From: Fibrobacter sp.
GTDB lineage: Bacteria; Fibrobacterota; Fibrobacteria; Fibrobacterales; Fibrobacteraceae
DNA length: 64,000 bases
NCBI GenBank assembly: GCA_017503015.1
Contig: JAFVTX010000047.1
Location: 1-64,000, forward strand
Reading direction: 5' to 3'
Of this stretch, positions 1-64,000 are shown one piece after another. The notes below the pieces were generated by a model. That model did no database searches. It saw nothing but the letters and a program-made list of their open reading frames with translations, and was not told the origin of the DNA. How positions within the stretch are numbered: the stretch's first letter is position 1; every line of letters starts with the position of its first letter. A program made the translations under genes and the position numbers.

Positions 1-1
1 C

Positions 2-916
2 ATCGGCACAAATCTGTACCTGTGCAAGATTGCTATGGACGTGATGGTAAAGCATGTCGAGGCGGACAGCGACGGCGTGCGCATCGCGGAACTGGACGAG
101 ATGAGTTACCGCAGGCAGCTGTGGGCCCACAAGCCCATTACCAACTTTTGGCAGGTGGGCCGTGGCATCGCGGCAAGGCTAGAAAAATGCCACCTGAACC
201 GTGGGCGGGGAATCCACACCATGGGAGATATCGCTCGGGTAAGCGTCAAGGAACCTGACGCCCTGTACAAGATGTTCGGCGTGAATGCGGAAATCCTGAT
301 AGACCACGCCTGGGGTTACGAGCCTTGCACCATCGCAGACATCAAGAGGGCAAAACCCCAGTCCCAGAGCATGGGAGAAGGCCAGGTGTTGCAGGACCCC
401 TACCCCTTCGACAAGGCCCGCCTGGTGGTGCGGGAAATGGTGGATACGGTATCTATGCGCCTGGTAGAAAACGACCTGGTGGCCAAGGGCATGGTGCTTA
501 CGGTAGGTTACGATAGGGAGAATGTGGACAAGGGAATTTACCACGGCGAAACGGTGCAGGATTTTTACGGACGCACAATCCCGAAACCCGCCCACGGCAC
601 CGCCTCCATCGGGCATTACACCAGTTCCCAGTCCGCCTTTGCCGAGGCGGTCATGCGGCTTTTCGACCGGATCGTGGACCCGCAACTGACGGTGCGCCGC
701 TTGAACCTGGTGGCCATCGACGTGGTAGACGAAAGTAATCAGGGCTACGACCTGTTTACCGATGCCCAAAAGCAGGAGCGTGAAAAGAAACGCCTCAAGG
801 CGGAACTGCTTATCAAGAAACGTTTCGGCAAGAACGCCATCGTCAAGGGCATGGACCTGCAGGAGGGCGCCACCACCGTAGAGCGGAACGGACAAATCGG
901 AGGACACCGGGCGTAG
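2..916 (+). CDS. Y-family DNA polymerase (UmuC/DinB/UvrX type), 5' end outside the window
   Basis: The frame is open from the first in-frame codon (position 2), so the start lies upstream. It begins with GTNLYLCKIAMD, a conserved stretch in the palm of UvrX/ImpB-type Y-family polymerases. A helix-hairpin-helix-like segment follows (VGRGIAARLEK...MGDIARV), then the little-finger DNA-binding domain (about window residues 130-280). These enzymes copy damaged DNA and are usually SOS-induced. The catalytic N-terminal third is missing from view. The next gene is a YolD-like protein, a usual partner of UvrX-type polymerases in Firmicutes, which supports the UvrX/ImpB subtype over DinB proper. The stop codon TAG overlaps the first unit of a 7-bp tandem repeat. 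Confidence 0.87.
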   Translation: MGTNLYLCKIAMDVMVKHVEADSDGVRIAELDEMSYRRQLWAHKPITNFWQVGRGIAARLEKCHLNRGRGIHTMGDIARVSVKEPDALYKMFGVNAEILIDHAWGYEPCTIADIKRAKPQSQSMGEGQVLQDPYPFDKARLVVREMVDTVSMRLVENDLVAKGMVLTVGYDRENVDKGIYHGETVQDFYGRTIPKPAHGTASIGHYTSSQSAFAEAVMRLFDRIVDPQLTVRRLNLVAIDVVDESNQGYDLFTDAQKQEREKKRLKAELLIKKRFGKNAIVKGMDLQEGATTVERNGQIGGHRA

Positions 917-950
917 TCATGAGTTGTCAGTTGTGGGTTATGAGTTTTAA
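916..950. repeat. Heptanucleotide tandem array (5 degenerate units)
   Basis: Consecutive 7-mers read GTCATGA, GTTGTCA, GTTGTGG, GTTATGA, GTTTTAA. The first base is the last base of the polymerase stop codon. One of nine arrays with a strict 7-bp period in this window. Confidence 0.6.
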
Positions 951-1002
951 TTATGGACTAAAACATTTTTGTACTTTTCTCAGAGGCGCATAGCGCCGAC
1001 TC

Positions 1003-1224
1003 ATGACTCAGGACTACACAGACATAATAGATCTGCCCTACCCGAGGGATGACTGGAATTTTCTCATGAAGCACCCCCGCATGAGCATGGAGTCCCGTGC
1101 CAAAATTTTCGCCCCCTTTGCGGCTTTACGGGGGCACAGTACGGCACTGGCCAGGACCGCCGAGCAGAAATTGGACGAAGTGGCCCACGAATTGACCCTG
1201 GACGACCAGGAATTCGGGGCATAA
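1003..1224 (+). CDS. YolD-like protein
   Basis: A 73-residue protein. The central segment KHPRMSMESRAKIFAPFAALRG matches, from memory, the YolD-like family signature (hPRMS...RA..FAPFAAL.G). YolD proteins of Gram-positive bacteria are encoded next to UvrX-type Y-family polymerases and are thought to act with them in the DNA-damage response. That is the arrangement here, 86 bp downstream of the polymerase on the same strand. The ATG at 1003 has no clear Shine-Dalgarno; a small GGCG/CGCC hairpin lies just before it. The family assignment is fairly firm from the motif and the neighbour. The molecular role is inferred. Confidence 0.72.
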   Translation: MTQDYTDIIDLPYPRDDWNFLMKHPRMSMESRAKIFAPFAALRGHSTALARTAEQKLDEVAHELTLDDQEFGA

Positions 1225-1308
1225 ATTGGCTTTTTTGCATAAAATTGCATTCTTTGCCAAAATCATTATTTTAACAATTCTTTTCTAGGAAAAAACGAGT
1301 TTCGTATA

Positions 1309-1314
1309 TATATT
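1309..1314 (+). promoter_or_regulatory. TATATT -10 element, leaderless-type promoter of the GH9 gene
   Basis: TATATT is followed by exactly 6 nt and then the ATG at 1321, so the expected transcription start coincides with the start codon. No Shine-Dalgarno is present. Confidence 0.55.
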
Positions 1315-1320
1315 TAAGTT

Positions 1321-3444
1321 ATGCGCAAACTTTATTTTCCTCTTTTTCTAGGCGTGGCATCCATGGCAGGTGCTGCTGTCACGTTCCATTACAATGTGGC
1401 CGGTTACGATTCTAACCTTCCCAAGGCACTGGTGGTGGAATCCAGCGACAATTTGAACGGAGCGAGCTATTCCATCAAGAAGGACGGAGCGACGATCGCT
1501 TCGGGAACTTTCGGTGTGGGGTCGATTCCCACGGGGTGGACCAATGGTTTTACCGTCTACTACAATCTTGATTTTTCTAAAGTCAATACACCGGGATCCT
1601 ATACCGTTGAATTCAAGTCCGGCGGCAACACAGTGACATCGAAGGCAATTACCGTTGCAGACAAAAACCTGGCGAGTACGACCCTAGGGCTTGTGCTCAA
1701 TTATTTCCGATTGGATCGTAACACCATGACGGGACATAAAAGTGCGACGATTTACGGAAGCAGCCAGAAAAAGGATGTTCACGGCGGTTGGAGTGATGCC
1801 TCCGGTGACTATGGCACCTACCTTTCCCATTTGTCTTACGCCAACTACATGAATCCTCAGCAAATTCCTTTGACGGTTTGGGTTCTTGCGCACGCCAACG
1901 AGCATATCCCTACGGCCGTAACCACGGCCACAAGTGGAGGCTTTGCCCTTGACGAGGCCCTCTGGGGTGCAGACTTTTTGGTACGCATGCTGAGTGATGA
2001 CGGGTATTTCTACACCACTGTCTTTAATGGGTGGAATGCATCCGATGGCGGCTGGAACCTGTGCGCCTTTTCGGGTAGTGCAGGAACGATGTCTTCCAAT
2101 TACCAGGCTGCCTATCGTGAAGGTGGCGGCATGGCCATCGCGGCCTTGGCTAGGGCCTCCACGCTAGGGAAGAATGGCGACTACACCTCGGACGAGTATT
2201 TGGCCGCTGCCAAGGCTGGTTTTGATCATTTGGAAAGTAAGCAGACCTTGGGTGGGGATTGTGCTTATTGCGATGATAAAAAGGAAAATATCATCGACGA
2301 CTATACGGCCCTTATGGCGGCAACGGAACTTTCCATTGCCACGGGCCTGTCCAAATACATGACCGCTGCTCGCAAGAGGGCGGAACACCTGATCGACCGC
2401 CTTAGTGACGATGGCTATTTCTGGAGCGATAACGACAAGACCCGTCCGTTCTTCCATGCTAGTGACGCCGGCCTCCCTGTGGTGGCCCTATTGCGCTATA
2501 TAGAACTGGAAAACAACATTGCGTATGAACCCTGTCCGTCAGAGGCAAACTGTGTCAATCCTGGCGAGGTCTTGATGAAAAAAGCCACCGAGGCTGTCAA
2601 GAAACATCTGGATTGGATGATTAGCGTGACAGACCGCCAAAACAATCATTTCGGCTATGCCAAGCAAGTTGTCAAAACCGGCGGCAAAATCCAAACGAAT
2701 TTCTTTATCCCTCATGACAATGAGACCAATTACTGGTGGCAGGGAGAAAGTGCAAGACTAGGTTCCTTGGCTTCGGCTGCAGTTTACGCTTCAAGAATGC
2801 TTAGCTACGCCGATTCAACAAAGGCGTTCCAGTATGCGGCAGACCAGTTGGACTGGCTCTTGGGCAAGAACCCCTTCGATTTGAGCGTCATGAAGGGCGT
2901 CGGCACTAAGAATCCGCCGGTTTATCAGAGCTATTCAAGTACAACGTTTACAGGTGGCATTGCCAACGGTATTACCGGGAAAAATACGGATGGTTCCGGC
3001 ATCGTGTGGGACGATTATTATGCGGCTGGTTTTTCGGAAGACTGGCAGACCTGGCGCTGGGAAGAACAGTGGCTGCCCCATGCCACCTGGTACTTGATGG
3101 CTCTTGTGACCCGCTACGACGAACACCCGGTGAAGGTTGTTTTCCCGTCTTCGAGTTCTTCCGGTGAGGGTGGTTCCAGCAGTTCCGATTCTGGTGACGT
3201 TACGCCCCTGCCGCAAGTATCGGGAACTGCCACGATGGAAATGAACTTGGTGGGACACAATCTGCAGGTGTCTTTCGTAAGCCCGACCCGGCGCAAGTTT
3301 CACCTGATGGATGTGCATGGCCGTGTGGTGATGAACACCGTATTGTCGAACGCAAGCAATACAGTCCAGCTGTCCACACTGCCTAAGGGAATCTACCTAG
3401 TGCATGTACAGGGATTTGCCCCGAAGAAGGTCGTGGTAAGGTAA
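1321..3444 (+). CDS. Secreted GH9 endoglucanase with N-terminal Ig-like domain
   Basis: A 707-residue endo-beta-1,4-glucanase expected to act outside the cell on cellulose. Order: signal peptide (1-19), CelD-type Ig-like domain (about 20-115), GH9 (alpha/alpha)6 barrel (about 120-600), Ser/Gly linker (about 607-625), C-terminal tail ending in DVHGRVV...GIYLVHV. The GH9 substrate-site motif is at residues 152-164 (GGWSDASGDYG), with D159 and D163 as the nucleophile-activating pair. The acid glutamate is E581 or E582 in WRWEEQWLPHATWYL. SPQQ-type and GKNPFD motifs are also present. The start is chosen from the signal peptide and the TATATT spacing. It converges on the GH74 gene, giving a two-enzyme glucan-attack pair. 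Family assignment is strong; whether it acts endo or exo cannot be told from sequence. Confidence 0.95.
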   Translation: MRKLYFPLFLGVASMAGAAVTFHYNVAGYDSNLPKALVVESSDNLNGASYSIKKDGATIASGTFGVGSIPTGWTNGFTVYYNLDFSKVNTPGSYTVEFKSGGNTVTSKAITVADKNLASTTLGLVLNYFRLDRNTMTGHKSATIYGSSQKKDVHGGWSDASGDYGTYLSHLSYANYMNPQQIPLTVWVLAHANEHIPTAVTTATSGGFALDEALWGADFLVRMLSDDGYFYTTVFNGWNASDGGWNLCAFSGSAGTMSSNYQAAYREGGGMAIAALARASTLGKNGDYTSDEYLAAAKAGFDHLESKQTLGGDCAYCDDKKENIIDDYTALMAATELSIATGLSKYMTAARKRAEHLIDRLSDDGYFWSDNDKTRPFFHASDAGLPVVALLRYIELENNIAYEPCPSEANCVNPGEVLMKKATEAVKKHLDWMISVTDRQNNHFGYAKQVVKTGGKIQTNFFIPHDNETNYWWQGESARLGSLASAAVYASRMLSYADSTKAFQYAADQLDWLLGKNPFDLSVMKGVGTKNPPVYQSYSSTTFTGGIANGITGKNTDGSGIVWDDYYAAGFSEDWQTWRWEEQWLPHATWYLMALVTRYDEHPVKVVFPSSSSSGEGGSSSSDSGDVTPLPQVSGTATMEMNLVGHNLQVSFVSPTRRKFHLMDVHGRVVMNTVLSNASNTVQLSTLPKGIYLVHVQGFAPKKVVVR

Positions 3445-3478
3445 ATTCGCCCTTTGTTCTCCTTCGATTTATGACTTC

Positions 3479-3504
3479 GTCATGCTCGACCTGGTCGAGC
3501 ATCC
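3479..3504. repeat. REP-like palindrome (GTCAT...ATCC class)
   Basis: GTCAT followed by an inverted repeat GCTCGAC/GTCGAGC and then ATCC. Similar GTCAT-stem-ATC elements occur near 17942, 19546 and 39529, all just downstream of genes. Confidence 0.5.
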
Positions 3505-3516
3505 GTGAGCAACAAA

Positions 3517-3538
3517 GCCCCAGTTATTAAACTGGGGC
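3517..3538. terminator. Perfect 9-bp hairpin between convergent GH9 and GH74 genes
   Basis: GCCCCAGTT, loop ATTA, AACTGGGGC. There is no T-tract on either side, so it may only stabilise 3' ends. It sits 73 bp after the GH9 stop. Confidence 0.45.
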
Positions 3539-3569
3539 GGTTGCCGTCTTCCGTGAGCAATCAAAAAAA

Positions 3570-3588
3570 TCCCCGACAGTGTCGGGGA
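3570..3588 (-). terminator. Rho-independent terminator of the GH74 gene
   Basis: TCCCCGAC, loop AGT, GTCGGGGA. On the minus strand the stem is followed by ATTTTTTT. It lies 45 bp after the GH74 stop. Confidence 0.75.
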
Positions 3589-3633
3589 CTTTCTACATCC
3601 TGAAAACTGCAGTGATTACGCTGCAAGCCTAGT

Positions 3634-6204
3634 TTATTTCAGCCGTACCGACTTGACCATCTTCTGGCTGCCCTGACGGATAACCAGGAAGGCAGCTCCC
3701 TGGTAACTTGTTTCCAGGGAGACGCTGTTGGCCCCACGGGTGGCGTTCACGTTTTTGCTTGTAATCACCTGACCCAGACTGTTCATGAGGGCAACACTTG
3801 CACGGCCTGTTGTTGCTGTGTTGAAGTTAGCTGTAATGACGCTGGCCTGAATATGTACATCAATTTCTAGCGTCCGCGCGGCTGCATAGAGCTGTTTTTC
3901 TGTTATCTTAGTAGTGGTTTTGCCGTAATCAATACGATCGGGACATTCGTTCGTGTTTCCCGGCTCCTGAGCATAAATCATGCCACGACCGCTACCGGCT
4001 AGATAGATGCGGCTATAGATGCAGGGGTCGCCCACCACCATGGTGAGTTCTCCGAAACGGTGGTTGGCATCGCCAATGTCTGTCCATGTCGCCCCATTGT
4101 CGTCGGAGCGGTAGATGGAATTGACGGGATTACTCGTATTGGCCATACCTACGGCGTAGATGGCGGGAGAAGAACCTTTTCCCTTTCCAAAGCCTATGTA
4201 GGCGGCGTAGGCAAGTCCATTGATCTTTTTGAAAGAGGTGCCGCCATCAGTAGAGTGATAGACGCCTTCGGCAGAAGTATTGGTCCAAACGACGCCGCCG
4301 ATATTGATGCCCTGAACAGCCCAGAGATCTCCCTCGGCGTTGGGGTTTGCAAAGATCCGAGCCTTGCTGTAGGCATAGTCCGCCAATGTCGCCATATCGC
4401 TGTTCGCTGTAGTCCAGTTCTTGCCACCATCGGTACTCTTGAATAGCTTTCCGACACTGGCGCTATAGATGTAGAACGTCTTTTCGGCTTTCTTGTCGGA
4501 TACTACGTGGAATCCGGAAACGTCGTTGGAGGTGACGCCGTTTGCCTTTGTCCAGCTGGCGCCATCGTTTGAGGAATAATAGACGCCATTACCCGCCATG
4601 TTCCAGACAATGGTAGAACCGTCAGCAGAAATAGCTGCGAAATTGTCTTCGTTGGTATAGGTGCTAGAGCCCGCATACTGATTTACAGTCCATGTGGGGA
4701 GAGCGCTTTGATCGGTTGTGAACTGCTTCCAAGTTTTGCCACCATCGGTAGAGACGGCACCCAGGCCCTTAGTGGCTTCCTTGTAAATGCGGATCATCTT
4801 TTCGGGCATAAGTCCGGCATAGTCGATGTCGTAGTTGGTACCGGCTTCAATCTGGTGCCTTGTTTCCATAGGGCTGTCTAAATCGGTATGGTAATAGCCG
4901 TCGATATCGCCGACCACACTTACGAGAGGAGCTCCCTTGGTGGTGCTTACATAACCAAGCGGAACGGTTTCTTCGATACCCTTGTCCGTAAATTTCCAAG
5001 TGGGCTTGGCGGCGGTGGCGTTGGTGGTACTCCAGATACCGTAACCCGTCCCGAAAATCACGTTGTCCGGATCGGTGGGATTGATTCCTAGAGCCGATAC
5101 CCAATGGGGGTTGCTGGTGGCATTGCTATGGGCAGATGCGGCATCAAAGGAACCGTTACGCATAATTTCACTCCAGGTGGAGCCGCCATCCTTGGTGTAA
5201 TAGATGTATTCGTGAGGAACAAAGTTCGAAGAACTAGGACCGCCATTTCCACCCCAGCAGTTTGCTGTGGACACGGCTGCAGTTTTGCCATCCCCGATGC
5301 TAGAAACACCCACGAAACCCACGGACTTGCCTCCACAGGAGGCTGGCATGGACAATTCTTGAATTGCGCCCGTAGAAATAGTGAACTTGTGGACATGGCC
5401 TCCGCTGGATGTCCCCTGGTCCAAAGGCTTCGTGTCGTTGCTGGTAATCCAGATTACATCGCCTGCAACAGACATCTGGTAAACTGTCTTGGTGAAGGAC
5501 GCCGCCACTTGCGTAAATGATGAACCATCGGTGCTCTTGTACAGGCCGCCAGCATAGGGGGCAGCGTATACATTGCCCTTGGAATCAAAGGCGACGGCGC
5601 TTATACCGTCTGTATTCAAGAAGCCCGCGATGGTCGTCCAGCTCTGTCCGTTGTTTGTGCTTTTCAGGAGTCCGTTCTGGTTGGTGCCCAGGTAGACAGT
5701 GGATCCCTTGACTGCCAGCCGGTTGCCCATACCACGACCATCTCCGTTTCCGCCTAGGCAGATGGAACCGTCGCTTGTTAATTTAGCGGCCGCCGTTCCT
5801 GAAACGGTTTTAGAGTTCAGTGGGTATTTTGTCCATGATGCGCCTCCATCAGTCGAACGGAAAACAGATCCTTCGGAACACCAGCTGACATCGGTATAGA
5901 GCCCGCCGGTCGTATAGACGTTCTTGTCGTCGGTAATGTCAACGGCCAAGGCGATAGAACCCATGTCGTTACCGCTGGTAAAGGAATCGTTTAGTGGAAC
6001 CCATTCAGAAGCTGTTGCATTCCAGAGGTAGGCTCCACCCACGTCGGTGCGGATGTAGGCTTGACCTGCAGAGTTGAACGTGACTCCAGGTACATAGCCG
6101 CCGCCCCAGTTCTGTATGCTGTTATAGACATAGGCGGCCTGGGCCATGGAGCCGCTGGCCACAATGGCCAACCCAAACGCGGCAGTCGTCTTCAAGATAT
6201 TCAT
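3634..6204 (-). CDS. Secreted GH74 xyloglucanase (BNR/sialidase-like double beta-propeller)
   Basis: An 856-residue endo-xyloglucanase type enzyme. The ATG at 6204 is chosen because it starts a signal peptide (MNILKTTAAFGLAIVASGSMAQ, cleaved after about 22) and has AAGGATTGAGT in front. The frame stays open 74 codons further upstream but without a signal. The mature part opens with NWGGGYVPGVTFN and RTDVGGAYLW, the GH74 hallmark, with D54 as one catalytic Asp. The second Asp is D433 in GDIDGYYHTD. Repeated STDGG/SxDxGxxW motifs mark the propeller blades (BNR repeats). The last 70 residues form the shared C-terminal tail (LMNSLGQVITSK...). A minus-strand TATATT occurs near 6230. It probably works with the convergent GH9 enzyme on xyloglucan-coated cellulose. 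Confidence 0.95.
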   Translation of the reverse strand: MNILKTTAAFGLAIVASGSMAQAAYVYNSIQNWGGGYVPGVTFNSAGQAYIRTDVGGAYLWNATASEWVPLNDSFTSGNDMGSIALAVDITDDKNVYTTGGLYTDVSWCSEGSVFRSTDGGASWTKYPLNSKTVSGTAAAKLTSDGSICLGGNGDGRGMGNRLAVKGSTVYLGTNQNGLLKSTNNGQSWTTIAGFLNTDGISAVAFDSKGNVYAAPYAGGLYKSTDGSSFTQVAASFTKTVYQMSVAGDVIWITSNDTKPLDQGTSSGGHVHKFTISTGAIQELSMPASCGGKSVGFVGVSSIGDGKTAAVSTANCWGGNGGPSSSNFVPHEYIYYTKDGGSTWSEIMRNGSFDAASAHSNATSNPHWVSALGINPTDPDNVIFGTGYGIWSTTNATAAKPTWKFTDKGIEETVPLGYVSTTKGAPLVSVVGDIDGYYHTDLDSPMETRHQIEAGTNYDIDYAGLMPEKMIRIYKEATKGLGAVSTDGGKTWKQFTTDQSALPTWTVNQYAGSSTYTNEDNFAAISADGSTIVWNMAGNGVYYSSNDGASWTKANGVTSNDVSGFHVVSDKKAEKTFYIYSASVGKLFKSTDGGKNWTTANSDMATLADYAYSKARIFANPNAEGDLWAVQGINIGGVVWTNTSAEGVYHSTDGGTSFKKINGLAYAAYIGFGKGKGSSPAIYAVGMANTSNPVNSIYRSDDNGATWTDIGDANHRFGELTMVVGDPCIYSRIYLAGSGRGMIYAQEPGNTNECPDRIDYGKTTTKITEKQLYAAARTLEIDVHIQASVITANFNTATTGRASVALMNSLGQVITSKNVNATRGANSVSLETSYQGAAFLVIRQGSQKMVKSVRLK

Positions 6205-6283
6205 ACTCAATCCTTTTTTTGTTAATATCCCGGTGTAAATATAACTTGAAGGCGTAAAAAACCGTAGGTCAGTTTTGTTTACA

Positions 6284-6302
6284 ATGTGGACATATTGTCC
6301 AA
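6284..6302. promoter_or_regulatory. Palindrome upstream of the GH74 gene
   Basis: The minus strand reads TGGACA-ATA-TGTCCA, a perfect 6-bp inverted repeat about 90 bp upstream of the GH74 start. It is a candidate operator and differs in arrangement from the pectin-gene palindrome. Confidence 0.35.
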
Positions 6303-6331
6303 AATACGCTAATTCGTAAGAATTGGGTAAG

Positions 6332-7225
6332 TTATCGCTTGCCCTTGTATTCCGCGATGGCCATGCCCATGACGATGGTGGCGGCTCCTGCCCAGGCCAC
6401 AGGAGAGATGCGTTCCCCGATGGCAATCATGGCGGTGATGATGGTTACCAGGGGCAGGGCATAGACATAGTTGCTGGCCAGGACCGTACCCAGTTTTTTT
6501 AGGACGGTGTTCCATGCCACATAGCCCAGTAGCGAAGAGAATATGGCGAGGCACAAAAAGTTAAACGCTACTACGGGTTCGGCAAAGTTTTCCCATGGAA
6601 TGGAACGCCCTTGCAGATGTTCTGCCGCCATGAGGGGGATGGAACTGACAATGCTGTAGAAAAAAATTTTTCGGGTGATGAACAGGGTGCTGTACCGCGC
6701 CTTGAAGGGCTTGAGGCTCAGGGAGTAGATGGTCCAGAGGATGGCTGCCGCAAAGGCGAGGAAATCTCCCAGGGGCGAAAGTTTCAATATGAACTTGCCG
6801 TTGAGGACCACCAGCACCATCCCTACGAAAGTCAGCAGGGAACCCAGGATTTGTCTGGACTTGAGCCGCTCGCTTTTGAACAGGAGCCCGCCAAAAATCA
6901 TGATGAGCAGCGGGTTGGTACAGACGATGAGGGACACGTTAGAAGATGGCGACAGGGTGAGGGCCGTGTTTTCAGCCCAAAAGTACAGCGTACCGCCGGT
7001 GATGCCGCTGATGAACAGCAAAAACTCGTCCTTGAAGTTTTGCGCCAGGATTTTCTTGTGGTTTATGGCCAGCAACAGCAGGTAGGTGAACACGAACCGG
7101 ATAAAGAACACCTGTACCGCCGAAAAACCGTGGGTCAGCAGGACCTTGGTACTCACAAAGCTCGTGCCCCAGAAGATTACGGTGGCGACGGCCAATATGT
7201 GCCAGATGGCGGTGCTGTTTTTCAT
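6332..7225 (-). CDS. EamA/DMT-family transporter
   Basis: A 297-residue inner-membrane protein with about ten hydrophobic helices in two EamA repeats (about 8-140 and 155-290). Conserved features include FWGTSFVSTKVLL near the N-terminus and the second-half repeat ALPLVTIITAMIAIGERISPVAWAGAATI. DMT-family proteins usually export small metabolites such as amino acids, nucleosides or vitamins; the substrate here cannot be told. The start at 7225 is supported by TACATT 7 nt upstream on the minus strand, the leaderless pattern seen at other genes here. The gene is separate from GH74: 127 bp of non-coding sequence lies between them. Confidence 0.92.
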   Translation of the reverse strand: MKNSTAIWHILAVATVIFWGTSFVSTKVLLTHGFSAVQVFFIRFVFTYLLLLAINHKKILAQNFKDEFLLFISGITGGTLYFWAENTALTLSPSSNVSLIVCTNPLLIMIFGGLLFKSERLKSRQILGSLLTFVGMVLVVLNGKFILKLSPLGDFLAFAAAILWTIYSLSLKPFKARYSTLFITRKIFFYSIVSSIPLMAAEHLQGRSIPWENFAEPVVAFNFLCLAIFSSLLGYVAWNTVLKKLGTVLASNYVYALPLVTIITAMIAIGERISPVAWAGAATIVMGMAIAEYKGKR

Positions 7226-7232
7226 CGCGAGA

Positions 7233-7238
7233 AATGTA
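7233..7238 (-). promoter_or_regulatory. TACATT -10 element, leaderless-type promoter of the EamA gene
   Basis: On the minus strand TACATT is followed by 7 nt and the ATG at 7225. The heptamer array 7246-7301 lies directly upstream. Confidence 0.45.
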
Positions 7239-7245
7239 GAAATAA

Positions 7246-7301
7246 GAGACTAGGAGCTAGAATACAAGGGAGGGGCTAGAGACTAGAGATTAGGATTTAG
7301 T
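7246..7301. repeat. Heptanucleotide tandem array (8 units) upstream of the EamA gene
   Basis: Consecutive 7-mers include GAGACTA, GGAGCTA, then after two divergent units GGCTAGA, GACTAGA, GATTAGG, ATTTAGT. Its reverse complement resembles the array at 7361-7416, so the two arrays form an imperfect inverted pair around two small hairpins. Confidence 0.6.
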
Positions 7302-7360
7302 GAACAAGAATCACGCACGTCGTGCGTCTGGAACGAATGGCGAAGCCATGATATTTTTCT

Positions 7361-7416
7361 CTAGCCCCTAAATCCTAGATCCTAGCCCCTGAATCCTAGA
7401 TCCTAACCCCTGAATT
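7361..7416. repeat. Heptanucleotide tandem array (8 units) upstream of glk
   Basis: Consecutive 7-mers read CTAGCCC, CTAAATC, CTAGATC, CTAGCCC, CTGAATC, CTAGATC, CTAACCC, CTGAATT. The 28-bp half repeats almost exactly. The array ends 3 bp before TATATT at 7420. Confidence 0.75.
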
Positions 7417-7419
7417 ACT

Positions 7420-7425
7420 ATATTC
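7420..7425 (+). promoter_or_regulatory. TATATT -10 element of glk
   Basis: TATATT lies 25 nt before the ATG, and the leader carries GGAG. The expected -35 position falls inside the heptamer array. Confidence 0.45.
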
Positions 7426-7450
7426 TTTTCGTATAACCTGGAGTTTTTTT

Positions 7451-8518
7451 ATGGAAATCAAATGGCTTAATCCCGATGCAAAGTTTGACCGCCTGGTTTT
7501 GGCAGGCGATATTGGTGGCACCAACACGAACCTTGGCCTGGTGGGCTACAAGGATGGCAAGTTCACGCTGATTCTTGAAACGGTGTGCCCCTCCAAGGAC
7601 ATCGACGGTCTCGACGCTCCTATCCGCGAGACGCTCAAGCTCGCCGCGGAAAGCCGAGCTGACCTCAAGCCGAGCCACGTGTGCATCAGTGCCGCGGGTC
7701 CGGTGGCTGCCAACAAGTGCGTCATGACGAACCTCCCGTGGAGCGTGGACGGCGACGCCCTCACCGCGGCGACCGGCATCCCGACGCTCGTCATCAACGA
7801 CTTCATGGCCATCAGCTACGGTATCCCGACGCTCGACGTGGACGACCCCAAGCAGATTTTCAAGCTCACCCATACCGACGGCAGCCAGCCAGCCCCGCAG
7901 AAGGCCACCAAGGCGGTCATCGGTCCGGGTACCGGCATGGGCGTTGGTTTCCTTGCCTTCGACGGCGAGAAATACATCCCCGCTTCTTCGGAGGGCGGGC
8001 ATTCCACCTTCGCCCCCTTCGACAAGGATTCCCAGGAATTCCACGACTACATGGAAAAGAAGATTGGTATGGTTCCCGGTGTGGAACCGCTGGTATCTGG
8101 CATGGGGCTTCGCAATATGTATGAATGGTGGAAGGAGACCCGCGGCGTTCCCGATAACGAGGCCTTCAAGAAGATTGAAGAAACTGAACCCAACGATCGC
8201 CCCAAGTACATCAGCCGCGCGAGCGATACCGACCCGGTGGCTGCCGAGATGATGCGCCTGTTCGTGAAGATGCTCGCCCGCTTTGCAAGCGATGCCTCTA
8301 CGCTGTTCTTGCCCCTGGGTGGCCTCTACCTGGCTGGCGGTACGGTGCAGAAGGATTTGCGCTGGCTCGAGCGCGACAACCTGTTCATGAAGTATTTCGA
8401 AAAGAACTACAATCCGAACATCCGTCCGCTCTTGAACAAGATTCCGGTGTATATTATCAAGGATTACAGCATTAGCCTGTACGGTGCGGCCAACGCAAGC
8501 CTGAACTTGCAGAAGTAA
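7451..8518 (+). CDS. glk: Glucokinase (Glk/PF02685 type)
   Basis: A 355-residue cytoplasmic enzyme that phosphorylates glucose with ATP to glucose-6-phosphate. The phosphate-1 motif LAGDIGGTNTNLGLV is at residues 17-31. The hexose-binding region includes LPWSVDG and VINDFMA, with the catalytic Asp in IND. The adenosine/phosphate-2 motif is IGPGTGMGVGFL, and SSEGGHSTFAP and LGGLYLAGGTV also fit the Glk family. The RBS is GGAG with 8-nt spacing. In a cellulolytic organism this would handle glucose released by cellulases and cellodextrin cleavage. Codon use is strongly biased toward C/G-ending codons, as in a highly expressed gene. The helicase gene follows 12 bp later, probably co-transcribed. 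Confidence 0.92.
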   Translation: MEIKWLNPDAKFDRLVLAGDIGGTNTNLGLVGYKDGKFTLILETVCPSKDIDGLDAPIRETLKLAAESRADLKPSHVCISAAGPVAANKCVMTNLPWSVDGDALTAATGIPTLVINDFMAISYGIPTLDVDDPKQIFKLTHTDGSQPAPQKATKAVIGPGTGMGVGFLAFDGEKYIPASSEGGHSTFAPFDKDSQEFHDYMEKKIGMVPGVEPLVSGMGLRNMYEWWKETRGVPDNEAFKKIEETEPNDRPKYISRASDTDPVAAEMMRLFVKMLARFASDASTLFLPLGGLYLAGGTVQKDLRWLERDNLFMKYFEKNYNPNIRPLLNKIPVYIIKDYSISLYGAANASLNLQK

Positions 8519-8530
8519 ACGCTGCCCAAT

Positions 8531-9940
8531 ATGCTTTTTTCAGAACTCCCTCTGGCAAACCCCTTGCAGCGCGCCATCCGTGCCGTAGGCTACGAAACGC
8601 CCACCCCCATCCAGGAACAGTCTATCCCGAGCCTGCTCGAAGGTAAGGACCTGCTGGGAATCGCCCAGACGGGCACCGGCAAGACGGCGGCTTTCGCCCT
8701 GCCGATTTTGCAGCTGCTTCTGGATTCCGGAAAGTTCCGTGCGCCCAAGACCTGCCGGGCCCTGATCCTGCTCCCTACTCGGGAACTTGCCATCCAGGTG
8801 GAGGAGTGTTTCAAGCAGTACGCCCAGTTTACGGCTATTTCCAGTACCTGTATCTTTGGCGGCGTCGGGGACGCCTCCCAGAAGAACTGCCTGGTCCGGG
8901 GCGTAGACGTGCTGGTGGCGACTCCGGGGCGTCTGCTGGACCTTATCGGCCAGAAGGCGGTTTCCCTGAAGGCCCTGGAATTCTTTGTGCTGGACGAGGC
9001 CGACCGCATGTTGGACATGGGATTCATCCACGATATCCGTAAGGTGGTGGCATTGCTCCCGCAAAAGCGTCAGAACCTGTTCTTCAGCGCCACCATGCCC
9101 GACGACATCACCAAGTTGGCATCGACCATCCTCCGGCCGAATCCGGTTCGCGTAGAGGTTGCGCCCCAGAGCACGCCCATCGAACGCATCCGTCAGGAAC
9201 TGTACCGCATAGACAAGCGCCGTAAGGGTGCGCTCCTGAAGGAGCTTTTGCTTGAACACCCCGAAATGAGGAAGGTGCTGGTGTTCAGCCGCACCAAGCA
9301 CGGCGCCGACAAGATTACCCGCGTGTTGGAAAAGGCTGGCATCAAGTGTGCCGCCATTCACGGCAACAAGAGCCAGACCCGCAGGCAAGAGGCCCTGAAG
9401 AACTTCAAGGACGAGAAGATCCGCGTGTTGGTGGCCACCGACATCGCTGCCCGCGGAATCGATGTGGACGATGTGAGCCACGTGTTCAACTACGACCTGC
9501 CCGATGTTCCCGAAACTTTTGTGCACCGCATTGGCCGTACGGCTCGCGCCGGCAAGGACGGCATCGCCATCTCGTTCTGCGCCCCTGATGAGGAGCAGGA
9601 CCTGCGGGCCATCGAGAAGCTTACCAAGATAAAGATTCCCGAAGGGGACAAGGCCATCTTTGAGAAATTGCCGCCCCCGCAGAAGGAGACTCCCGAAAGC
9701 GAGATGCGCAACGCCCGCGGTCGCGGCATCCCTAAACCTGCACGGCACCAAAAACCGGCGCAGAACCCGCCCAAGGCCCACAAGCAACAGACCCCGAAAC
9801 TGGCGCAGCCTGCCCAATATGCTAAGCCCGAGCAGAAATCCGAACAGCCCCAAAAGCCGGGGCACCAAAAGCATCGCCGCAATCGTCCCGGCTCCCGTGC
9901 CCGTCGCCGCATGCGGGAATCGGGCAATACTCCAAGTTAG
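8531..9940 (+). CDS. DEAD-box RNA helicase, RhlE-like
   Basis: A 469-residue ATP-dependent RNA helicase. All core motifs are visible: Q motif TPIQEQSIP, motif I AQTGTGKT (about 47-54), Ia PTRELA, Ib TPGR, II DEAD, III SAT, IV VFSRTK, V ATDIAARGID, VI HRIGRTARAG. Two RecA domains cover about 1-370. The remaining 100 residues are a basic, Pro/Gln/Lys-rich, low-complexity tail likely to bind RNA. RhlE-like helicases function in ribosome assembly and mRNA turnover. The gene sits 12 bp after glk without its own promoter or obvious terminator. A 474-codon open frame on the opposite strand is a codon-bias shadow. Confidence 0.93.
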   Translation: MLFSELPLANPLQRAIRAVGYETPTPIQEQSIPSLLEGKDLLGIAQTGTGKTAAFALPILQLLLDSGKFRAPKTCRALILLPTRELAIQVEECFKQYAQFTAISSTCIFGGVGDASQKNCLVRGVDVLVATPGRLLDLIGQKAVSLKALEFFVLDEADRMLDMGFIHDIRKVVALLPQKRQNLFFSATMPDDITKLASTILRPNPVRVEVAPQSTPIERIRQELYRIDKRRKGALLKELLLEHPEMRKVLVFSRTKHGADKITRVLEKAGIKCAAIHGNKSQTRRQEALKNFKDEKIRVLVATDIAARGIDVDDVSHVFNYDLPDVPETFVHRIGRTARAGKDGIAISFCAPDEEQDLRAIEKLTKIKIPEGDKAIFEKLPPPQKETPESEMRNARGRGIPKPARHQKPAQNPPKAHKQQTPKLAQPAQYAKPEQKSEQPQKPGHQKHRRNRPGSRARRRMRESGNTPS

Positions 9941-10094
9941 AATAGTGTAGATTGAAGCCCTCAAAATGTGACAATGTGCGTATTTTTTTAGTCATTGCCG
10001 CGTTTTTTCAAAAAATTTGATTATTTTCAGTCTAGGAATCGCTGCAGTGTGCCGCACATTGCAGGTTTGTTTTGATACGAAAAAGGAGCGGTTT

Positions 10095-12605
10095 ATGGAA
10101 AAAACCTCTTGTTTGGTGACAAAGTCCCTTGCCCTGCTGCTTTTTGTGGTGGGCGTCAATTTGTCATTTGCTGCATGGGATGGGAAAACCAAAACGAAGC
10201 CCTCCAAAACAGAAACCATAGACAAGCAGGAATATTTTCTCATTGAGAATGAGGCGAATCTAGCCTGGTTTGCCGATTCCGTGAATTCAACTTCTGGGAC
10301 AATCAACATTAATGCCAAGCTGATGGCTCCGCTGGATATGGGGCACAAGCTGTTTATGCCCATAGCCTCCGGTTCTGGAGCCATAATGTTTGGCGGAGTC
10401 TTTGATGGGAACTACCAGACTATTTCAAACCTGTATCTGAATTCTGAGGAATTGGGCGAGATTCCCGGAGCCTTCTGCCCAGCGAAATATCCCAAGTGCA
10501 ATGCCCAGAATGTAGGCCTTGTCGGTGTTCTTAATGGCGGAACCATCAAGAACCTGAATCTACAAGATGTGGATATTCTGGCGGCAACTAACAAGGGTGT
10601 ATCCGGTGGCAAGGACAACCCGATTTCTGTGGGACCTTTTGTAGGATTCCAAAGGGGCGGAACCGTTGAAAATTGCTTTGTAACGGGAGAAATTCTCACG
10701 AGTGGCAAGGGCAACAGTATTGGCGGCCTTGTGGGTAACGCATGGAAAGGAAGCATTAATAACAGCCTGAGTACGGTTGATGTCTGGGTAAGCGGCGACG
10801 AATCCTATGTGGGAGGCGTTGTGGGTTCTATCCGTGAAGGAGAAGGTGTTACGGGAGGTGTTTCTGTCGATGCCTGCGTGTACGATGGGAGTATCATTAT
10901 CAATAGCGGGAACGGCACTGCCGGTGGCGTTGTAGGCTATTATGAGAAGGGGGCGCTATCTGTTTCTAGGTCCTATTTCGACACGGACATTATTGAAGAC
11001 GGGTTAGGAAAGATTGCCGATGGCTTGACCATGGAAGGTACTATTTCCAGTGCCAAGAACCTCAACATAGGCAAGGTGGTTTGCGATCTGAATGGCGGTC
11101 AGTGGGCAAATAATGCTTGTTCTAAGGAAGGCTCGTGGGGTATTGGTGCTGCCCATATAACCCTCAACGGCATATCACTGGATGCCAATGGGAATGTGGT
11201 TTACCAGATTAGTTTTAATGCCAACGAGGGGGCGTTTACAAGCGGAGCCAAGTATACCAAGTTCCTTAAGGCGGGAGACTTGATTACAGCTGACGAAATA
11301 TCGACTCCCGTCCATGGCGATACTGTCTTTGGCGGCTGGGCTTTGACCTCCGATGCGGCGCAACCTACCGAGAATTTGGGCACGGTGAAGGGGCCCCAGA
11401 CGATTTATGCTTATTGGAAAACCATGTATCTGATTACCTTTGATGCTACGACTAAGGGAGTCTTTGATGCAGATGGAGAAGCACCGTCGAATTTAAAGAA
11501 AAAGCTGGTTGCCGCGGGTGACAAAATTGATGTGGATGGAATTGGAGTACCGCGGTATGCTAAAGATGGAACGGTATACTACTTTGCCGGTTGGGCCGCC
11601 ACTGAAGATGCTACCGAGGCCTTGAACGATTTTGGCGCGGCTTCGGAACAAAAGACATTCTATGCCGTCTGGGTTGCGGCGCCCACTTATGTGGTAACTT
11701 TCAACACCCACGGGTTCGGTACGACAGAGGTCTATGTTCAGGAAAATGCCCAGAATGACCAGACTGTGGCTCAGCCCGAAAACCCTGAGGCTACAGGTTA
11801 TGAATTTGAAGGGTGGTTCGGTCTTGAGGATGGCGACGATGCATTTGACTTCAGTACGATTATAACAGGGGATACGGTAATTCATGCCAAGTGGTCTCCT
11901 GTAGACTATACCATTACATACGAATTGAACGGTGGAAAAAACAATTCCAAGAATCCCGCCTCGTACAATATCAAGAGTGAAAGTATTGAACTGAAGAACC
12001 CCTCAAAGACAGGTTATGCATTTGAAGGCTGGTATTACGATAAAAAATTCTCCATGCCTGCGGTACAGATAACCAAGGGCTCTACGGGAGACAAGGCTTT
12101 GTTTGCCAAATGGTCCGTCAAGACATTCCCCATTGTCTACATGGCAGGCTCCTATGGTGTAGAGGTGGTGCCATCGGATGTAAAGCAGTACGACGTTCCC
12201 ATCAATCTGAGGGGAGCCTCCTATACCAGGGAAGGATACCTTCAGGATGGCTGGTCCACCAAGAATGGAGGCTCCAAGGTTTATGAGCTGGACGCCGTCT
12301 ACAAGCAGAACAGCACCTTGACCCTATACCCTTATTGGGTAGAAGACCCGACATATAAAAAAGACCCCTCTTCTATAAGAGGCTTCGCCTCCGTGAGGAT
12401 TCATAGTTTCGGCATTGTGGTCCAAAACCGCGGGCTGGAAATTACCAATGTGAAATCTGGCGCCATCGTGTCCGTGATGGATATGCAGGGACGCTTGGTT
12501 CGGAAAGGTGTCGCCGGTTCTACCGGGTTTAGGGTGACCGGTCTTGTTCCTGGGAATTACGTGGTGCGGGTAAACGGAGTGGTCCGCCAGGCCCGCATCC
12601 GTTAA
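10095..12605 (+). CDS. Secreted repeat protein: GLUG motifs plus InlB-type (Flg_new) beta repeats
   Basis: The ATG at 10095 is chosen over an upstream TTG because AAAGGAGCGGTTT precedes it and a signal peptide follows (ending near LSFAA). The protein has 836 residues. Residues about 135-290 carry repeated GLUG-like motifs (VGLVGVLNGGTIKN, IGGLVGNAWKGSIN, AGGVVGYYEKGALS). Residues about 369-760 hold five InlB B/Flg_new-type repeats (pattern Y.ITF....G...GY.FEGWY...A.W). The tail DMQGRLVRKGVAG...GNYVVRVNG is the shared C-terminal domain. Such repeats are typical of adhesive or surface-exposed proteins, so a role in attachment is plausible but inferred. The last 4 bp overlap the stop of the convergent transporter gene. 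Confidence 0.86.
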   Translation: MEKTSCLVTKSLALLLFVVGVNLSFAAWDGKTKTKPSKTETIDKQEYFLIENEANLAWFADSVNSTSGTININAKLMAPLDMGHKLFMPIASGSGAIMFGGVFDGNYQTISNLYLNSEELGEIPGAFCPAKYPKCNAQNVGLVGVLNGGTIKNLNLQDVDILAATNKGVSGGKDNPISVGPFVGFQRGGTVENCFVTGEILTSGKGNSIGGLVGNAWKGSINNSLSTVDVWVSGDESYVGGVVGSIREGEGVTGGVSVDACVYDGSIIINSGNGTAGGVVGYYEKGALSVSRSYFDTDIIEDGLGKIADGLTMEGTISSAKNLNIGKVVCDLNGGQWANNACSKEGSWGIGAAHITLNGISLDANGNVVYQISFNANEGAFTSGAKYTKFLKAGDLITADEISTPVHGDTVFGGWALTSDAAQPTENLGTVKGPQTIYAYWKTMYLITFDATTKGVFDADGEAPSNLKKKLVAAGDKIDVDGIGVPRYAKDGTVYYFAGWAATEDATEALNDFGAASEQKTFYAVWVAAPTYVVTFNTHGFGTTEVYVQENAQNDQTVAQPENPEATGYEFEGWFGLEDGDDAFDFSTIITGDTVIHAKWSPVDYTITYELNGGKNNSKNPASYNIKSESIELKNPSKTGYAFEGWYYDKKFSMPAVQITKGSTGDKALFAKWSVKTFPIVYMAGSYGVEVVPSDVKQYDVPINLRGASYTREGYLQDGWSTKNGGSKVYELDAVYKQNSTLTLYPYWVEDPTYKKDPSSIRGFASVRIHSFGIVVQNRGLEITNVKSGAIVSVMDMQGRLVRKGVAGSTGFRVTGLVPGNYVVRVNGVVRQARIR

Positions 12606-13492
12606 AGCTTCTTGCGGCTCATCCAGCTGAGCACCAGGTTTTGCCAGACCACGTAGCAGGTGGGGGCAAGGGCCACCACCGGACCTGCGTACAGCGTAGA
12701 AATCCAGATGACCAGGGTGGTGTTCTTTTGACCCATGCTCTGGGAACCTTCGATGGGCCGGCGGTTTCTTTCGCAGAACCAGCCCAGCCAGAATAGCAGT
12801 AGGCAAAGGACTAGTGAAATTCCCGCCATCATGGGTAGCTTCCCGCTGTTCCACAGATCCATAAATCCCATTTCGCGAATGTCGTAGCTGGCCTTTGCAA
12901 GAATCACGAATACGGAAAATGTCCACACGAACATGGTATACTTCTGGAACTTGGCCGCCCTGTCGGCAAGCTCCGGATAAAAGGCCCGAAGCCCAAGCGC
13001 AAAAGCTAGCGGAATGCTGATGATGGGCTGTATGGTATTGAAGATTTTCCAGGCGATTTCAGAAAGGCTTGCGTCTGCTCCGGTCAGGTAGCCAAAAATT
13101 AGCGGGATGGAGAAGCAGGCGATCAGGTTGCCGCTCAGGAATATTTTCAGGGCCAGCGATGCCGAACCGCCCAGCATTTTCGCCATGGCGGGAGCTGCAT
13201 TTGCGGGCGGGCACAGGGCGATGATGGCCCCTCCCAAGAGTACTTCCCGCGGGAGGTTGAACGCAGTAACGATGGCCCACAAGATTCCGATGAGAATCAG
13301 GCTTGCCACGAAGGCTCGAATCTCAATCTTGAAGGTGTATCCGTGGGTCTGGGGCGGGATTTTCGTCACGAAGGTAAGGAACATCATGGTGCCGATCAAA
13401 AACGGCATCAAGGGAGACAACACATGGGCCTGGGGAATCAAAATTCCGAGTAAAATGGCCACAGGCATCAGGATGGCGCGCAAGTTTTTCAT
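12602..13492 (-). CDS. Bile acid:sodium symporter (BASS) family transporter
   Basis: A 296-residue integral membrane protein with about 9-10 hydrophobic helices. The segment LLGGAIIALCPPANAAPAMAKMLGG matches the BASS core, where two crossed discontinuous helices bind Na+ and an organic anion (CPP/PxxxAP region). Related proteins take up bile acids, pantothenate or pyruvate, or export arsenite (ACR3); the sequence alone does not choose among these. The final helix is followed by a short basic end. Its stop codon shares TTAA (12602-12605) with the stop of the convergent surface-protein gene, so there is no room for a terminator between them. Confidence 0.83.
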   Translation of the reverse strand: MKNLRAILMPVAILLGILIPQAHVLSPLMPFLIGTMMFLTFVTKIPPQTHGYTFKIEIRAFVASLILIGILWAIVTAFNLPREVLLGGAIIALCPPANAAPAMAKMLGGSASLALKIFLSGNLIACFSIPLIFGYLTGADASLSEIAWKIFNTIQPIISIPLAFALGLRAFYPELADRAAKFQKYTMFVWTFSVFVILAKASYDIREMGFMDLWNSGKLPMMAGISLVLCLLLFWLGWFCERNRRPIEGSQSMGQKNTTLVIWISTLYAGPVVALAPTCYVVWQNLVLSWMSRKKL

Positions 13493-13543
13493 GACGGCGC
13501 CAAATTTAGCTTTTTAGTCGAAGGCTGGTTTCCATCAATAGAA

Positions 13544-13578
13544 CAACTCTCAACTCATAACTGACAACTATTTGCTAT
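13544..13578. repeat. Heptanucleotide tandem array (5 units) upstream of ktrB
   Basis: Consecutive 7-mers read CAACTCT, CAACTCA, TAACTGA, CAACTAT, TTGCTAT. The last unit runs into TATATT at 13576. Confidence 0.68.
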
Positions 13579-13581
13579 ATT
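13576..13581 (+). promoter_or_regulatory. TATATT -10 element, leaderless-type promoter of ktrB
   Basis: TATATT, then seven C residues, then the ATG at 13589. No Shine-Dalgarno is possible in that spacer. Confidence 0.6.
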
Positions 13582-13588
13582 CCCCCCC

Positions 13589-14983
13589 ATGTTGCGCTCC
13601 AAGTATCAGGGCCTGCGTTTTGCCGACGGCCCCGTTGCCAAGAAGAAACAGACCAACCCCATTACGCTGGTAGTTTTGGGTTACCTGTTGCTGATTCTTG
13701 TTGGCGCTATTTTGCTTCGACTTCCGGTGTCGCTCCGGACGCCCATCTCCTTTTTGGAAGCCTTGTTTACCGCCACATCTGCCGTATGCGTCACGGGGCT
13801 CTCTGTGCTGGATATCAGCAGTACGTTTACCCACTTTGGCGACTGGGTCCTGCTGGTGCTGATGCAGCTGGGCGGTCTTGGAATCATGACGGTTTCTACC
13901 ACCTTGATTCTTTTGGCGGGCATGCACCCCGGCTTTAACCACCAGTCCGTGCTGCTTTCGGCTTTTTCTCAAGAGGGAAACATCGACCCTTCGAAAATCC
14001 TGAAGGCGGTTCTGCCCTTTACCTTCATCCTCGAACTGATCGGGGCGGCGGTCTATTTTACCCAGTTCTCTGGCGCCACGCTCTACGACCGCATATTCGT
14101 CTCGGTGTTCCAGGCGGTAAGTTCTTTCTGTAATGTGGGCTTTACCCTGTTCCCGGATTCCCTGGTGCAGTTCCAGCTGAACCCCCTGGTGAACATTTCC
14201 ACTTGCGTGCTGGCCCTGGCGGGGGGATTTGGTTTCTTGGCCGTGACGGAACTCCAGTATGTGTTTGACTTTAAGCAGCGCAAGGTCCGGAAAATTTCGC
14301 TCCATACCCGCATCGCGACCTTCGGTACCCTGTTTGTGGTGGCGGCCAGCGTGTTGGTGTTCTCGCTTACGGAATGGAACAACACCCTTGGCGACCTGAG
14401 CGTTGGGCAGAAGTTTGAATCCACCCTGTTCATGGCCTTTACCAGCCGCACCGCTGGGCTCAACACGGTAGATGTTCCCGGCCTGTGTGCCAGCTCCCTG
14501 TTCTTCTTTATCGTCATCATGTTCATCGGTGCAAACCCCGGCAGCTGCGGTGGTGGTGTGAAGGTGACTACCGCTGCGGTGATTGGGCTTTTGGGGTTCA
14601 ATCGCCTGTTGGGGCGCGAAAAGACCCAGGTTCTTGGTCGCACCATTCCTGAAACCACCGTAGATAAGGCGGTGCGGATTTTCGTGGTGGCCATCGTGGT
14701 CATTGTGCTTGCGACCTTGATTCTGCTCTGTACCGAAATCCCTGGAGGGGTGTCTGGTGCCGGACAGTCCTCTTTCCTCAAGGTGCTGTTCGAGGTGGTG
14801 AGTGCCTACAGTACTTGCGGGCTTTCCATGGGATTAACGGGTGAATTATCTACCGTTGGCCGCATAGTCATCTGCTGCGTGATGTTCATTGGCCGTATGG
14901 GCCCCCTCTTCTTGATTTCTGCCGTGGCGGGTCGTGTCCAGAACACCACCTGGTTCGCCGAAGAAGATATCATGGTGGGCTAG
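13589..14983 (+). CDS. ktrB: Potassium uptake channel subunit KtrB/TrkH
   Basis: A 464-residue membrane protein built from four M1-P-M2 units. The four selectivity-filter loops are visible: SAVCVTGLSV, SSFCNVGFTL, SRTAGLNTVD and SAYSTCGLSMG, each with the conserved glycine. The region GANPGSCGGGVKVTT before the third-fourth repeat is typical of KtrB and longer TrkH proteins. It forms the K+ path of a Ktr system whose cytoplasmic gating ring is the KtrA-like product encoded 144 bp downstream. The spacing and the 464-residue length favour the Ktr type over the proteobacterial TrkH. Start is set by the leaderless-type TATATT. Confidence 0.92.
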   Translation: MLRSKYQGLRFADGPVAKKKQTNPITLVVLGYLLLILVGAILLRLPVSLRTPISFLEALFTATSAVCVTGLSVLDISSTFTHFGDWVLLVLMQLGGLGIMTVSTTLILLAGMHPGFNHQSVLLSAFSQEGNIDPSKILKAVLPFTFILELIGAAVYFTQFSGATLYDRIFVSVFQAVSSFCNVGFTLFPDSLVQFQLNPLVNISTCVLALAGGFGFLAVTELQYVFDFKQRKVRKISLHTRIATFGTLFVVAASVLVFSLTEWNNTLGDLSVGQKFESTLFMAFTSRTAGLNTVDVPGLCASSLFFFIVIMFIGANPGSCGGGVKVTTAAVIGLLGFNRLLGREKTQVLGRTIPETTVDKAVRIFVVAIVVIVLATLILLCTEIPGGVSGAGQSSFLKVLFEVVSAYSTCGLSMGLTGELSTVGRIVICCVMFIGRMGPLFLISAVAGRVQNTTWFAEEDIMVG

Positions 14984-15000
14984 CGGCTTCGCCGCGGTTT

Positions 15001-15028
15001 CTAGTTCTGAGTTCTAAGTTACTAGAAT
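15001..15028. repeat. Heptanucleotide tandem array (4 units) after ktrB
   Basis: Consecutive 7-mers read CTAGTTC, TGAGTTC, TAAGTTA, CTAGAAT. A GCGGC/GCCGC hairpin at the ktrB stop lies immediately before it. Confidence 0.55.
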
Positions 15029-15086
15029 ACAAAAAACAAGATTTTTATTGCGATTAAGGTATTAAACATCCCGAAGCCAGCATCAA

Positions 15087-15121
15087 CTACTAACTAGTAA
15101 CTATTAACTAGTAACTATATT
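15087..15121. repeat. Heptanucleotide tandem array (5 units) upstream of ktrA
   Basis: Consecutive 7-mers read CTACTAA, CTAGTAA, CTATTAA, CTAGTAA, CTATATT. The last unit contains the TATATT promoter hexamer itself. Confidence 0.75.
15116..15121 (+). promoter_or_regulatory. TATATT -10 element, leaderless-type promoter of ktrA
   Basis: TATATT, 6 nt, ATG at 15128. The -35 position would fall in the heptamer array. Confidence 0.58.
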
Positions 15122-15127
15122 TAAGCC

Positions 15128-15784
15128 ATGGCTTCTAAACAATTTGTAATTATCGGGCTCGGGAACTCGGCCATCTTTTTGGCCAAGCACTTGACCTCCC
15201 TGGGTCACGACGTGATGGTCATCGACTGCCACCCCGACAAGGTGCAGGACATTTCCAGTTCTGTTTCTCAGGCAATTGTGGCGGACAGTACCCGCCTCAA
15301 GCAGCTTTCGTCTATCCCCCTGCAGAAGGCGGATTCCGTTATCGTCTGCATAGGAGAAAACCTGCAGGCCTCGCTCCTTACGGTGCTGAACCTGAAGGAG
15401 TTGGGCGTAAAGCATATCATTGCCAAGTCCAGCAGTGCGGCCCATACCAGCATTCTCGAAAAGCTGGGGGTGTCCGACATCTTCCATCCCGAAAGGGATT
15501 CCGCCATCAGTCTGGCCGAGCGGCTCAACCGCCCCAACATGCTGGACTTTTTGCCGTTCATGGAAGGCTTCTCCATTATCGAGATCGTGTGCCCCGAAAA
15601 GTTCCAGGGCAAGACCCTTAAGGATTTGTCCCTGACCCACAAGTACGGCATCCAGGTGATTGCCATCCGCGACCCGCTGGAATCCAAGCCCAAGATCGGT
15701 AACATCGCCGACTACGTGCTCAAAGAAAACGACGTGCTGTTCTTGATCGGCCCCAACGAGGCCCTGGACAGCTTCAAGGCTTAG
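15128..15784 (+). CDS. ktrA: Potassium uptake regulatory subunit KtrA/TrkA (RCK protein)
   Basis: A 218-residue cytoplasmic protein. The N-terminal RCK_N Rossmann domain starts with FVIIGLGNSAIFLAKHL (GxGxxx..H pattern) and has the acidic end of beta-2 (VIDCHPDK) that binds ATP/ADP or NAD(H). DSTRLKQL and ADSVIVCIGENLQAS follow as in KtrA. RCK_C (about 140-218) has FQGKTLKDLSL and a final ENDVLFLIGP strand. An octameric ring of this protein gates the KtrB channel. The separate promoter suggests KtrA can be made independently of KtrB. Confidence 0.93.
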   Translation: MASKQFVIIGLGNSAIFLAKHLTSLGHDVMVIDCHPDKVQDISSSVSQAIVADSTRLKQLSSIPLQKADSVIVCIGENLQASLLTVLNLKELGVKHIIAKSSSAAHTSILEKLGVSDIFHPERDSAISLAERLNRPNMLDFLPFMEGFSIIEIVCPEKFQGKTLKDLSLTHKYGIQVIAIRDPLESKPKIGNIADYVLKENDVLFLIGPNEALDSFKA

Positions 15785-15840
15785 GGCTCGCATAAAAATT
15801 CACACATCAGCCCCGCCTTGGAGCGGAGAGGAGACACAGT

Positions 15841-16398
15841 ATGAAAGTATGGGTTTGTAAGGTTTGCGGCTACGTGCACATGGGACCGGAAGCCCCGGAT
15901 GAATGCCCCCAGTGCAAGGCCCCCAAGAGCAAGTTCTTCGAAAAGGTAGAACAGAGCGCCGGTGGCAAGATTGTCTGGGCCGACGAACACAAGATTGGCG
16001 TTGCCCAGGGCTTGGACGCCGAGGTGGTCCAGCAGCTGCGGCAGGACTTTACGGGAGAATGTACCGAGGTAGGCATGTACCTGGCCATGAGCCGCCAGGC
16101 AGACCGCGAGGGCTATCCCGAAGTGGCCGAGGCCTACAAGCGTATCGCTTTTGAAGAGGCCGAACACGCCGCCAAGTTCGCCGAACTGCTGGGCGAGGTG
16201 GTCTATCCCGACACCAAGAAGAACCTGGAACTCAGGGTTGCCGCCGAAGCCGGTGCCACCGAAGGCAAGCTCGCCCTGGCCAAGCGCGCCAAGGAACTGG
16301 GCTACGACGCCATCCACGACACTGTTCACGAGATGTGCAAGGACGAGGCCCGTCACGGCTCTGCCTTCCAGGGTTTGCTGGGCCGGTACTTCAAGTAG
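15841..16398 (+). CDS. Reverse rubrerythrin (N-terminal rubredoxin, C-terminal diiron domain)
   Basis: A 185-residue peroxide-reducing enzyme of anaerobes. The rubredoxin-like FeS4 site comes first (C6, C9, C22, C25 in CKVCGY...CPQCK), opposite to classical rubrerythrin. A ferritin-like four-helix bundle follows, with diiron ligands in [22 protein letters not shown] and [11 protein letters not shown]. The shuffled order is that of the clostridial reverse rubrerythrin (NADH peroxidase) group. It would remove H2O2 using electrons relayed through the rubredoxin site. The RBS is GGAG 6-9 nt before the ATG. Gene spacing of 56 bp from ktrA leaves co-transcription open. A strong terminator follows. 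Confidence 0.9.
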
Positions 16399-16418
16399 TA
16401 GAAATTCAAATAAAAAAT

Positions 16419-16453
16419 AGAACGCAGGACCGAAATCCTGCGTTCTTTATTTT
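16419..16453. terminator. Bidirectional terminator between rubrerythrin and nuoA
   Basis: An 11-bp perfect stem AGAACGCAGGA / TCCTGCGTTCT with a 6-nt loop, T-rich on the plus side and A-rich before it, so it can serve both convergent genes. Confidence 0.85.
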
Positions 16454-16474
16454 GAGATAGAATACTCTAGAAAC

Positions 16475-16867
16475 TTAGTCTTTGAGGGTTGCCCAATCCA
16501 GCACGCCCTTGCGGAACACGTAGAGGTAGCCTGCTTCCAGGATAACCAAGAAGCCTAGTAGCACCAGCAAAAGCTCCCAGCCGCCGGCCAGGAACTGTAC
16601 GGCCCAGGGGTACAGGAATGCCACTTCTAGGTCGAACACCAGGAACAGCATGGCTACCAGGTAGTATTTGACCGGATAGCGTTCGTTGGCCGTACCCGAC
16701 ACATGGGCGAGACCGCACTCGTAGGATGTGCCCTTGATGGCGGTATCCTTGATTTTGCCAGGGTGCAAGAACCAGTTGGCCAGCAAAAGTGCGGTGGGGA
16801 TGCAAACCGCCATAATGACCAGGATGGTCACGGCGAAAGTAGTGTCAAAAACCTCTACATTGCTCAT
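16475..16867 (-). CDS. nuoA: NADH-quinone oxidoreductase subunit A (NuoA), isolated gene
   Basis: A 130-residue membrane subunit of respiratory complex I with three transmembrane helices. Family marks are YECGLAHVSGTANERYPVKYYLVAMLF and FDLEVAFLYPW (here split by a few residues), which place the conserved loop between TM1 and TM2. The ATG at 16867 is preferred; a TTG three codons earlier would add MAT. NuoA normally heads a nuoA-N operon, but here it lies alone between a terminator and an oppositely oriented lipoprotein gene. The other subunits must be elsewhere or absent. No strong Shine-Dalgarno is seen. Confidence 0.93.
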   Translation of the reverse strand: MSNVEVFDTTFAVTILVIMAVCIPTALLLANWFLHPGKIKDTAIKGTSYECGLAHVSGTANERYPVKYYLVAMLFLVFDLEVAFLYPWAVQFLAGGWELLLVLLGFLVILEAGYLYVFRKGVLDWATLKD

Positions 16868-16917
16868 AGTGGCCAAAAGATAGTATAATTTTACGTGCTT
16901 TTTTAGACTCCAGAGGT

Positions 16918-16923
16918 TATATT
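16918..16923 (+). promoter_or_regulatory. TATATT -10 element, leaderless-type promoter
   Basis: TATATT, 6 nt (taggct), ATG at 16930 of the lipoprotein gene. Confidence 0.55.
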
Positions 16924-16929
16924 TAGGCT

Positions 16930-17919
16930 ATGAGTGCATTAAAAACGTGGATTCTGTTTTTTTGTGCAGCATTTTTGTTTGCTGCGTGTTCGGACGGTGG
17001 TAGTCCTAGCAAGGTAAGTGTCGACGAACTTGGCGATGTCGATTCTTCGAGTGCGTCCGGTGATGAAGCTAAGTCTGGCAACTCTGGTGCGACAGTCCAA
17101 AGCAACTCCTCCTCAAAGCCAGGCGATAAGATTGTCATTAACGGTGGCAAGGACACCATTTTTGTGGCCGATGCCGAAGGAAGCCTTTATTACAGTAGTG
17201 GTGTTTTTTGCTGGACCGAAGGCTGCGAAAAAAACTTTGCACCTAGTTCGTCTTCTGCAACGAAACCCGCATCTTCCGGGACGAATGTTTCGGGCGGCTC
17301 GTCCAGTTCCAAGGGTAATTCTAGTTCTTCGGTAAAGCAGTCCTCCAGTTCGCAAGCCCCTGCGGTTAGCGTGGATTCACGCGCTCCCACGGTAGACAAG
17401 ACTGCCATGAAGCTCACGGACAATAGGGACAACAAGGTGTATAAAATAACCCAAATTGGTTCAGTGTATTGGATGGAATCAAATCTCGGGTATAGGCCGA
17501 ATACCGGGTTCTATTGCACAACAATCGAAGTTGTTAAACCAGGCCCCGGTGAAGAAAAGGAAACGGTGGATGTTTGTGACCGTTTCGGTGTTTATTATGC
17601 CTATAGTGTTGCCCAGGTTGTTTGTCCTTCGGGGTGGCGCCTGCCTACGAAGGCCGAAGTTGATGCTGCGCTTGAATCCATGGCCGAGAAGCCCCGCAAG
17701 GAGAAAGATGACTGGTGGGTCTTGGGTGGTCGCTTCAAGTTAGAAGGCGGAACGACTTTTGGGAACAATGGTAATCAGGGGTACCTCTGGATTCAAGAGA
17801 GTAGTGTTAATGAAGTTGTTCTGCAGGTTCAGGACTACGGTTCCTCATTTGAAAGTCAGTTTCTGACGACGGGTGCAGATGGCAGAGCCTACAATGTTCG
17901 TTGCGTGACTACGGAATAA
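16930..17919 (+). CDS. Lipoprotein with Fibrobacter succinogenes major paralogous (FISUMP) domain
   Basis: A 329-residue predicted lipoprotein. The signal peptide ends in a lipobox (FLFAAC, Cys21). Residues about 22-155 are Ser-rich, low-complexity linker with repeated SSS tracts. Residues about 160-329 match the FISUMP/TIGR02145 pattern: VYWMESNLGYRPNTG, then CDRFGVYYAY, VCPSGWRLPTKAEVDAAL, a GG.F...G..G.LW strand and a final YNVRCV. These domains are expanded in Fibrobacter and are predicted surface-exposed; no activity is known. Recognition is from the W..NL and CP.GWRLPT motifs. A terminator follows 22 bp after the stop. Confidence 0.88.
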   Translation: MSALKTWILFFCAAFLFAACSDGGSPSKVSVDELGDVDSSSASGDEAKSGNSGATVQSNSSSKPGDKIVINGGKDTIFVADAEGSLYYSSGVFCWTEGCEKNFAPSSSSATKPASSGTNVSGGSSSSKGNSSSSVKQSSSSQAPAVSVDSRAPTVDKTAMKLTDNRDNKVYKITQIGSVYWMESNLGYRPNTGFYCTTIEVVKPGPGEEKETVDVCDRFGVYYAYSVAQVVCPSGWRLPTKAEVDAALESMAEKPRKEKDDWWVLGGRFKLEGGTTFGNNGNQGYLWIQESSVNEVVLQVQDYGSSFESQFLTTGADGRAYNVRCVTTE

Positions 17920-17941
17920 CTTCGCTCCAGCTGCACAACAT

Positions 17942-17975
17942 GTCATGCCCGGTTAGACCGGGCTTCTTTTTTTGT
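17942..17975 (+). terminator. Rho-independent terminator, also a GTCAT-type REP-like element
   Basis: GTCAT, then stem GCCCGGT-TAG-ACCGGGC, then TTCTTTTTTT. The GTCAT flank resembles the elements at 3479, 19546 and 39529. Confidence 0.75.
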
Positions 17976-18021
17976 GTGCGTTAAGGTTGTTATGATCTAT
18001 GCGAATATTTGCATAAGTGCA

Positions 18022-18049
18022 TTGACAGGGTATAGTCTTTTTCTATATT
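18022..18049 (+). promoter_or_regulatory. Consensus promoter TTGACA-N16-TATATT far upstream of metY
   Basis: TTGACA at 18022-18027 and TATATT at 18044-18049. A transcript from here would carry a 24-codon open frame (18066-18140, ATG to TGA) before the second TATATT and the metY start. No known riboswitch fold was recognised in the leader. Confidence 0.5.
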
Positions 18050-18109
18050 TGCCTACCGAAATGATATGCTAAAGCCGTGTTTCGAAAGACTGAATGGGCT
18101 AGAATTATC

Positions 18110-18137
18110 TCTCGTCTCTCGTCTTTCGTCTCTCGTC
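18110..18137. repeat. Heptanucleotide tandem array (4 units) upstream of metY
   Basis: Consecutive 7-mers read TCTCGTC, TCTCGTC, TTTCGTC, TCTCGTC. It lies within the last third of the 24-codon leader frame and upstream of TATATT at 18155. Confidence 0.75.
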
Positions 18138-18154
18138 TGACATACCTCACTATC

Positions 18155-18160
18155 TATATT
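18155..18160 (+). promoter_or_regulatory. TATATT -10 element proximal to metY
   Basis: It lies 28 nt upstream of the metY ATG, giving a short leader with AGAGG. The -35 position falls in the heptamer array. Confidence 0.42.
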
Positions 18161-18188
18161 TGGTTTTGAAATTAAACAAGAGGCAAAA

Positions 18189-19466
18189 ATGTCCAAGATC
18201 GAAACTTTGTGCGTCCAGGGCGGCTGGCAGCCGAAAAACGGCGAACCCCGCGTTCTCCCCATCTACCAGAGCACCACTTTCAAGTACGAGTCCAGCAACG
18301 CCATGGCCGACCTGTTCGACCTGAAGGCGTCGGGCTACTTCTACACGCGCCTGCAGAACCCCACCAACGACGCCGTGGCGTCCAAGATTGCGGCCATGGA
18401 AGGCGGAGTGGCAGCGATGCTCACCAGCTCCGGTCAGGCAGCGAACTTCTTCGCCGTGTTCAACATCTGCGAAGCGGGCGACCACTTCATCAGCACCAGC
18501 GCCATCTACGGCGGTACGAGCAACCTCTTCAGCGTTACCATGAAGAAGCTCGGCATCGAATGCACGTTCGTGGACCAGGACGCGAGCGACGAAGAAATCG
18601 AGAAGGCTTTCCGCCCGAACACCAAGTGCTTCTTCGGCGAAACGGTGGCTAACCCCGCCGGCAAGATTTTGGACCTGGAGCGCTTCGCGAAGCTTGCCCA
18701 CAAGCACGGCGTGCCGATGATTGTCGATAACACGTTCCCGACACCCATACTCTGCCGCCCGATCGAATTCGGCGTGGACATCGTGACGCATTCCACCACC
18801 AAGTACATGGACGGTCACGCGATGGCCGTGGGTGGCTGCATCGTGGATAGCGGAAACTTTGACTGGGAAGCCCATCACGACAAGTTCAAGGGCCTCACCG
18901 AACCGGACCCGAGCTACCACGGCCTTGCCTACACGAAGGCTTTCGGCAAGGGCGCCTTCATCACGAAGGCTACAGCACAGCTCATGCGCGACCTCGGCAG
19001 CATCCAGGCTCCGCAGAACGCGTTCCTCCTGAACGTTGGCCTTGAAACGCTTCACCTGCGCATGCCGCGCCACTGCGAAAACGCTCTCGCCTGTGCGAAG
19101 TTCCTGCAGAACCACCCGAAGGTGGCCTGGGTAGACTATGCGGGCCTCGAGGGCAACAAGTACCACGAACTTGCGCAGAAACAATTCAAGGGCGGGCTCC
19201 CGTGCGGCGTGCTCACCTTCGGTATCAAGGGTGGCCGCGAGAAAAGCATCCAGTTCATGGACAATCTCAAGATGATTTGCATCGTGACCCACGTGGCCGA
19301 CGCCCGCAGTTGCGTGCTGCATCCGGCAAGCCACACCCACCGTCAGCTCAGCGACGAACAGCTCATCGAAGCAGGCGTCGCTCCGGACCTGATCCGCTTC
19401 AGCGTGGGTATCGAGAACGTCGAAGACATCATCGCCGACCTTACGCAGGCCCTCGACAAGGTGTAA
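18189..19466 (+). CDS. metY: O-acetylhomoserine sulfhydrylase (MetY-type, PLP-dependent)
   Basis: A 425-residue cytoplasmic Cys/Met-metabolism PLP enzyme that would form homocysteine from O-acetylhomoserine and sulfide. Motifs: FKYESSNAMADLFDLK and YTRLQNPTNDAVASKIAAMEGG near the N-terminus, LTSSGQAANFF (phosphate-binding loop), VDNTFPTPILCRPIEFG, and HSTTKYMDGH with the PLP-binding lysine K205. The C-terminal domain has the VTHVADARSCVLHPASHTHRQLS stretch (here quoted in part of its conserved core) and ends RFSVGIENVEDI. The length and the spacing between motifs fit MetY/CysD better than cystathionine gamma-synthase (about 380 residues). Two tandem promoters precede it. A strong terminator follows. 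Confidence 0.92.
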   Translation: MSKIETLCVQGGWQPKNGEPRVLPIYQSTTFKYESSNAMADLFDLKASGYFYTRLQNPTNDAVASKIAAMEGGVAAMLTSSGQAANFFAVFNICEAGDHFISTSAIYGGTSNLFSVTMKKLGIECTFVDQDASDEEIEKAFRPNTKCFFGETVANPAGKILDLERFAKLAHKHGVPMIVDNTFPTPILCRPIEFGVDIVTHSTTKYMDGHAMAVGGCIVDSGNFDWEAHHDKFKGLTEPDPSYHGLAYTKAFGKGAFITKATAQLMRDLGSIQAPQNAFLLNVGLETLHLRMPRHCENALACAKFLQNHPKVAWVDYAGLEGNKYHELAQKQFKGGLPCGVLTFGIKGGREKSIQFMDNLKMICIVTHVADARSCVLHPASHTHRQLSDEQLIEAGVAPDLIRFSVGIENVEDIIADLTQALDKV

Positions 19467-19511
19467 TTCCCGTCTGTCACCCCGGTCGCAGTACCGGGGC
19501 CACAAAAAAAA

Positions 19512-19540
19512 TCCTCGGTCTAGAACCGAGGAATTTTTTT
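19512..19540 (+). terminator. Rho-independent terminator of metY
   Basis: 8-bp stem TCCTCGGT / ACCGAGGA, followed by ATTTTTTT. A run of A before the stem makes it usable from the minus strand for gltA too. A second hairpin, CCCCGGT/ACCGGGG, lies just before it. Confidence 0.82.
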
Positions 19541-19545
19541 CAATT

Positions 19546-19573
19546 GTCATGCCCGCCTTGAGCGGGCATCTCC
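19546..19573. repeat. REP-like palindrome (GTCAT...ATCTCC class)
   Basis: GTCAT, stem GCCCGC/GCGGGC and ending ATCTCC. Same layout as the element at 39529. Confidence 0.5.
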
Positions 19574-19587
19574 TTTAAAGGGACTTT

Positions 19588-20877
19588 TTATCGCTTGTTT
19601 CTGTCGATCCAGGGGCGGGCCGTTTCGCCTACGTAAATCTGGCGGGGCCTGTTGATCTTGGAATTCGGGTCGTCGTGCATCTCTTTCCAGTGGGCAATCC
19701 AGCCGGGCAAGCGGCCGATGGCAAACATCACCGTGAGCATGTTGGTGGGGATACCCATGGCGCGGTAGAGAATGCCCGAATAGAAGTCCACGTTGGGGTA
19801 GAGCTTGCGGGCGATAAAGTAGTCGTCCTTCAGGGCGGCTTCTTCGAGCTTGAGCGCGATTTCCAGCAACGGGTCGTTGATATGTTCGTGCTCGAACACC
19901 TGGCCCATGAGCTTTTTCAAGACTTTCGCGCGGGGGTCATAACTCTTGTACACCCGGTGGCCGAATCCAGAAAGACGGAAGGGGTCGTTCTTGTCCTTGG
20001 CCTTTTCCATCACCTGTTCGATGGTCATGCCGCTGTTCTGGATACGGAGAAGCGTTTCCAGAACGGCCTGGTTGGCGCCGCCGTGAAGCGGGCCCCACAG
20101 GGCGCAGATGCCGGCGCAGATGCTGGCGTAAAGGTTCGCCTGGGAGCTGCCCACCATACGCACGGTAGAAGTGGAGCAGTTCTGCTCGTGGTCGGCGTGC
20201 ACAATCAACAGGGTGTTCAGTGCCTTTTCCATAATGGGGTCCAGGTGATAGGGCCTGGCCTTGCTGCTGAACATCATGTTCAAGAAGTTGCTGCAGTAGC
20301 TGCGTTCTGCTTCGGGGTAAACGAAGGGTTCACCGATGCTTGCCTTGTAAGAGAAGGCAGCGATGGTGCGAATCTTGGAGATGAGACCCGCGGTGGTCAG
20401 CTCAAAAGCGCTGGCGATGTTTTCGTCGTCGTAGAAGCGGGGGGTGAAAAGTCCCACGGCGTTCACGATGGAACTGAGAATGCCCATGGGGTGGGCGCTG
20501 GGCGGCATCTCACGGAAAAAGTGCAGCAGGTTTTCGTGGAGCAGGGCGTTTTCGGTAAGCAGCGTGCGGAAATGCCCCAGCTGCTCGGGGTTGGGCAGCT
20601 CGCCGTAAATCAGGAGCCATGCGGTTTCGGGGAAGGTGGCCTTTTCGGCCAGGTCCTCGATGGAGTAGCCGCGGTAACGGAGAATCCCCTTCTCGCCGTC
20701 CACGTAGGTAATGGAACTCTTGGTGCTGCCCGTGTTCAGGTAACCGTAGTCCAGGGTCACCAGGCCGGAACTCTTGCGCAAAGTGCTGATGTCGAGACCG
20801 TGTTCGTTTTCGGTGCCTTCAACCACGGGGAGCTCGTAACTCTTTCCGTTGTAATTCAAGGTCGCTTTATCGGACAT
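19588..20877 (-). CDS. gltA: Citrate synthase
   Basis: A 429-residue type II citrate synthase condensing acetyl-CoA and oxaloacetate. Recognised by the N-terminal beta domain (LDYGYLNTGSTKSSITYVDG, then LRYRGYSIEDLA), HADHEQNCSTSTVRMVGS and WGPLHGGANQAVL around the active-site histidine, and FGHRVYKSYDPRA with the second histidine. The ending WIAHWKEMHDDPNSKI plus RPRQIYVG is typical. The RBS GGAGGAATC is ideal. It lies 30 bp downstream of the aminotransferase gene on the same strand, probably one transcript, linking oxaloacetate/aspartate interconversion to citrate formation. Confidence 0.96.
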   Translation of the reverse strand: MSDKATLNYNGKSYELPVVEGTENEHGLDISTLRKSSGLVTLDYGYLNTGSTKSSITYVDGEKGILRYRGYSIEDLAEKATFPETAWLLIYGELPNPEQLGHFRTLLTENALLHENLLHFFREMPPSAHPMGILSSIVNAVGLFTPRFYDDENIASAFELTTAGLISKIRTIAAFSYKASIGEPFVYPEAERSYCSNFLNMMFSSKARPYHLDPIMEKALNTLLIVHADHEQNCSTSTVRMVGSSQANLYASICAGICALWGPLHGGANQAVLETLLRIQNSGMTIEQVMEKAKDKNDPFRLSGFGHRVYKSYDPRAKVLKKLMGQVFEHEHINDPLLEIALKLEEAALKDDYFIARKLYPNVDFYSGILYRAMGIPTNMLTVMFAIGRLPGWIAHWKEMHDDPNSKINRPRQIYVGETARPWIDRNKR

Positions 20878-20907
20878 GATTCCTCCAGTAGGGTTTTGAC
20901 CAAAACC

Positions 20908-22200
20908 CTATTTCATCTTCATAATGCAATTATAAATATTTTCGAACAGCTTGCCCAACTTGTCGGTAGGTACGGCGCTGAATGCCACGCGGATAAGGCC
21001 CGAAAGCATGATGGTACCCGTGCTGTAGTCGCTGATGAGCTTCTGGCGGAGCAGTTCGGCATCTACGCCCTTGGGCTTTACGCACATGAAGTAGCCGCTG
21101 TTGCAGGGCATGGCCTCGAAGGCCTCCTTGTATTCGGGGTGGTCGGCCAGCACCTGCTTGATGATGTCGTAGCGCTTCTTGAGGATGGCGAACTTCTCGG
21201 CTTTCTGCTGCAGGTATTCCGGACTCTGGAAGGCGGCCAGCAGGATCCGCTGGCTGATGCTTGGGCCGTTGCTGATGTTTCCGCGGACCACGCCTGCGGC
21301 CTTGTCTTCCAGGGCCTTCAGCTGGGCTTCCGTGGCGCCCTTGAAACCGAAACTCATGAACCCGACGCGGAAACCCCACACGTAGTCTTCCTTGGTGGGG
21401 CCGTCCAGCTTCACGGCCAGCAGGTTCTCGCTTGCGTCCAGCACCTTGCTGAACAGGGACTCCTTGGTCACGCCGTCCTCATAGACCAGTCCAAAGTAGG
21501 CGTCGTCCAGCAGGGCCACCACCTTGTTGCCCGCGTTTGCGCAGTCCGTAAGGATCTTCGCGATTTCGACGGCTTCCTTTTCGGTGGCGGTATAGCCCGT
21601 GGGGTTGTTGGGGAAGTTCAACAGCACCACCTTCTTCTGGCTCTTGCTCTCGGAAAGGGCCTTTTTAAGGGCTTCCGTATCGAAACCGCCGTCCTTGAAG
21701 GTGTTGAAGGTCTTGATCTTTGCACCGCAGCTGTTCACGAAGACCAGTTCGTAGTTGTCCCAGTAAAGGTCGGGGATAATCACCTCGTCGCCCGGATCCA
21801 AGAAAAGGTAGCCCGCACAGCTGATGGCGTGGGTCAGGGCGCAGGTCACAACCGGGTTGCTAAAAGCCTTGCCTGCGAGGCTCGGGTTCTTGCGGACAAT
21901 CTGCTCTTTCCAGGCCTTGCGCAGGTCGGGGTTTCCGAAACTGGGGGCGTAGAGGAAGGCCTGCTTGGGCAGGTTCAGGCTCTTGAGCACGCAGTCGAGA
22001 ACCAGGGGGCTACCGTCGTCTTCCAGGGCGGTGCCGATGGTGGCGTTGATTTCTTTGCCCTTGGCTTCGGCGCCCTGGCCCAGAATGCCCTTGCGGGGGA
22101 AGAAGATTGCCTTGCCCCTTTCGGAAAGCATGGAAAGTACGCTGCAGCCGTTTGCGGAAAGTTCCGCGTTGGCCTGTTCTGCGAGAGGATTGTAGCTCAT
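20908..22200 (-). CDS. Class I/II aminotransferase (aspartate/tyrosine-type)
   Basis: A 430-residue fold-type I PLP enzyme. The ATG at 22200 is chosen because AGGACCAAGGTC precedes it; the frame extends 11 codons further without an RBS. Motifs: YAPSFGNPDLRKAW, ALTHAISCAGYLFLDPGDEVI (co-factor phosphate region), LLNFPNNPTGYTATEKE (PLP-contacting Asn), DDAYFGLVYEDG (Asp/Tyr pair) and VKLDGPTKEDYVWGFRVG with the PLP lysine and the arginine that binds carboxylate. The sequence resembles aromatic/aspartate aminotransferases, but the donor cannot be fixed by eye. Co-transcription with citrate synthase would fit an oxaloacetate-aspartate role. Confidence 0.88.
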   Translation of the reverse strand: MSYNPLAEQANAELSANGCSVLSMLSERGKAIFFPRKGILGQGAEAKGKEINATIGTALEDDGSPLVLDCVLKSLNLPKQAFLYAPSFGNPDLRKAWKEQIVRKNPSLAGKAFSNPVVTCALTHAISCAGYLFLDPGDEVIIPDLYWDNYELVFVNSCGAKIKTFNTFKDGGFDTEALKKALSESKSQKKVVLLNFPNNPTGYTATEKEAVEIAKILTDCANAGNKVVALLDDAYFGLVYEDGVTKESLFSKVLDASENLLAVKLDGPTKEDYVWGFRVGFMSFGFKGATEAQLKALEDKAAGVVRGNISNGPSISQRILLAAFQSPEYLQQKAEKFAILKKRYDIIKQVLADHPEYKEAFEAMPCNSGYFMCVKPKGVDAELLRQKLISDYSTGTIMLSGLIRVAFSAVPTDKLGKLFENIYNCIMKMK

Positions 22201-22246
22201 GACCTTGGTCCTGTTAAAAAATTCCGAGGCCAAAGATAGTTTTTTT

Positions 22247-22281
22247 AGGGGGTAGAAGGTAGGGTCCAGGGCCCAGGAAAT
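22247..22281. repeat. Heptanucleotide tandem array (5 units) upstream of the adenylation-kinase gene
   Basis: Consecutive 7-mers read AGGGGGT, AGAAGGT, AGGGTCC, AGGGCCC, AGGAAAT. TATATT follows 12 bp later. Confidence 0.62.
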
Positions 22282-22293
22282 GCAGGAAAAGTG

Positions 22294-22299
22294 TATATT
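22294..22299 (+). promoter_or_regulatory. TATATT -10 element, leaderless-type promoter
   Basis: TATATT, 6 nt, then GTG at 22306. This favours 22306 as the start over the in-frame GTG at 22291, which would place the hexamer inside the coding region. Confidence 0.5.
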
Positions 22300-22305
22300 G
22301 GCACT

Positions 22306-24606
22306 GTGGAGTATTCGGATTGTACAATTCTTGAAAAACTGGAATATCTTTCCCGTTTTTTCCCGGAAAGGGCAGCGGCCTTATACGAGCCGAAGGAGAG
22401 CCTTACCTATGGAGACCTCTGGAGTCTTTCGGGCAAGATTTACGCCTACCTCAAGAAAAGGGGCGTCGGCCCCGAAGATACGGTCATGTACTGCCTGCCC
22501 AGGGGGCTTGGACTTTATGCCGCCATCGTGGGGACCATGCGTGCAGGGGCGGCCTTTGTGCTTACCGAAACGGACAACAGCGTGCAGAGGACAGCCTTTA
22601 TCCGCCACGACTGCCAGTGCAGGGAGTACGTGGACGAAAAAGCTTTTCTGGAAATCCTTGCAACGGACCCCATGGATGGATTCGTCCCCGAAAATCTGCA
22701 TAGTCTCTGTTATATCGCCTACACCTCGGGAACTTCAGGAACACCCAAGGGAGTGCTTCACGAATATGGCTCCCTGGAAAATGCGGGGAAATCGGCTCGA
22801 TGCGAAGGAAAGCCCTTTTTGCAAACCCGGGATGTTTTTCTCTTGATGAGCCCCCTGAATTTCGTCTCCTTTCCTATTGCCTTTGCCATGGCGGTCACTG
22901 CCGGAATAACCGTCGCCATTATGCCGTACGGGTATGGGGAAACCGAAGAAAGGTTCCTGGAGTATTTGGCGCTGAACCATGTCAACGCCGGCTACGTGAC
23001 GCCCGCTTTTTTGCGAAAACATCCGTCCTTGAAACTGCCCTGGAGGCTGTGCATAATTTCTAGCGAGCCCGCCGACGGCCTGTGTGTGGAGGGAGTCGAA
23101 TGTTATAATACCTACGCTTCTACAGAAGCGGGCTGCCTCCTTGCGGTCCATAAGTTGAGCCGTCCGGAGACCCCTGCTCTGGTGGGGTTCCCCGAGTCGG
23201 ATGCTGAACTGCTCGTGCTGAACGAAGATGGGAAAAGCGCGGGCCAAGAGGAGGGCGAAATCTGTTTCAGGTCTCCCTATATTCGAGGTTATCTCCATCT
23301 GCCAGGCGAAACAAAAAGGCTTGTTCGCGATGGCATCATCCATACGGGCGATGCCGGAAAATTGACGCCAGGGGGATTCGTTGTCCGTGGCCGTTTTACG
23401 GAGATGTTCAAGGTACAGGGCTTCAGGGTTGAACCCGAAGAAATCGAAAGACTGGTTTCAGAAATTTGCGGTATCAAAAACCCCGTGGTCCGCGGGTTTG
23501 TCTATAAGGATATCTTTTCCGTAGTTGTTTTTTATACGGGCGAAGCAGATATCGATGTGGTGTCTGCCAGAGAAAAACTGATGAAGGTTCTCCCCGAATA
23601 TATGGTTCCCACCAATTTTGTCAGGTTGCCCCATTTCCCGATTCTGGAAACCGGAAAACTGGATCGGCGCCGTCTTTTGCCCAAAGAAGGGGACTGGAGC
23701 GAATTGGACAAGATAGAATCGTCAAAACTTCCTGTCGTTGGGAAGGGCCGGACATCGACAGTTCTTGGGCTAGGGAAAGACAAGGTGATGAAATTGTTCC
23801 ATGCATCCGTCCCTTTTGCGACTATCCAGGGGGAATACGAAAAGACCCGTCTGGCGCACCGGATGAACATTCCCTCTCCGGAAGCCTACGATGTCGTTCA
23901 TTCGCGAAAGCGTTACGGGATTATCATGGACTATGTGCCGGGTGAGAATTTGGAGTCTCTGCTTTTCAGGTGCCCCCGTAGGCGGGACGAACTGCTGAAA
24001 AGATATGCCGAAATGGTCAGGAAATTTCACCAGATAAGGGTACAGGATACGAGTTTGCCCGACCAGAAGGAAATGTCCATCTCCATTGCCAAAAATCTGA
24101 GCAAGGATAAGTTCTCCGTTCAGGATATCGAAAAGATTTGCAATGTATTCAGGTGCATTCCCGATAGCGACGGCTTTGTCCATGGGGACTGCCATGCCGG
24201 AAACGCCATCTTCAACGAAAACGGATTGACCTTTATCGATTTTACCTTGTGCGGCAAGGGACATCCGGTATTCGACTTGGTCTGCATGTATTCCCATTAT
24301 GTTTTCTTACCCTCTTTCGAAGACGACCAGAGTTACAGGGAACGGACCGGCGTTTCAAAGGGCGAGGCGGAAAATATTTTTGAAAGATTCATCGGTTACT
24401 ATTGCGATACCCACGACGTAAAATTTTTGGAAGAGACCAAAAGGCAGCTGCAAGGGGTTCTGGCGGCAAGGATTTGCCTCTCGTCGGTGCTTTTCCCGGG
24501 TGCCTTTAACGATCTTGTGCTGCGGTCGGTCAAGTCCATCGCTGTCGATTTTTCAGAGAGGTATTGCCGTTCCGGACGTATCAACTGGACCTGGGAGTTA
24601 TGCTAG
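22306..24606 (+). CDS. Fusion of an ANL adenylation domain and an aminoglycoside-phosphotransferase-like kinase
   Basis: A 766-residue two-domain protein. Residues about 1-455 are an AMP-forming adenylation domain: core A3 YTSGTSGTPKG (139-149), A5 NTYASTEAG (Glu274), A7 HTGDAGK (Asp349), A8 GRFTEMFKVQGFRVEPEEIE, A10 ETGKLDRRR with catalytic Lys451. No carrier-protein or condensation domain follows. Residues about 475-766 are a kinase fold: GKGRTSTVLGLG and Lys496, Brenner motif HGDCHAGN (Asp628, Asn633), then FIDFT (Asp645). This half resembles the small Fibrobacter paralogous phosphotransferase family TIGR02172. All key residues look intact. The stop overlaps the MFS gene by 7 bp, implying translational coupling. 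It might activate and phosphorylate a carboxylic acid metabolite; the substrate is unknown. An extended start at 22291 is possible. Confidence 0.87.
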   Translation: MEYSDCTILEKLEYLSRFFPERAAALYEPKESLTYGDLWSLSGKIYAYLKKRGVGPEDTVMYCLPRGLGLYAAIVGTMRAGAAFVLTETDNSVQRTAFIRHDCQCREYVDEKAFLEILATDPMDGFVPENLHSLCYIAYTSGTSGTPKGVLHEYGSLENAGKSARCEGKPFLQTRDVFLLMSPLNFVSFPIAFAMAVTAGITVAIMPYGYGETEERFLEYLALNHVNAGYVTPAFLRKHPSLKLPWRLCIISSEPADGLCVEGVECYNTYASTEAGCLLAVHKLSRPETPALVGFPESDAELLVLNEDGKSAGQEEGEICFRSPYIRGYLHLPGETKRLVRDGIIHTGDAGKLTPGGFVVRGRFTEMFKVQGFRVEPEEIERLVSEICGIKNPVVRGFVYKDIFSVVVFYTGEADIDVVSAREKLMKVLPEYMVPTNFVRLPHFPILETGKLDRRRLLPKEGDWSELDKIESSKLPVVGKGRTSTVLGLGKDKVMKLFHASVPFATIQGEYEKTRLAHRMNIPSPEAYDVVHSRKRYGIIMDYVPGENLESLLFRCPRRRDELLKRYAEMVRKFHQIRVQDTSLPDQKEMSISIAKNLSKDKFSVQDIEKICNVFRCIPDSDGFVHGDCHAGNAIFNENGLTFIDFTLCGKGHPVFDLVCMYSHYVFLPSFEDDQSYRERTGVSKGEAENIFERFIGYYCDTHDVKFLEETKRQLQGVLAARICLSSVLFPGAFNDLVLRSVKSIAVDFSERYCRSGRINWTWELC

Positions 24607-25826
24607 AAGAATTACGCCGTCGGTATTCTTGCAGGTTCTACAGGCTCTTTCCGTGGCAAAACGCCATAGAGGCGGAGCATTTGTTTTTCGTCGTCTGCGA
24701 CGTCATGTTTCTCCATGCGGTAAAGGGAGTGTCCTTTGCCCAGTTTTCTTTTTTGATTTCCTTTTCCTTGCTCTTTTCCGTAATCGTCCAGTACCCCTTG
24801 CTCAAATGTATTCACGCCGTGGGAACACGCCGGTCGGTTCAGTTGGGCAGCCTCTTTTTCCTGCTGTCGGCCCTGTGCTTTACCTTTGCCCCGAACTACT
24901 GGGTGATTATGGCAGGGGGAATCGCCAAATGTATCGGTTTTACCTTCAACTTGCTGGGGGCCGCGCTCCTTAAAGAAAAACTGGTTCAAGACGGCAGGGA
25001 CAATGAATATGTGGCATTCCAGTCAGATGCCAACAATATGGCCTGCTTGTTGATGATGCTTTCATCTTTGTTGTGCGGGTTTCTTTTTTCGTGCAATCCC
25101 TATTTCCCTATGTTCGGGTGCATAATCTTTTGCGCCTTGGGCGTTCTGTTGTCTTTTATGATAACGTCTTGTTGCGGAACTGTTGAAGAAAAACAAACTG
25201 ACGAGAAGCCCCAAATAATTAAACGGAACAAGGTGTTTTTAGGCATTCCTCTTCTCGTTTCCTTTGGGCTTTTGACGGCCATGACCGGCATAGGGCTTTC
25301 TTATGCCCGTATCAATTTCCAGGAGGCCCTGACTTTAAAGATTGACCTTACCCAAACATTGAAATTGCTTGGGGTCGTGTCTTTTCTGGTCTATCTGTTT
25401 CGCTTTCTTTCGAATGTTTTGATGTCGAAATTCTTCAGTCGGTTGGGCCGGAGGCTGTATCTCGCCCTACAGCTGGTACTTGCGGTTTCGCTGGCATTCC
25501 AGATTTTGCCGTGGGTGTGCCGCCCGACCGCACCTACACTGTTTTTGCTTTCGTTGGGGTACCTGGGCATGTCCTTTGTCCGTGACCCTTACGTGACTGC
25601 GGTTCAGAATGAATCACTCCTGGTGGAGGACCCCATAAAGAGGCAGTCCAATATGGTGACCCTGAATTTCGTAAAGAAGGTAGGCGCCCTGTTCTTGAGC
25701 ACGGTGTTTACCCTCATGCTCAAGGAAACCTCTATTTCGTCGGTGATGGTGGCGATGTGCACCCTTGCGGCGGTCTCGCTGTTTCTGGCCGCCAGTCAGT
25801 TCGTTATTGGTCGGCGGAATCATTAA
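24600..25826 (+). CDS. Major facilitator superfamily transporter
   Basis: A 408-residue membrane protein with about twelve hydrophobic helices and a charged central loop (about 205-220, VEEKQTDEKPQIIKRNKV). The ATG at 24600 lies inside the last codons of the adenylation-kinase gene (7-bp overlap), typical of translational coupling. A TTG 12 codons earlier is open but less likely. The N-terminal half has the loop 2-3 pattern expected for MFS (HAVGTRRSVQLGSLFF, replacing the G-x-x-x-D-R-x-G-R motif loosely). The tight linkage suggests it moves the product or substrate of the fusion enzyme, perhaps as an exporter. No substrate family could be recognised. Confidence 0.8.
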   Translation: MLEELRRRYSCRFYRLFPWQNAIEAEHLFFVVCDVMFLHAVKGVSFAQFSFLISFSLLFSVIVQYPLLKCIHAVGTRRSVQLGSLFFLLSALCFTFAPNYWVIMAGGIAKCIGFTFNLLGAALLKEKLVQDGRDNEYVAFQSDANNMACLLMMLSSLLCGFLFSCNPYFPMFGCIIFCALGVLLSFMITSCCGTVEEKQTDEKPQIIKRNKVFLGIPLLVSFGLLTAMTGIGLSYARINFQEALTLKIDLTQTLKLLGVVSFLVYLFRFLSNVLMSKFFSRLGRRLYLALQLVLAVSLAFQILPWVCRPTAPTLFLLSLGYLGMSFVRDPYVTAVQNESLLVEDPIKRQSNMVTLNFVKKVGALFLSTVFTLMLKETSISSVMVAMCTLAAVSLFLAASQFVIGRRNH

Positions 25827-25888
25827 TCTCAAAACTTGTCATTTATTATTCATAAATTATTTCTATCAATTACATAGAAACAATATAT

Positions 25889-25917
25889 TTGACAGTATTA
25901 ATTCACGAGTGTATATT
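25889..25917 (+). promoter_or_regulatory. Consensus promoter TTGACA-N17-TATATT
   Basis: A perfect -35 hexamer, exactly 17 bp, then TATATT. The expected start near 25924 gives a 34-nt leader with AAAGGAG before the 28-codon gene. It is one of the best promoters in the window. Confidence 0.7.
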
Positions 25918-25957
25918 AAGGGAGTGAAATGAGAAACCCTTAACAAAGGAGTTCATT

Positions 25958-26044
25958 ATGAAAGACAGAAAGTTTGTGCCGTCTGCGCTTACCGCCACGG
26001 CCTTTGTGGTGTTTACCCTGGCGATGTATATCCTCTTGGGGTAA
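25958..26044 (+). CDS. 28-residue predicted single-pass membrane peptide
   Basis: A short gene with a textbook RBS (AAAGGAG, 7-nt spacing) and a consensus promoter, closed by a terminator hairpin 42 bp after the stop. The product has a basic N-terminus (MKDRKF), then a hydrophobic stretch (TATAFVVFTLAMYILLG) that would span the membrane, with the C-terminus at the far face. No homologue was recognised. It could be a small membrane-protein modulator or a type I toxin-like peptide. The complete expression cassette makes chance unlikely. Confidence 0.62.
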   Translation: MKDRKFVPSALTATAFVVFTLAMYILLG

Positions 26045-26085
26045 TTCAATTTTTGTAATGTCATTTTTCTCTCTCTTTTTTTAAT

Positions 26086-26115
26086 ATGACGGGTGCCAAA
26101 ACGCTCGTCATTTTT
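26086..26115 (+). terminator. Terminator after the 28-codon gene
   Basis: 10-bp RNA stem ATGACGGGTG / CGCTCGTCAT (two G-U pairs), loop CCAAAA, then TTTT. Confidence 0.6.
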
Positions 26116-26129
26116 CGCAATCTATGGCC

Positions 26130-26145
26130 GTAGTCCATGGACAAC
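26130..26145. promoter_or_regulatory. Pectin-gene palindrome, copy 1 (upstream of PL11)
   Basis: GTAGTCCATGGACAAC followed by GCTAAAATTTGG. The half-sites match except for one base. The site lies 114 bp before the PL11 start and about 60 bp upstream of the start expected from TATATT at 26187. Confidence 0.55.
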
Positions 26146-26243
26146 GCTAAAATTTGGTTTTTTGCCTATTTTGGGAGCCTTATATATATATTATGGCTGT
26201 CGAGGTCTAGGGATTGATTTTGACAAAAAAACGGAATGGGTGT

Positions 26244-29111
26244 ATGAAAAAATTTTGGTGTTTTGGGTTGGCCCTTTGTATGGGCTTTTCTATGGCTCAG
26301 GCAGCGCGGCAGATGGAGTGGCTGAATCGCGGCCTAGTTGCCGTTAAGACGAGCGGGGGTGTGTTCCTCAGCTGGCGCGTTCTCGGAACCGATGGCGAGG
26401 CAACGGGCTTTAATTTGTATCGTGACGGCGAGAAAATCGCAAGTTTTACCGGTACGCAGGCGAGCAACTATACCGACACGAAGGGAACTACCGCAAGTAA
26501 GTACTCCGTGAAGGCCGTTGTCGGTGGCAAGGAACAGGCAGCAGATGCAGCGGTCTCTGTGTGGAATGACCAGTTTTTGACTGTGAATCTTGACCGGCCG
26601 AATGGCGGTAGCGACTATACCTATAGCCCCAACGATATTGCGGTAGGCGATGTGGATGGTGACGGTGAATTTGAGCTTATTCTCAAGTGGGATCCGAGTA
26701 ATTCCAAAGATAATTCGCAGAAGGGCAAGACCGGCAATGTGATCATTGATTGCTACAAGATGAACGGCAAGAAACTATGGCGCATTGACCTTGGTGTGAA
26801 CATTCGTGCGGGAGCTCATTATACGCAGATGCTCGTTGGCGACTATGATAGCGATGGCAGGGCGGAATTTGCCGTGAAGACGGCCCCCGGCACAAAAGAT
26901 GGAAGCGGTAGTTACCTGTCGCTCGGTTCGGCGAAGGGTGCCGACCATAGCAAGGATTATAGAAACTCCAACGGATACATTCTCTCGGGACCTGAGTGGC
27001 TCACGATTTTCAACGGCGAGACCGGCAAGGAAATGGCGACGGTGGATTATAACCCCGGACGCGGCACGGTCAAGAGCTGGGGCGATAGTTACGGCAACCG
27101 CGTGGATCGATTCCTGGCGACAAATGCCTACCTTGATGGCAAAAAACCAAGTATGGTGTTTCAGCGTGGCTATTACACCCGCATGGCGATTACCGCTTAC
27201 GATTGGGATGGAAAGTCGCTTACGCAGCGTTGGTACTACAACGCAGCTACAAGCGGTCAGGAATGCTATGGACAGGGCAATCACAACGTTTCGGCGGGCG
27301 ATGTGGATGGCGACGGCTTTGACGAAATCATCGAAGGGAGCTGTGCCATTGACCACGATGGCAAATTCATGTACCGCACGGGCAAGGGCCACGGCGATGC
27401 TATGCACCTGAGCGACCTGGACCCCGATAATGCAGGTCTTGAAGTTTGGCAGGTCCATGAAGAAAAACCCTATGGTTACGATTTGCACGATGCCCGCACC
27501 GGCAAGTTGCTTTTTAGCGAGACCAGCTCCGGCGACAACGGCCGCGGAGTTGCGGGCGATGTAGATTCAAACAGCCGCGGGCACGAACTTTGGTCTGCAG
27601 CCAACTGGAACACCTATACGGCGAAGGGTGCTATCTGGAAGGCGGATAAGCGGCCTGCCTATAACTTCCGCATTTACTGGGATGGCGACCTGCTTGATGA
27701 GCTTTTAGACAATACGACCATTAGCAAGTGGGACCACGCCAAGCTGCAGAGCAGTACGATTTTCCAGATGCAGGGCAACAGTTGCAACACCACCAAGGCA
27801 ACGCCGAACTTTAGCGGAGACATTCTTGGCGATTGGCGAGAAGAAGTCATTCTGCACGATGGGGCGTCTAAGCTTTACATCTACACGACCACGATTCCGA
27901 CAGAACATCGCATGTATACGCTGGCCCATGATCCAGTTTATCGCCTGGGAATGAGCTGGCAGAACACCGCCTACAACCAGCCACCGCATCTAGGATTTTG
28001 GCTGCACGGCAACAAGGGCAAGTTCCCGGTGCCCGATATTACGCTTATTGGCGACAACACGCCGAAGGCGGCCGCAATCGTGAAACAGGGGGCAGGAAGT
28101 TCTAGCCAGTTTATCGTGAAGGGTGATGCCATTGTGCCGTTTACTTTTGCGATTCAATATGCCGATGGGGCTACGGTAGAAGGCCTTCCGGCGGGAGTAA
28201 CAGCGGCTTGGAACGCTTCCACAAGTTCGCTCTATTTTAGCGGGACTCCGACTGTAGAAGGTGAATTTACCTATACGATTACGACCAAGGGTGGAAATGC
28301 TGACTTTGGCGAGGCTACTCGCAGCGGGACTATCACTATCTTGAGCGTTGTAGAATCCGGTCCGGCACCGGTGTCGATTTTGAGTGACATTGAGGCTGCT
28401 GTTCCGACCGATGCGAAGGGCATGGCAAATAATAACCATGAAAACTTCCGTGGCGAAGGATTCTACGACTTTGAAAATAGCCTGGATAGTTATGGTATTT
28501 ACCACCTTGTTTCGCCAAAGGCCTACGACAATGCCACGATGGTGCTGCGCTATGCTCACGGAAAGACGGATACGCGCCGCATTATGGTGAAGATGAATGA
28601 CGACCTGATTGGTTCGCTGACCTTCGCGCCGACTGCGGATTGGGATACGTGGGATTCCGTAATGGTTTCTGTAAACTTGAAGGCGGGCCTCAACATTCTT
28701 TATTTGAAGTCCCTGGAAGAAAACGGAGCTCCGAATTTAGACCAATTGGCTTTCGACGTACCGGGAGTGAGCCTTTATGAGAGCGAATCTCAGCTTTCGG
28801 GAATAGACTCTCTGCAAGTAAAGGCAGGCGAGTCTGAAAGTGCGGCACTCAATTCAAATCTCCGCCTCGCTAATGGCGTATATGTGAACTTTAGTGAAAA
28901 TACGATTGTCACACACCATGGCGGCAATGTAGAATTGGGCTTTTTTGACATGAAGGGCCACTGTATAGCGCGAATTGCCAAGAACGTTCCGGCAGGGAAT
29001 ACTGACCTGGGCGAACAGGTAAAAAATCTACCTGGAGGAATTTACGTGGTTCAGGTAAAGTTCAACGGCAAGAAACTTAAAAACGTGATGCGAACAAAAA
29101 TCAACAGGTAA
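26244..29111 (+). CDS. Secreted rhamnogalacturonan endolyase (PL11) with CBM35
   Basis: A 955-residue enzyme that cleaves the rhamnogalacturonan I backbone of pectin by beta-elimination. The ATG at 26244 starts a signal peptide (MKKFWCFGLALCMGFSMAQA); ten codons further upstream are open but lack a signal. The mature protein begins with MEWLNRGLVAVKTSGGVFLSWR, close to the PL11 opening, and contains VGDVDGDGEFELILKWDPSNSKDNS and later D-x-D-x-D Ca-binding repeats of the eight-bladed propeller. An Ig-like region (about 620-700), a CBM35 (about 725-865, YGIYHLVSPKAYDNATMVLRYA) and the shared C-terminal tail (FFDMKGHCIARI...GGIYVVQVKF) follow. It heads the pectin locus. Confidence 0.94.
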   Translation: MKKFWCFGLALCMGFSMAQAARQMEWLNRGLVAVKTSGGVFLSWRVLGTDGEATGFNLYRDGEKIASFTGTQASNYTDTKGTTASKYSVKAVVGGKEQAADAAVSVWNDQFLTVNLDRPNGGSDYTYSPNDIAVGDVDGDGEFELILKWDPSNSKDNSQKGKTGNVIIDCYKMNGKKLWRIDLGVNIRAGAHYTQMLVGDYDSDGRAEFAVKTAPGTKDGSGSYLSLGSAKGADHSKDYRNSNGYILSGPEWLTIFNGETGKEMATVDYNPGRGTVKSWGDSYGNRVDRFLATNAYLDGKKPSMVFQRGYYTRMAITAYDWDGKSLTQRWYYNAATSGQECYGQGNHNVSAGDVDGDGFDEIIEGSCAIDHDGKFMYRTGKGHGDAMHLSDLDPDNAGLEVWQVHEEKPYGYDLHDARTGKLLFSETSSGDNGRGVAGDVDSNSRGHELWSAANWNTYTAKGAIWKADKRPAYNFRIYWDGDLLDELLDNTTISKWDHAKLQSSTIFQMQGNSCNTTKATPNFSGDILGDWREEVILHDGASKLYIYTTTIPTEHRMYTLAHDPVYRLGMSWQNTAYNQPPHLGFWLHGNKGKFPVPDITLIGDNTPKAAAIVKQGAGSSSQFIVKGDAIVPFTFAIQYADGATVEGLPAGVTAAWNASTSSLYFSGTPTVEGEFTYTITTKGGNADFGEATRSGTITILSVVESGPAPVSILSDIEAAVPTDAKGMANNNHENFRGEGFYDFENSLDSYGIYHLVSPKAYDNATMVLRYAHGKTDTRRIMVKMNDDLIGSLTFAPTADWDTWDSVMVSVNLKAGLNILYLKSLEENGAPNLDQLAFDVPGVSLYESESQLSGIDSLQVKAGESESAALNSNLRLANGVYVNFSENTIVTHHGGNVELGFFDMKGHCIARIAKNVPAGNTDLGEQVKNLPGGIYVVQVKFNGKKLKNVMRTKINR

Positions 29112-29141
29112 AAATTAATCTCTCAAATCCCCAACCGAAGC

Positions 29142-29170
29142 ACCCCGGCGAATGTCGGGATGTCTTTTAT
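29142..29170 (+). terminator. Terminator after PL11
   Basis: Stem CCCGGC / GTCGGG with loop GAAT, followed by ATGTCTTTTATT. Modest stem with one G-U pair. Confidence 0.5.
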
Positions 29171-29194
29171 TGTAGACAAATGAAATTTTTGCTG

Positions 29195-29210
29195 GTTGTC
29201 TAGGGACAAC
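29195..29210. promoter_or_regulatory. Pectin-gene palindrome, copy 2 (upstream of PL1)
   Basis: GTTGTCTAGGGACAAC, a perfect 6+6 inverted repeat, then CCTTAATTTG. It lies 83 bp before the PL1 start. Confidence 0.6.
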
Positions 29211-29277
29211 CCTTAATTTGCAAAACCCTACCCTTGTTGTGTAAACGAGTGTAATTTTTATGGTATAGGAGATTATT

Positions 29278-32200
29278 ATGGGATGCTTTAGACATAAAAT
29301 GTTGACATGGGCGTTTGCCCTTGGACTTGTGGGGGTGACCCATGTTTATGCGGGTTCCCCGATTGTCAAGGTGGACTTCGACATGAGCGGGCGCAATTCG
29401 AGCGAAGTTACGGAGCCCAACTATATTCCGTGGGTGGTTTCGGGTGTCACTTCCAAGGACACGACCCTTTCGGGCGTAAAAATCGGAATCGCCGGTAGCA
29501 GAAATATTAAGGCCACCTGGTACAAGGCGGGCGTGCAGTCCCCGAGCTACGCAAAACTGGTTTGCGACGGCGTGATTATTGAAAACGGCGGTAACATTAC
29601 GCTCACTTTCTCGAATCTTGCCGCTGGCTCGCACAGTTTGTTGCTTTATCTTAACGATGTCAGCGGTACGGCGACATCGAACAGCATCGATGTCTATGTG
29701 AATAACTCCAAGCAAACTTCCGTGAATCCGACGAACCGTGCGCTTTCGACATCCGAGGCCGCTACGGCGTATGTGACGTTCTCTGTAAGCGGGACTTCCG
29801 CTTCTACGGCAATCAAGTTGAATCTGAGCACGGCGACTTTGAATGCGTTTGAACTCGATGTTCCGAATGTGGCGGCACAGGCTTCCAGCCCTTCACCAAC
29901 GGATTTGGATTACCACACCCCACACGACAATGGCGCTCTCACGCTGACCTGGACGGCGGCAAGCGGCGCGACCAAGCACCGCGTATTCTTTGGCACGGAT
30001 TCTACCTCGGTCGCAAAAGCAACAACTAGCACGACAGCGATTTACAAGGGCGAACAGTCCGGCACGACCTACAAGGTTTCGGGAACGACTCCGCTTTCGA
30101 CTTATTACTGGCGCGTAGATGAAGTGAACGGTTCTACGGTGACTCAGGGCAATGTGTGGAGCTTTAAGCCGGGACGTCTTGCATTTGAAGGTGCCGAAGG
30201 CTATGGCCGTAACGCTCTCGGTGGTCGTGGTGGCAAGGTGGTTTATGTGACAAACCTGAACGACGATGGCGCAGGCAGTTTGCGCGAGGCGTGCACGGCG
30301 GATATTGGCCCGCGTACCATTATGTTCAAGGTGGCGGGCATGATTCAGCTCAAGTCCCGCTTGGTGTGTAATCATAGCCAAGTGACGATTGCAGGACAGT
30401 CTGCGCCGGGTAAAGGAATTACCATTAAGAGTGCTCCCATCGGTTTTACCGGCAACGACATGATTATCCGTTTTATGCGAGTGCGTCTGGGATACGGTCA
30501 AACTTATGACGGAATGGGACTCACCGGTGGCGACCACAGCATTCTGGATCACGCATCTATCAGCTGGACCATTGACGAGGCGTTCTCTAGCCGCGGCGGC
30601 AAGAATATCACTCTTCAACGCACCTTGATTTCGGAAGCCTTAAACGTGGCCGACCACCAGAATTATCCGTCGGGTACGGGGCATGGATACGCGGCGACCA
30701 TCGGTGGTGACATCGGAAGTTTCCACCACAACTTGCTGGCCCATAACGAGGGCCGTAACTGGAGTATGGGCGGCGGCCTTGATGGTAATGGTTATTATGC
30801 CGGTCGCTTGGATATTTTCAACAATGTGGTCTATAACTGGGAAGGCCGCGTCACGGATGGCGGCGCTCATGAGGTGAACTTTGTCGGCAATTACTACAAG
30901 GCGGGAGCTGCATCGCGCATCTTGGATTATGTGCTGAGTGCGGATCTCGAAGGAACTGGCAATGGTTCGCAGGCGTATTACTTCCACAACAATGTCTTGC
31001 AACTTAAGGATGGCTCGTTTAAGTGCGATGGTACGAATGACGGTAGCACATCGAATGGCGGGTCCGGAAAAGCAGACGCCTGCAAACGCTACACCCTGAA
31101 TAATGGACAGAATCTCAATTGGAATGTGTGGAACAGCAAGCCCTTCTTTGAATCTTATGCGACCATCCAGGGCGCAAAGGCTGCCTATAAGGACGTGTTG
31201 AGCGATGTGGGCCAGCGTATGCCAATTTTAGACAACCACGATCAGCGTATGATTCGCGAAACCAAGAACGGAACCTATAGCGCCACGGGTTCCAAGAGCG
31301 GACTCCCCGGAATCCCTGACCGTGAAACTGATGTCACCGATACCGCGAATATCAAGGGCTGGGAACCGTATCCGAGTGCGAGCTGGGCAGACGGTTACGA
31401 TAGCGACCTTGACGGTCTCCCGGACTGGTGGGAAAATATGTATGGCTATAATCCGAAATCCAAGAGTGGCGACTTTAGCGATGCGAATAAGGACCGCCTG
31501 GGTGATGGTTGGACAGAACTGGAACGCTACCTGGAGTGGATGGCTCGCGCCCACTATACTTTTGCAAAGGGTGAAACCCAGGTGATTGACCTTTCGCAGT
31601 TTACTGCAGGCTATGACAACGGAACTTACACGGTTTCCGCTCCGACAGGCGTGACTGCAACTGTGAACGGCTCCAAGATGACGGTCAAGCTTGCCGATAA
31701 TTTCGGTGGCGTTGGCTACATCAAGTTTACGCTTAAGGACAAGGAAGGCGACTCCTTCGGCCGTTATATCGGCGTGACCCAGCAACTTGCCGCAAGTGCT
31801 ACTACTCCCACAAGTTCTTCTTCCTCGGAAGCTGTTACGCCGGCATCTAGCAGTTCCGTGACTCCGGCTTCTGCTGCAGGAAGTGCCGACGGTGTTTACC
31901 AGGCCGAAGATGGAACGCTTGCAAATGACGCAATCTTTGAAGACCGCAACACAGGATTTGCTGGAACGGGCTATGTGAACTTTGCTGCAACCGCAGGCAG
32001 TTCCACGAAGATCCCTGTAACAGTAAAGGCTGCTGGTGAATACACCGTGACACTCACCTACGCCCTTGGCAAAGACGAAACACGTAAACTTTGCATTAGG
32101 GTGGGTGGTGAAGAAGCCGTACAGATGGAATTTGCCTCAACGGGAACATGGACTGACTGGAAAACGGTCGACATTACACTCAACCTTGTTGCCGGTGTGA

Positions 32201-32544
32201 ACGAAATTGAGTTTGCTACCATTGATGGCGATGGGCCGAATTTGGATCAGATTAAGCTCACCCTGTCGGAAAATATATCATTTGTCGTGCCGAATTCTGT
32301 AGCAAAATTCCATTCTAGCGTTTCGAACAATATCGTGTTCATGACCGGGGTTCCGCAGAATGCAAAAATTACCGTGACTGATTTTAGTGGCAAAAACCTG
32401 ATGACACAAAAATCTATCGTGACGACAAACGGCACGGCATCGGTAAGCCTCCAAGATTACGGCTGTGGCATTTACCTAGTGAATATTCGCAGTATTTATG
32501 GTAGTGCCAAGTTTAACAAGACCATCAAGGTTATGCGTAGATAA
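29278..32544 (+). CDS. Secreted pectate lyase (PL1-type) with FnIII-like, Ca-binding and CBM35 modules
   Basis: A 1088-residue protein. The RBS is TAGGAG with 6-nt spacing. Order: signal peptide (about 1-25), a malectin/CBM-like beta domain (26-195), FnIII-like domain (about 200-295, YYWRVDEVNG), parallel beta-helix lyase (about 300-640; EGAEGYGRNALGGRGGKVVYVT, FKVAGMIQLKSRL, DHASISWTIDEAFS, GRNWSMGGG), a TSP3-like Ca-binding segment (about 705-735, DSDLDGLPDWWENMYG), Ser-rich linker, CBM35 (about 868-1000) and the shared C-terminal tail. It would cleave polygalacturonate by Ca-dependent beta-elimination. The subfamily (PL1_2-like) is from memory of the EGAEGYG opening. Confidence 0.92.
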   Translation: MGCFRHKMLTWAFALGLVGVTHVYAGSPIVKVDFDMSGRNSSEVTEPNYIPWVVSGVTSKDTTLSGVKIGIAGSRNIKATWYKAGVQSPSYAKLVCDGVIIENGGNITLTFSNLAAGSHSLLLYLNDVSGTATSNSIDVYVNNSKQTSVNPTNRALSTSEAATAYVTFSVSGTSASTAIKLNLSTATLNAFELDVPNVAAQASSPSPTDLDYHTPHDNGALTLTWTAASGATKHRVFFGTDSTSVAKATTSTTAIYKGEQSGTTYKVSGTTPLSTYYWRVDEVNGSTVTQGNVWSFKPGRLAFEGAEGYGRNALGGRGGKVVYVTNLNDDGAGSLREACTADIGPRTIMFKVAGMIQLKSRLVCNHSQVTIAGQSAPGKGITIKSAPIGFTGNDMIIRFMRVRLGYGQTYDGMGLTGGDHSILDHASISWTIDEAFSSRGGKNITLQRTLISEALNVADHQNYPSGTGHGYAATIGGDIGSFHHNLLAHNEGRNWSMGGGLDGNGYYAGRLDIFNNVVYNWEGRVTDGGAHEVNFVGNYYKAGAASRILDYVLSADLEGTGNGSQAYYFHNNVLQLKDGSFKCDGTNDGSTSNGGSGKADACKRYTLNNGQNLNWNVWNSKPFFESYATIQGAKAAYKDVLSDVGQRMPILDNHDQRMIRETKNGTYSATGSKSGLPGIPDRETDVTDTANIKGWEPYPSASWADGYDSDLDGLPDWWENMYGYNPKSKSGDFSDANKDRLGDGWTELERYLEWMARAHYTFAKGETQVIDLSQFTAGYDNGTYTVSAPTGVTATVNGSKMTVKLADNFGGVGYIKFTLKDKEGDSFGRYIGVTQQLAASATTPTSSSSSEAVTPASSSSVTPASAAGSADGVYQAEDGTLANDAIFEDRNTGFAGTGYVNFAATAGSSTKIPVTVKAAGEYTVTLTYALGKDETRKLCIRVGGEEAVQMEFASTGTWTDWKTVDITLNLVAGVNEIEFATIDGDGPNLDQIKLTLSENISFVVPNSVAKFHSSVSNNIVFMTGVPQNAKITVTDFSGKNLMTQKSIVTTNGTASVSLQDYGCGIYLVNIRSIYGSAKFNKTIKVMRR

Positions 32545-32575
32545 GTCGCAAATGGAACCTTATACACTTAACAAA

Positions 32576-32607
32576 AAAGGCCTAGGCTCGAATGAGTCTA
32601 GGCCTTT
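32576..32607. terminator. Strong bidirectional terminator between PL1 and the TIGR02147-type gene
   Basis: 14-bp stem (AAAGGCCTAGGCTC / GAGTCTAGGCCTTT, one G-U pair) with loop GAAT, A-run before and T after, so it serves both convergent genes. Confidence 0.85.
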
Positions 32608-32618
32608 ATCGAAAGCGT

Positions 32619-33470
32619 CTATTCTTTCCCGCCGACGGGGAAGAGGGCGAACTGCAGTTGGAAAACCTTGTCGCTGGATTCATCTTCTTCGGCGATGAGG
32701 GCGATCTCTTTGCGGAAGGCGTTGATGCGCTCTACGATGCGCTCGTAGCCCTCCTGGCTTATGCCGAGGGTGAGCCCTGAAATGTGACGCGTGCCCGGAG
32801 GGTCGCGGTCAATAGAATCGGCGGCGAGCTTTAGGCATTGCTGATGGTATCCGCGGAGCGCGAGTCTCGAAGTGCGGTCGCCGGTAGTGATGGCGTTTTC
32901 GGTAAGCGTGTAGTTGCCGCCCTTGTCTTTTTTAATGAGCAGGCAGTCTTCGAGAAGCTTTACGGACTTTTTTGCTTCTTCGGCGGTGATGCGGGGGTGT
33001 ACCCTTTTTGCGAGTGTCTCGTAGTCACCGTCAAAACCGAACATGCCGATAAGGCTGCGTATGGTGAGGTGCCTCCAGTCTGAATACACCATGTATTGCG
33101 TGTGCCCGAGCAGGTGCTGCTTTTCGGCAAATCGCACGACCTTGAGTACGGCCTGCATCTCGTTAAATGCAGCGTTCCTTTCTTCGGTGGTTTCGGCCTG
33201 GTTGAACTTGACGAGGGCTATAAAGAATTCCGTCTCGTGCTTGCCGAGTCGAAGCCCGCTTGCAACTTTAGGAATGCTCTGGCTCGAAAGGTTCTTGTCG
33301 CCGTTCATGACGCGGCTGATGAAATCTTTCGCCTTGAAACCGATCTTGTCCGAGAACACGCGGAGCGAGAAGGCCGGGTTGGCCTCCTTCTTTGCGTTGT
33401 AGTAATCCTTCAGAAATTCCCGGTAGTCCAGGTATTCGAAGATTTTCTTTGTCGGTTTCGTGACTCCCAT
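32619..33470 (-). CDS. TIGR02147-family (Fibrobacter lineage) putative transcriptional regulator
   Basis: A 283-residue protein matching, from memory, the TIGR02147 paralogous family expanded in Fibrobacter and related bacteria. The N-terminus IFEYLDYREFLKDYYNAKKE is the family opening. Residues about 35-75 (FSLRVFSDKIGFKAKDFISRVMNGDKNLSSQSIPKVASGL) read as an Xre-like helix-turn-helix, here described in parts. A second winged-helix-like section spans about 155-200 (AEEAKKSVKLLEDCLLIKKD). It lies between two pectate lyase genes, divergent from the second one with a 184-bp shared upstream region that contains the palindrome at 33524. It is the obvious candidate to control the locus, but this is inference. 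Confidence 0.82.
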   Translation of the reverse strand: MGVTKPTKKIFEYLDYREFLKDYYNAKKEANPAFSLRVFSDKIGFKAKDFISRVMNGDKNLSSQSIPKVASGLRLGKHETEFFIALVKFNQAETTEERNAAFNEMQAVLKVVRFAEKQHLLGHTQYMVYSDWRHLTIRSLIGMFGFDGDYETLAKRVHPRITAEEAKKSVKLLEDCLLIKKDKGGNYTLTENAITTGDRTSRLALRGYHQQCLKLAADSIDRDPPGTRHISGLTLGISQEGYERIVERINAFRKEIALIAEEDESSDKVFQLQFALFPVGGKE

Positions 33471-33523
33471 GCCATAAATGTAAGAAAAAAGCCTGTTTGC
33501 GGTGCTGGGCGATATATAATAGC

Positions 33524-33539
33524 GTTGTCCAGGAACAAC
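33524..33539. promoter_or_regulatory. Pectin-gene palindrome, copy 3 (between regulator and second PL1)
   Basis: GTTGTCCAGGAACAAC followed by GGTAAATTGGGG. It lies 131 bp before the PL1 start and 54 bp before the regulator start. A further partial copy (GTTGTCCGGGAAA) sits near 33637. Confidence 0.6.
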
Positions 33540-33654
33540 GGTAAATTGGGGTCGACGGAAAAATTGGTGGCAAAAACACCCTTTTTGAGGTAGATTTTAC
33601 CTAGTTCCCGCGAAAGTCGTGCAGATGTCTGCGTTGTCCGGGAAAGGGTGTATT

Positions 33655-36219
33655 ATGTTGAAAAGGATGTTTGGAACCGTGGCGTGCGGAGTGTGGGTTG
33701 CCGTCGCGGCGATAAGCCCCTCCGAGGTGGTGTCGCTTCCGGGCGACGCCGCCTACGGTGGTGGTGACAAGGTGGGTTCGCAGCTGGTGGCCGCGACATA
33801 CAATGCGGGTGAGGGTCCGGGTATCTGGATTGTGGCCGATGGCGGCTACAGGCTCTACCACAATGGCGCGCTCCTTGCCGAAGACAATCAGGCGGGCCGC
33901 GTGCGCTTTGTGCCGATGACCTTCTTGCCGGGTGAGAACGCGATTTCGGTCGTGGGCGTGAACGGCCAGGGTGCTCCCGGTGTCATGGTACAGATTGATG
34001 ACCTCGACAAGTCCTACTATTCCGGCAGCGGCTGGAAATCGAAACCCGTGGTAAGCAACAACTCCTGGAAGAACAAGGGCCGCGACCTTAGCCAATGGGG
34101 TGGGGCGACTACCCTGAACTATGCGAGCAACAAGCTCCCGAGCGGGGCTGCCCTTACGGGATTTGCAGCGAATACGCAGGCCAAGTGGATCTGGAGCGGC
34201 GCGGAAACCGACCCGATGGCGGTTTTGCTGTTCACGTTCAACGTGAAGGCCGAAGGCTTCGGCGCCAATACCACCGGCGGCGATGCGGGTAACATCGTTA
34301 TCGCGAGCGATACCGCCACTATTCGTAAGTATATGCAGAGTAACGATGCGGTGACAATCCTTGTGCCCGAAGGTACTTACGACTTCAGAAAGTTCGTAGA
34401 TGCGGCCACATCTGCCGCCAATTCGGGATGGACTTGGTGCAAGTCTTCCTGTGGCAACACTGTCAATTCCAACAACACCTTTTACCGTATCAGCTTTACG
34501 CAGAACAGCTGTTCTGGCCTTAGCGAACAGACCACGATGGTGTCTGCGGGTGAAATCAAGAGTTGGAGCAACTGGATTACGACCAAGGGCAACAAGAGCC
34601 TCGTGGGTATGGGCCGTGGCGCAAATATGCGCGGTGTTTCGTGGTCAAACCGTTCCTACGAAGGTGCCAAGAACAACATTTATCGCAACTTGGCCCTTTA
34701 CGATGTGAACCCGCACCTTATTGAGGGGGGCGATGGTCTCGAAGTGAGCGGCAGCGGCGGCAAGGAAGTTGAAAATATGTGGTTCGACCACATCAGCTAC
34801 AAATGGATTAGTGACGGCATGGACTTGGAATATGTCAAGGGCATCACCGTTTCGTATCTAGACTATGATGGCAGCAACGAGTACAACTGCTACTATTACG
34901 ATCCGTATATGCACCTGGTCGAAACGGCGCAGCTGACTTTTGCGAATGTCTATTGGCACAATTCTTTTGGACGCGTTCCCAAGGTGACGAGCGAGGCGGA
35001 TGGTTCCTACGCCTCGATGGTCCACATCTACAATTCCTATGTGGATTACAACCACTGGCATGTGATTGATGCCTCCGGGAAAAGCGACAAGAAGACGCAA
35101 GTCCTTTACGAAAACAACTATGTGAAAAATCCGCAAATTCAGGTGGCCGGAAAGGATGCCTATTCCTTGATCAAGTTCAAGAATACGACGGTCACCGGAG
35201 CAAAGAGTTCCACCCCCTATAACAACAATGGAACATCTCAGGCGTCGGTGTTCAACGACAATGTCTTTACGCCTTCTTATTCTTACGAACTACGCAGCAA
35301 TTCAAGCCTTCCTACCGACCTCCCGAAACTTGTGGGCGTGGGTGGCCGCTATGGCAAGATGCCCGAATACAACCAGGCTTTCGGACTGAGCAACAAGGCG
35401 GCGACGGTCTCGATGACCGCCCCTGCGTCGGGTGCGAAGTTCGAAGTGGGTGCGACGGTGACCTTGAAGGCCGACGCGAAGGATAGCGATGGTTCCGTAA
35501 AGAGCGTCGCCTTCTATGTGGGCAATACTTTGGTCGGCTCTGCGACAAGCGCTCCCTACCAGGTCAACGCGAGTGGGCTTGAGCCGGGCATGTATTCCGC
35601 AGTTGCAGTCGTGACGGACAATTCGGGTCTTTCGCAGATGTCCGCGTTCGTGACCTTCTCTGTCGAAGGGACTGCCTACCCTGAGGTTGTAAAGTGCGGT
35701 GGGGGTTCCAGCAGCCAGAGCATCAACCTGGGCGAACCGATTGTGGATTTCTGCTACACTTGGAGCGGCGCCGAGACGGTCGTGCCCCAAGGCTTCCCGG
35801 CGGGTGTTACGACTAGCATCGACAAGGAAAACCGCAAGATTTCTATCAGCGGTACTCCCACTGCGGCTGGCGAATACGCCTTCACCGTCACGGCCACCAA
35901 CAATGATTCCACATTTATTAAGAGAGGTCGCATTGTGGTGACGGACCCGAACGCTCCTGTGTCTTCTTCAAGTGCTGAACCGGAGTCTTCTTCGGGTGAA
36001 TCGGGCGAAGTCGTGGAATCCAGCAGCGGGACGACCTCTATCACCACCCGCGCAACAAACTTCGCGACCGAGGCCGAAACCGCGTACTACCGTATATTCG
36101 ACATGCAGGGTAGGCCGCTCTATTTCGGCGACAGAATGCCCTCGCATATGCCTGCCATCCGCATCATCGTCGTAGAATATTCTCAAAAGGGTACGGTAAT
36201 GCGTCGTTATGTACAATAA
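33655..36219 (+). CDS. Secreted pectate lyase (PL1) with bacterial Ig domains
   Basis: An 854-residue enzyme. The ATG at 33655 is chosen for its signal peptide (MLKRMFGTVACGVWVAVAAI) and GAAAGGGTGTATT; a start 12 codons earlier is open. A carbohydrate-binding-like region (about 30-200) precedes the parallel beta-helix lyase (about 210-510: GNKSLVGMGRGANMRGVSW, DGLEVSG, WFDHISYKWISDGMD, NSFGRVPKV), where the Asp residues before and after WFDHISY are the Ca-binding candidates and the R in GRVPKV the catalytic arginine. Then come a bacterial Ig-like domain (about 582-670), a putative-Ig domain (about 690-765), Ser linker and the shared tail (FDMQGRPLYFGD). It should depolymerise pectate along with PL11 and the other PL1. 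Confidence 0.92.
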   Translation: MLKRMFGTVACGVWVAVAAISPSEVVSLPGDAAYGGGDKVGSQLVAATYNAGEGPGIWIVADGGYRLYHNGALLAEDNQAGRVRFVPMTFLPGENAISVVGVNGQGAPGVMVQIDDLDKSYYSGSGWKSKPVVSNNSWKNKGRDLSQWGGATTLNYASNKLPSGAALTGFAANTQAKWIWSGAETDPMAVLLFTFNVKAEGFGANTTGGDAGNIVIASDTATIRKYMQSNDAVTILVPEGTYDFRKFVDAATSAANSGWTWCKSSCGNTVNSNNTFYRISFTQNSCSGLSEQTTMVSAGEIKSWSNWITTKGNKSLVGMGRGANMRGVSWSNRSYEGAKNNIYRNLALYDVNPHLIEGGDGLEVSGSGGKEVENMWFDHISYKWISDGMDLEYVKGITVSYLDYDGSNEYNCYYYDPYMHLVETAQLTFANVYWHNSFGRVPKVTSEADGSYASMVHIYNSYVDYNHWHVIDASGKSDKKTQVLYENNYVKNPQIQVAGKDAYSLIKFKNTTVTGAKSSTPYNNNGTSQASVFNDNVFTPSYSYELRSNSSLPTDLPKLVGVGGRYGKMPEYNQAFGLSNKAATVSMTAPASGAKFEVGATVTLKADAKDSDGSVKSVAFYVGNTLVGSATSAPYQVNASGLEPGMYSAVAVVTDNSGLSQMSAFVTFSVEGTAYPEVVKCGGGSSSQSINLGEPIVDFCYTWSGAETVVPQGFPAGVTTSIDKENRKISISGTPTAAGEYAFTVTATNNDSTFIKRGRIVVTDPNAPVSSSSAEPESSSGESGEVVESSSGTTSITTRATNFATEAETAYYRIFDMQGRPLYFGDRMPSHMPAIRIIVVEYSQKGTVMRRYVQ

Positions 36220-36246
36220 ACCCTTCCATTTTTCTTGATTCTTATT

Positions 36247-36252
36247 TATATT
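36247..36252 (+). promoter_or_regulatory. TATATT -10 element, leaderless-type promoter
   Basis: TATATT, 7 nt, ATG at 36260. Confidence 0.5.
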
Positions 36253-36259
36253 GGTATTG

Positions 36260-37939
36260 ATGAGATCCTGTAAGAATATCCTGGCTATGTTGGCGGCGGC
36301 TGCCGCCTTTTCGGGGTGTTCTTCTGCCGATAAGGTGGCGGGTAACAGTGCTGAGACTGGTTCTCCGGAACTTGCGGGAATTTTGGTGCTAAATGACGGC
36401 AAGCTAGCCGCCCATGCGCGTGTACAATGTGTGCCTGAAGGCTACGATGCTACGTCCGATAAGGCGTTGCCGACCGCTTTTTTAACCGAGACAGATGAGA
36501 ACGGCTATTACAGCTTAGATTCTGTGCCCGATGGAACGTATGCACTAGAAGCTTTCCACGAGAAATCGGGCAAGCGTCTCTTGGTGCAGGGAATTAAGGT
36601 GACAGAAGATGATTCTGTGGCCGTAAGCGATACACTGCGTGCGCCGGGGGTGGTGAAGATTAAGGGGCCTGGTAGTCTTGAAGAGGGCGCAACGGGTGTT
36701 GCGACGGTACTCGGGACGACCATTCATAGGGCGGTGAAGGTTTCCCATTCCGTGATTGTGGTGGATAGCCTGCCGGCAGGTTCACTTAATTTGCGGGTAA
36801 TCTTTGGTCGTGAGCAGCTTAGCCCGCTGACTTTTGAGAAGGTTAAAGTTGTAGCTGGTGATACGGAGACCGTTGTATTGCCGAGTGTGATTGAGCCGGA
36901 TGCCGGGATTTCTTGGGATTCTGTTTCCTTTAACTTTGTAGCCCCGCTTGCACTTCCCAAGGGTACGGATACGCTGACATCTTTCGTGAGCAATATTCCG
37001 ATTGCCATTCGCCTGACGGCAGACAACTTTCCCTTCGATTCGATTGCGAATATGAACGGCCGTTGGGAGGCCGTGCGCATATCGAAAAATGGCAACCGTA
37101 GCAAAAAACTTCCGATTTCGTACCCCGATTTTGATAAGCGTGCAAAAGAGGCTGTGCTCTGGGTGAACGTAGATTCGCTGAACGTGGGTGATTCACTGGA
37201 ACTTTCTTATGATGGCTTGCAGTATTCCGCCTACGCACGGGATGTTTTTCCGACGAACCGAAGCTACTCTCTGGTGTGGCATTTTGGCAATGCCCTTTCT
37301 CCTGTTACTGATGCTTCCGAGTATGGTTATTTTGATGGAAGTGCACTTAGTTCTGTTTATTCAGATGCGTTCGTCGATGGTGCTGTGGGCGGCGGTATAA
37401 AATTTGATTCGGCTTATTACTTCTATGTTGACAATTCTGCGAAGCCCGACAGCGCACGTAAGGTGAACTTGAACTTTGATGGTAGTGGATATTTCTGTTT
37501 TTCGGTGTGGGTAAAGCTTGATGCAGTTGACAAGGAACAAACCATTTTTGAAAAGGCCAAGGAATACGCGTTGCGTTTTGATCCGGCCAAGGGCTTTGTC
37601 GTAGAACTATGGGTTCCTGGTGCGGATTCTGATTCTGTAAAATACGCTTGGGCGTCCGGTAAATCGAGTGTTAAGGCCGGCGAATGGACCTACATTGCAT
37701 TTAGCCATCATACAAATTCTCAAACAAACTTCTACGTAAACGACCTTAAGGTTGAATCAGACCCAGAAGAAACGGCCTGGACGGATGCTCGTAATTTGAC
37801 TGACTTTAAGGTCGGAGGCTTTGCCGGCGTAATTGACGAACTTATGCTCGGCGGGTGCTTCCGCGATGATTCCTGGACTCGCCTTACTTATTTGAACCAA
37901 CGTCCCGATAATTACTGGCCTGTGGTTACGCCTAGATAG
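36260..37939 (+). CDS. Lipoprotein with carboxypeptidase-regulatory-like and LamG domains
   Basis: A 559-residue predicted lipoprotein, lipobox FSGC (Cys near 20). Residues about 38-115 form a beta-sandwich similar to carboxypeptidase regulatory domains (VLNDGKLAAHARVQCVPEG, YYSLDSVPDGTYALEAF). A middle region of unknown type (about 115-340) follows. Residues about 385-555 are a LamG/concanavalin-like domain (FCFSVWVKLDAV, GEWTYIAFSH, NFYVNDLKV, IDELMLGGCFRDDSW). Proteins of this layout are common in cellulolytic bacteria and may bind glycans at the surface. A leaderless-type TATATT sets the start; an upstream TTG is open. Its 3' end overlaps a LamG gene fragment on the other strand by 8 bp. 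Confidence 0.8.
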   Translation: MRSCKNILAMLAAAAAFSGCSSADKVAGNSAETGSPELAGILVLNDGKLAAHARVQCVPEGYDATSDKALPTAFLTETDENGYYSLDSVPDGTYALEAFHEKSGKRLLVQGIKVTEDDSVAVSDTLRAPGVVKIKGPGSLEEGATGVATVLGTTIHRAVKVSHSVIVVDSLPAGSLNLRVIFGREQLSPLTFEKVKVVAGDTETVVLPSVIEPDAGISWDSVSFNFVAPLALPKGTDTLTSFVSNIPIAIRLTADNFPFDSIANMNGRWEAVRISKNGNRSKKLPISYPDFDKRAKEAVLWVNVDSLNVGDSLELSYDGLQYSAYARDVFPTNRSYSLVWHFGNALSPVTDASEYGYFDGSALSSVYSDAFVDGAVGGGIKFDSAYYFYVDNSAKPDSARKVNLNFDGSGYFCFSVWVKLDAVDKEQTIFEKAKEYALRFDPAKGFVVELWVPGADSDSVKYAWASGKSSVKAGEWTYIAFSHHTNSQTNFYVNDLKVESDPEETAWTDARNLTDFKVGGFAGVIDELMLGGCFRDDSWTRLTYLNQRPDNYWPVVTPR

Positions 37940-38273
37940 GCTTATAAGAACTGTATTTGGCTTTAATCCATTCAGGGCTACGTGCCCCCGTTTCTACGAT
38001 TACATTGCTGATTGCGCCGTTCCAGGTCTCAGTCTCGATTTCGTTACCGCCTATGCGGAAAGGTACACTGCGGTTCAGTTTGTTGGGAACGAATTCCATT
38101 GAGAATTCGGTGCCGTTGGTACCCGTAATCGGGACGGGCTCGCCGTTCACGTACATGCTCACCAGGTGGTTCCTAGAAACGAGTGTCAAGAAAATCCATT
38201 CACCGACAGGAATAGAGGCCGAATCCCCGAAGTACACTGCTTCGTGCAGGGCAGGATAATCCTTTCGGGCCAT
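37932..38273 (-). pseudogene. Truncated LamG-domain gene (C-terminal fragment)
   Basis: A 113-codon minus-strand frame encodes only the second half of a LamG-like domain (PVGEWIFLTLVSRNHLVSMYVNGEPV, quoted in part; VPFRIGGNE, WNGAISNVIVETGARSPEWIKAKY). There is no signal peptide, and the frame is closed a few codons upstream of its first Met, so most of the original gene is missing. The fragment resembles the LamG domain of the adjacent lipoprotein in architecture (GEW.., YVNG, EWIKA) and may be debris of a related gene. Confidence 0.6.
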
Positions 38274-38285
38274 GCCGGTTTGCCC

Positions 38286-38366
38286 GGCTTTACAATTTCT
38301 GTACCCTATGCGGGCAATTACTTGTTACGCGTAGGCAATCGGCTGGGCCGTATCATGGCAAGGTGA
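38286..38366 (+). pseudogene. Orphan C-terminal tail of a lost secreted protein
   Basis: The plus-strand frame reads FTISVPYAGNYLLRVGNR then LGRIMAR and a stop. This is the same kind of ending as the tails of the secreted enzymes here (pattern G-x-Y-x-V/L-R-V...). No enzyme precedes it; the upstream bases are the antisense LamG fragment. It looks like the 3' scar of a deleted or rearranged gene. Confidence 0.5.
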
Positions 38367-38485
38367 CGGGAAAATCCCACTTTTTAGGGAGAGGAACGTG
38401 CCAGCCGTCCAAAGAGAATTGTATTTTTCTGTGCGGTACCGAACGATACCTTTAAAAATGCACAAACTGCAAAAAAGGTTAAATT

Positions 38486-39517
38486 ATGCTTGATTTGAAC
38501 ACTGTCGATTGGAAGACGCTCCCCTTCGGTTATTACGATACCGATTACAATGTCCGCTGCTACTACCGCAATGGCAAGTGGGGCAAGGTTGAACTTTCTT
38601 CTTCCAAGGACATCAGCATCCACATGGCCGCTACTTGCTTGCACTACGGCCAGGAAGGTTTCGAAGGCCTCAAGGCTTACACGGGCAAGGACGGCAAGGT
38701 CCGTATTTTCCGCGTCGACGAGAATGCCAAGCGCATGCAGAACACCGCGAACCGCGTGCTCATGGCCGTGCCGCCGGTCGAGCTGTTCCGCGAGATGGTC
38801 CACACAGTGGTGAAGGCCAACGCCCGCTTTATTCCGCCGTATGGTCATGGTGCAACGCTCTACATCCGCCCGCTCCTCATCGGTACGAGCCCGGAAGTCG
38901 GTGTGAAGCCCTCCGACGAATACCTGCTGTTGATGTTCGTGACTCCGGTGGGCCCGTACTTCAAGGACGGTTTCAAGCCCGTGGATATGATGATTAGCCG
39001 CAACTTCGACCGCGCCGCTCCGCAGGGTACGGGTACGGTGAAGGTCGGCGGTAACTACGCTGCCAGCTTGCTTTCCCTCGCCGAAGCCAAGAAGCTCGGC
39101 TACTCCAGCACGATTTATCTGGACGCGAAGGAAAAGAAGTACATCGACGAATGCGGTCCGGCAAACTTCTTCGGCATCAAGGGCAAGACCTACGTGACCC
39201 CGAAGTCCGAATCCATCCTGCCGTCCATTACGAACAAGAGCTTGCAGCAGTTGGCTGAATACCTCGGCTACACCGTGGAACGCCGCCAGGTGCCCTTCGA
39301 AGAACTCGCTGAATTCTCCGAAACCGCCGAATGCGGTACCGCCGCCGTGATCACCCCGATCAAGAAGATTGTGGATCCGGTTGCCGGTAAGGAATTCACC
39401 TACGGTGACGGCAAGAATCCGGGCCCGGTCTGCACGGAACTTTTCACGAAGTACACTGCTATCCAGTTTGGCGAAGCGGAAGACCCGTTCGGCTGGACTG
39501 AAGTGGTGGACGTGTAA
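38486..39517 (+). CDS. ilvE: Branched-chain amino acid aminotransferase
   Basis: A 343-residue fold-type IV PLP enzyme for the last step of Val, Leu and Ile synthesis. The length and motifs fit the larger (type II, BCAT2-like) branch: CLHYGQEGFEGLKAY, RVDENAKRMQNTANRVLM, LYIRPLLIGTSPEVGV, GTGTVKVGGNYAASL with the PLP lysine before GGNY, and EYLGYTVERRQVPFEEL. The RBS is AAGG. Codon use is strongly biased, as expected for high expression. Two hairpins (39529 and 39571) follow, the second a good terminator. The neighbouring genes are unrelated, so it is probably a single-gene unit. Confidence 0.95.
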   Translation: MLDLNTVDWKTLPFGYYDTDYNVRCYYRNGKWGKVELSSSKDISIHMAATCLHYGQEGFEGLKAYTGKDGKVRIFRVDENAKRMQNTANRVLMAVPPVELFREMVHTVVKANARFIPPYGHGATLYIRPLLIGTSPEVGVKPSDEYLLLMFVTPVGPYFKDGFKPVDMMISRNFDRAAPQGTGTVKVGGNYAASLLSLAEAKKLGYSSTIYLDAKEKKYIDECGPANFFGIKGKTYVTPKSESILPSITNKSLQQLAEYLGYTVERRQVPFEELAEFSETAECGTAAVITPIKKIVDPVAGKEFTYGDGKNPGPVCTELFTKYTAIQFGEAEDPFGWTEVVDV

Positions 39518-39528
39518 TTGACAGTGGT

Positions 39529-39555
39529 GTCATCCTCGCGTAGGCGAGGATCTCC
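39529..39555. repeat. REP-like palindrome (GTCAT...ATCTCC class)
   Basis: GTCATCCTCGC, loop, GCGAGGATCTCC. Shares layout and flanks with 19546-19573. Confidence 0.5.
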
Positions 39556-39570
39556 TAAACATGTTTATTT

Positions 39571-39599
39571 CCCGCAGTGCCTGCTGCGGGATTTTTTTT
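39571..39599 (+). terminator. Rho-independent terminator of ilvE
   Basis: CCCGCAG, 6-nt loop, CTGCGGG, then ATTTTTTTT. The T-run ends in the TTGACA of the next promoter. Confidence 0.82.
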
Positions 39600-39625
39600 G
39601 ACAAGGGAAAAACAAGTAGTATATT
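39598..39625 (+). promoter_or_regulatory. Promoter TTGACA-N16-TATATT of the DXS-like gene
   Basis: The -35 begins in the terminator T-tract. The predicted start near 39632 makes the ATG at 39655 (GGGTGA in front) the likely initiation site rather than upstream in-frame ATGs. Confidence 0.6.
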
Positions 39626-39654
39626 TTATAATGAACTTTTTGATGGGTGAAAAT

Positions 39655-41403
39655 ATGCTGATAGAAAAAATCAAATCCCCTGCAGATGTGAAGAAGATGG
39701 ACGCGGAAAGCCTGAAGGCGCTCGCGGCAGAAATCCGCACGGCGCTTTTGAACAAGATTTCAAAATGCGGTGGGCATTTGGCTCCGAACCTCGGATTCGT
39801 GGAGCCGACCATCGCATTGCATTACGTTTTTGAATCGCCCAAGGACAAGATTGTCTACGACGTCAGCCACCAGAGCTATACGCACAAAATTTTGACAGGC
39901 CGCGCCGAAGCGTTCCTGAATCCGGAAAAATACTGGAGCGTTACGGGCTACACCGAACCCTGCGAAAGCGAACACGACCAGTTCATGATTGGCCACACTT
40001 CGACCTCGGTGAGTTTGGCACTCGGGCTTGCAACCGCCCGCGATATCAAGGGCGAAAAGGGCAACGTGATTGCAGTAATCGGCGACGGTTCCCTGAGCGG
40101 CGGTGAAGCGTTCGAAGGCCTCGACAATGCGGGCGAATACGCCACCAACTTTATCGTGGTCGTGAACGACAACGAAATGTCCATCGCCGAAAATCACGGC
40201 GGTCTTTACGGGAGCCTCGCGGAACTCCGCAGAACGCAGGGCAAGAGCGAAAACAATTACTTCAAGAGCCTCGGCTTTGACTACCTGTATGTAGAACAAG
40301 GTAACGACATCGAATCGCTCATCGCCGCGTTCAAGCAAGTGAAGGATTCTACAAAGCCCGTGGTCGTGCACATCCACACGCTCAAGGGCAAGGGTTACAG
40401 TTTTGCCGAAAATTCCAAGGAAGGCTTCCACTGGGCCGCACCGTTTGATATTCCGACCGGTGTTGTGAACTGGGGCAATGGAGAATCGTACGGCAACATT
40501 CTCGGCGAATACCTGATGAAGAAAATCAAGGCAGACCCGAAAGTCGTCGTGATTCATTCCGCGGTTCCTGCAGGTATCGGATTCTTTGCCGACCGCCGTA
40601 AAGAAGCGGGCAAGCAGTTTATTGACGTGGGTATCGCCGAAGAGCACGCCGTCGCTCTCGCCTCCGGACTCGCGAAGGGCGGCGCAAAGCCCGTGTACAG
40701 CACTCACAGCACGTTCATCCAGCGCACCTACGACCAGCTTTCGCAGGACCTGTGCGCGAACAACAACCCGGCAACGATTCTTGTGACCATGTCGGGCGCT
40801 GACGGCATGAATGACACCACGCACCTCTGCATTTTCGATATCCCGATGATGAGCAACATCCCGAACCTGGTGTACCTCTGCCCCACCTGCGTAGAAGAGG
40901 CAATCGCCATGATGGATTACGCCATTGACCAGACAGAACACCCCATGGCCATCCGCATCCCGAACGGAGTCGCACACCGCAGCGTAAAATTTGACACGGA
41001 TTATTCCAAGCTGAATACATATAAGGTTGACAAGCGCGGAAGCAAGGTGGCGTTCATCGGTCTCGGCAGCTACTACGCCCTCGCTGAAAGTGCCGCGGCG
41101 GAACTCGCAAAATCAGGAATCGACGCGACCATCATCAACCCGCGATTTGCCACGGGCATCGACGAAGCTACGCTCACGGGATTGTGCGCCGACCATCAGG
41201 TCGTCGTGACGCTCGAAAACGGCGTGGTCGATGGCGGCTTCGGCGAAAAGATCGCCCGCTTCTACGGCAACAGCGACATGCGCGTGCTCGTGAAAGGCCT
41301 CAAGAAGGAATTCTACGACAAGGTGCCCTACGGTGAGCTCATGGAAAGGAACCGCCTCACGCCCAAGCAGATTGTGGAAGATGTGATGGCAGCGCTGAGG
41401 TAG
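39655..41403 (+). CDS. 1-Deoxy-D-xylulose-5-phosphate synthase-like transketolase-family enzyme
   Basis: A 582-residue thiamine-diphosphate enzyme. The N-terminal part has GHLAPNLGFVEPTIALHYVF, DVSHQSYTHKILTGR, GHTSTSVSLALGLA and the ThDP motif GDGSLSGGEAFEGLDNAG...NDNEMSI. The central part has the catalytic glutamate in FIDVGIAEEHAVALASGLA. The C-terminal domain ends VTLENGVVDGGFGEKI. All of this fits DXS, which makes DXP for isoprenoids, thiamine and PLP. However, the usual DRAG-x-VG-x-DG-x-THHG loop is replaced by MSGADGMNDTTHLCIFDIP, and it is shorter than common DXS (about 620). It may be a second, divergent DXS or a related transketolase. Confidence 0.85.
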   Translation: MLIEKIKSPADVKKMDAESLKALAAEIRTALLNKISKCGGHLAPNLGFVEPTIALHYVFESPKDKIVYDVSHQSYTHKILTGRAEAFLNPEKYWSVTGYTEPCESEHDQFMIGHTSTSVSLALGLATARDIKGEKGNVIAVIGDGSLSGGEAFEGLDNAGEYATNFIVVVNDNEMSIAENHGGLYGSLAELRRTQGKSENNYFKSLGFDYLYVEQGNDIESLIAAFKQVKDSTKPVVVHIHTLKGKGYSFAENSKEGFHWAAPFDIPTGVVNWGNGESYGNILGEYLMKKIKADPKVVVIHSAVPAGIGFFADRRKEAGKQFIDVGIAEEHAVALASGLAKGGAKPVYSTHSTFIQRTYDQLSQDLCANNNPATILVTMSGADGMNDTTHLCIFDIPMMSNIPNLVYLCPTCVEEAIAMMDYAIDQTEHPMAIRIPNGVAHRSVKFDTDYSKLNTYKVDKRGSKVAFIGLGSYYALAESAAAELAKSGIDATIINPRFATGIDEATLTGLCADHQVVVTLENGVVDGGFGEKIARFYGNSDMRVLVKGLKKEFYDKVPYGELMERNRLTPKQIVEDVMAALR

Positions 41404-41482
41404 GGCGGGCTAACGGAATTGAAAAACTCCCCGAGCGCTAAGGCCGGGGAGGGGTTTACTTGGTCGTTTGGAAAATATCATT

Positions 41483-42739
41483 CTAGATGGTTTCCGCGAG
41501 CTTTTGCATCTTCTCGAAATCGTGGGTAGGATTGTCGACCACTTCGGGGATGCCGAAAGCATCCTCTTTCAGCGTGAGGCCGTACAGCCCGATATCATCG
41601 GCAAGTTTCGTTCCTTCGTAAACCTGCAAGGGAAACGCCCCCACCTTCCCGACCCCATAGCTCTTGATAATCCCAATATCGCGAGCGAAGGAATCGTAAG
41701 TTTGCAACGGAAGCCCGTAAATCAGGGTGACCATCGTCGCGACGCCAAGTTCCCTACAACGGTCCAGTTTCTCCCGAAGTTGCGCTTCGGTCTTGTGGCC
41801 ACCACGCTGAATAGTCTTGAGCACCGTCGGATCAAGGCTCTGCACGCCTATTTCGAAACTCACGTTCGAGTTCAGCGAAGCCTCTTCCATAAAGCGCTCT
41901 GTCAACAGTTCCGGGCGAATCTGCAGCGTAACCTTTCCAGTGAAACCGACCTTGCGGATCAGCTTTAGGTACTGTTCCCCGTGCCCTTCATAATCGTTGA
42001 AGAGCGGGTCCAGAACATTCAACTTTTTCACGCCGCGTTCCTTGAACAACTTGAGTTCGTCAAGATGACGCTCGTAATTGTCGATGCGGTACACCTTGCC
42101 CGAAAGCGTATCGCGATGCTTGCAGAAGGAACAGCGGAAAGAACACCCGCGGCGGGTTTCTGCCCGCACGGTATTGACGCCACCTTCAAGGGATATGGCG
42201 CCCGAAAGATACGGAGATACGAGTTCCCCGAACCTGGGTAAATCCATCACGCGGGCAACCCCCTGGTTGATATAGTGGCGCAAGTTCGCGAATATCTTTT
42301 CGCCGTAGCTGAGCGTAAACATATCCGCGAACGGAAAACGCCTGCGGAGTTCCTCTTCACTCCCAAAAATGGAGGCTCCCCCCAGCATAATGAAGATGTT
42401 CGGAACGCGTCGGCGAAGTTCCGCGCCAGCGAGCGCAACCATCTTCTCGCACCAGCCGAAAACGCTGAATGCGATTACGTTATACCCACCGATAAGCGCC
42501 CTAGTGACAACCTCGCTTGCCACGAGATTCCAGTCGATATTGAAATCGCCGTTCAATTTTTGAAAGCGATTCAAATCGCTAGTAAACACATCAAGCGTAT
42601 CGCCCGCATTAGCCGGGCTATTCCGGAACGCGGAGACAAGGCAACTCGCGCCATAAGCGTCGTGCGGCTCGTTTTTGCGGCAGAAATTGCTGCCTACGAG
42701 CAATACGCGAAGCGGAGTATGAAGGAATGGGGGAGTCAT
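41483..42739 (-). CDS. B12-binding-type radical SAM protein
   Basis: A 418-residue protein. The N-terminal part (about 8-150) resembles the Rossmann-like cobalamin-binding domain of B12-radical SAM enzymes (LRVLLVGSNFC, VIAFSVFGWCEKMVALA, IFIMLGGASIFGSE). The radical SAM core follows with the 4Fe-4S cluster motif C199-x3-C203-x2-C206 (CSFRCSFC). The TIM-barrel segments KLNVLDPLFNDYEGHGEQY, FEIGVQSLDPTVLKTIQRGG and TLIYGLPLQTYDSF are typical of this group. No DxHxxG B12 signature is evident, so cobalamin binding is uncertain. The 86-codon gene 10 bp upstream is in the same operon and may be functionally linked. Substrate unknown. Confidence 0.88.
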   Translation of the reverse strand: MTPPFLHTPLRVLLVGSNFCRKNEPHDAYGASCLVSAFRNSPANAGDTLDVFTSDLNRFQKLNGDFNIDWNLVASEVVTRALIGGYNVIAFSVFGWCEKMVALAGAELRRRVPNIFIMLGGASIFGSEEELRRRFPFADMFTLSYGEKIFANLRHYINQGVARVMDLPRFGELVSPYLSGAISLEGGVNTVRAETRRGCSFRCSFCKHRDTLSGKVYRIDNYERHLDELKLFKERGVKKLNVLDPLFNDYEGHGEQYLKLIRKVGFTGKVTLQIRPELLTERFMEEASLNSNVSFEIGVQSLDPTVLKTIQRGGHKTEAQLREKLDRCRELGVATMVTLIYGLPLQTYDSFARDIGIIKSYGVGKVGAFPLQVYEGTKLADDIGLYGLTLKEDAFGIPEVVDNPTHDFEKMQKLAETI

Positions 42740-42748
42740 GGGGACCTC

Positions 42749-43009
42749 CTACCACGGGTAAACGTTGCTAGTGATATGCCAACCGAGCTTTTCGGGGCAC
42801 TCATAGATTTTAAGCCACCTTTGAGTTACATCCATCCTCGCCGATGCGCTGTAATTTGCCTCGCTAAATGTTGCATAGAGCTTCTTGAGACGCCCCCGCT
42901 TGTCGCGGCAATCACAGCGACGCTCTGCAACGGGAGCATGGCTAACCCTGCGCAGACGCTTCATCAGGGTGGCGGTAGGGATGGAGGAGAGGGTCTTGGT
43001 AATAGTCAT
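42749..43009 (-). CDS. Small protein (86 residues) upstream of the radical SAM gene
   Basis: The ATG at 43009 is preferred because AAAGGACGAAAA precedes it; the frame is open 32 codons further up without signals. The product is basic, with a CDC motif (RRCDCRDKRGRLKK) and an ending YECPEKLGWHITSNVYPW that recalls the widespread small-protein ending Y-x-CP-x-C-x-GWHLT. The 10-bp gap to the radical SAM gene indicates co-transcription. It could be a zinc-binding accessory protein or, less likely, a modified peptide substrate. No family was firmly recognised. Confidence 0.62.
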   Translation of the reverse strand: MTITKTLSSIPTATLMKRLRRVSHAPVAERRCDCRDKRGRLKKLYATFSEANYSASARMDVTQRWLKIYECPEKLGWHITSNVYPW

Positions 43010-43195
43010 TTTTTCGTCCTTTGTTGAGGTGTACGATGTGATTACGGCATTATTTCCGCGTTCTAATGAAAAATTAAGTGGCGCGAAAGGGACAAAAAGG
43101 GACAAACCCTTGGACCAAAAATGGCGATTTAAACCAAATTTCGCTATTTTTTTTCTTTTTTTTTACGAAAAAAAATTCCTGGGAATTTTTTTGTT

Positions 43196-43201
43196 TATAT
43201 T
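43196..43201 (+). promoter_or_regulatory. TATATT -10 element, leaderless-type promoter
   Basis: TATATT, 6 nt (aaagac), ATG at 43208. A short AT-rich palindrome (43171-43190) precedes it. Confidence 0.52.
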
Positions 43202-43207
43202 AAAGAC

Positions 43208-43630
43208 ATGAAAAAACTGCTTTTTTCCCTTTCTCTTCTCTTTTTCGTCTGCAGCTGCGGTTCCGACGCTGCAGATAACGCTTCCACCAAACAGGCCGCC
43301 GAATGTAACTGCGATTGCGACAAGGCAGCGGACACTCCCGAAATCAAGAAGGACGAGTCTAAGTTGGGCAAGTTCCTCAAAGAAGGCGCCAAGTTGGGCG
43401 TCGCTGCAGCAGCCGGTGCCGCTGTCGCAAACAAGATGCATTGTGAACGTTTTGATATCGAAGTGGAATACCTCATGCTGGATGCATGCCTCAACAGCTG
43501 TTCGGGTGTAGCCGACAGGGCCTCCCGCATCAGCAAATGCGCTCGTGCCATTCAAGACATGGAATGTTCTGAGGGCCTCTCGCGCGGGGAAATCAGCCAA
43601 CGCGTGAATAACAGCTGCCCCTTGCAGTAA
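43208..43630 (+). CDS. Small cysteine-rich lipoprotein of unknown function
   Basis: A 140-residue predicted lipoprotein. The signal peptide MKKLLFSLSLLFFVCSC ends in a lipobox-like FVCSC. The mature part has a CNCDCD cluster, an acidic/basic stretch (TPEIKKDESKLGKFLKEG) and a small-residue segment KLGVAAAAGAAVANKM that could insert into a membrane as a glycine/alanine zipper. Four to six further cysteines follow (DACLNSC, KCARAI, MECSEG, NSCPLQ), suggesting disulfides in the periplasm or at the surface. The next gene starts at the very next base, so the two are an operon. Confidence 0.72.
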   Translation: MKKLLFSLSLLFFVCSCGSDAADNASTKQAAECNCDCDKAADTPEIKKDESKLGKFLKEGAKLGVAAAAGAAVANKMHCERFDIEVEYLMLDACLNSCSGVADRASRISKCARAIQDMECSEGLSRGEISQRVNNSCPLQ

Positions 43631-44086
43631 ATGAAAGAAAAGCCCAGACTCACTCCAGAAGAAGAAATGCTTGCCGCCGAGTGGCGGGAAGTCCGAAACG
43701 AGCTTTTCTCTATGTTCAAGGAAAAGCAGTTGGACTTTCGCAAAGCGGCAGAACGTTACGAGATTGAATTGCATGAGGACGACTTCGATTATGAATTCAA
43801 TTATGAAAGAGTGAAGAAGTTCTGGAAGAAGCTGCCCAAGCTCGGCGCCTCCGCAGAAGAACTGAAGGATGACCATCCCGAGAAGGCGCGGCTTTCCCGC
43901 GCCCTGGAATACCTGAAGGCCGTTCGCACATTTCTCCTTGAAAAAGGCGGGCTTGTCGTTGGCAAGAAAGACAACGATTCCAAGCGTCGCCTCATCAAAG
44001 CCAGGGGAATTGATTTCTGGAATTCCTTCCATAAGCAGGTTATCAAACGAGTCGAGGACGAAGAAGCTGCTGAAGAGCAAAAGTGA
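43631..44086 (+). CDS. Charged cytoplasmic protein of unknown function
   Basis: A 151-residue protein starting immediately after the stop of the lipoprotein gene. It is rich in Glu and Lys, with predicted long helices (PEEEMLAAEWREVRNELFSMF, AERYEIELHEDDFDYEFNYE, quoted in parts) and an acidic end (RVEDEEAAEEQK). No signal peptide, membrane segment or known motif was seen. The tail-to-head arrangement suggests translational coupling with the upstream lipoprotein. Function unknown. Confidence 0.68.
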   Translation: MKEKPRLTPEEEMLAAEWREVRNELFSMFKEKQLDFRKAAERYEIELHEDDFDYEFNYERVKKFWKKLPKLGASAEELKDDHPEKARLSRALEYLKAVRTFLLEKGGLVVGKKDNDSKRRLIKARGIDFWNSFHKQVIKRVEDEEAAEEQK

Positions 44087-44106
44087 TGTTCTCAGAGCAA
44101 ACGTCC

Positions 44107-44493
44107 TTAATCATCGTCGTCATACACAGGAATGTGGCCTATCCAACCACAGTAGGGACACCATACATTACCTTCGGAATCTGACGAAGCAACCCACCCG
44201 TGCCATCTGCAAAATTCTCGGTTATTGGATGAAAATCCGATGCCATAAAGTTCTTCTTTTGTCATAAAACTCCTTTTGTATTTTTTGTTGAGGTTTAGGC
44301 TGTAATCCCTTCGAAGGTTCGCAAATGCGCGCGGGTCGCTCGACGTGCAGGGAACGATGAAGAACTTAGTCGCTCCATCAGCAACATGGCGCAAAATGGG
44401 GTGTTTTGCATGCCGAGCCAAGGCCCATCGGCCACTCCTGAGCATAGCGTTGCACATTTCGTTGATTTTGGAGTCATTTGAGATGTTTGACAT
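44107..44493 (-). CDS. HicA-like N-terminal segment joined to a zinc-ribbon C-terminus
   Basis: A 128-codon frame. Residues about 15-65 (SGRWALARHAKHPILRHVADG, FFIVPCTSSDPRAFANLRRDY) recall small HicA-like/phage proteins with a G-W...KH...P-TPSD-RA-x-N-RRDL pattern; the match is from memory and weak. Residues 77-128 contain HGWV and two CxxC-like halves (CRWHGWV...WCPYCGWIGH) that read as a zinc ribbon, then an acidic end. At Met77 (44265) there is a perfect internal RBS (AAAAGGAG, 4-5 nt), so the second half may be a separate 52-residue protein. The RBS for Met1 is AAGGAAC, 6-8 nt before the start. Confidence 0.6.
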   Translation of the reverse strand: MSNISNDSKINEMCNAMLRSGRWALARHAKHPILRHVADGATKFFIVPCTSSDPRAFANLRRDYSLNLNKKYKRSFMTKEELYGIGFSSNNREFCRWHGWVASSDSEGNVWCPYCGWIGHIPVYDDDD

Positions 44494-44552
44494 GGTTAGG
44501 TTCCTTTTTGGAAGAGTTTTTGCCTTTTCGGCTACCCATAAAACAAAAAAAA

Positions 44553-44575
44553 TCCCCCTGGAATTACCAAGGGGA
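44553..44575 (-). terminator. Terminator of the 780-residue protein gene
   Basis: Stem TCCCC-x-TGG / CCA-x-GGGGA with one mismatch and loop AATTA. On the minus strand TTTTTTTTGTTTT follows. Confidence 0.7.
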
Positions 44576-44595
44576 AATTGAAAAACGTTTTTGTC

Positions 44596-46938
44596 TTATT
44601 TTAGTAATGAAGCTAAATACTTCAAAATTAGCTTTTGTTCATTTTCGGAAGGGTATCTTATGCATTGTGGATTTCTCATTTGCCATTGCCACATGGCTTC
44701 TGCAAAGTAGGACTTTTTCATTTTTTCCCAATGGTCATTATATTCTGCGATAAGATAGGTACAGAGACGTTTTACGCATTTTAGCCAGCCCATCTCAATT
44801 GCAAAAAGAGTGCAATCATATAATGGAATAACTCCATTGGGAAAATCATGAGGCTTTTGGGGAATGTCCTTGCAAGGGTCAAAGTGAAGATTGATTAGCA
44901 AATCAATTATTTTAAGCAATTCATTCTCATCAATGAAACTGCAGGAACTATCGAATAAAAATTCGTTTTGCGTTAAGAGTTCATTGTAGAAAAGAGAGAC
45001 TTCTCTTGTGTTGCCATCACCAAAATATTCAGGTGATTTAATAAATTGATTAACTCTATTAACATAAGGGTTTTCATATTTGCATCCGTTATTTTTTGCC
45101 CAGAGTTGTTTATATGTTTCTAGCACCGCTAAAAAATAATTGTTAGAATCATTTTTTACTGTTTCAATATTAAATAAGGGTATGACATCTTCTACGATAG
45201 TGCATTTCCCGATATTGCAAACGGTATATAATAAATTTTGATCATTACGAAATGTTAACTTTGAAACATCAATATCAGCTTCTTTATAGGCTGGCAAAAT
45301 CATCTTGAATATTTTATAGGCGTTTTCAAGTTCTTCTGCGTGAACCTTATTGTAATCATAATATTTTTTGAGAGCCTTTCTCGCGTTTGGAATAATAAAG
45401 TTTATTATATCATCGTTGCTAATATGTTCAAGAGAATGGGGAACTAATACAATGCGCCAAAATCCAATAGGTAGGAACAAGAGCATGTTATTAATGCACC
45501 AATATAGGGTGTTCTTGTTTGAATTCTTGGCTTTAAGCACATTCCCGCCTTTTGCAATTATTTCTTTTACTTTTTCGGGATTGTTGATTTGAGATGCTAT
45601 TTCAATGGCGTAACCGGATGTATTTCCAAAAGAAATGATTTTTTGGTTCAACTTGTTTTCGTCATATTCCAGCGACAATATATGTTTCTTCTTTTCATAA
45701 AAGGAACTAGGTAAAAAGAAGCTGTCACTTTGATTGCAGTATTGTTTTCTTAACGATTCCAATTTTTCAGAGTTGTTGTAAACGAAATTTTCACTGTCGT
45801 CATAACCAGCGATTTCAAGTTCAAGATGAACCAAATATGAGTACTTCAGCAAACTTGTAAACAGTTTGGTTGCCGCTGTTTTGACTTTAGAGTCTGTGGC
45901 GTTGTAGGAAACGAATGCTGAAGCAACAATTAAAGTTCGATACCACAATGTAGATAAATCACTATAGGTATAATTGCCTGTCGATCCTACATAGAAAAAA
46001 ACATATGAAACTTGCCTTGCATAGAAAACGGCTTTTTCGTAGTTCCCTAAGTAAAAGTTATTTTTAAATTCCATATAGAGTAGAACAGGGTAGTCGGTAG
46101 GTGGGGTACATTCTTTTAGGTAATCTATTTCCCGCTCTATTTTTTCTTTTGCATTTTCGTTTTTAGGTCCATCTATCAAATTGACTAATTCTTCAATACG
46201 ATGTGAATAGTGTGATTCTTCTTCTTTTCCTTTTTTTCCATATTTCTCTAAAAGCATTTCATTGCAAGGAAAATGTTTATAACATTTGGTATAAAACCAA
46301 TTTATTAAAAGAGATTCTTTATCTACTATTTTTTCTTTTAAATTAACTTCATTTAAAAATGATAATACGGACTTTATTTTGACAAAATCTGCAGAAGATT
46401 TTTTTGTTTCTTTCCATGCCTTAAAATTCTTTTTTATAACATCCGATTTCAAATGATTTTTTATTAGAGTTTCGTCTAAGCAGCTTATATAGGTAAAAAA
46501 ATCGTTTCCGTCTTCTGAAGCGGGTATATTTCCTAACCATTTCCAATTTGTCGTAGATTCTCTTATGCAATACGCTTTTGCAAAAAAATATCTAAACCAC
46601 TGTCGGATATATGCGTTTTTGGTTGAGCCTGAGGCTGTCGACTTGTTGATTGCGTCAATATACCATGTCAAAATGGAGTCTACAGATTTTGAACATGAGC
46701 CTAAATCAAAGCATTCTATGTATTTTTTTATCGTGTCTCTGTCGAGCGCCTTTTTGTGTTTGCTAGATCTTAGACCATCTCTTATGGCAGAGTATAATTC
46801 TTCGTAATCGGTTCTGTTTACATTTTTCTTCAAAATGAAAAAGTCGTCAAAAGTTAGGGCAAATTCCTCTATTGTTGGGAATCTTTCTTCCAAAGTTAAC
46901 GGTTTTTTGCAAAAATTGTTGTAATTCGCTAAAGTCAT
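44596..46938 (-). CDS. Large AT-rich gene for a 780-residue protein of unknown function
   Basis: A long intact frame with far higher A+T and A/T-ending codons than its neighbours, suggesting recent transfer. The product is mostly helical, rich in Lys/Asn/Tyr, and lacks a signal peptide or membrane helices. A segment near 470-500 (YAIEIASQINNPEKVKEIIAKGGN, quoted in part) resembles an ankyrin repeat, and a similar pattern near the end (LFAIEMGWLKCVKRL) may be another. A repeated YSDL/WYRTLIVASAFV stretch looks like helical-repeat (TPR/ankyrin-type) structure. No catalytic motif was recognised. It has its own terminator. Island position next to a HicA-like gene and a broken gene makes a mobile or defence-related origin possible, but this is inference. 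Confidence 0.75.
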   Translation of the reverse strand: MTLANYNNFCKKPLTLEERFPTIEEFALTFDDFFILKKNVNRTDYEELYSAIRDGLRSSKHKKALDRDTIKKYIECFDLGSCSKSVDSILTWYIDAINKSTASGSTKNAYIRQWFRYFFAKAYCIRESTTNWKWLGNIPASEDGNDFFTYISCLDETLIKNHLKSDVIKKNFKAWKETKKSSADFVKIKSVLSFLNEVNLKEKIVDKESLLINWFYTKCYKHFPCNEMLLEKYGKKGKEEESHYSHRIEELVNLIDGPKNENAKEKIEREIDYLKECTPPTDYPVLLYMEFKNNFYLGNYEKAVFYARQVSYVFFYVGSTGNYTYSDLSTLWYRTLIVASAFVSYNATDSKVKTAATKLFTSLLKYSYLVHLELEIAGYDDSENFVYNNSEKLESLRKQYCNQSDSFFLPSSFYEKKKHILSLEYDENKLNQKIISFGNTSGYAIEIASQINNPEKVKEIIAKGGNVLKAKNSNKNTLYWCINNMLLFLPIGFWRIVLVPHSLEHISNDDIINFIIPNARKALKKYYDYNKVHAEELENAYKIFKMILPAYKEADIDVSKLTFRNDQNLLYTVCNIGKCTIVEDVIPLFNIETVKNDSNNYFLAVLETYKQLWAKNNGCKYENPYVNRVNQFIKSPEYFGDGNTREVSLFYNELLTQNEFLFDSSCSFIDENELLKIIDLLINLHFDPCKDIPQKPHDFPNGVIPLYDCTLFAIEMGWLKCVKRLCTYLIAEYNDHWEKMKKSYFAEAMWQWQMRNPQCIRYPSENEQKLILKYLASLLK

Positions 46939-47139
46939 TATTCATCCTTTTTTATCTAAATATACTTTCAGTGCGTTCAGAATTTTATGGGGGAAAATGC
47001 AGAACGTTTTTTTTTGCATTTTGGAGAGTTTAGTCACATTCGGTTTATCAATTTGGCTCTAGTCAAGTTTTTTTGAAAAAACGCAATTTACAAAAATGGC
47101 TTTTTTTATAAAAAATGATATTCCAGTGATTTTTTTTCT

Positions 47140-47145
47140 TATATT
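47140..47145 (+). promoter_or_regulatory. TATATT -10 element, leaderless-type promoter of a broken gene
   Basis: TATATT, 7 nt, ATG at 47153 of the truncated NYN gene. Confidence 0.48.
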
Positions 47146-47152
47146 CCCTACT

Positions 47153-47308
47153 ATGGACTCAGAAAAGAAAATAGCCCTGATTATCGACTGTGACAACGCC
47201 AAGGCGGACGCCATCTACGGCATTATGGAAGAACTCTCCAAGTTCGGGGAGACGAGCATTCGCAGGGCGTGTGGCAGCTATTCAACATTTTTGTGTAAAA
47301 TTTCATAA
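47153..47308 (+). pseudogene. Truncated NYN-domain (LabA/DUF88-like) gene
   Basis: The first 38 residues (MDSEKKIALIIDCDNAKADA...FGETSIRRA) match the start of NYN/PIN-like RNase proteins, including the first metal-binding Asp in IDCDNA. After RRA the expected Y-G-N-W continuation is lost and the frame closes 13 codons later. About 80 percent of the usual domain is absent. The next gene starts 55 bp further on, so this is a 5' remnant left by a deletion or insertion. Confidence 0.65.
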
Positions 47309-47363
47309 AAAAACACCATCTGTCCGAGTAAAACATATATTAAGAAGAACACCTGGAGATTTT

Positions 47364-49013
47364 ATGAAGTGCGATAACCTCAAGGCCTTCTTGGCTGCCG
47401 TAGCCATTACGTTGTCCGCCTGTGGCGGTGACTCGAGTAGTTCCGCCCCTGAGGGTGGTGAAAGCAGTGCTGCTGAAGAATTGAGTTCGTCAATAGAAGT
47501 CTCATCTACCAGTGAAAACGGTGATTCCGGCTCAGGGGCTAGTGACTCCAGGGTGACAGAGGGTTCGTCTAGTAGCGATAAGTTCACTTCGGCAGGCTCA
47601 GTGAACTTAATGGACACCACCAAAGTCACCTACTCCCTCAAGCCTTTCGTTGGGCCGCTCACGAACCCCCACAAGGGTTTTACGGTGCCTACCGAAGCCG
47701 CATGGACTTTTGATCCCGGCTTTGAATACGGGCCTCACGGCTCCCTGAAAAACGGAGCTTGGAACCTGGTTACCTACGGTTCCGGCTACCAGCAGTGGAA
47801 CAAGCTGAATCCGGCAAAGGGTGTCTACGATTGGAGCGAACTGGAAGAATTGCTGGATGCACTCACTGCGCACAATATGGGTTATGCCCTACGTGTATTC
47901 CCGTATTCGCCTAGCTTTATCAAGGACAACAACACTCCCGAAGAAAACTACGACTGGACTCCGAAATTTGTTTACAATGAATTAGGAGCAAAAAAGATTA
48001 CGGCAACCTACAAGGGGAACGGTTCCAATGCGGTCGTCCCTGTTTGGGATGATCCGAACTATTTGCAGGCCGCAAAGGATTTTGCGACGGCCCTTGCGGC
48101 AAAGTATGATGGCGACCCGCGCATTGAATACATCGACGTGCGTTCTTTCGGCGAATGGGGCGAATGGCATGTCTCGAATCTGGACGGAAGCCACATGCCC
48201 TCGGTGGAAATTCAGAAGGACATGCTGAAGCATTACGCCTCCGTATTCAAGAAAAGCTTGCTGGTGTTGCCTTCCGACGGCTATGGCGATGTCTATACCT
48301 ACGCGCTTAGCCTCGGCATTACCAAACGCGACGACTGCCTTATCGGCATTCCCGGAACCGCAGATTCGCTGGTGCGCGCCTACGAGGCGAACATGCCCAC
48401 CGTTGCCGAAAACTGCGGTGCCTACGCACTCATGCTGGAATATACCGATGTGATTCCTGGCGGCTACCTCAAGTGGACTCCGGAGCGCTGGGTAGATGCC
48501 ATTACTACGGCCCACTTGACCTATTATGTACTGGACCAGGGTTTCGATGATTGCGGGTACCGCTTCTATAACGAAAACAAGGCGCTGGCAGATTCCATGA
48601 CCAAGGTCATCGGCTATAATTTCACAGTGACCCGTGCGGAGTTGTCTACCGTCGCAACGGCCAAAGATACCACAAGCACATTGAACATTACCGTCAAGAA
48701 CACCGGTGTGGCTCCTTGTTTCTTTGATGTCTATATGGTGGCGGAATTCGTGGACACTACGGGCAATACCCTCGCACAAATCGGTGAGACCGTCCGCATT
48801 CCCAAGGGGACCTTCAAGGATGCCACTTCGCAGGATTTCTCCTTCACGCATAAAGTTGCTGCAGGTGCGGCGAATTTCGCGACCCGTCCAGGCGTTTCCG
48901 TGGCACTATCCCTCTACGAAAGCGAAACTGCCTTCAAGAGCGGCAAGAATCCCACCGTCCGTTTTGACAATGACGGCCTCCAAGGAAACAATAAATTACT
49001 ACTGAAACCGTAG
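47364..49013 (+). CDS. Lipoprotein with DUF4832-like (GH-type) domain
   Basis: A 549-residue predicted lipoprotein (RBS TGGAG, signal ending in SACGG, Cys20). A Ser-rich linker (about 22-80) leads to a TIM-barrel-like region (about 85-400): LTNPHKGFTV, WNKLNPAKGVYDWSELEELLDAL, LRVFPYSPSF, DPRIEYIDVRSFGEWGEWH and the strand ALMLEYTDVIPGG. NP-x-KGF and GEWGEW are typical of the DUF4832/DUF4874 group, which resembles GH42/GH39 barrels; the Glu residues of GEWGEW are catalytic candidates. A beta-sandwich (about 415-540) ends the protein. Probably a surface glycosidase-like protein of unknown substrate. Confidence 0.83.
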   Translation: MKCDNLKAFLAAVAITLSACGGDSSSSAPEGGESSAAEELSSSIEVSSTSENGDSGSGASDSRVTEGSSSSDKFTSAGSVNLMDTTKVTYSLKPFVGPLTNPHKGFTVPTEAAWTFDPGFEYGPHGSLKNGAWNLVTYGSGYQQWNKLNPAKGVYDWSELEELLDALTAHNMGYALRVFPYSPSFIKDNNTPEENYDWTPKFVYNELGAKKITATYKGNGSNAVVPVWDDPNYLQAAKDFATALAAKYDGDPRIEYIDVRSFGEWGEWHVSNLDGSHMPSVEIQKDMLKHYASVFKKSLLVLPSDGYGDVYTYALSLGITKRDDCLIGIPGTADSLVRAYEANMPTVAENCGAYALMLEYTDVIPGGYLKWTPERWVDAITTAHLTYYVLDQGFDDCGYRFYNENKALADSMTKVIGYNFTVTRAELSTVATAKDTTSTLNITVKNTGVAPCFFDVYMVAEFVDTTGNTLAQIGETVRIPKGTFKDATSQDFSFTHKVAAGAANFATRPGVSVALSLYESETAFKSGKNPTVRFDNDGLQGNNKLLLKP

Positions 49014-49031
49014 GATTACTAACTTTACCCT

Positions 49032-50210
49032 ATGTTCATTTTCCTGTTCATCCTAGTCGCTGGCCTTGTCCTGATTTATGCCAACGTGAGTCCTGTTGCC
49101 CCCGGCAAAAAGGGCAAGTTGATTGCCCTCGGGATACTTGTTTCCATATTCCTAGGCATGTTCTTCCGCAACACGTTGGTTGGCTGTGCCGTGGTAGCCT
49201 TCACTTCGGTATGGCTTTGCCAGGCCCTTCTTTTATACATCCCTTGGGATTTGTTCAGGCTGGGCCGCCGTATGGTGCTGCGAAAGGCGATGCCGCCCCA
49301 GACATTGACGTTTGCCAGCCGTATTTTGCTCGCTGTGACGATTTTGCTGACTGCTGGGCTGTTTGTCTATGGAGTTCCCCACAACGGCAACTACAGGCTT
49401 CTAGAAACGACGGTAAAATTGCCCAGTCGCCACGTTGTCATGGCATCGACGGATTCCGGTGCAGTCGCCGATAGTTCGGTTACAGACAGTTCCATCGTCA
49501 CATTGCAGGCACTGTCCGGCTTTACGGCGGTGTTTTTCAGCGATGTCCACGTGGACCCGCTTTTCAGGCGGGCCAAGCTGGAGCGCATGATTGCTAGCGT
49601 GGATTCCATCGCACCGGACTACCTGCTTTTCGGGGGAGACCTAGCCGATGTTTCTACGATGCAGCTGGACGAATGGGGTTATGACTCCCTGTTCAGGCAA
49701 CTCACCTCCAAGGCGAAAGTGGCCGCCGTGGCAATCAACGGAAATCACGAATCCATGCAGGAGAGGGGCGGTTCCGATCCTGATGCCTGGATGCGAAAGG
49801 TGGGTTTTGTGGTGCTGGACGATTCCAGCGCCTGTATCGGACAGGCCTGCTTTACGGGGCGTACCGACTTTCAGGTGGCCCGCCGCCGCGGGATAGAACG
49901 CGTTCCCCTGGCAAGTCTTGCTCCTAATGATAGCGTTCGTCCCTGGATTCTGATGGACCACCAGCCCAAGGGAATCGAGCCGGAATATTCCGGACGCTTG
50001 CCAGACTTTGCCCTTTCGGGGCATACTCACAACGGGCAATTTTTCCCGGGAACCATCGTCATCAATTTCGTATGGCGCCTCGCCTATGGCGAGGGTGTTT
50101 TGGATGGCGTTCGCTGGCTGGTGAGCGCCGGCGTGGACTGCTGGGGGCCGCCCGTGCGAGTAGGCTCTGACGCAGACATGTGGGTGATTCGCTTCACGTT
50201 TGCCGAATAG
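49032..50210 (+). CDS. Membrane-anchored metallophosphoesterase (YkuE-like)
   Basis: A 392-residue protein. Residues 1-125 hold about four hydrophobic helices (IFLFILVAGLVLIYANV, LIALGILVSIFLGMF, AVVAFTSVWLCQALLLY, ILLAVTILLTAGLF). The calcineurin-like domain follows with the metal-binding motifs FSDVHVDP (about 168-175), FGGDLADVS, NGNHES and GHTHNGQFFPG, plus MDHQPK. The order D-x-H, GD, GNH, GHTH is complete. YkuE-like proteins act on phospholipid or nucleotide phosphoesters at the membrane, but the substrate here is unknown. It starts 18 bp after the DUF4832-like lipoprotein and may be co-transcribed. Confidence 0.92.
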   Translation: MFIFLFILVAGLVLIYANVSPVAPGKKGKLIALGILVSIFLGMFFRNTLVGCAVVAFTSVWLCQALLLYIPWDLFRLGRRMVLRKAMPPQTLTFASRILLAVTILLTAGLFVYGVPHNGNYRLLETTVKLPSRHVVMASTDSGAVADSSVTDSSIVTLQALSGFTAVFFSDVHVDPLFRRAKLERMIASVDSIAPDYLLFGGDLADVSTMQLDEWGYDSLFRQLTSKAKVAAVAINGNHESMQERGGSDPDAWMRKVGFVVLDDSSACIGQACFTGRTDFQVARRRGIERVPLASLAPNDSVRPWILMDHQPKGIEPEYSGRLPDFALSGHTHNGQFFPGTIVINFVWRLAYGEGVLDGVRWLVSAGVDCWGPPVRVGSDADMWVIRFTFAE

Positions 50211-50234
50211 GATAAAATAGCAAGCTTATTTGAA

Positions 50235-50257
50235 AAACGGGAGTTTTATTCCCGTTT
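50235..50257 (+). terminator. Terminator-like hairpin after the phosphoesterase gene
   Basis: 8-bp stem AAACGGGA / TCCCGTTT, loop GTTTTAT. The T-tract after it is weak (GACC). Confidence 0.45.
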
Positions 50258-50382
50258 GACCTTTGACGGCGAGGTTTCCCCGAATTATTCTGCTTAAATG
50301 CACGAAAAAAGCCTCGCAAACCCTCCAAAAATGAGGTATTTTTCAAGACATAGGGGGTAGAATTAAACACACGAGGTTCATT

Positions 50383-50841
50383 ATGAAAATGATTCCAGCA
50401 ATGACAATGGCATTAGTAGGCTTCTTTGCGGCCGCCTCTTTTGCCCAAGATGAAACCACTTCTGCTACAGAGAATGCCGCCGTGCAGGAGGTTTCTGGCG
50501 ACGAGTCCGCTAGCAAGGTCGAAAAGCAAGATCCCAGGGCCGATCGTGCTAAGGAACGCTTTGAGCGCAAGGACGCCAAAAAAGAAGAAATTGCCAAGCA
50601 CAAGGCCGAAATGAAGGCTCTGAAAGAAGAACGAGCTGCTGCTCGAGCCGAACGCAAAGAAGCCAAGCAGGCTGAAAAGGAGGCCAAAAAGGCCGATAAA
50701 GAAGCCATGAAGGCTGAAAAAGAAATCAGCAAGGCCGAACGCAAAGAGGCCAAGGTTGCAGAAAAGGCTGAACGTAAAGAAGCCAAGCAGGCCGAAAATG
50801 AAGCCCGTAAAGATCAAAAGGGCAAAGGCCGCCACAAGTAA
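50383..50841 (+). CDS. Exported Ala/Lys/Glu-rich coiled-coil protein
   Basis: A 152-residue protein with a signal peptide (MKMIPAMTMALVGFFAAASFA) and ACGAGGTTC upstream as a weak RBS. Residues about 60-150 are almost only A, E, K, R with imperfect 7-to-11-residue repeats (AERKEAKQAEKEAKKADKE..., quoted in part), giving a long charged helix or coiled coil. Such proteins resemble periplasmic helical spacers, but no family was recognised. The low complexity makes homology calls unsafe. A terminator follows 27 bp after the stop. Confidence 0.72.
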   Translation: MKMIPAMTMALVGFFAAASFAQDETTSATENAAVQEVSGDESASKVEKQDPRADRAKERFERKDAKKEEIAKHKAEMKALKEERAAARAERKEAKQAEKEAKKADKEAMKAEKEISKAERKEAKVAEKAERKEAKQAENEARKDQKGKGRHK

Positions 50842-50867
50842 TTCTTTGCGAGCATTTTAGTTATGTA

Positions 50868-50893
50868 AAAGGGCGCCACGTGCGTCCTTTTTA
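50868..50893. terminator. Bidirectional terminator between convergent genes
   Basis: 9-bp RNA stem AAAGGGCGC / GCGTCCTTT (one G-U), loop CACGT, then TTAAA. The stop of the convergent outer-membrane gene lies in it. Confidence 0.65.
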
Positions 50894-51970
50894 AATATTC
50901 CACCTGATTCCGGCCTTCAATTTGGACAGGAGGCTCCATTTAGGATAGCCGATGCTGTATTCCGATGTGTTGAGATAATGCCGGTAGAGTTGTTCGAACC
51001 CGATAAAGGTTCCGAACATACCCGGTTTCCATGAGATGTTGAATGCCCAGGAACCGCTGAATTTTTGAACGCCGTCATAGGTTGTGGCGGGCTCGTCAAT
51101 CACAAATCCGTAGAACAGGTTCAACTTTGTCTCGACGGAAATGTCTGTTTTAAACTTATACGAAACAGATGGCCTTAAAGAAGGCCCTAACCATTTTAGA
51201 ATATACAGGGAACTGAGCGAGTCAGATTCATACCTTGCTCCTGCGTAGATGGTGCTGTTCCATCCGTATTTGGCAAAGCGGTGCCACGTGCCGTAGAATG
51301 ATGCCGATGTTGGGCCGTCGAAATTCTTGTAGGCGCTAGTGGCGAGACCGAATTTTTGCTTGCCGCTTTGTGCAAGGTACTTTTCAGCCCAGATATAAAA
51401 GTCGGGATTCCATTCTTCATTTTCTGAAAAGTTTATACTTGCACCGATATCTAGAATCAGTGCGTTTCCGATGAGACTGTAGCCGATGCCGACCGAAGTT
51501 TCCCAGGAGTTTGTATCCAGGGAGGGCATGTCCTCTTTGTCAATAAACCAATCTCCCGATACATTTAATTCTAATGCGTGACTCCAATTTTTGGATTCGT
51601 ATTCTACAGATGCGTTTATCGATGCGTCGGCTTCGCCTCCGGTTTCGGCGTCAGAGGTTCCTTTTTTCTTGTAGTGCAGGCCGCTGTAGTTGATGGTACC
51701 GTAAGTGTGGAACGACCAGGGACTTTGGGAGGAGTCGTCTGCGGAGTATTCGTCGGATTCCTTCAAGACACTTTGATAATCATCGATAATCTCTTGAATT
51801 TCTGCTGTGTATGGTCCTGATACCGCCACCGCTGAATCAAACAAGTCCAGCGCGTGGGGAATATCGCCAGCCTCTTCGGCCTTGAGCGCACGATAATAAA
51901 GTTCCTCTTGCGATTCAGCAAGTGCGTTGGCTGCCCAGAGCAGAGAAACTATTATCAAAAGCTTTTTCAT
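50891..51970 (-). CDS. Predicted outer-membrane beta-barrel protein
   Basis: A 359-residue protein with signal peptide (MKKLLIIVSLLWAANALAE). Residues about 20-75 form a helical, TPR-like segment (EELYYRALKAEEAGDIPHALDLFDSA, quoted in part). From about 85 onward the sequence alternates hydrophobic and polar residues with many aromatic ends (WSFHTYGTINYSGLHY, ASFYGTWHRFAKYGW, GWNSTIYAGARYE) and closes in a strand ending R-W-N-I, as in outer-membrane barrels. The final aromatic/hydrophobic residue fits recognition by the BAM machinery. Ligand unknown. Confidence 0.72.
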   Translation of the reverse strand: MKKLLIIVSLLWAANALAESQEELYYRALKAEEAGDIPHALDLFDSAVAVSGPYTAEIQEIIDDYQSVLKESDEYSADDSSQSPWSFHTYGTINYSGLHYKKKGTSDAETGGEADASINASVEYESKNWSHALELNVSGDWFIDKEDMPSLDTNSWETSVGIGYSLIGNALILDIGASINFSENEEWNPDFYIWAEKYLAQSGKQKFGLATSAYKNFDGPTSASFYGTWHRFAKYGWNSTIYAGARYESDSLSSLYILKWLGPSLRPSVSYKFKTDISVETKLNLFYGFVIDEPATTYDGVQKFSGSWAFNISWKPGMFGTFIGFEQLYRHYLNTSEYSIGYPKWSLLSKLKAGIRWNI

Positions 51971-51989
51971 TTGTGCGTAAATTGCGGGT

Positions 51990-52445
51990 TTATACCTTGT
52001 AGCCGTATTTTCTCAGTTTCTCCACGTAGGCTGGGTCTGCCAGTCGGGCTTTGGATTCGGCCATATATTTTTTATTGTCCTTGGACTGGAATCCCATCGT
52101 GATTCGTATAAACATAGAGAAGCAAGCTAGGGAACCCAACACGGAAGCAGCGGCAATGACAAGGACCTTCATCGAATAGTAGCCGTTCATATACTGGTAA
52201 AGGGCCAGTCCGCCATCGACCAGTGCCAATACAAGGAGAAACAAGGCTCCCTTCATGTAAAATTTGGGGTTGTTGCTTCGGGGGTCAAAACCGTCAATGG
52301 CCACCTCGCGGAATCGCCGGTCCAGGTATTCACTGCGGCATGCCTTGCACTGCCGAATAGGGCTGCCGTACATCCAGGCGTTACAGGTTTCACGGTTCTT
52401 GGTTTTGCATTCGGGGCAGGTCCATTCGGCAACGCTTATAGTCAT
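51990..52445 (-). CDS. Zinc-ribbon membrane protein of unknown function
   Basis: A 151-residue protein. The ATG at 52445 is preferred (AAAAGGACTTTAT upstream); 23 upstream codons are open but unsupported. The N-terminus has a zinc ribbon CPEC...CKAC (TCPECKTKNRETC, QCKACRSEYLD), then two membrane helices (FYMKGALFLLVLALVDGGLA, MKVLVIAAASVLGSLACFSMF, quoted in parts) and a basic C-terminal end. It lies 19 bp upstream of the beta-barrel gene on the same strand, so the pair may form an operon. No known function. Confidence 0.7.
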   Translation of the reverse strand: MTISVAEWTCPECKTKNRETCNAWMYGSPIRQCKACRSEYLDRRFREVAIDGFDPRSNNPKFYMKGALFLLVLALVDGGLALYQYMNGYYSMKVLVIAAASVLGSLACFSMFIRITMGFQSKDNKKYMAESKARLADPAYVEKLRKYGYKV

Positions 52446-52572
52446 ATAAAGTCCTTTTATGTATTGAAAAAGAAAATAATAAAAGAATTTTTGGTTGTCA
52501 TCTCCAGAGTCCAACTGAGCGCAATCAAAATATGGCCGAAAAATTTTTTATATTAAAAAAACAGGAATTCTT

Positions 52573-53691
52573 ATGATCGATAACGAAATTGAAAATCGCA
52601 GCAAGGTCATCGTGCGCACGAGCATCGTGGGCATCGCTACAAACGTGGTGCTTTCGGCGTTCAAGGCCGCCATCGGCTTTGTCACGGGCTCCATCGCCGT
52701 CACCCTCGACGCGGTGAACAACCTCTCCGACGCGCTCTCCTCGGTGATTACCATCGTGGGCGCAAAACTTGCGAATAAACTTCCCGACAAGAAACACCCG
52801 CTGGGTTACGGGCGCATCGAGTACCTGAGCGCCATGATTGTGGCCGCCATCGTGCTGTATGCGGGCGGAACCTCTGCCGTGGAATCCGTCAAGAAGATTA
52901 TCCATCCCGAAGCTGCCGACTATTCCACGGTTTCGCTGGTAATTATCGCCGCCGCCGTGGTGGTGAAACTCGTGCTCGGCAAGTATGTGAAGCGCCAGGG
53001 CGAATGGGTGAATTCCGGTGCGCTGGTGGCCTCCGGAGCGGATGCCTTGTTCGATGCCATTTTGTCTGCGTCGGTGCTGGCGTCTGCCATCGTGTTCGTG
53101 ACGACGGGCATTTCGCTCGAAGCCTATGTGGGCGTGCTGATTTCGCTGTTCATCATCAAGTCCGGTATCGAGATGCTCAAGGATACGCTGGACGATATTC
53201 TCGGCAAGCGCACTGACGGCGACACCGCCAAGGAAATCAAAAAAATCCTCACCTCCGAAAAACCCGTACGCGGCGCCTACGACTTGATTCTGAACGATTA
53301 CGGTCCCAACAAGGCCCTGGCCTCGGTGCACCTGGAACTGCCCGATTCCATGACCGTCGAAGAAGTGGACGTGCTCACCCGCAAGCTGCAACACCGGGTG
53401 TTCAAGGAAACGGGCGTCATCCTCACGGGCGTGGGAGTTTATTCGTACAACACCAAGGACGACGAAGCCGCCAAAATCCGTAGCGACGTCTTGAAAATCG
53501 TGAAGTCCCACGAATGGGCGCTCCAGATGCACGGCTTCTACGTGGATGTGGCCGAAAAGTCACTCCGCTTCGATGTGGTCATGAGTTTCGCCATCACCCC
53601 CGAAGAAGGCGTTGCGACCCTCACCAAGGAAGTCGGCGAAGCCTTCCCCGAATACAGCGTGCACATCGCCCCCGATGTGGACGTGGGGTAA
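52573..53691 (+). CDS. Cation diffusion facilitator (CDF) family metal exporter
   Basis: A 372-residue inner-membrane protein exporting divalent metals such as Zn2+, Fe2+ or Mn2+ against protons. Six helices cover about 15-215. The metal site is visible as ALDAVNNLSDALSS (here TLDAVNNLSDAL, D-x-x-x-D) in TM2 and SGADALFDAILSASV (D-x-x-x-D) in TM5, and HPLGYGRIEYLS is the typical loop. The C-terminal cytoplasmic dimer domain (about 230-372) is longer than in FieF (300 residues) by about 70 residues. The RBS is AGGA, 6 nt before the ATG, and TATATT lies upstream. Metal choice cannot be read from the sequence. Confidence 0.93.
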   Translation: MIDNEIENRSKVIVRTSIVGIATNVVLSAFKAAIGFVTGSIAVTLDAVNNLSDALSSVITIVGAKLANKLPDKKHPLGYGRIEYLSAMIVAAIVLYAGGTSAVESVKKIIHPEAADYSTVSLVIIAAAVVVKLVLGKYVKRQGEWVNSGALVASGADALFDAILSASVLASAIVFVTTGISLEAYVGVLISLFIIKSGIEMLKDTLDDILGKRTDGDTAKEIKKILTSEKPVRGAYDLILNDYGPNKALASVHLELPDSMTVEEVDVLTRKLQHRVFKETGVILTGVGVYSYNTKDDEAAKIRSDVLKIVKSHEWALQMHGFYVDVAEKSLRFDVVMSFAITPEEGVATLTKEVGEAFPEYSVHIAPDVDVG

Positions 53692-53730
53692 AAAACTTGA
53701 CAATGGATAAAAATTACTTATTTTATATCC

Positions 53731-54381
53731 ATGACAAGTTTGTTTTTCAAAATGCGTTTTTTGGCGTTTTCCGCGCTTGTTTTGCTTTGCGCTTGTGGCG
53801 ATATTGTTTCATCTAGCGAAACTTACAGTCAAAGGTGCAGCGATAATTCCAACATCGAAGGTTATGCCGCTGATTTTGGCGGTTATAAAAAAGGCAAGAA
53901 AATCCCTTTCAAACATTCAGACGGTTACCTGTTTTCCCTTACTGTTACCGAGAGAGAAAATTCCATTGACCACATTTGCCAAAAACACTTGGTTACAACG
54001 CTTGAATCGGCATACCCCATCTATTCCATTTTGCTTGCCTCTCAGGCCCCCACCTTTTATTATAGTGAAGAAGACAAAAAGAACAGTGGAAGCGTCGATG
54101 TGGTTTTCGGGCAGTACACCTTTTCGCTCATGAATCCTCTCGCTCGCGAAAAAATGCAAAGCCTCGATTCTTCTTACATCGACACCTTGAAAATCAATGG
54201 AATCGTATACACGGGTGTCGCCGTAAGCAACGGAAAAAAGTACAAGCAACCCAACAATGAAAATTATTACAACAGCACTGTTGAATCTGGCGCCAAGCTT
54301 TACTACAATACAAAAAAGGGAATCTTGAAAATCGAGCTGGAAGATGGTAGTTACATTGTAATCAACGAGGAGGACGATTAA
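53731..54381 (+). CDS. Lipoprotein of unknown function
   Basis: A 216-residue predicted lipoprotein. The lipobox is LLCACG (Cys near 22 if the ATG at 53731 is used; an in-frame Met at 53752 would shorten the signal to 15 residues). The mature protein is rich in Ser, Tyr and charged residues, beta-strand-like, with no known motif (EGYAADFGGYKKGKK, YSILLASQAPTFYYSEED). A weak promoter-like TTGACA lies about 30 bp upstream. Its stop TAA shares one base with the ATG of the next lipoprotein gene. Confidence 0.72.
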   Translation: MTSLFFKMRFLAFSALVLLCACGDIVSSSETYSQRCSDNSNIEGYAADFGGYKKGKKIPFKHSDGYLFSLTVTERENSIDHICQKHLVTTLESAYPIYSILLASQAPTFYYSEEDKKNSGSVDVVFGQYTFSLMNPLAREKMQSLDSSYIDTLKINGIVYTGVAVSNGKKYKQPNNENYYNSTVESGAKLYYNTKKGILKIELEDGSYIVINEEDD

Positions 54382-55229
54382 TGAAAAATAAGTACCTCCG
54401 AGCATTTTTCTGCGCAATCAGCCTCGCTATTCCGGCTTTCTTTGCGGCGTGCGGCGAAGGCAATGATTTGCCCGAATTCACCGAAGACATGCAGGTTCTG
54501 TGGAATGCCGAAAAGGGTTTCAGCAAGGATTCCGTCATTTATCTCGCTGACTCCGTCAAATTTGTCGACAAGTTGTTTCAATCCGCCGAGTTTGGGGTAA
54601 AAGAAACGCCTTTTGTGGATTATAAAGCCAAGGCGATGGCATCCGCTATCAATATCGGGCTATATGTAGCTCCCAACTCTGACGGAGGTTCCGTCCAAAT
54701 TGTTTGTCACCCGAATCAGACTCGGTTTGATATTTACGATGTCGAGAAAAATCCGAAAATTATTTTTGAAGAGCCTCGCTTCCCCGCAAAAAACAAAGAA
54801 GGCTATTCGTTAAAATTTATGGATTCCTTAAAGGTGATCGATTCCACCTTCTACGACATACTGTATTTCGGCGTGCCTGATAGCGGCATGAATCTTTGCA
54901 ATATTTCTGCATTCTACTATGGAATTCATGACGGCGTTGTCAGGGTTGTTAGCAGGAACGGTGTCGAATTAAACCGCGTTTCTGCACAAGTTTACGAAAA
55001 TGCCGAAGACCGCAGGGTTGAAGAACGCGCTCTGGCCGATTCTATAGCGCAGGCTGTTGCAGATTCCATTATCAAGGCAAACACACCCTCCGAAAAAGAC
55101 AGCACAGATGACAACGCGGAAATCGAAATTCCCCAAGAAATTATTGACTTGGCCGATTCCGTCGCAAACTGCATCAAAAAGGCGTATTCCGAAGGTTCGC
55201 TTTCTGCGATAAAGAATTGCAAAATATAG
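54381..55229 (+). CDS. Lipoprotein of unknown function, coupled to the preceding gene
   Basis: A 282-residue predicted lipoprotein. The signal peptide MKNKYLRAFFCAISLAIPA ends in FFAACG (Cys near 24). The 1-bp overlap with the previous gene (TAATG) indicates translational coupling, with GAGGAGG in the coding end of the upstream gene as RBS. Features include an acidic Ala/Asp-rich C-terminal helix (about 215-275) and two conserved-looking strands (VDKLFQSAEFGVKETPF, DILYFGVPDSGMNLC). No homologue was recognised. The pair may be a two-component surface assembly. Confidence 0.72.
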   Translation: MKNKYLRAFFCAISLAIPAFFAACGEGNDLPEFTEDMQVLWNAEKGFSKDSVIYLADSVKFVDKLFQSAEFGVKETPFVDYKAKAMASAINIGLYVAPNSDGGSVQIVCHPNQTRFDIYDVEKNPKIIFEEPRFPAKNKEGYSLKFMDSLKVIDSTFYDILYFGVPDSGMNLCNISAFYYGIHDGVVRVVSRNGVELNRVSAQVYENAEDRRVEERALADSIAQAVADSIIKANTPSEKDSTDDNAEIEIPQEIIDLADSVANCIKKAYSEGSLSAIKNCKI

Positions 55230-55265
55230 TCGATAAGCAAGGCCTTGAAATAAAGGATCGACTTT

Positions 55266-55478
55266 ATGAAATTAAAGAAATTGGATCACAAACTAACAGT
55301 CTGTAAAGTAGCGGACGTTAGTGATGTCGATACGGGTAAGGATTTTTCTCTTATAGGTATCCTTTCGAAACTCTCGGCTATTCTTGCAGAAAATGGCGTT
55401 GGATTTTTTGCGATATCCACTTTCAATACGGATTATATCTTTGTGAAAGCCGAAAATTTCGAGAAAGTGCTATGCTGA
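55266..55478 (+). pseudogene. ACT-domain protein gene with internal deletion and broken 3' end
   Basis: A 70-codon frame. The first part (MKLKKLDHKLTVCKVADVSD) and the second part (DFSLIGILSKLSAILAENGV, ISTFNTDYIFVKAENFE) both match a small ACT-domain family of about 120-130 residues (from memory), but the roughly 50 residues normally between them are missing. The C-terminus stops early at VLC. A +1 frame after 55474 stays open and coding-like (AERLSEITGLKAVLRRLEAD) to about 55612. RBS AAAGGAT is present. It is probably a decayed gene, though a short functional ACT domain cannot be excluded. Confidence 0.5.
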
Positions 55479-55566
55479 ACGTCTCTCCGAAATCACGGGG
55501 CTCAAGGCTGTTTTAAGGAGATTGGAGGCCGATACTGACAAATTTCAAAAAAACTACGGAAGGGAC

Positions 55567-55595
55567 TTGACAAGAATTTCAAAACAGTGTACATT
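55567..55595 (+). promoter_or_regulatory. Promoter TTGACA-N17-TACATT
   Basis: Perfect -35 and spacing with TACATT as the -10. The predicted leader carries AGGAGG before the ATG at 55624. Confidence 0.62.
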
Positions 55596-55623
55596 TGTGC
55601 ATATAATATAAGGAGGTTTTGCG

Positions 55624-56016
55624 ATGAAATTAGAGGGCTTTGGAATTTTTGTCGATGACATGGCGACGATGGTCCGCTTTTACAGAGATGTCTTGGGCTT
55701 TGAAATCAAGGAAGACGAAAATACGACTAACGTTTTTCTAGAAAAGGACGGCACTTTGTTCTTGCTGTTCCGAAAATCTGATTTTGAAAAAATGACAAGC
55801 CAGAAGTACGCTTACTGCAAAGGCGTTAACGGGCATTTTGAAATTGCATTGGGTGTTGCCAACTACACTGAAGTGGATAAAACATACGCCAAAGTCACGA
55901 TCGCAGGAGCTAAAGGCATCATGCCGCCGACTACGGAATCGTGGGGGCAACGTACTTGCTACATCGCTGACCCTGAAGGCAATTTGGTAGAAATCGGGTC
56001 ATTCGTCAAGGATTAA
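55624..56016 (+). CDS. Glyoxalase/bleomycin-resistance (VOC) superfamily protein
   Basis: A 130-residue cytoplasmic protein with the two beta-alpha-beta-beta-beta modules of the VOC fold. The first begins LEGFGIFVDDMATMVRFYRDVLGFEIKE, the second HFEIALGVANYTEVDKTYAKV and ends with the metal-site strand YIADPEGNLVEIGSF, where Glu is the expected ligand. The first-module ligand position has no His, so metal use is uncertain. Such proteins range from glyoxalase I to antibiotic-binding proteins. It has an ideal RBS (AGGAGG, 7 nt) and its own promoter, and it precedes a zinc-ribbon gene by 17 bp. Confidence 0.9.
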   Translation: MKLEGFGIFVDDMATMVRFYRDVLGFEIKEDENTTNVFLEKDGTLFLLFRKSDFEKMTSQKYAYCKGVNGHFEIALGVANYTEVDKTYAKVTIAGAKGIMPPTTESWGQRTCYIADPEGNLVEIGSFVKD

Positions 56017-56033
56017 CAAATAAAGGAGAACTT

Positions 56034-56621
56034 ATGGAAATGAAGTTTTGTCAGAGCTGCGGAATGCCGCTCACGCCGGAAATCTTGGGCACCAACGCCG
56101 ACGGCAGCAAGAACGAAGAATACTGCATCTACTGCTATAAAGACGGCGCCTTCACCGGCGACTTCAACATGGAGCAGATGGTCGAATTCTGCTCGCAGTT
56201 CGTCAATGAATTCAACAAGAATACAGGCAAGAGCCTTACCCGCGAAGAGTACAGGGTAGAACTGCGCAAGTATTTCCCGACGCTCAAGCGCTGGTGCCTC
56301 CCGGCAGATCAACTGCCGCACGCCACCTCGCCCATGAAGCAGAAGTTCATTGAAGAGGTAAACGCGCTTAATATCAAGGACATGCCGAAAATTGACAACC
56401 TCTTTGTTCTGCAGGGCTCGTTCATCAATCAGGAATACAAAATTAACGGCAACAGCGTCAAGCTATTGGACGATAACGCAAGCTACTGGGGCAACCAGGT
56501 CAAAAAGATTGGTGCCGAAGGCCGCTGCTTTGGAATCGCTTGCGACGAACGCTACATTCTCGTGAGCGAATACGGCAAGAACGGAGCTGATGCTGAAATC
56601 GTCGTATTCAAGAGACGGTAA
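56034..56621 (+). CDS. Zinc-ribbon protein (PF12674-like) with C-terminal extension
   Basis: A 195-residue protein. The N-terminal about 85 residues match a small putative zinc-ribbon family: MKFCQSCGMPLTPEILGTNADGS, EYCIYCYKDGAFTGD (C-x2-C...C-x2-C), then MEQMVEFCSQFVNEFN and an alpha-helical end. The last 100 residues (about 95-195, SPMKQKFIEEVNALNIKDM...RRCF) are a separate alpha/beta region not part of that family. Its role is unknown; zinc-ribbon proteins of this type often accompany VOC or acetyltransferase genes. RBS AAAGGAG lies 6 nt before the ATG. Co-transcribed with the VOC gene, by spacing. Confidence 0.78.
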   Translation: MEMKFCQSCGMPLTPEILGTNADGSKNEEYCIYCYKDGAFTGDFNMEQMVEFCSQFVNEFNKNTGKSLTREEYRVELRKYFPTLKRWCLPADQLPHATSPMKQKFIEEVNALNIKDMPKIDNLFVLQGSFINQEYKINGNSVKLLDDNASYWGNQVKKIGAEGRCFGIACDERYILVSEYGKNGADAEIVVFKRR

Positions 56622-56632
56622 TGTTTAAGATA

Positions 56633-56878
56633 TTACGCTTCTTTCCCGAGGACGGCGCGGGCGAGCTGGTCGGCGCATGAAGTCGGCTTCCCGCCACAGG
56701 TGTTGCCCAAGAGCTTTGCCGCGATATCTTCGGCGCTCATGCCTTCGCAGAGTTTCGCAATCGCCTTCAGATTGCCGTTGCATCCGCCCGTAAAGCGGAT
56801 ATTTCTGATTTTGTCTCCGTCGCGCGTGAACTGGATCGTTGTCGCGCAAACGCCTCTGGTCTTGAAAGTCTCTTCCAT
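56633..56878 (-). CDS. TSCPD domain protein (TIGR03905-like)
   Basis: An 81-residue protein when started at Met 56878; the frame runs 22 codons further upstream without RBS. The motif GVCATTIQFTRDGDKIRNIRFTGGCNGNLKAIAKLCEGM (quoted in parts: GVCATTIQF, FTGGCNGNLKAIAKL) and GKPTSCADQLA with the conserved T-S-C-x-D fit the TSCPD/TIGR03905 family, also found at the end of some ribonucleotide reductases. Two cysteines in G-C-x-G and TSC may bind a metal. Its promoter region faces the Fic gene and shares its operator-like repeats. Confidence 0.86.
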   Translation of the reverse strand: MEETFKTRGVCATTIQFTRDGDKIRNIRFTGGCNGNLKAIAKLCEGMSAEDIAAKLLGNTCGGKPTSCADQLARAVLGKEA

Positions 56879-56935
56879 GTGTGTCCCGGGGTTGAAGGTG
56901 TGTGTTAAATATACAATGATTCCTGAAAAAACACG

Positions 56936-57014
56936 TTTCTGCATAAAATTTTAGAAAAAATATGCAGATTGTGGTGCTTTTCTGCATAAAAAGAACTATA
57001 TTATGTGCAGAAAA
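56936..57014. promoter_or_regulatory. Double inverted-repeat operator upstream of the Fic gene
   Basis: Four copies of a TCTGCA-type word alternate in strand. TCTGCATA (56938) pairs with TATGCAGA (56961), and TTTTCTGCA (56978) pairs with TGCAGAAAA (57006). The two palindromes start 43 bp apart, about four helical turns. The second straddles TATATT at 56997, the likely -10 of the Fic gene, so a bound dimer would block transcription. Confidence 0.65.
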
Positions 57015-57024
57015 AGGCCTGGTT

Positions 57025-58071
57025 ATGCATAAATTTGACTATTCCTTCTTGAAAAATGGGATGTTGCCCGCAAATTTGGTCAATACGACATCCTCTATTG
57101 CGTCGTTAAAGACGATGGCATCATTCCGCAAGGAATCTCATCAGGAGATTTTCACGGAACTTGAATCTATCGCCAAGGTCCAGTCGGTTAAAAGTTCAAA
57201 TGCCATCGAGGGCATCATCACCAGTGACGACCGAATTGCGCAAATCGTGAATCAGAACAGCGCCCCGCTCAATCATGACGAAGCCGAAATCGCCGGTTAT
57301 CGTGACGCCCTTTCGCTTATCCATACCGGCTATAACGACATCCCTTTTTCTGTGCAGACGATGCTCTCCTTGCATCGGACGCTCCTCGCGCAAGTGGCTC
57401 AAAGCCGCGGAGGCGCGTTTAAGAACGAAGACAACGTGATTCTTGAAATTGACAAGTCGGGGACGCGCAAGATTCGTTTCGCTCCCGTTCGCGCAGCCCA
57501 AACACAAAAGGCAATGGAACAACTGGAACTCGCCTATATGGACGCTGTTGCGGATGATTCCATAAGTAAGCTATTGCTCATTCCGTGCGTGATGCTTGAT
57601 TTCCTGTGCATCCACCCATTCAGGGACGGGAACGGCAGAATGTCGCGGCTGCTCTCGCTCCTTCTTTTGTACAAGAACGGCTACGATGTTGGCAAGTACA
57701 TTTCGTACGAAGAGCAAATCAACAAGAACAAGTCGTGGTATTACGAATCGTTGCGTGAATCGTCCGTGAATTGGCACGAGAGCCGCAATGACTATTTCCC
57801 GTTTGTCCAGCATTTTTTAAGCATGCTTTACCAGTGCTATCAAGAATTAGACAAGCGCTTTGCAACGGTGAATTCAAACAAGATAACCAAAACATCCCGC
57901 ATTGAGGCGACAGTGCTGAACAGCCTTTTGCCGATATCGAAATCCGATATATGCAAGATTCTCCCTGATGTGAGCCCGACAACCGTCGAATATGTCTTGG
58001 GAAAGATGCTGAAAAGTGGAGTCGTCACGACAGTTGGCGCCGGGCGTGGCACGAAGTATCTGAGGAAGTAA
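57025..58071 (+). CDS. Fic-family AMP-transferase, class II type, with C-terminal winged helix
   Basis: A 348-residue protein; the ATG at 57025 has AAAAGG in front, while 21 upstream codons are open. The active site HPFRDGNGRMSR (H197-R208) is complete, so it should transfer AMP from ATP to target proteins. The N-terminal inhibitory helix carries S58-N-A-I-E62-G63, the S/T-x3-E-G/N motif of self-inhibited class II Fic proteins. Residues about 285-348 (RIEATVLNSLLPISKSDICKIL, VEYVLGKMLKSGVV, quoted in parts) form a winged helix that could bind the operator upstream. No antitoxin gene is adjacent. It is probably an auto-repressed regulator rather than a free toxin. Confidence 0.92.
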   Translation: MHKFDYSFLKNGMLPANLVNTTSSIASLKTMASFRKESHQEIFTELESIAKVQSVKSSNAIEGIITSDDRIAQIVNQNSAPLNHDEAEIAGYRDALSLIHTGYNDIPFSVQTMLSLHRTLLAQVAQSRGGAFKNEDNVILEIDKSGTRKIRFAPVRAAQTQKAMEQLELAYMDAVADDSISKLLLIPCVMLDFLCIHPFRDGNGRMSRLLSLLLLYKNGYDVGKYISYEEQINKNKSWYYESLRESSVNWHESRNDYFPFVQHFLSMLYQCYQELDKRFATVNSNKITKTSRIEATVLNSLLPISKSDICKILPDVSPTTVEYVLGKMLKSGVVTTVGAGRGTKYLRK

Positions 58072-58206
58072 TGGGGCCTCGTGATTTTCATATACTTTCT
58101 AGAGCATTTCGTTGAAGGATAATTGTGTCTTATCGTTTAACTTAGCGGGCTTTTGCAAAATTTAGATGTTTCATTTATATATTATTACTGATATGTTGGG
58201 TAAAGA

Positions 58207-58788
58207 ATGATGCGAAATTTCAAGATATTGCTAATTTTGTGTGTAGTCGTGTTGTTTTGGGGTTGTGGTAGTGACTGCGACAATCCTTTGAACCATTGTT
58301 ATGAAAGTGATGTTTCTCGAGATATGATAGAGATAAATCAATTTTCTATGGTTGCATTAGATTCTATAATTGCATTGAATGATTCGGCTAAAGATGATTA
58401 TACGGTAAGTGTTAAATCTCATTACTATGTTAGATATGATCATTATACAGACACTTATCATTCTGAAGAATATATTCCTTTTACAATAGAAACACCCTAT
58501 TCGCTAACTATATTCATGGATGTTTACGGATGTGATAATCCGAAATGTTCAAATGCGAAAAGAATTGTTTTTCATGATGAAGGTTATAATTATGTAGAAG
58601 CTTTGGATGAAACGTCTTTTTCGATTTCAAAGAACACTTCAGACTATTATTACGAAAAATTCGGTGAAAATTGTGAATTGGAAGTGGCTTTGTTTTTTAG
58701 ATTGAGAATAAATACATCTCGTATAAAAATAGATCTGAATGTTCAGGATGCCTCTGAAACTTGTGAAGTTGTTGATGAGGATTGGTGA
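58207..58788 (+). CDS. AT-rich lipoprotein of unknown function
   Basis: A 193-residue predicted lipoprotein with Met start at 58207 and a TATATT at 58178 upstream. The signal peptide MMRNFKILLILCVVVLFWGCG has Cys near 20. The mature protein is rich in Tyr, Asp and Ser and lacks known motifs; a C-x-x...C pattern near residues 115-120 (YGCDNPKCSNAK) may be a disulfide. Base composition is more AT-rich than the neighbouring housekeeping genes. The stop TGA overlaps the ATG of the next gene (TGATG), so both are coupled. Confidence 0.72.
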   Translation: MMRNFKILLILCVVVLFWGCGSDCDNPLNHCYESDVSRDMIEINQFSMVALDSIIALNDSAKDDYTVSVKSHYYVRYDHYTDTYHSEEYIPFTIETPYSLTIFMDVYGCDNPKCSNAKRIVFHDEGYNYVEALDETSFSISKNTSDYYYEKFGENCELEVALFFRLRINTSRIKIDLNVQDASETCEVVDEDW

Positions 58789-60725
58789 TGCTAAAGTTTT
58801 GTTTCGTTATTTTCTTGACCTTGCTATGCTCTTGTTCGAATATTGATGATATTGATGTTGTTCAGGCACCAAGGTATCACGTTCCAGAATATTCCTTGCA
58901 AAATCGAAATCCGTATGGGTTTATTTGTGTACCGAAATGGAAGGATTTTTATTTTGTTCATGATTCGGTGTTTCTTGTTCAGCTGGATGAATATTTAAAC
59001 GAAAAAAATGTTTTTATTGGCGAATTTTCTAACGAACATAATTGGTATGGGTGTGATCAAAGTACGGAATTTAATTTTCATGATGTAAATTTAAATGGCC
59101 CCTATGTACGTTTTGATGTAAAGGGATATTTCATAAATCATGATTCTGTCAAAGTTGAAGCCACACTTAGCTATTTTGCTGATATGTGGTATGAAGATCA
59201 TGTTTATATAAGTCTTAGTTCTACTGTACAAAGAAAACGTGTGGAAAATCTTGCCCAAAACGAAGCGTATCCATTACAAGTTGCAAAAATTGTGGCAGAC
59301 AAGGAGTATTCAGAAGATGGAAGGCCTTTTTCAAAAACGGATGAGGAAATGTGGATGGCCTATGTGGACTTGAATTTTTTTGTTGAACATTTGTTTTTCC
59401 AGGCCGATGATTTGGCAGACAATGGTAAGTTTGATGATGATGAAAAAGTCCCGACTTTAATTGTTGATTCGGTTTTAGCAAATGTCAAATCCATTTCTGA
59501 CGATTATGCAAAGTCATACAAATTGCCAGTTTGCAATGGGGATTCTTTAGAGTCTATTGTTCGAAATAAGGAAAGTCTTTTTAATGGGAAAAAAATGGTC
59601 TGTTCGTTCTCTTTTTGGCGTTTAGAAGAACCAATGGAGGATTCTTTGGGCGCTTGCACAAGTTATAATTATGGCGATTTGATTGATAAAGGCGATAGGT
59701 TGGTTTATATCTGTGATAGTATAGATCGCGGATGGCGAATGGCTGCATATGATGAGATACTTGATTTTCGATATCGCAACTGTTCTGTTGATAATGTTGG
59801 AGATACCTTGATTATGAATGATAGTGTGGTCTACATTTGTAATGAAAAAACGAATAAGTGGCAACTTGCTAATTTTGATGAATTGATGGATCTTCGGTTG
59901 GGTGAATGTGGTAAGGAATTGCGGCGCTATGAAAAGTATCGTGACAATCTTTATTATTGTGCTAAAAATGGTTTGTGGGAAAAAATTTCCCAGAAAGAAT
60001 TTGATGTTGGTAAATGCTATGATGATGTTGCTGCAGGAACACTAAAAAAATACGAAAATACGGTGATACTTTGCTCGTTTAATAAAGGCTCGCCTGATTG
60101 GGTGCTTGCACCAGACTCGCTCATGATGCCGTTTCTGAATTCTTTAGGTGATTCAGTTGCTAAGCAAACTGAAACGTTGGGACGAGATAGCGTCGAATTC
60201 TTTTGTGCGGGTAGAACGGGGTGTGTATATGCGGATGTTGATTCCATATATGACAAAAAATCTGGGTTAGGATATAGTACTATTTCCTATGGAGGAATGC
60301 TGTGGATGAAAGGACAGCCGCAAAACGCCTTCGTTGATTCAACCGGATCGTTTGATTTTTTCGAGAAATATTTAAAAGATGATATTGTTACGCTGAATGT
60401 TGTTGAAAGTGAGTACTATTACACATTTGAAGTTGCGCAAGAACAATGCCCTGTCGGATTTCATATTCCTGATACAACGGAATGGAAACGTTTTATGATG
60501 GGGGTTGACGAAGGGGCTATTCGGGATAAAAAATATACTCATATTTATTTTGTTTTAACTCCTGATAAAATTGAAAATTTGTATACCCAAACAATTTCGG
60601 CTTCTTGGACGAGTACAAGGGAAAATGATAAAAACGTTTATTGCCTTGTGAATTCTTCTTTTGTGGAATGCCCTATAAATGCCTACCCGATTGGTACCTC
60701 ATGCATGAAAAACGTTGTTGATTAG
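58788..60725 (+). CDS. FISUMP-domain lipoprotein with four internal 40-residue repeats
   Basis: A 645-residue predicted lipoprotein starting inside the stop of the previous gene. The lipobox is LLCSCS (Cys near 17). Residues about 280-450 hold four repeats of about 40 residues of the type C...Y/VYICx...W...DE (NYGDLIDKGDRLVYICDSID, NDSVVYICNEKTNKW, YRDNLYYCAKNGLWEK, YENTVILCSFNKGSPDW). Residues about 500-645 match the FISUMP domain (GMLWMKGQPQN, CPVGFHIPDTTEWKRF). Such repeat-plus-FISUMP proteins are a Fibrobacter hallmark, probably at the cell surface. The gene is AT-rich like its partner. Confidence 0.85.
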   Translation: MLKFCFVIFLTLLCSCSNIDDIDVVQAPRYHVPEYSLQNRNPYGFICVPKWKDFYFVHDSVFLVQLDEYLNEKNVFIGEFSNEHNWYGCDQSTEFNFHDVNLNGPYVRFDVKGYFINHDSVKVEATLSYFADMWYEDHVYISLSSTVQRKRVENLAQNEAYPLQVAKIVADKEYSEDGRPFSKTDEEMWMAYVDLNFFVEHLFFQADDLADNGKFDDDEKVPTLIVDSVLANVKSISDDYAKSYKLPVCNGDSLESIVRNKESLFNGKKMVCSFSFWRLEEPMEDSLGACTSYNYGDLIDKGDRLVYICDSIDRGWRMAAYDEILDFRYRNCSVDNVGDTLIMNDSVVYICNEKTNKWQLANFDELMDLRLGECGKELRRYEKYRDNLYYCAKNGLWEKISQKEFDVGKCYDDVAAGTLKKYENTVILCSFNKGSPDWVLAPDSLMMPFLNSLGDSVAKQTETLGRDSVEFFCAGRTGCVYADVDSIYDKKSGLGYSTISYGGMLWMKGQPQNAFVDSTGSFDFFEKYLKDDIVTLNVVESEYYYTFEVAQEQCPVGFHIPDTTEWKRFMMGVDEGAIRDKKYTHIYFVLTPDKIENLYTQTISASWTSTRENDKNVYCLVNSSFVECPINAYPIGTSCMKNVVD

Positions 60726-60793
60726 AATCGAAAAAAAAGTTCGTGTGTGGTTTTTTTCTAAATTATCCTTCCGTAACAGTAAAGGATACGCTT

Positions 60794-62086
60794 ATGAATA
60801 TTCTCGTCGTTGGTAGCGGTGGTCGCGAACATGCCATCGCTCTTGCAGTCAAGAAGTCGCCGCTGTGCGACGCTCTCGTGTGCGCTCCGGGCAACCCGGG
60901 CATGGCTAACCTCGGCAAGTGCGTGCCGGTGGATGTAGCCGACCCGAAGGCCATTGCCGACCTCGCCGTAGCAGAGCATATCGACCTCGCGGTCATCGGC
61001 CCCGAAATTCCGCTGGTCGCTGGCGTAGTGGATGAATTCCGCCGTCGCGGGCTGCGCGCTTTCGGCCCGACTGCGGCTGCTGCCGCGCTCGAAGGCTCCA
61101 AGGCCTTCAGCAAGGATATCATGAAGAAGTACAACGTGCCGACGGCCGCCTTCGAGACCTTCACCGATCTCGCCTCCGCCAAGAAGTTCCTCGCCGAACA
61201 CCCGGCTCCGATCGTGGTGAAGGCGTCGGGCCTCGCTGCGGGCAAGGGCGCTATCGTTTGCATGACCGACAAGGAAGCGAACGACGCTGTCGAAGAAATG
61301 CTCGGCGACAAGGCCGTCTTCGGCGAATCCGGCAAGACGGTGGTGATTGAAGAATTCATGGACGGCGAAGAAGCCTCCATCTTCGTGGTTTGCGACGGCA
61401 AGGACTATGTGATTCTCTCTTCTGCCCAGGACCACAAGCGCGTCTTTGACGACGACAAGGGCCCGAACACGGGCGGCATGGGCGCCTACAGCCCGGCTCC
61501 GGTCGTGACGGACGCTCTCCTCGAGGTCGTGAAAAAGACGATTATCGAACCGACCCTCAAGGGCATGGCCGCCGAAGGCAAGCCTTACACGGGCGTGCTC
61601 TACGTGGGCATCATGGTGACTGCGAAGGGCCCGAAGGTCGTGGAATACAACTGCCGCCTCGGCGACCCCGAATGCCAGATTGTGCTTCCGCTCTATGACG
61701 GCGATGTGCTCGCGTTGTTCGACGCTGCCGAAAAGGGCGAACTCGCCAAACTAAACGCTCCGAAGGCGACCAAGGGTAGCTCCGCAATCGTGGTGCTTGC
61801 AAGTGCCGGTTATCCGGGCTCTTACGAAAAGGGCAAGGTCGTGACGGGTATCGAAGAAGCCGAAAAGAACGGCGCCCAGGTGCTCCATGCCGGTACCAAG
61901 ATGGTGGACGGCAAGCTGGTCACGAACGGTGGCCGCGTGTTCGGCGTGGTGGGCCATGGCGAAACGCTCCAGGCCGCTCTCGACATCGCTTACGAAGCCG
62001 CCGAAAAGGTTCAGTTCGAAGGCAAGTTCTACCGCAAGGACATCGGCAAGAAGGGTTTGGCCCGTCTCGCCAAGATGGCGAAATAA
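60794..62086 (+). CDS. purD: Phosphoribosylamine-glycine ligase (GARS)
   Basis: A 430-residue ATP-grasp enzyme for step 2 of purine synthesis, joining glycine to phosphoribosylamine. The ATG at 60794 with AAAGGATACGCTT is chosen over 17 upstream codons. Motifs: N-domain MNILVVGSGGREHAIALAV, ATP-grasp segment VVKASGLAAGKGAIVC, EEFMDGEEASIFVVCDG, PVVTD..., EYNCRLGDPECQIVLPLYDGD (Mg-binding Glu/Asn) and GVVGHGETLQAALDIAYEAAEKV. Length is normal. Codon use is strongly biased. purE follows 11 bp later. Confidence 0.97.
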   Translation: MNILVVGSGGREHAIALAVKKSPLCDALVCAPGNPGMANLGKCVPVDVADPKAIADLAVAEHIDLAVIGPEIPLVAGVVDEFRRRGLRAFGPTAAAAALEGSKAFSKDIMKKYNVPTAAFETFTDLASAKKFLAEHPAPIVVKASGLAAGKGAIVCMTDKEANDAVEEMLGDKAVFGESGKTVVIEEFMDGEEASIFVVCDGKDYVILSSAQDHKRVFDDDKGPNTGGMGAYSPAPVVTDALLEVVKKTIIEPTLKGMAAEGKPYTGVLYVGIMVTAKGPKVVEYNCRLGDPECQIVLPLYDGDVLALFDAAEKGELAKLNAPKATKGSSAIVVLASAGYPGSYEKGKVVTGIEEAEKNGAQVLHAGTKMVDGKLVTNGGRVFGVVGHGETLQAALDIAYEAAEKVQFEGKFYRKDIGKKGLARLAKMAK

Positions 62087-62097
62087 GAGGTAACAAA

Positions 62098-62571
62098 ATG
62101 GATTTGAAAGAAAATGCAAAGGTCGGTATCGTTGCGGGTAGCAAGTCCGACCAGGAAACTGTAGATAAAATCACCGCCGTGCTCGACGGCTTTGGCATCG
62201 TGTGGGAATTCAACATTCTCTCCGCGCACCGCACCCCGAACGCCACCGCGAAGTATGCTCGTGAAGCCGCCGGGCGAGGCCTCCAGGTCCTCATCGGTGT
62301 CGCAGGCCTCGCTGCAGCCCTTCCGGGCGTGCTCGCAGGGCACACAATTCTTCCCGTTATCGGCCTGCCCTGCGCCGGCGGCCCGCTCAACGGTGTCGAT
62401 GCCCTGCACTCTATCGTGCAGATGCCCCCGGGAATCCCGGTGGCCACGGTCGGCATCGGCAACGGCAAGAATGCCGGTTACCTCGCCGCCCACATCGTCG
62501 CCATCGCAGACCCTGCAGTTCGCGAAAAGCTCGTCGCCTACCGCAAGGGCCTCGGAGACATCGAAGGCTAG
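62098..62571 (+). CDS. purE: 5-(carboxyamino)imidazole ribonucleotide mutase
   Basis: A 157-residue enzyme converting N5-CAIR to CAIR in purine synthesis. The nucleotide-binding loop VGIVAGSKSDQETV, the SAHRTPNATAKYA motif with the catalytic His, and LAAALPGVLAGHTILPVIGLP identify PurE class I. RBS GAGGT is 7 nt from the ATG. The stop TAG forms the first bases of a 7-bp tandem repeat. It is coupled to purD by an 11-bp gap. No purK is in view. Confidence 0.96.
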   Translation: MDLKENAKVGIVAGSKSDQETVDKITAVLDGFGIVWEFNILSAHRTPNATAKYAREAAGRGLQVLIGVAGLAAALPGVLAGHTILPVIGLPCAGGPLNGVDALHSIVQMPPGIPVATVGIGNGKNAGYLAAHIVAIADPAVREKLVAYRKGLGDIEG

Positions 62572-62603
62572 TGGTTAGTGGTTGGTGGTTAGTGGTTAGG
62601 AAT
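62569..62603. repeat. Heptanucleotide tandem array (5 units) at the purE stop
   Basis: Consecutive 7-mers read TAGTGGT, TAGTGGT, TGGTGGT, TAGTGGT, TAGGAAT. The array includes the purE stop and the GTG start candidates of the next gene. Confidence 0.7.
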
Positions 62604-63380
62604 AGCACTAAGTTTTGCTTCAAGGTCGCCGCGCTTGTGGCGGTCTTTGTTGCTGCATGTTTCGCTGGTGAGCCCAACCTTCCTGAGGTCCAAGCCCCGT
62701 GGATGAAGGGCGAAAAGCTGACTTTCAGCCTTAGCTGGGGTTTTGTTACGGCGGGTTATGCGACTTTAGAGGTTAAACCGATAGCCGATGGAAAAACGGA
62801 GTTTCTCACTTTTGCCACCGGCAACAAGACTATCAACAAAATTTATCCGGTGGCTGACACCATTTACACCCGTGTGCGCAACAAGGGTCTTATGACCGAG
62901 GTATTCCGCAAACGGCTTCACGAAGGAAGTTACCACAACACATCCGTGATTCGCTTCGACCGCAAGGGCGAGAAGGCTTGGCTTTCGGACACCGTCTTTA
63001 CCGACATGAAAACTCGCAAGGTGAAGCGCTCTGCCGATACAGCAGTCGCCATTCAGGGAATGGAACACAGTATCATGTCGGCGTTCTACTTTGTGCGCAC
63101 GATGCCACTTACGGTGGGGGACACTTCCCGTTTTTCGGCGGTAAGCGGGAAAAAACGATACGAACTTAAGGTGGTGGTCCATGGTCACGAAACCCTGAAA
63201 ACGGACTTCGGCAAGCTTCAGACCATCAAAGTGGAACCCATGCTGGATGGGGATGGTATCTTCAATTCCAAGGGGCGCATCTTCATCTGGTTCACCGACG
63301 ACGATCGCCGAATCCCGGTGCTCATGGAGTGCGAAATAGCGCTTGGGTCTATAAAGGCGCGGCTGATTGAGCGAAAATAA
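62592..63380 (+). CDS. DUF3108-domain exported protein
   Basis: About 262 residues if the GTG at 62592 is used; another GTG at 62571 lies inside the purE stop and would add seven residues. The first part (KFCFKVAALVAVFVAACFAG) is a signal peptide. The rest fits the DUF3108 fold: APWMKGEKLTFSLSWGFVTAGYATLEV, the Y..V-x-D-x-I/T-Y strand, and the pairs of antiparallel strands ending RIFIWFTDDDRRIPVLMECEIALGSIKARL. DUF3108 proteins are predicted periplasmic or envelope proteins of unknown role. Neither start has an RBS because the upstream DNA is a heptamer repeat, so the exact start is uncertain. Confidence 0.8.
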   Translation: MVRNSTKFCFKVAALVAVFVAACFAGEPNLPEVQAPWMKGEKLTFSLSWGFVTAGYATLEVKPIADGKTEFLTFATGNKTINKIYPVADTIYTRVRNKGLMTEVFRKRLHEGSYHNTSVIRFDRKGEKAWLSDTVFTDMKTRKVKRSADTAVAIQGMEHSIMSAFYFVRTMPLTVGDTSRFSAVSGKKRYELKVVVHGHETLKTDFGKLQTIKVEPMLDGDGIFNSKGRIFIWFTDDDRRIPVLMECEIALGSIKARLIERK

Positions 63381-63509
63381 GGCGGCAATTCTGCAAAAAA
63401 TGCTGGTTTTTATGAAAATTCAAAGGTTAAAGCAACTTTTACACTTGGTGAATGGATAAATCTCGCTAAAAAAGTTATATTCCAAAGGCGATTTATAATC
63501 AGAGGCGTT

Positions 63510-64000
63510 ATGCTTAAAAAAATGTGTTTGACTTTGTGCTTGACGGCATTTCTCGCGTGGGCGCAAGACGACGAGTTTGACGATAGTGATTTTGTTTCTG
63601 CAGGTAATTCTGCTGCGACGACCGAAGCATCTAGTGAATCTGGATCAAGCGATGATGAATTCGAGGAAGTGGAGGATTCTCACTTAAGTCGTTCCAAGAG
63701 AGAGGATATGGAGGCTCGCAAAAAGTTTGAAGAAGATCAGCGGGCTGATGAATATGCTAACTCCTTGCGTCGTCGTGACTGGCTTAAGGATCGTCTGATG
63801 CTGGAAATCGGTATGGGTGCTCGCTATCCGTTCATGGGCGAAACTGGAATGGGTATGGGATTCGGTGCCGGTGCTGAATATATCACTCGTTGGCATATTG
63901 GTTTATATGGATCCTTCGGCTTTTTGCCCAAGGGAACGGATAGCGATTTTGATGATATTGAGCTTGAGGGTGGAACCGGATATAAGGTTGGTTTGAACTA
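63510..64000 (+). CDS. Outer-membrane-type protein, 3' end outside the window
   Basis: The frame runs from ATG 63510 (AGAGG in front, TATATT near 63477) to the window end, giving 163 residues. The signal peptide MLKKMCLTLCLTAFLAWAQ is followed by an acidic Ser/Asp/Glu-rich segment (about 20-70), a charged helix (SKREDMEARKKFEEDQRADE) and then Gly/aromatic strands (MLEIGMGARYPFMGETGMGMGFGAG, HIGLYGSFGFLP, quoted in parts) typical of an eight-stranded outer-membrane barrel. Family not determinable from this part. Confidence 0.72.
   Translation, partial: MLKKMCLTLCLTAFLAWAQDDEFDDSDFVSAGNSAATTEASSESGSSDDEFEEVEDSHLSRSKREDMEARKKFEEDQRADEYANSLRRRDWLKDRLMLEIGMGARYPFMGETGMGMGFGAGAEYITRWHIGLYGSFGFLPKGTDSDFDDIELEGGTGYKVGLN

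Follow-up and report, generated by a model that had tools for sequence, protein, structure and literature searches.

The window analysed here, a 64,000-nucleotide stretch of Fibrobacter sp. DNA, carries a gene that joins an adenylation (A) domain to an APH-like kinase and that overlaps a gene for an MFS transporter:

22306..24606, + strand: A-domain/APH-kinase fusion gene, 766 aa, GTG start (alternative in-frame GTG at 22291)
22306..23700, + strand: NRPS-type adenylation (ANL) domain, residues 1-465 (PF00501, LgrA alignment, EntF pocket mapping)
22720..22752, + strand: A3 P-loop YTSGTSGTPKG, residues 139-149 (sequence, ortholog alignment)
23656..23658, + strand: A10 catalytic Lys451 (ETGKLDRR), invariant (ortholog alignment, pocket mapping)
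23701..24603, + strand: APH-fold kinase domain, residues 466-766 (PF01636; Foldseek match to APH(2''))
24181..24204, + strand: Brenner/catalytic loop HGDCHAGN, residues 626-633 (ortholog alignment)
24238..24240, + strand: metal-binding Asp645 (FIDF), invariant (ortholog alignment)
24600..24606, + strand: 7-bp overlap of the fusion 3' end and the MFS start, TTATGCTAG (sequence)
24600..25826, + strand: MFS transporter gene, 408 aa, ATG start (PF07690; MFS fold model)

An earlier note on this DNA had described one polypeptide with an ANL adenylation domain and an APH-like kinase but no carrier or condensation domain, and an MFS gene starting 7 bp inside its 3' end. This anatomy is borne out. Pfam identifies an AMP-binding domain (PF00501, residues 19-329, 134.8 bits against a cut-off of 29.9) and an APH domain (PF01636, residues 491-668, 78.3 bits against 23.2), each with its motifs, and finds no PP-binding or condensation domain in the fusion, which is not an NRPS module by this test. 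The MFS ATG lies at 24600 and the fusion stop codon at 24604-24606, giving the 7-bp overlap.

Adenylation domain, kinase and transporter

The PF00501 score, the P-loop and the A10 lysine place the A half in the ANL/AMP-binding superfamily, and an alignment to LgrA shows the C-terminal A subdomain to be present up to residue 463. Its best sequence matches are NRPS adenylation domains of the EntF/LgrA type (LgrA, E=3e-61); unlike these NRPSs, the fusion has no carrier, condensation or release domain and lacks Asp235. By score it falls outside TIGR01733 (146.4 bits against a curated cut-off of 317.4). In a structure model of the whole fusion the A half is poorly predicted (mean pLDDT 60.7). Lys451 is identical throughout 10 aligned orthologues.

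Mapped on EntF, the pocket code of the window's A half is V235 S236 I239 Y278 I299 S301 T322 C330 L331 K517 (PheA numbering). Position 235, an Asp in TIGR01733, is Val in 12/12 aligned fusions and another non-acidic residue in the related A-T-C proteins described below. In NRPS A domains, Asp235 marks alpha-amino-acid substrates, and its replacement argues against an ordinary alpha-amino acid as the substrate of the A half. The pocket is otherwise nearly constant between lineages, with variation at position 322 (T/A/C/V), which suggests a single substrate class.

The kinase half belongs to the APH family by its PF01636 score, its HGDxHxGN motif and its metal-binding Asp. H626, G627, D628, H630, G632, N633 and D645 are identical throughout the 10 aligned orthologues, and the nearest structural match of the fold found by Foldseek is APH(2''). 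The resemblance to the Fibrobacter TIGR02172 family put forward earlier reduces to a distant relationship: the fusion scores 89.5 bits against a curated cut-off of 228.2 (a Fibrobacter member, L078, reaches 355), the kinase tree sets the two apart and the window's genome holds no true member, so we rejected this identity. The TIGR02172-group kinases of Fibrobacter have a recurrent partner of their own, adjoining a GNAT acetyltransferase gene at L078:6134-7705, L079:7216-8720 and L080:7151-9006.

The transporter is an MFS protein by score (MFS_1 PF07690, 42.2 bits against a cut-off of 33.4) and by fold, its all-helical model (pLDDT 80) matching MFS structures. The Foldseek matches, at 10-16% identity, are MFS proteins of a general kind and indicate no substrate. 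Motif A and motif C (GxxxxxxxxGxxxGPxxGG) of DHA1 drug:H+ antiporters are absent from 10/10 MFS sequences, placing the protein outside DHA1, and no NCBIfam transporter family matches it.

Distribution and conservation of the gene pair

The earlier note proposed looking for the same pair in other Fibrobacterota, and it was found in two other Fibrobacter genomes and in other phyla. The complete fusion occurs in 3/168 Fibrobacterota genomes, namely the window's own and two further Fibrobacter genomes whose copies are 98% and 87% identical, and the MFS gene is present in exactly these three among 80 Fibrobacter genomes. Outside Fibrobacter, a scan of GTDB genomes recovered full-length orthologues that are 47-54% identical; their MAGs belong to Lachnospiraceae, Christensenellales, Acidaminococcales, Gastranaerophilales and a further Clostridiales lineage, and are named Blautia, Butyrivibrio, Christensenella, Acidaminococcaceae, uncultured Clostridiales and Gastranaerophilales/Cyanobacteria. 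The DNA of the Blautia- and Butyrivibrio-named MAGs is 99.6% identical over 4.2 kb and therefore represents one lineage or a binning error. Stated sources of orthologue MAGs are sheep or goat abomasum, reindeer and red deer; a number of further MAGs are RUG assemblies, taken here to be rumen genomes. This spread excludes a Fibrobacter-specific family, so the pair is not a Fibrobacter speciality, and the recurrence of the full-length fusion excludes a gene-prediction artefact.

The MFS gene adjoins the fusion in 12/13 intact loci from several phyla; in the remaining locus, L036, it is reduced to an internally deleted remnant. The 7-bp overlap is repeated in the 87%-identical Fibrobacter locus (L032) and in two Gastranaerophilales loci (L034, L044), and elsewhere the two genes overlap by up to ~35 bp or lie up to ~26 bp apart. 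Between the window and L032, the A half and the kinase each show a dN/dS of ~0.14 and the MFS gene one of ~0.20, values that point to purifying selection on all three. Because the fusion recurs with an adjoining MFS gene in other phyla, and given these dN/dS values, the pair is real and not a product of chance. Relatives with an intact locus have the two halves fused and the active-site residues invariant; neither of the findings named earlier as fatal to the idea, halves occurring as separate genes in relatives or substitutions inactivating the active sites, was made there.

Within the sampled orders or families the pair is sporadic, occurring in 4/241, 1/248, 1/63 and 1/348 genomes, and broken copies are found at L043 and in G638, G650 and G711. 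At L041 the fusion has 52% G+C against 42% in its surroundings. A Veillonellaceae MAG (G177) holds separate, otherwise decayed copies (L042:9995-12164 and L050:4788-6425): in one the A domain is accompanied by a decayed kinase, while the other has a kinase with an MFS gene and no complete A domain. Since this kinase falls inside the fusion clade of the kinase tree, the arrangement reflects secondary loss; survival of the halves apart, in this single MAG, would fit both being used. The cassette is thus a genuine two-gene unit, conserved but rare and mobile, and in its patchiness and decay it resembles a mobile accessory module. Two other possibilities were considered and set aside: cargo of a phage or plasmid, for which there is no evidence, no plasmid or phage record containing the fusion, and a known defence protein, as none of the PADLOC defence models matches.

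Beyond the pair itself, the flanks of the loci read have no genes in common, and neighbours are unrelated between lineages. In the window, the ~12 kb directly downstream of the MFS gene (26112-38417) include a rhamnogalacturonan lyase (RGL11) and CBM-bearing proteins. L031 and L032 lack this block at the corresponding position, a difference that is an insertion or a deletion, but keep the cassette, which therefore does not belong with the adjacent pectin-degradation genes. In turn, L031:2277-2645 and L032:8211-8579 encode a 123-aa protein (MNSYKDLIVWKKSVDM...) between citrate synthase and aminotransferase genes, which is missing there in the window.

Relatives of the two halves

In the trees of both halves the fusions form one clade (support 100/100 for the A domain, 100/99 for the kinase), indicating that the fusion arose once. 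The trees are midpoint-rooted with long branches, and their exact branching order is not secure. The fusion A clade is nested with A-T-C (adenylation-thiolation-condensation) proteins (~960-1000 aa) and one larger Fibrobacter NRPS in a group supported at 100/100. A-T-C proteins are the closest A-domain lineage, at ~34-37% identity, and like the fusion they have lost Asp235 and have a transporter gene next to them. They differ in possessing carrier and condensation domains, in having a MATE rather than an MFS transporter, in their usual SpoIIE phosphatase and in lacking a kinase domain. One such locus lies on another contig of the window's own genome (L045, G000:C55, 4373-10518). The MATE gene adjoins the A-T-C gene in 12/12 loci read, tying this A lineage to product transport; a SpoIIE phosphatase is found in 9/12, a truncated SpoIIE in a tenth and STAS in several.

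In the kinase tree, the sister group of the fusion consists of STAS-APH and STAS-APH-HATPase_c_2 kinases, and some of these lie with SpoIIE, STAS and transporter genes. STAS-APH and TIGR02172 kinases share the APH fold and the conserved catalytic loop with the fusion and have no A domain; the former are tied to partner-switch genes, the Fibrobacter TIGR02172 members to the GNAT gene. The nearest relatives of both halves thus lie in transporter-linked partner-switch neighbourhoods, and the fusion joins two such lineages without their carrier, condensation or regulatory parts.

A possible pathway and its alternatives

The best explanation of the two genes is a self-contained, horizontally transferred accessory pathway. 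In the form we tentatively prefer, and to which we give somewhat less than an even chance, it would be carrier-free: the A half would adenylate a carboxylic acid other than an ordinary alpha-amino acid; the acyl-AMP would go straight to a small acceptor, or reach it through CoA, no carrier protein being involved; the APH half would use ATP to phosphorylate a hydroxyl, whether on the acid, on the acceptor or on the conjugate; and the co-translated MFS protein would export the product. Compared with an ancestral A-T-C protein, the kinase would have taken the place of the T-C part and the MFS transporter that of the MATE exporter. We infer the chemistry, the carrier-free transfer and the export; we favour export on account of the MATE transporters to which the A lineage is otherwise tied. 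At E<=1e-10, no further related A domain was found in four Gastranaerophilales hosts (G169, G170, G171, G178), and an NRPS partner acting in trans is therefore unlikely to be required. Several observations count against this reading: the MFS protein has neither DHA1 motifs A and C nor an NCBIfam family match, one MAG has the kinase and MFS genes with no adjacent A domain, and one locus has the fusion with only the deleted MFS remnant. The kinase's STAS-linked relatives near SpoIIE modules also suggest signalling rather than biosynthesis.

Known systems offer a route in the opposite direction. In E. coli, aas-lplT couples a bifunctional ANL enzyme to an MFS importer through a similar gene overlap (8 bp), although the second domain of Aas is an acyltransferase and LplT has no detectable sequence similarity to the cassette MFS. 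APH-like kinases that act on hydroxyacyl-CoA downstream of an ANL ligase are established (PMC11342911, PMC12440821), and in the levulinate pathway (LvaE and LvaA) and ACAD10/11 such a ligase and kinase act in turn on one hydroxy acid. By analogy, the MFS protein might import a hydroxy acid from gut fluid, the A half convert it to an AMP or CoA ester and the kinase phosphorylate its hydroxyl, trapping it for catabolism as LvaE and LvaA do with 4-hydroxy acids. The ruminant gut and its acids are common to the hosts, and the lack of drug-antiporter motifs fits import. The known pathways, however, use separate proteins (a kinase-dehydrogenase fusion in ACAD10/11), an acyl-CoA-synthetase-type ligase and a dedicated dehydrogenase step, whereas the A domain here is NRPS-like, and no LvaEDABC/ACAD11-type acyl-CoA dehydrogenase or other catabolic gene was recognised among the shared neighbours of the pair in the loci read. 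Uptake along the lines of Aas-LplT or LvaE/LvaA is a serious rival to export, if on balance an improbable one.

Two further readings seem to us distinctly unlikely. The cassette could protect its host, with the fusion conjugating and phosphorylating a toxic gut compound that the MFS protein then pumps out; APH(2'') as the closest APH fold, the patchy, decaying spread of two genes over phyla and the G+C contrast at L041, as in a recent transfer, would all suit this. Yet the transporter has no multidrug motifs, the PADLOC models and the plasmid and phage records yield nothing, and we know of no resistance activity for an A domain. Equally doubtful is a sensor-kinase, an offshoot of partner-switch transporter modules in which the A domain would sense an acid or ATP and control phosphorylation of the MFS or another protein. 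It would fit the fusion of sister kinases to STAS and HATPase_c_2, their position near SpoIIE, STAS and transporters (MATE-HATPase, SDF symporter), and the place of A-half relatives in SpoIIE/STAS/MATE operons; but the listed flanks of the fusion loci contain no recognised SpoIIE, STAS or HATPase_c_2 genes, a pure sensor would have no use for the retained Lys451 and P-loop, and APH-fold enzymes are mostly small-molecule kinases.

Returning to the carrier-free export pathway, the cassette looks like a compact, self-contained and previously undescribed pathway; in the open-licence literature we found no paper on an A-APH fusion or on TIGR02172. If the pathway is real, a small molecule is produced and transported by three domains from two genes, without recourse to the usual NRPS carrier machinery, and distantly related ruminant-gut bacteria have exchanged one and the same cassette. 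A bolder version, which we think unlikely, would be a new type of minimal mobile pathway: in a carrier-free, NRPS-like enzyme an APH kinase would replace the thiolation and condensation domains, and unrelated ruminant-gut bacteria would export the resulting phosphorylated acyl conjugate as a signal or metabolite that they share.

Apart from the cassette, the survey touched on wider, apparently undescribed gut modules in which transporters and SpoIIE/STAS partner-switch proteins are linked with NRPS-like enzymes or APH kinases. The A-T-C and MATE loci (L045-L048, L069-L076), from Fibrobacter and Firmicutes MAGs and mostly with SpoIIE, sometimes with STAS, look like a so far undescribed module that makes a secreted metabolite and is controlled by partner switching. 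At L086:3230-8230, L087:141-8658 and L088:404-4788, SpoIIE, STAS and STAS-APH(-HATPase_c_2) kinases lie beside transporters, which include in L087 a MATE protein fused to HATPase_c_2 and in L086 an SDF symporter extended at its N terminus, and here partner-switch control of transport is possible.
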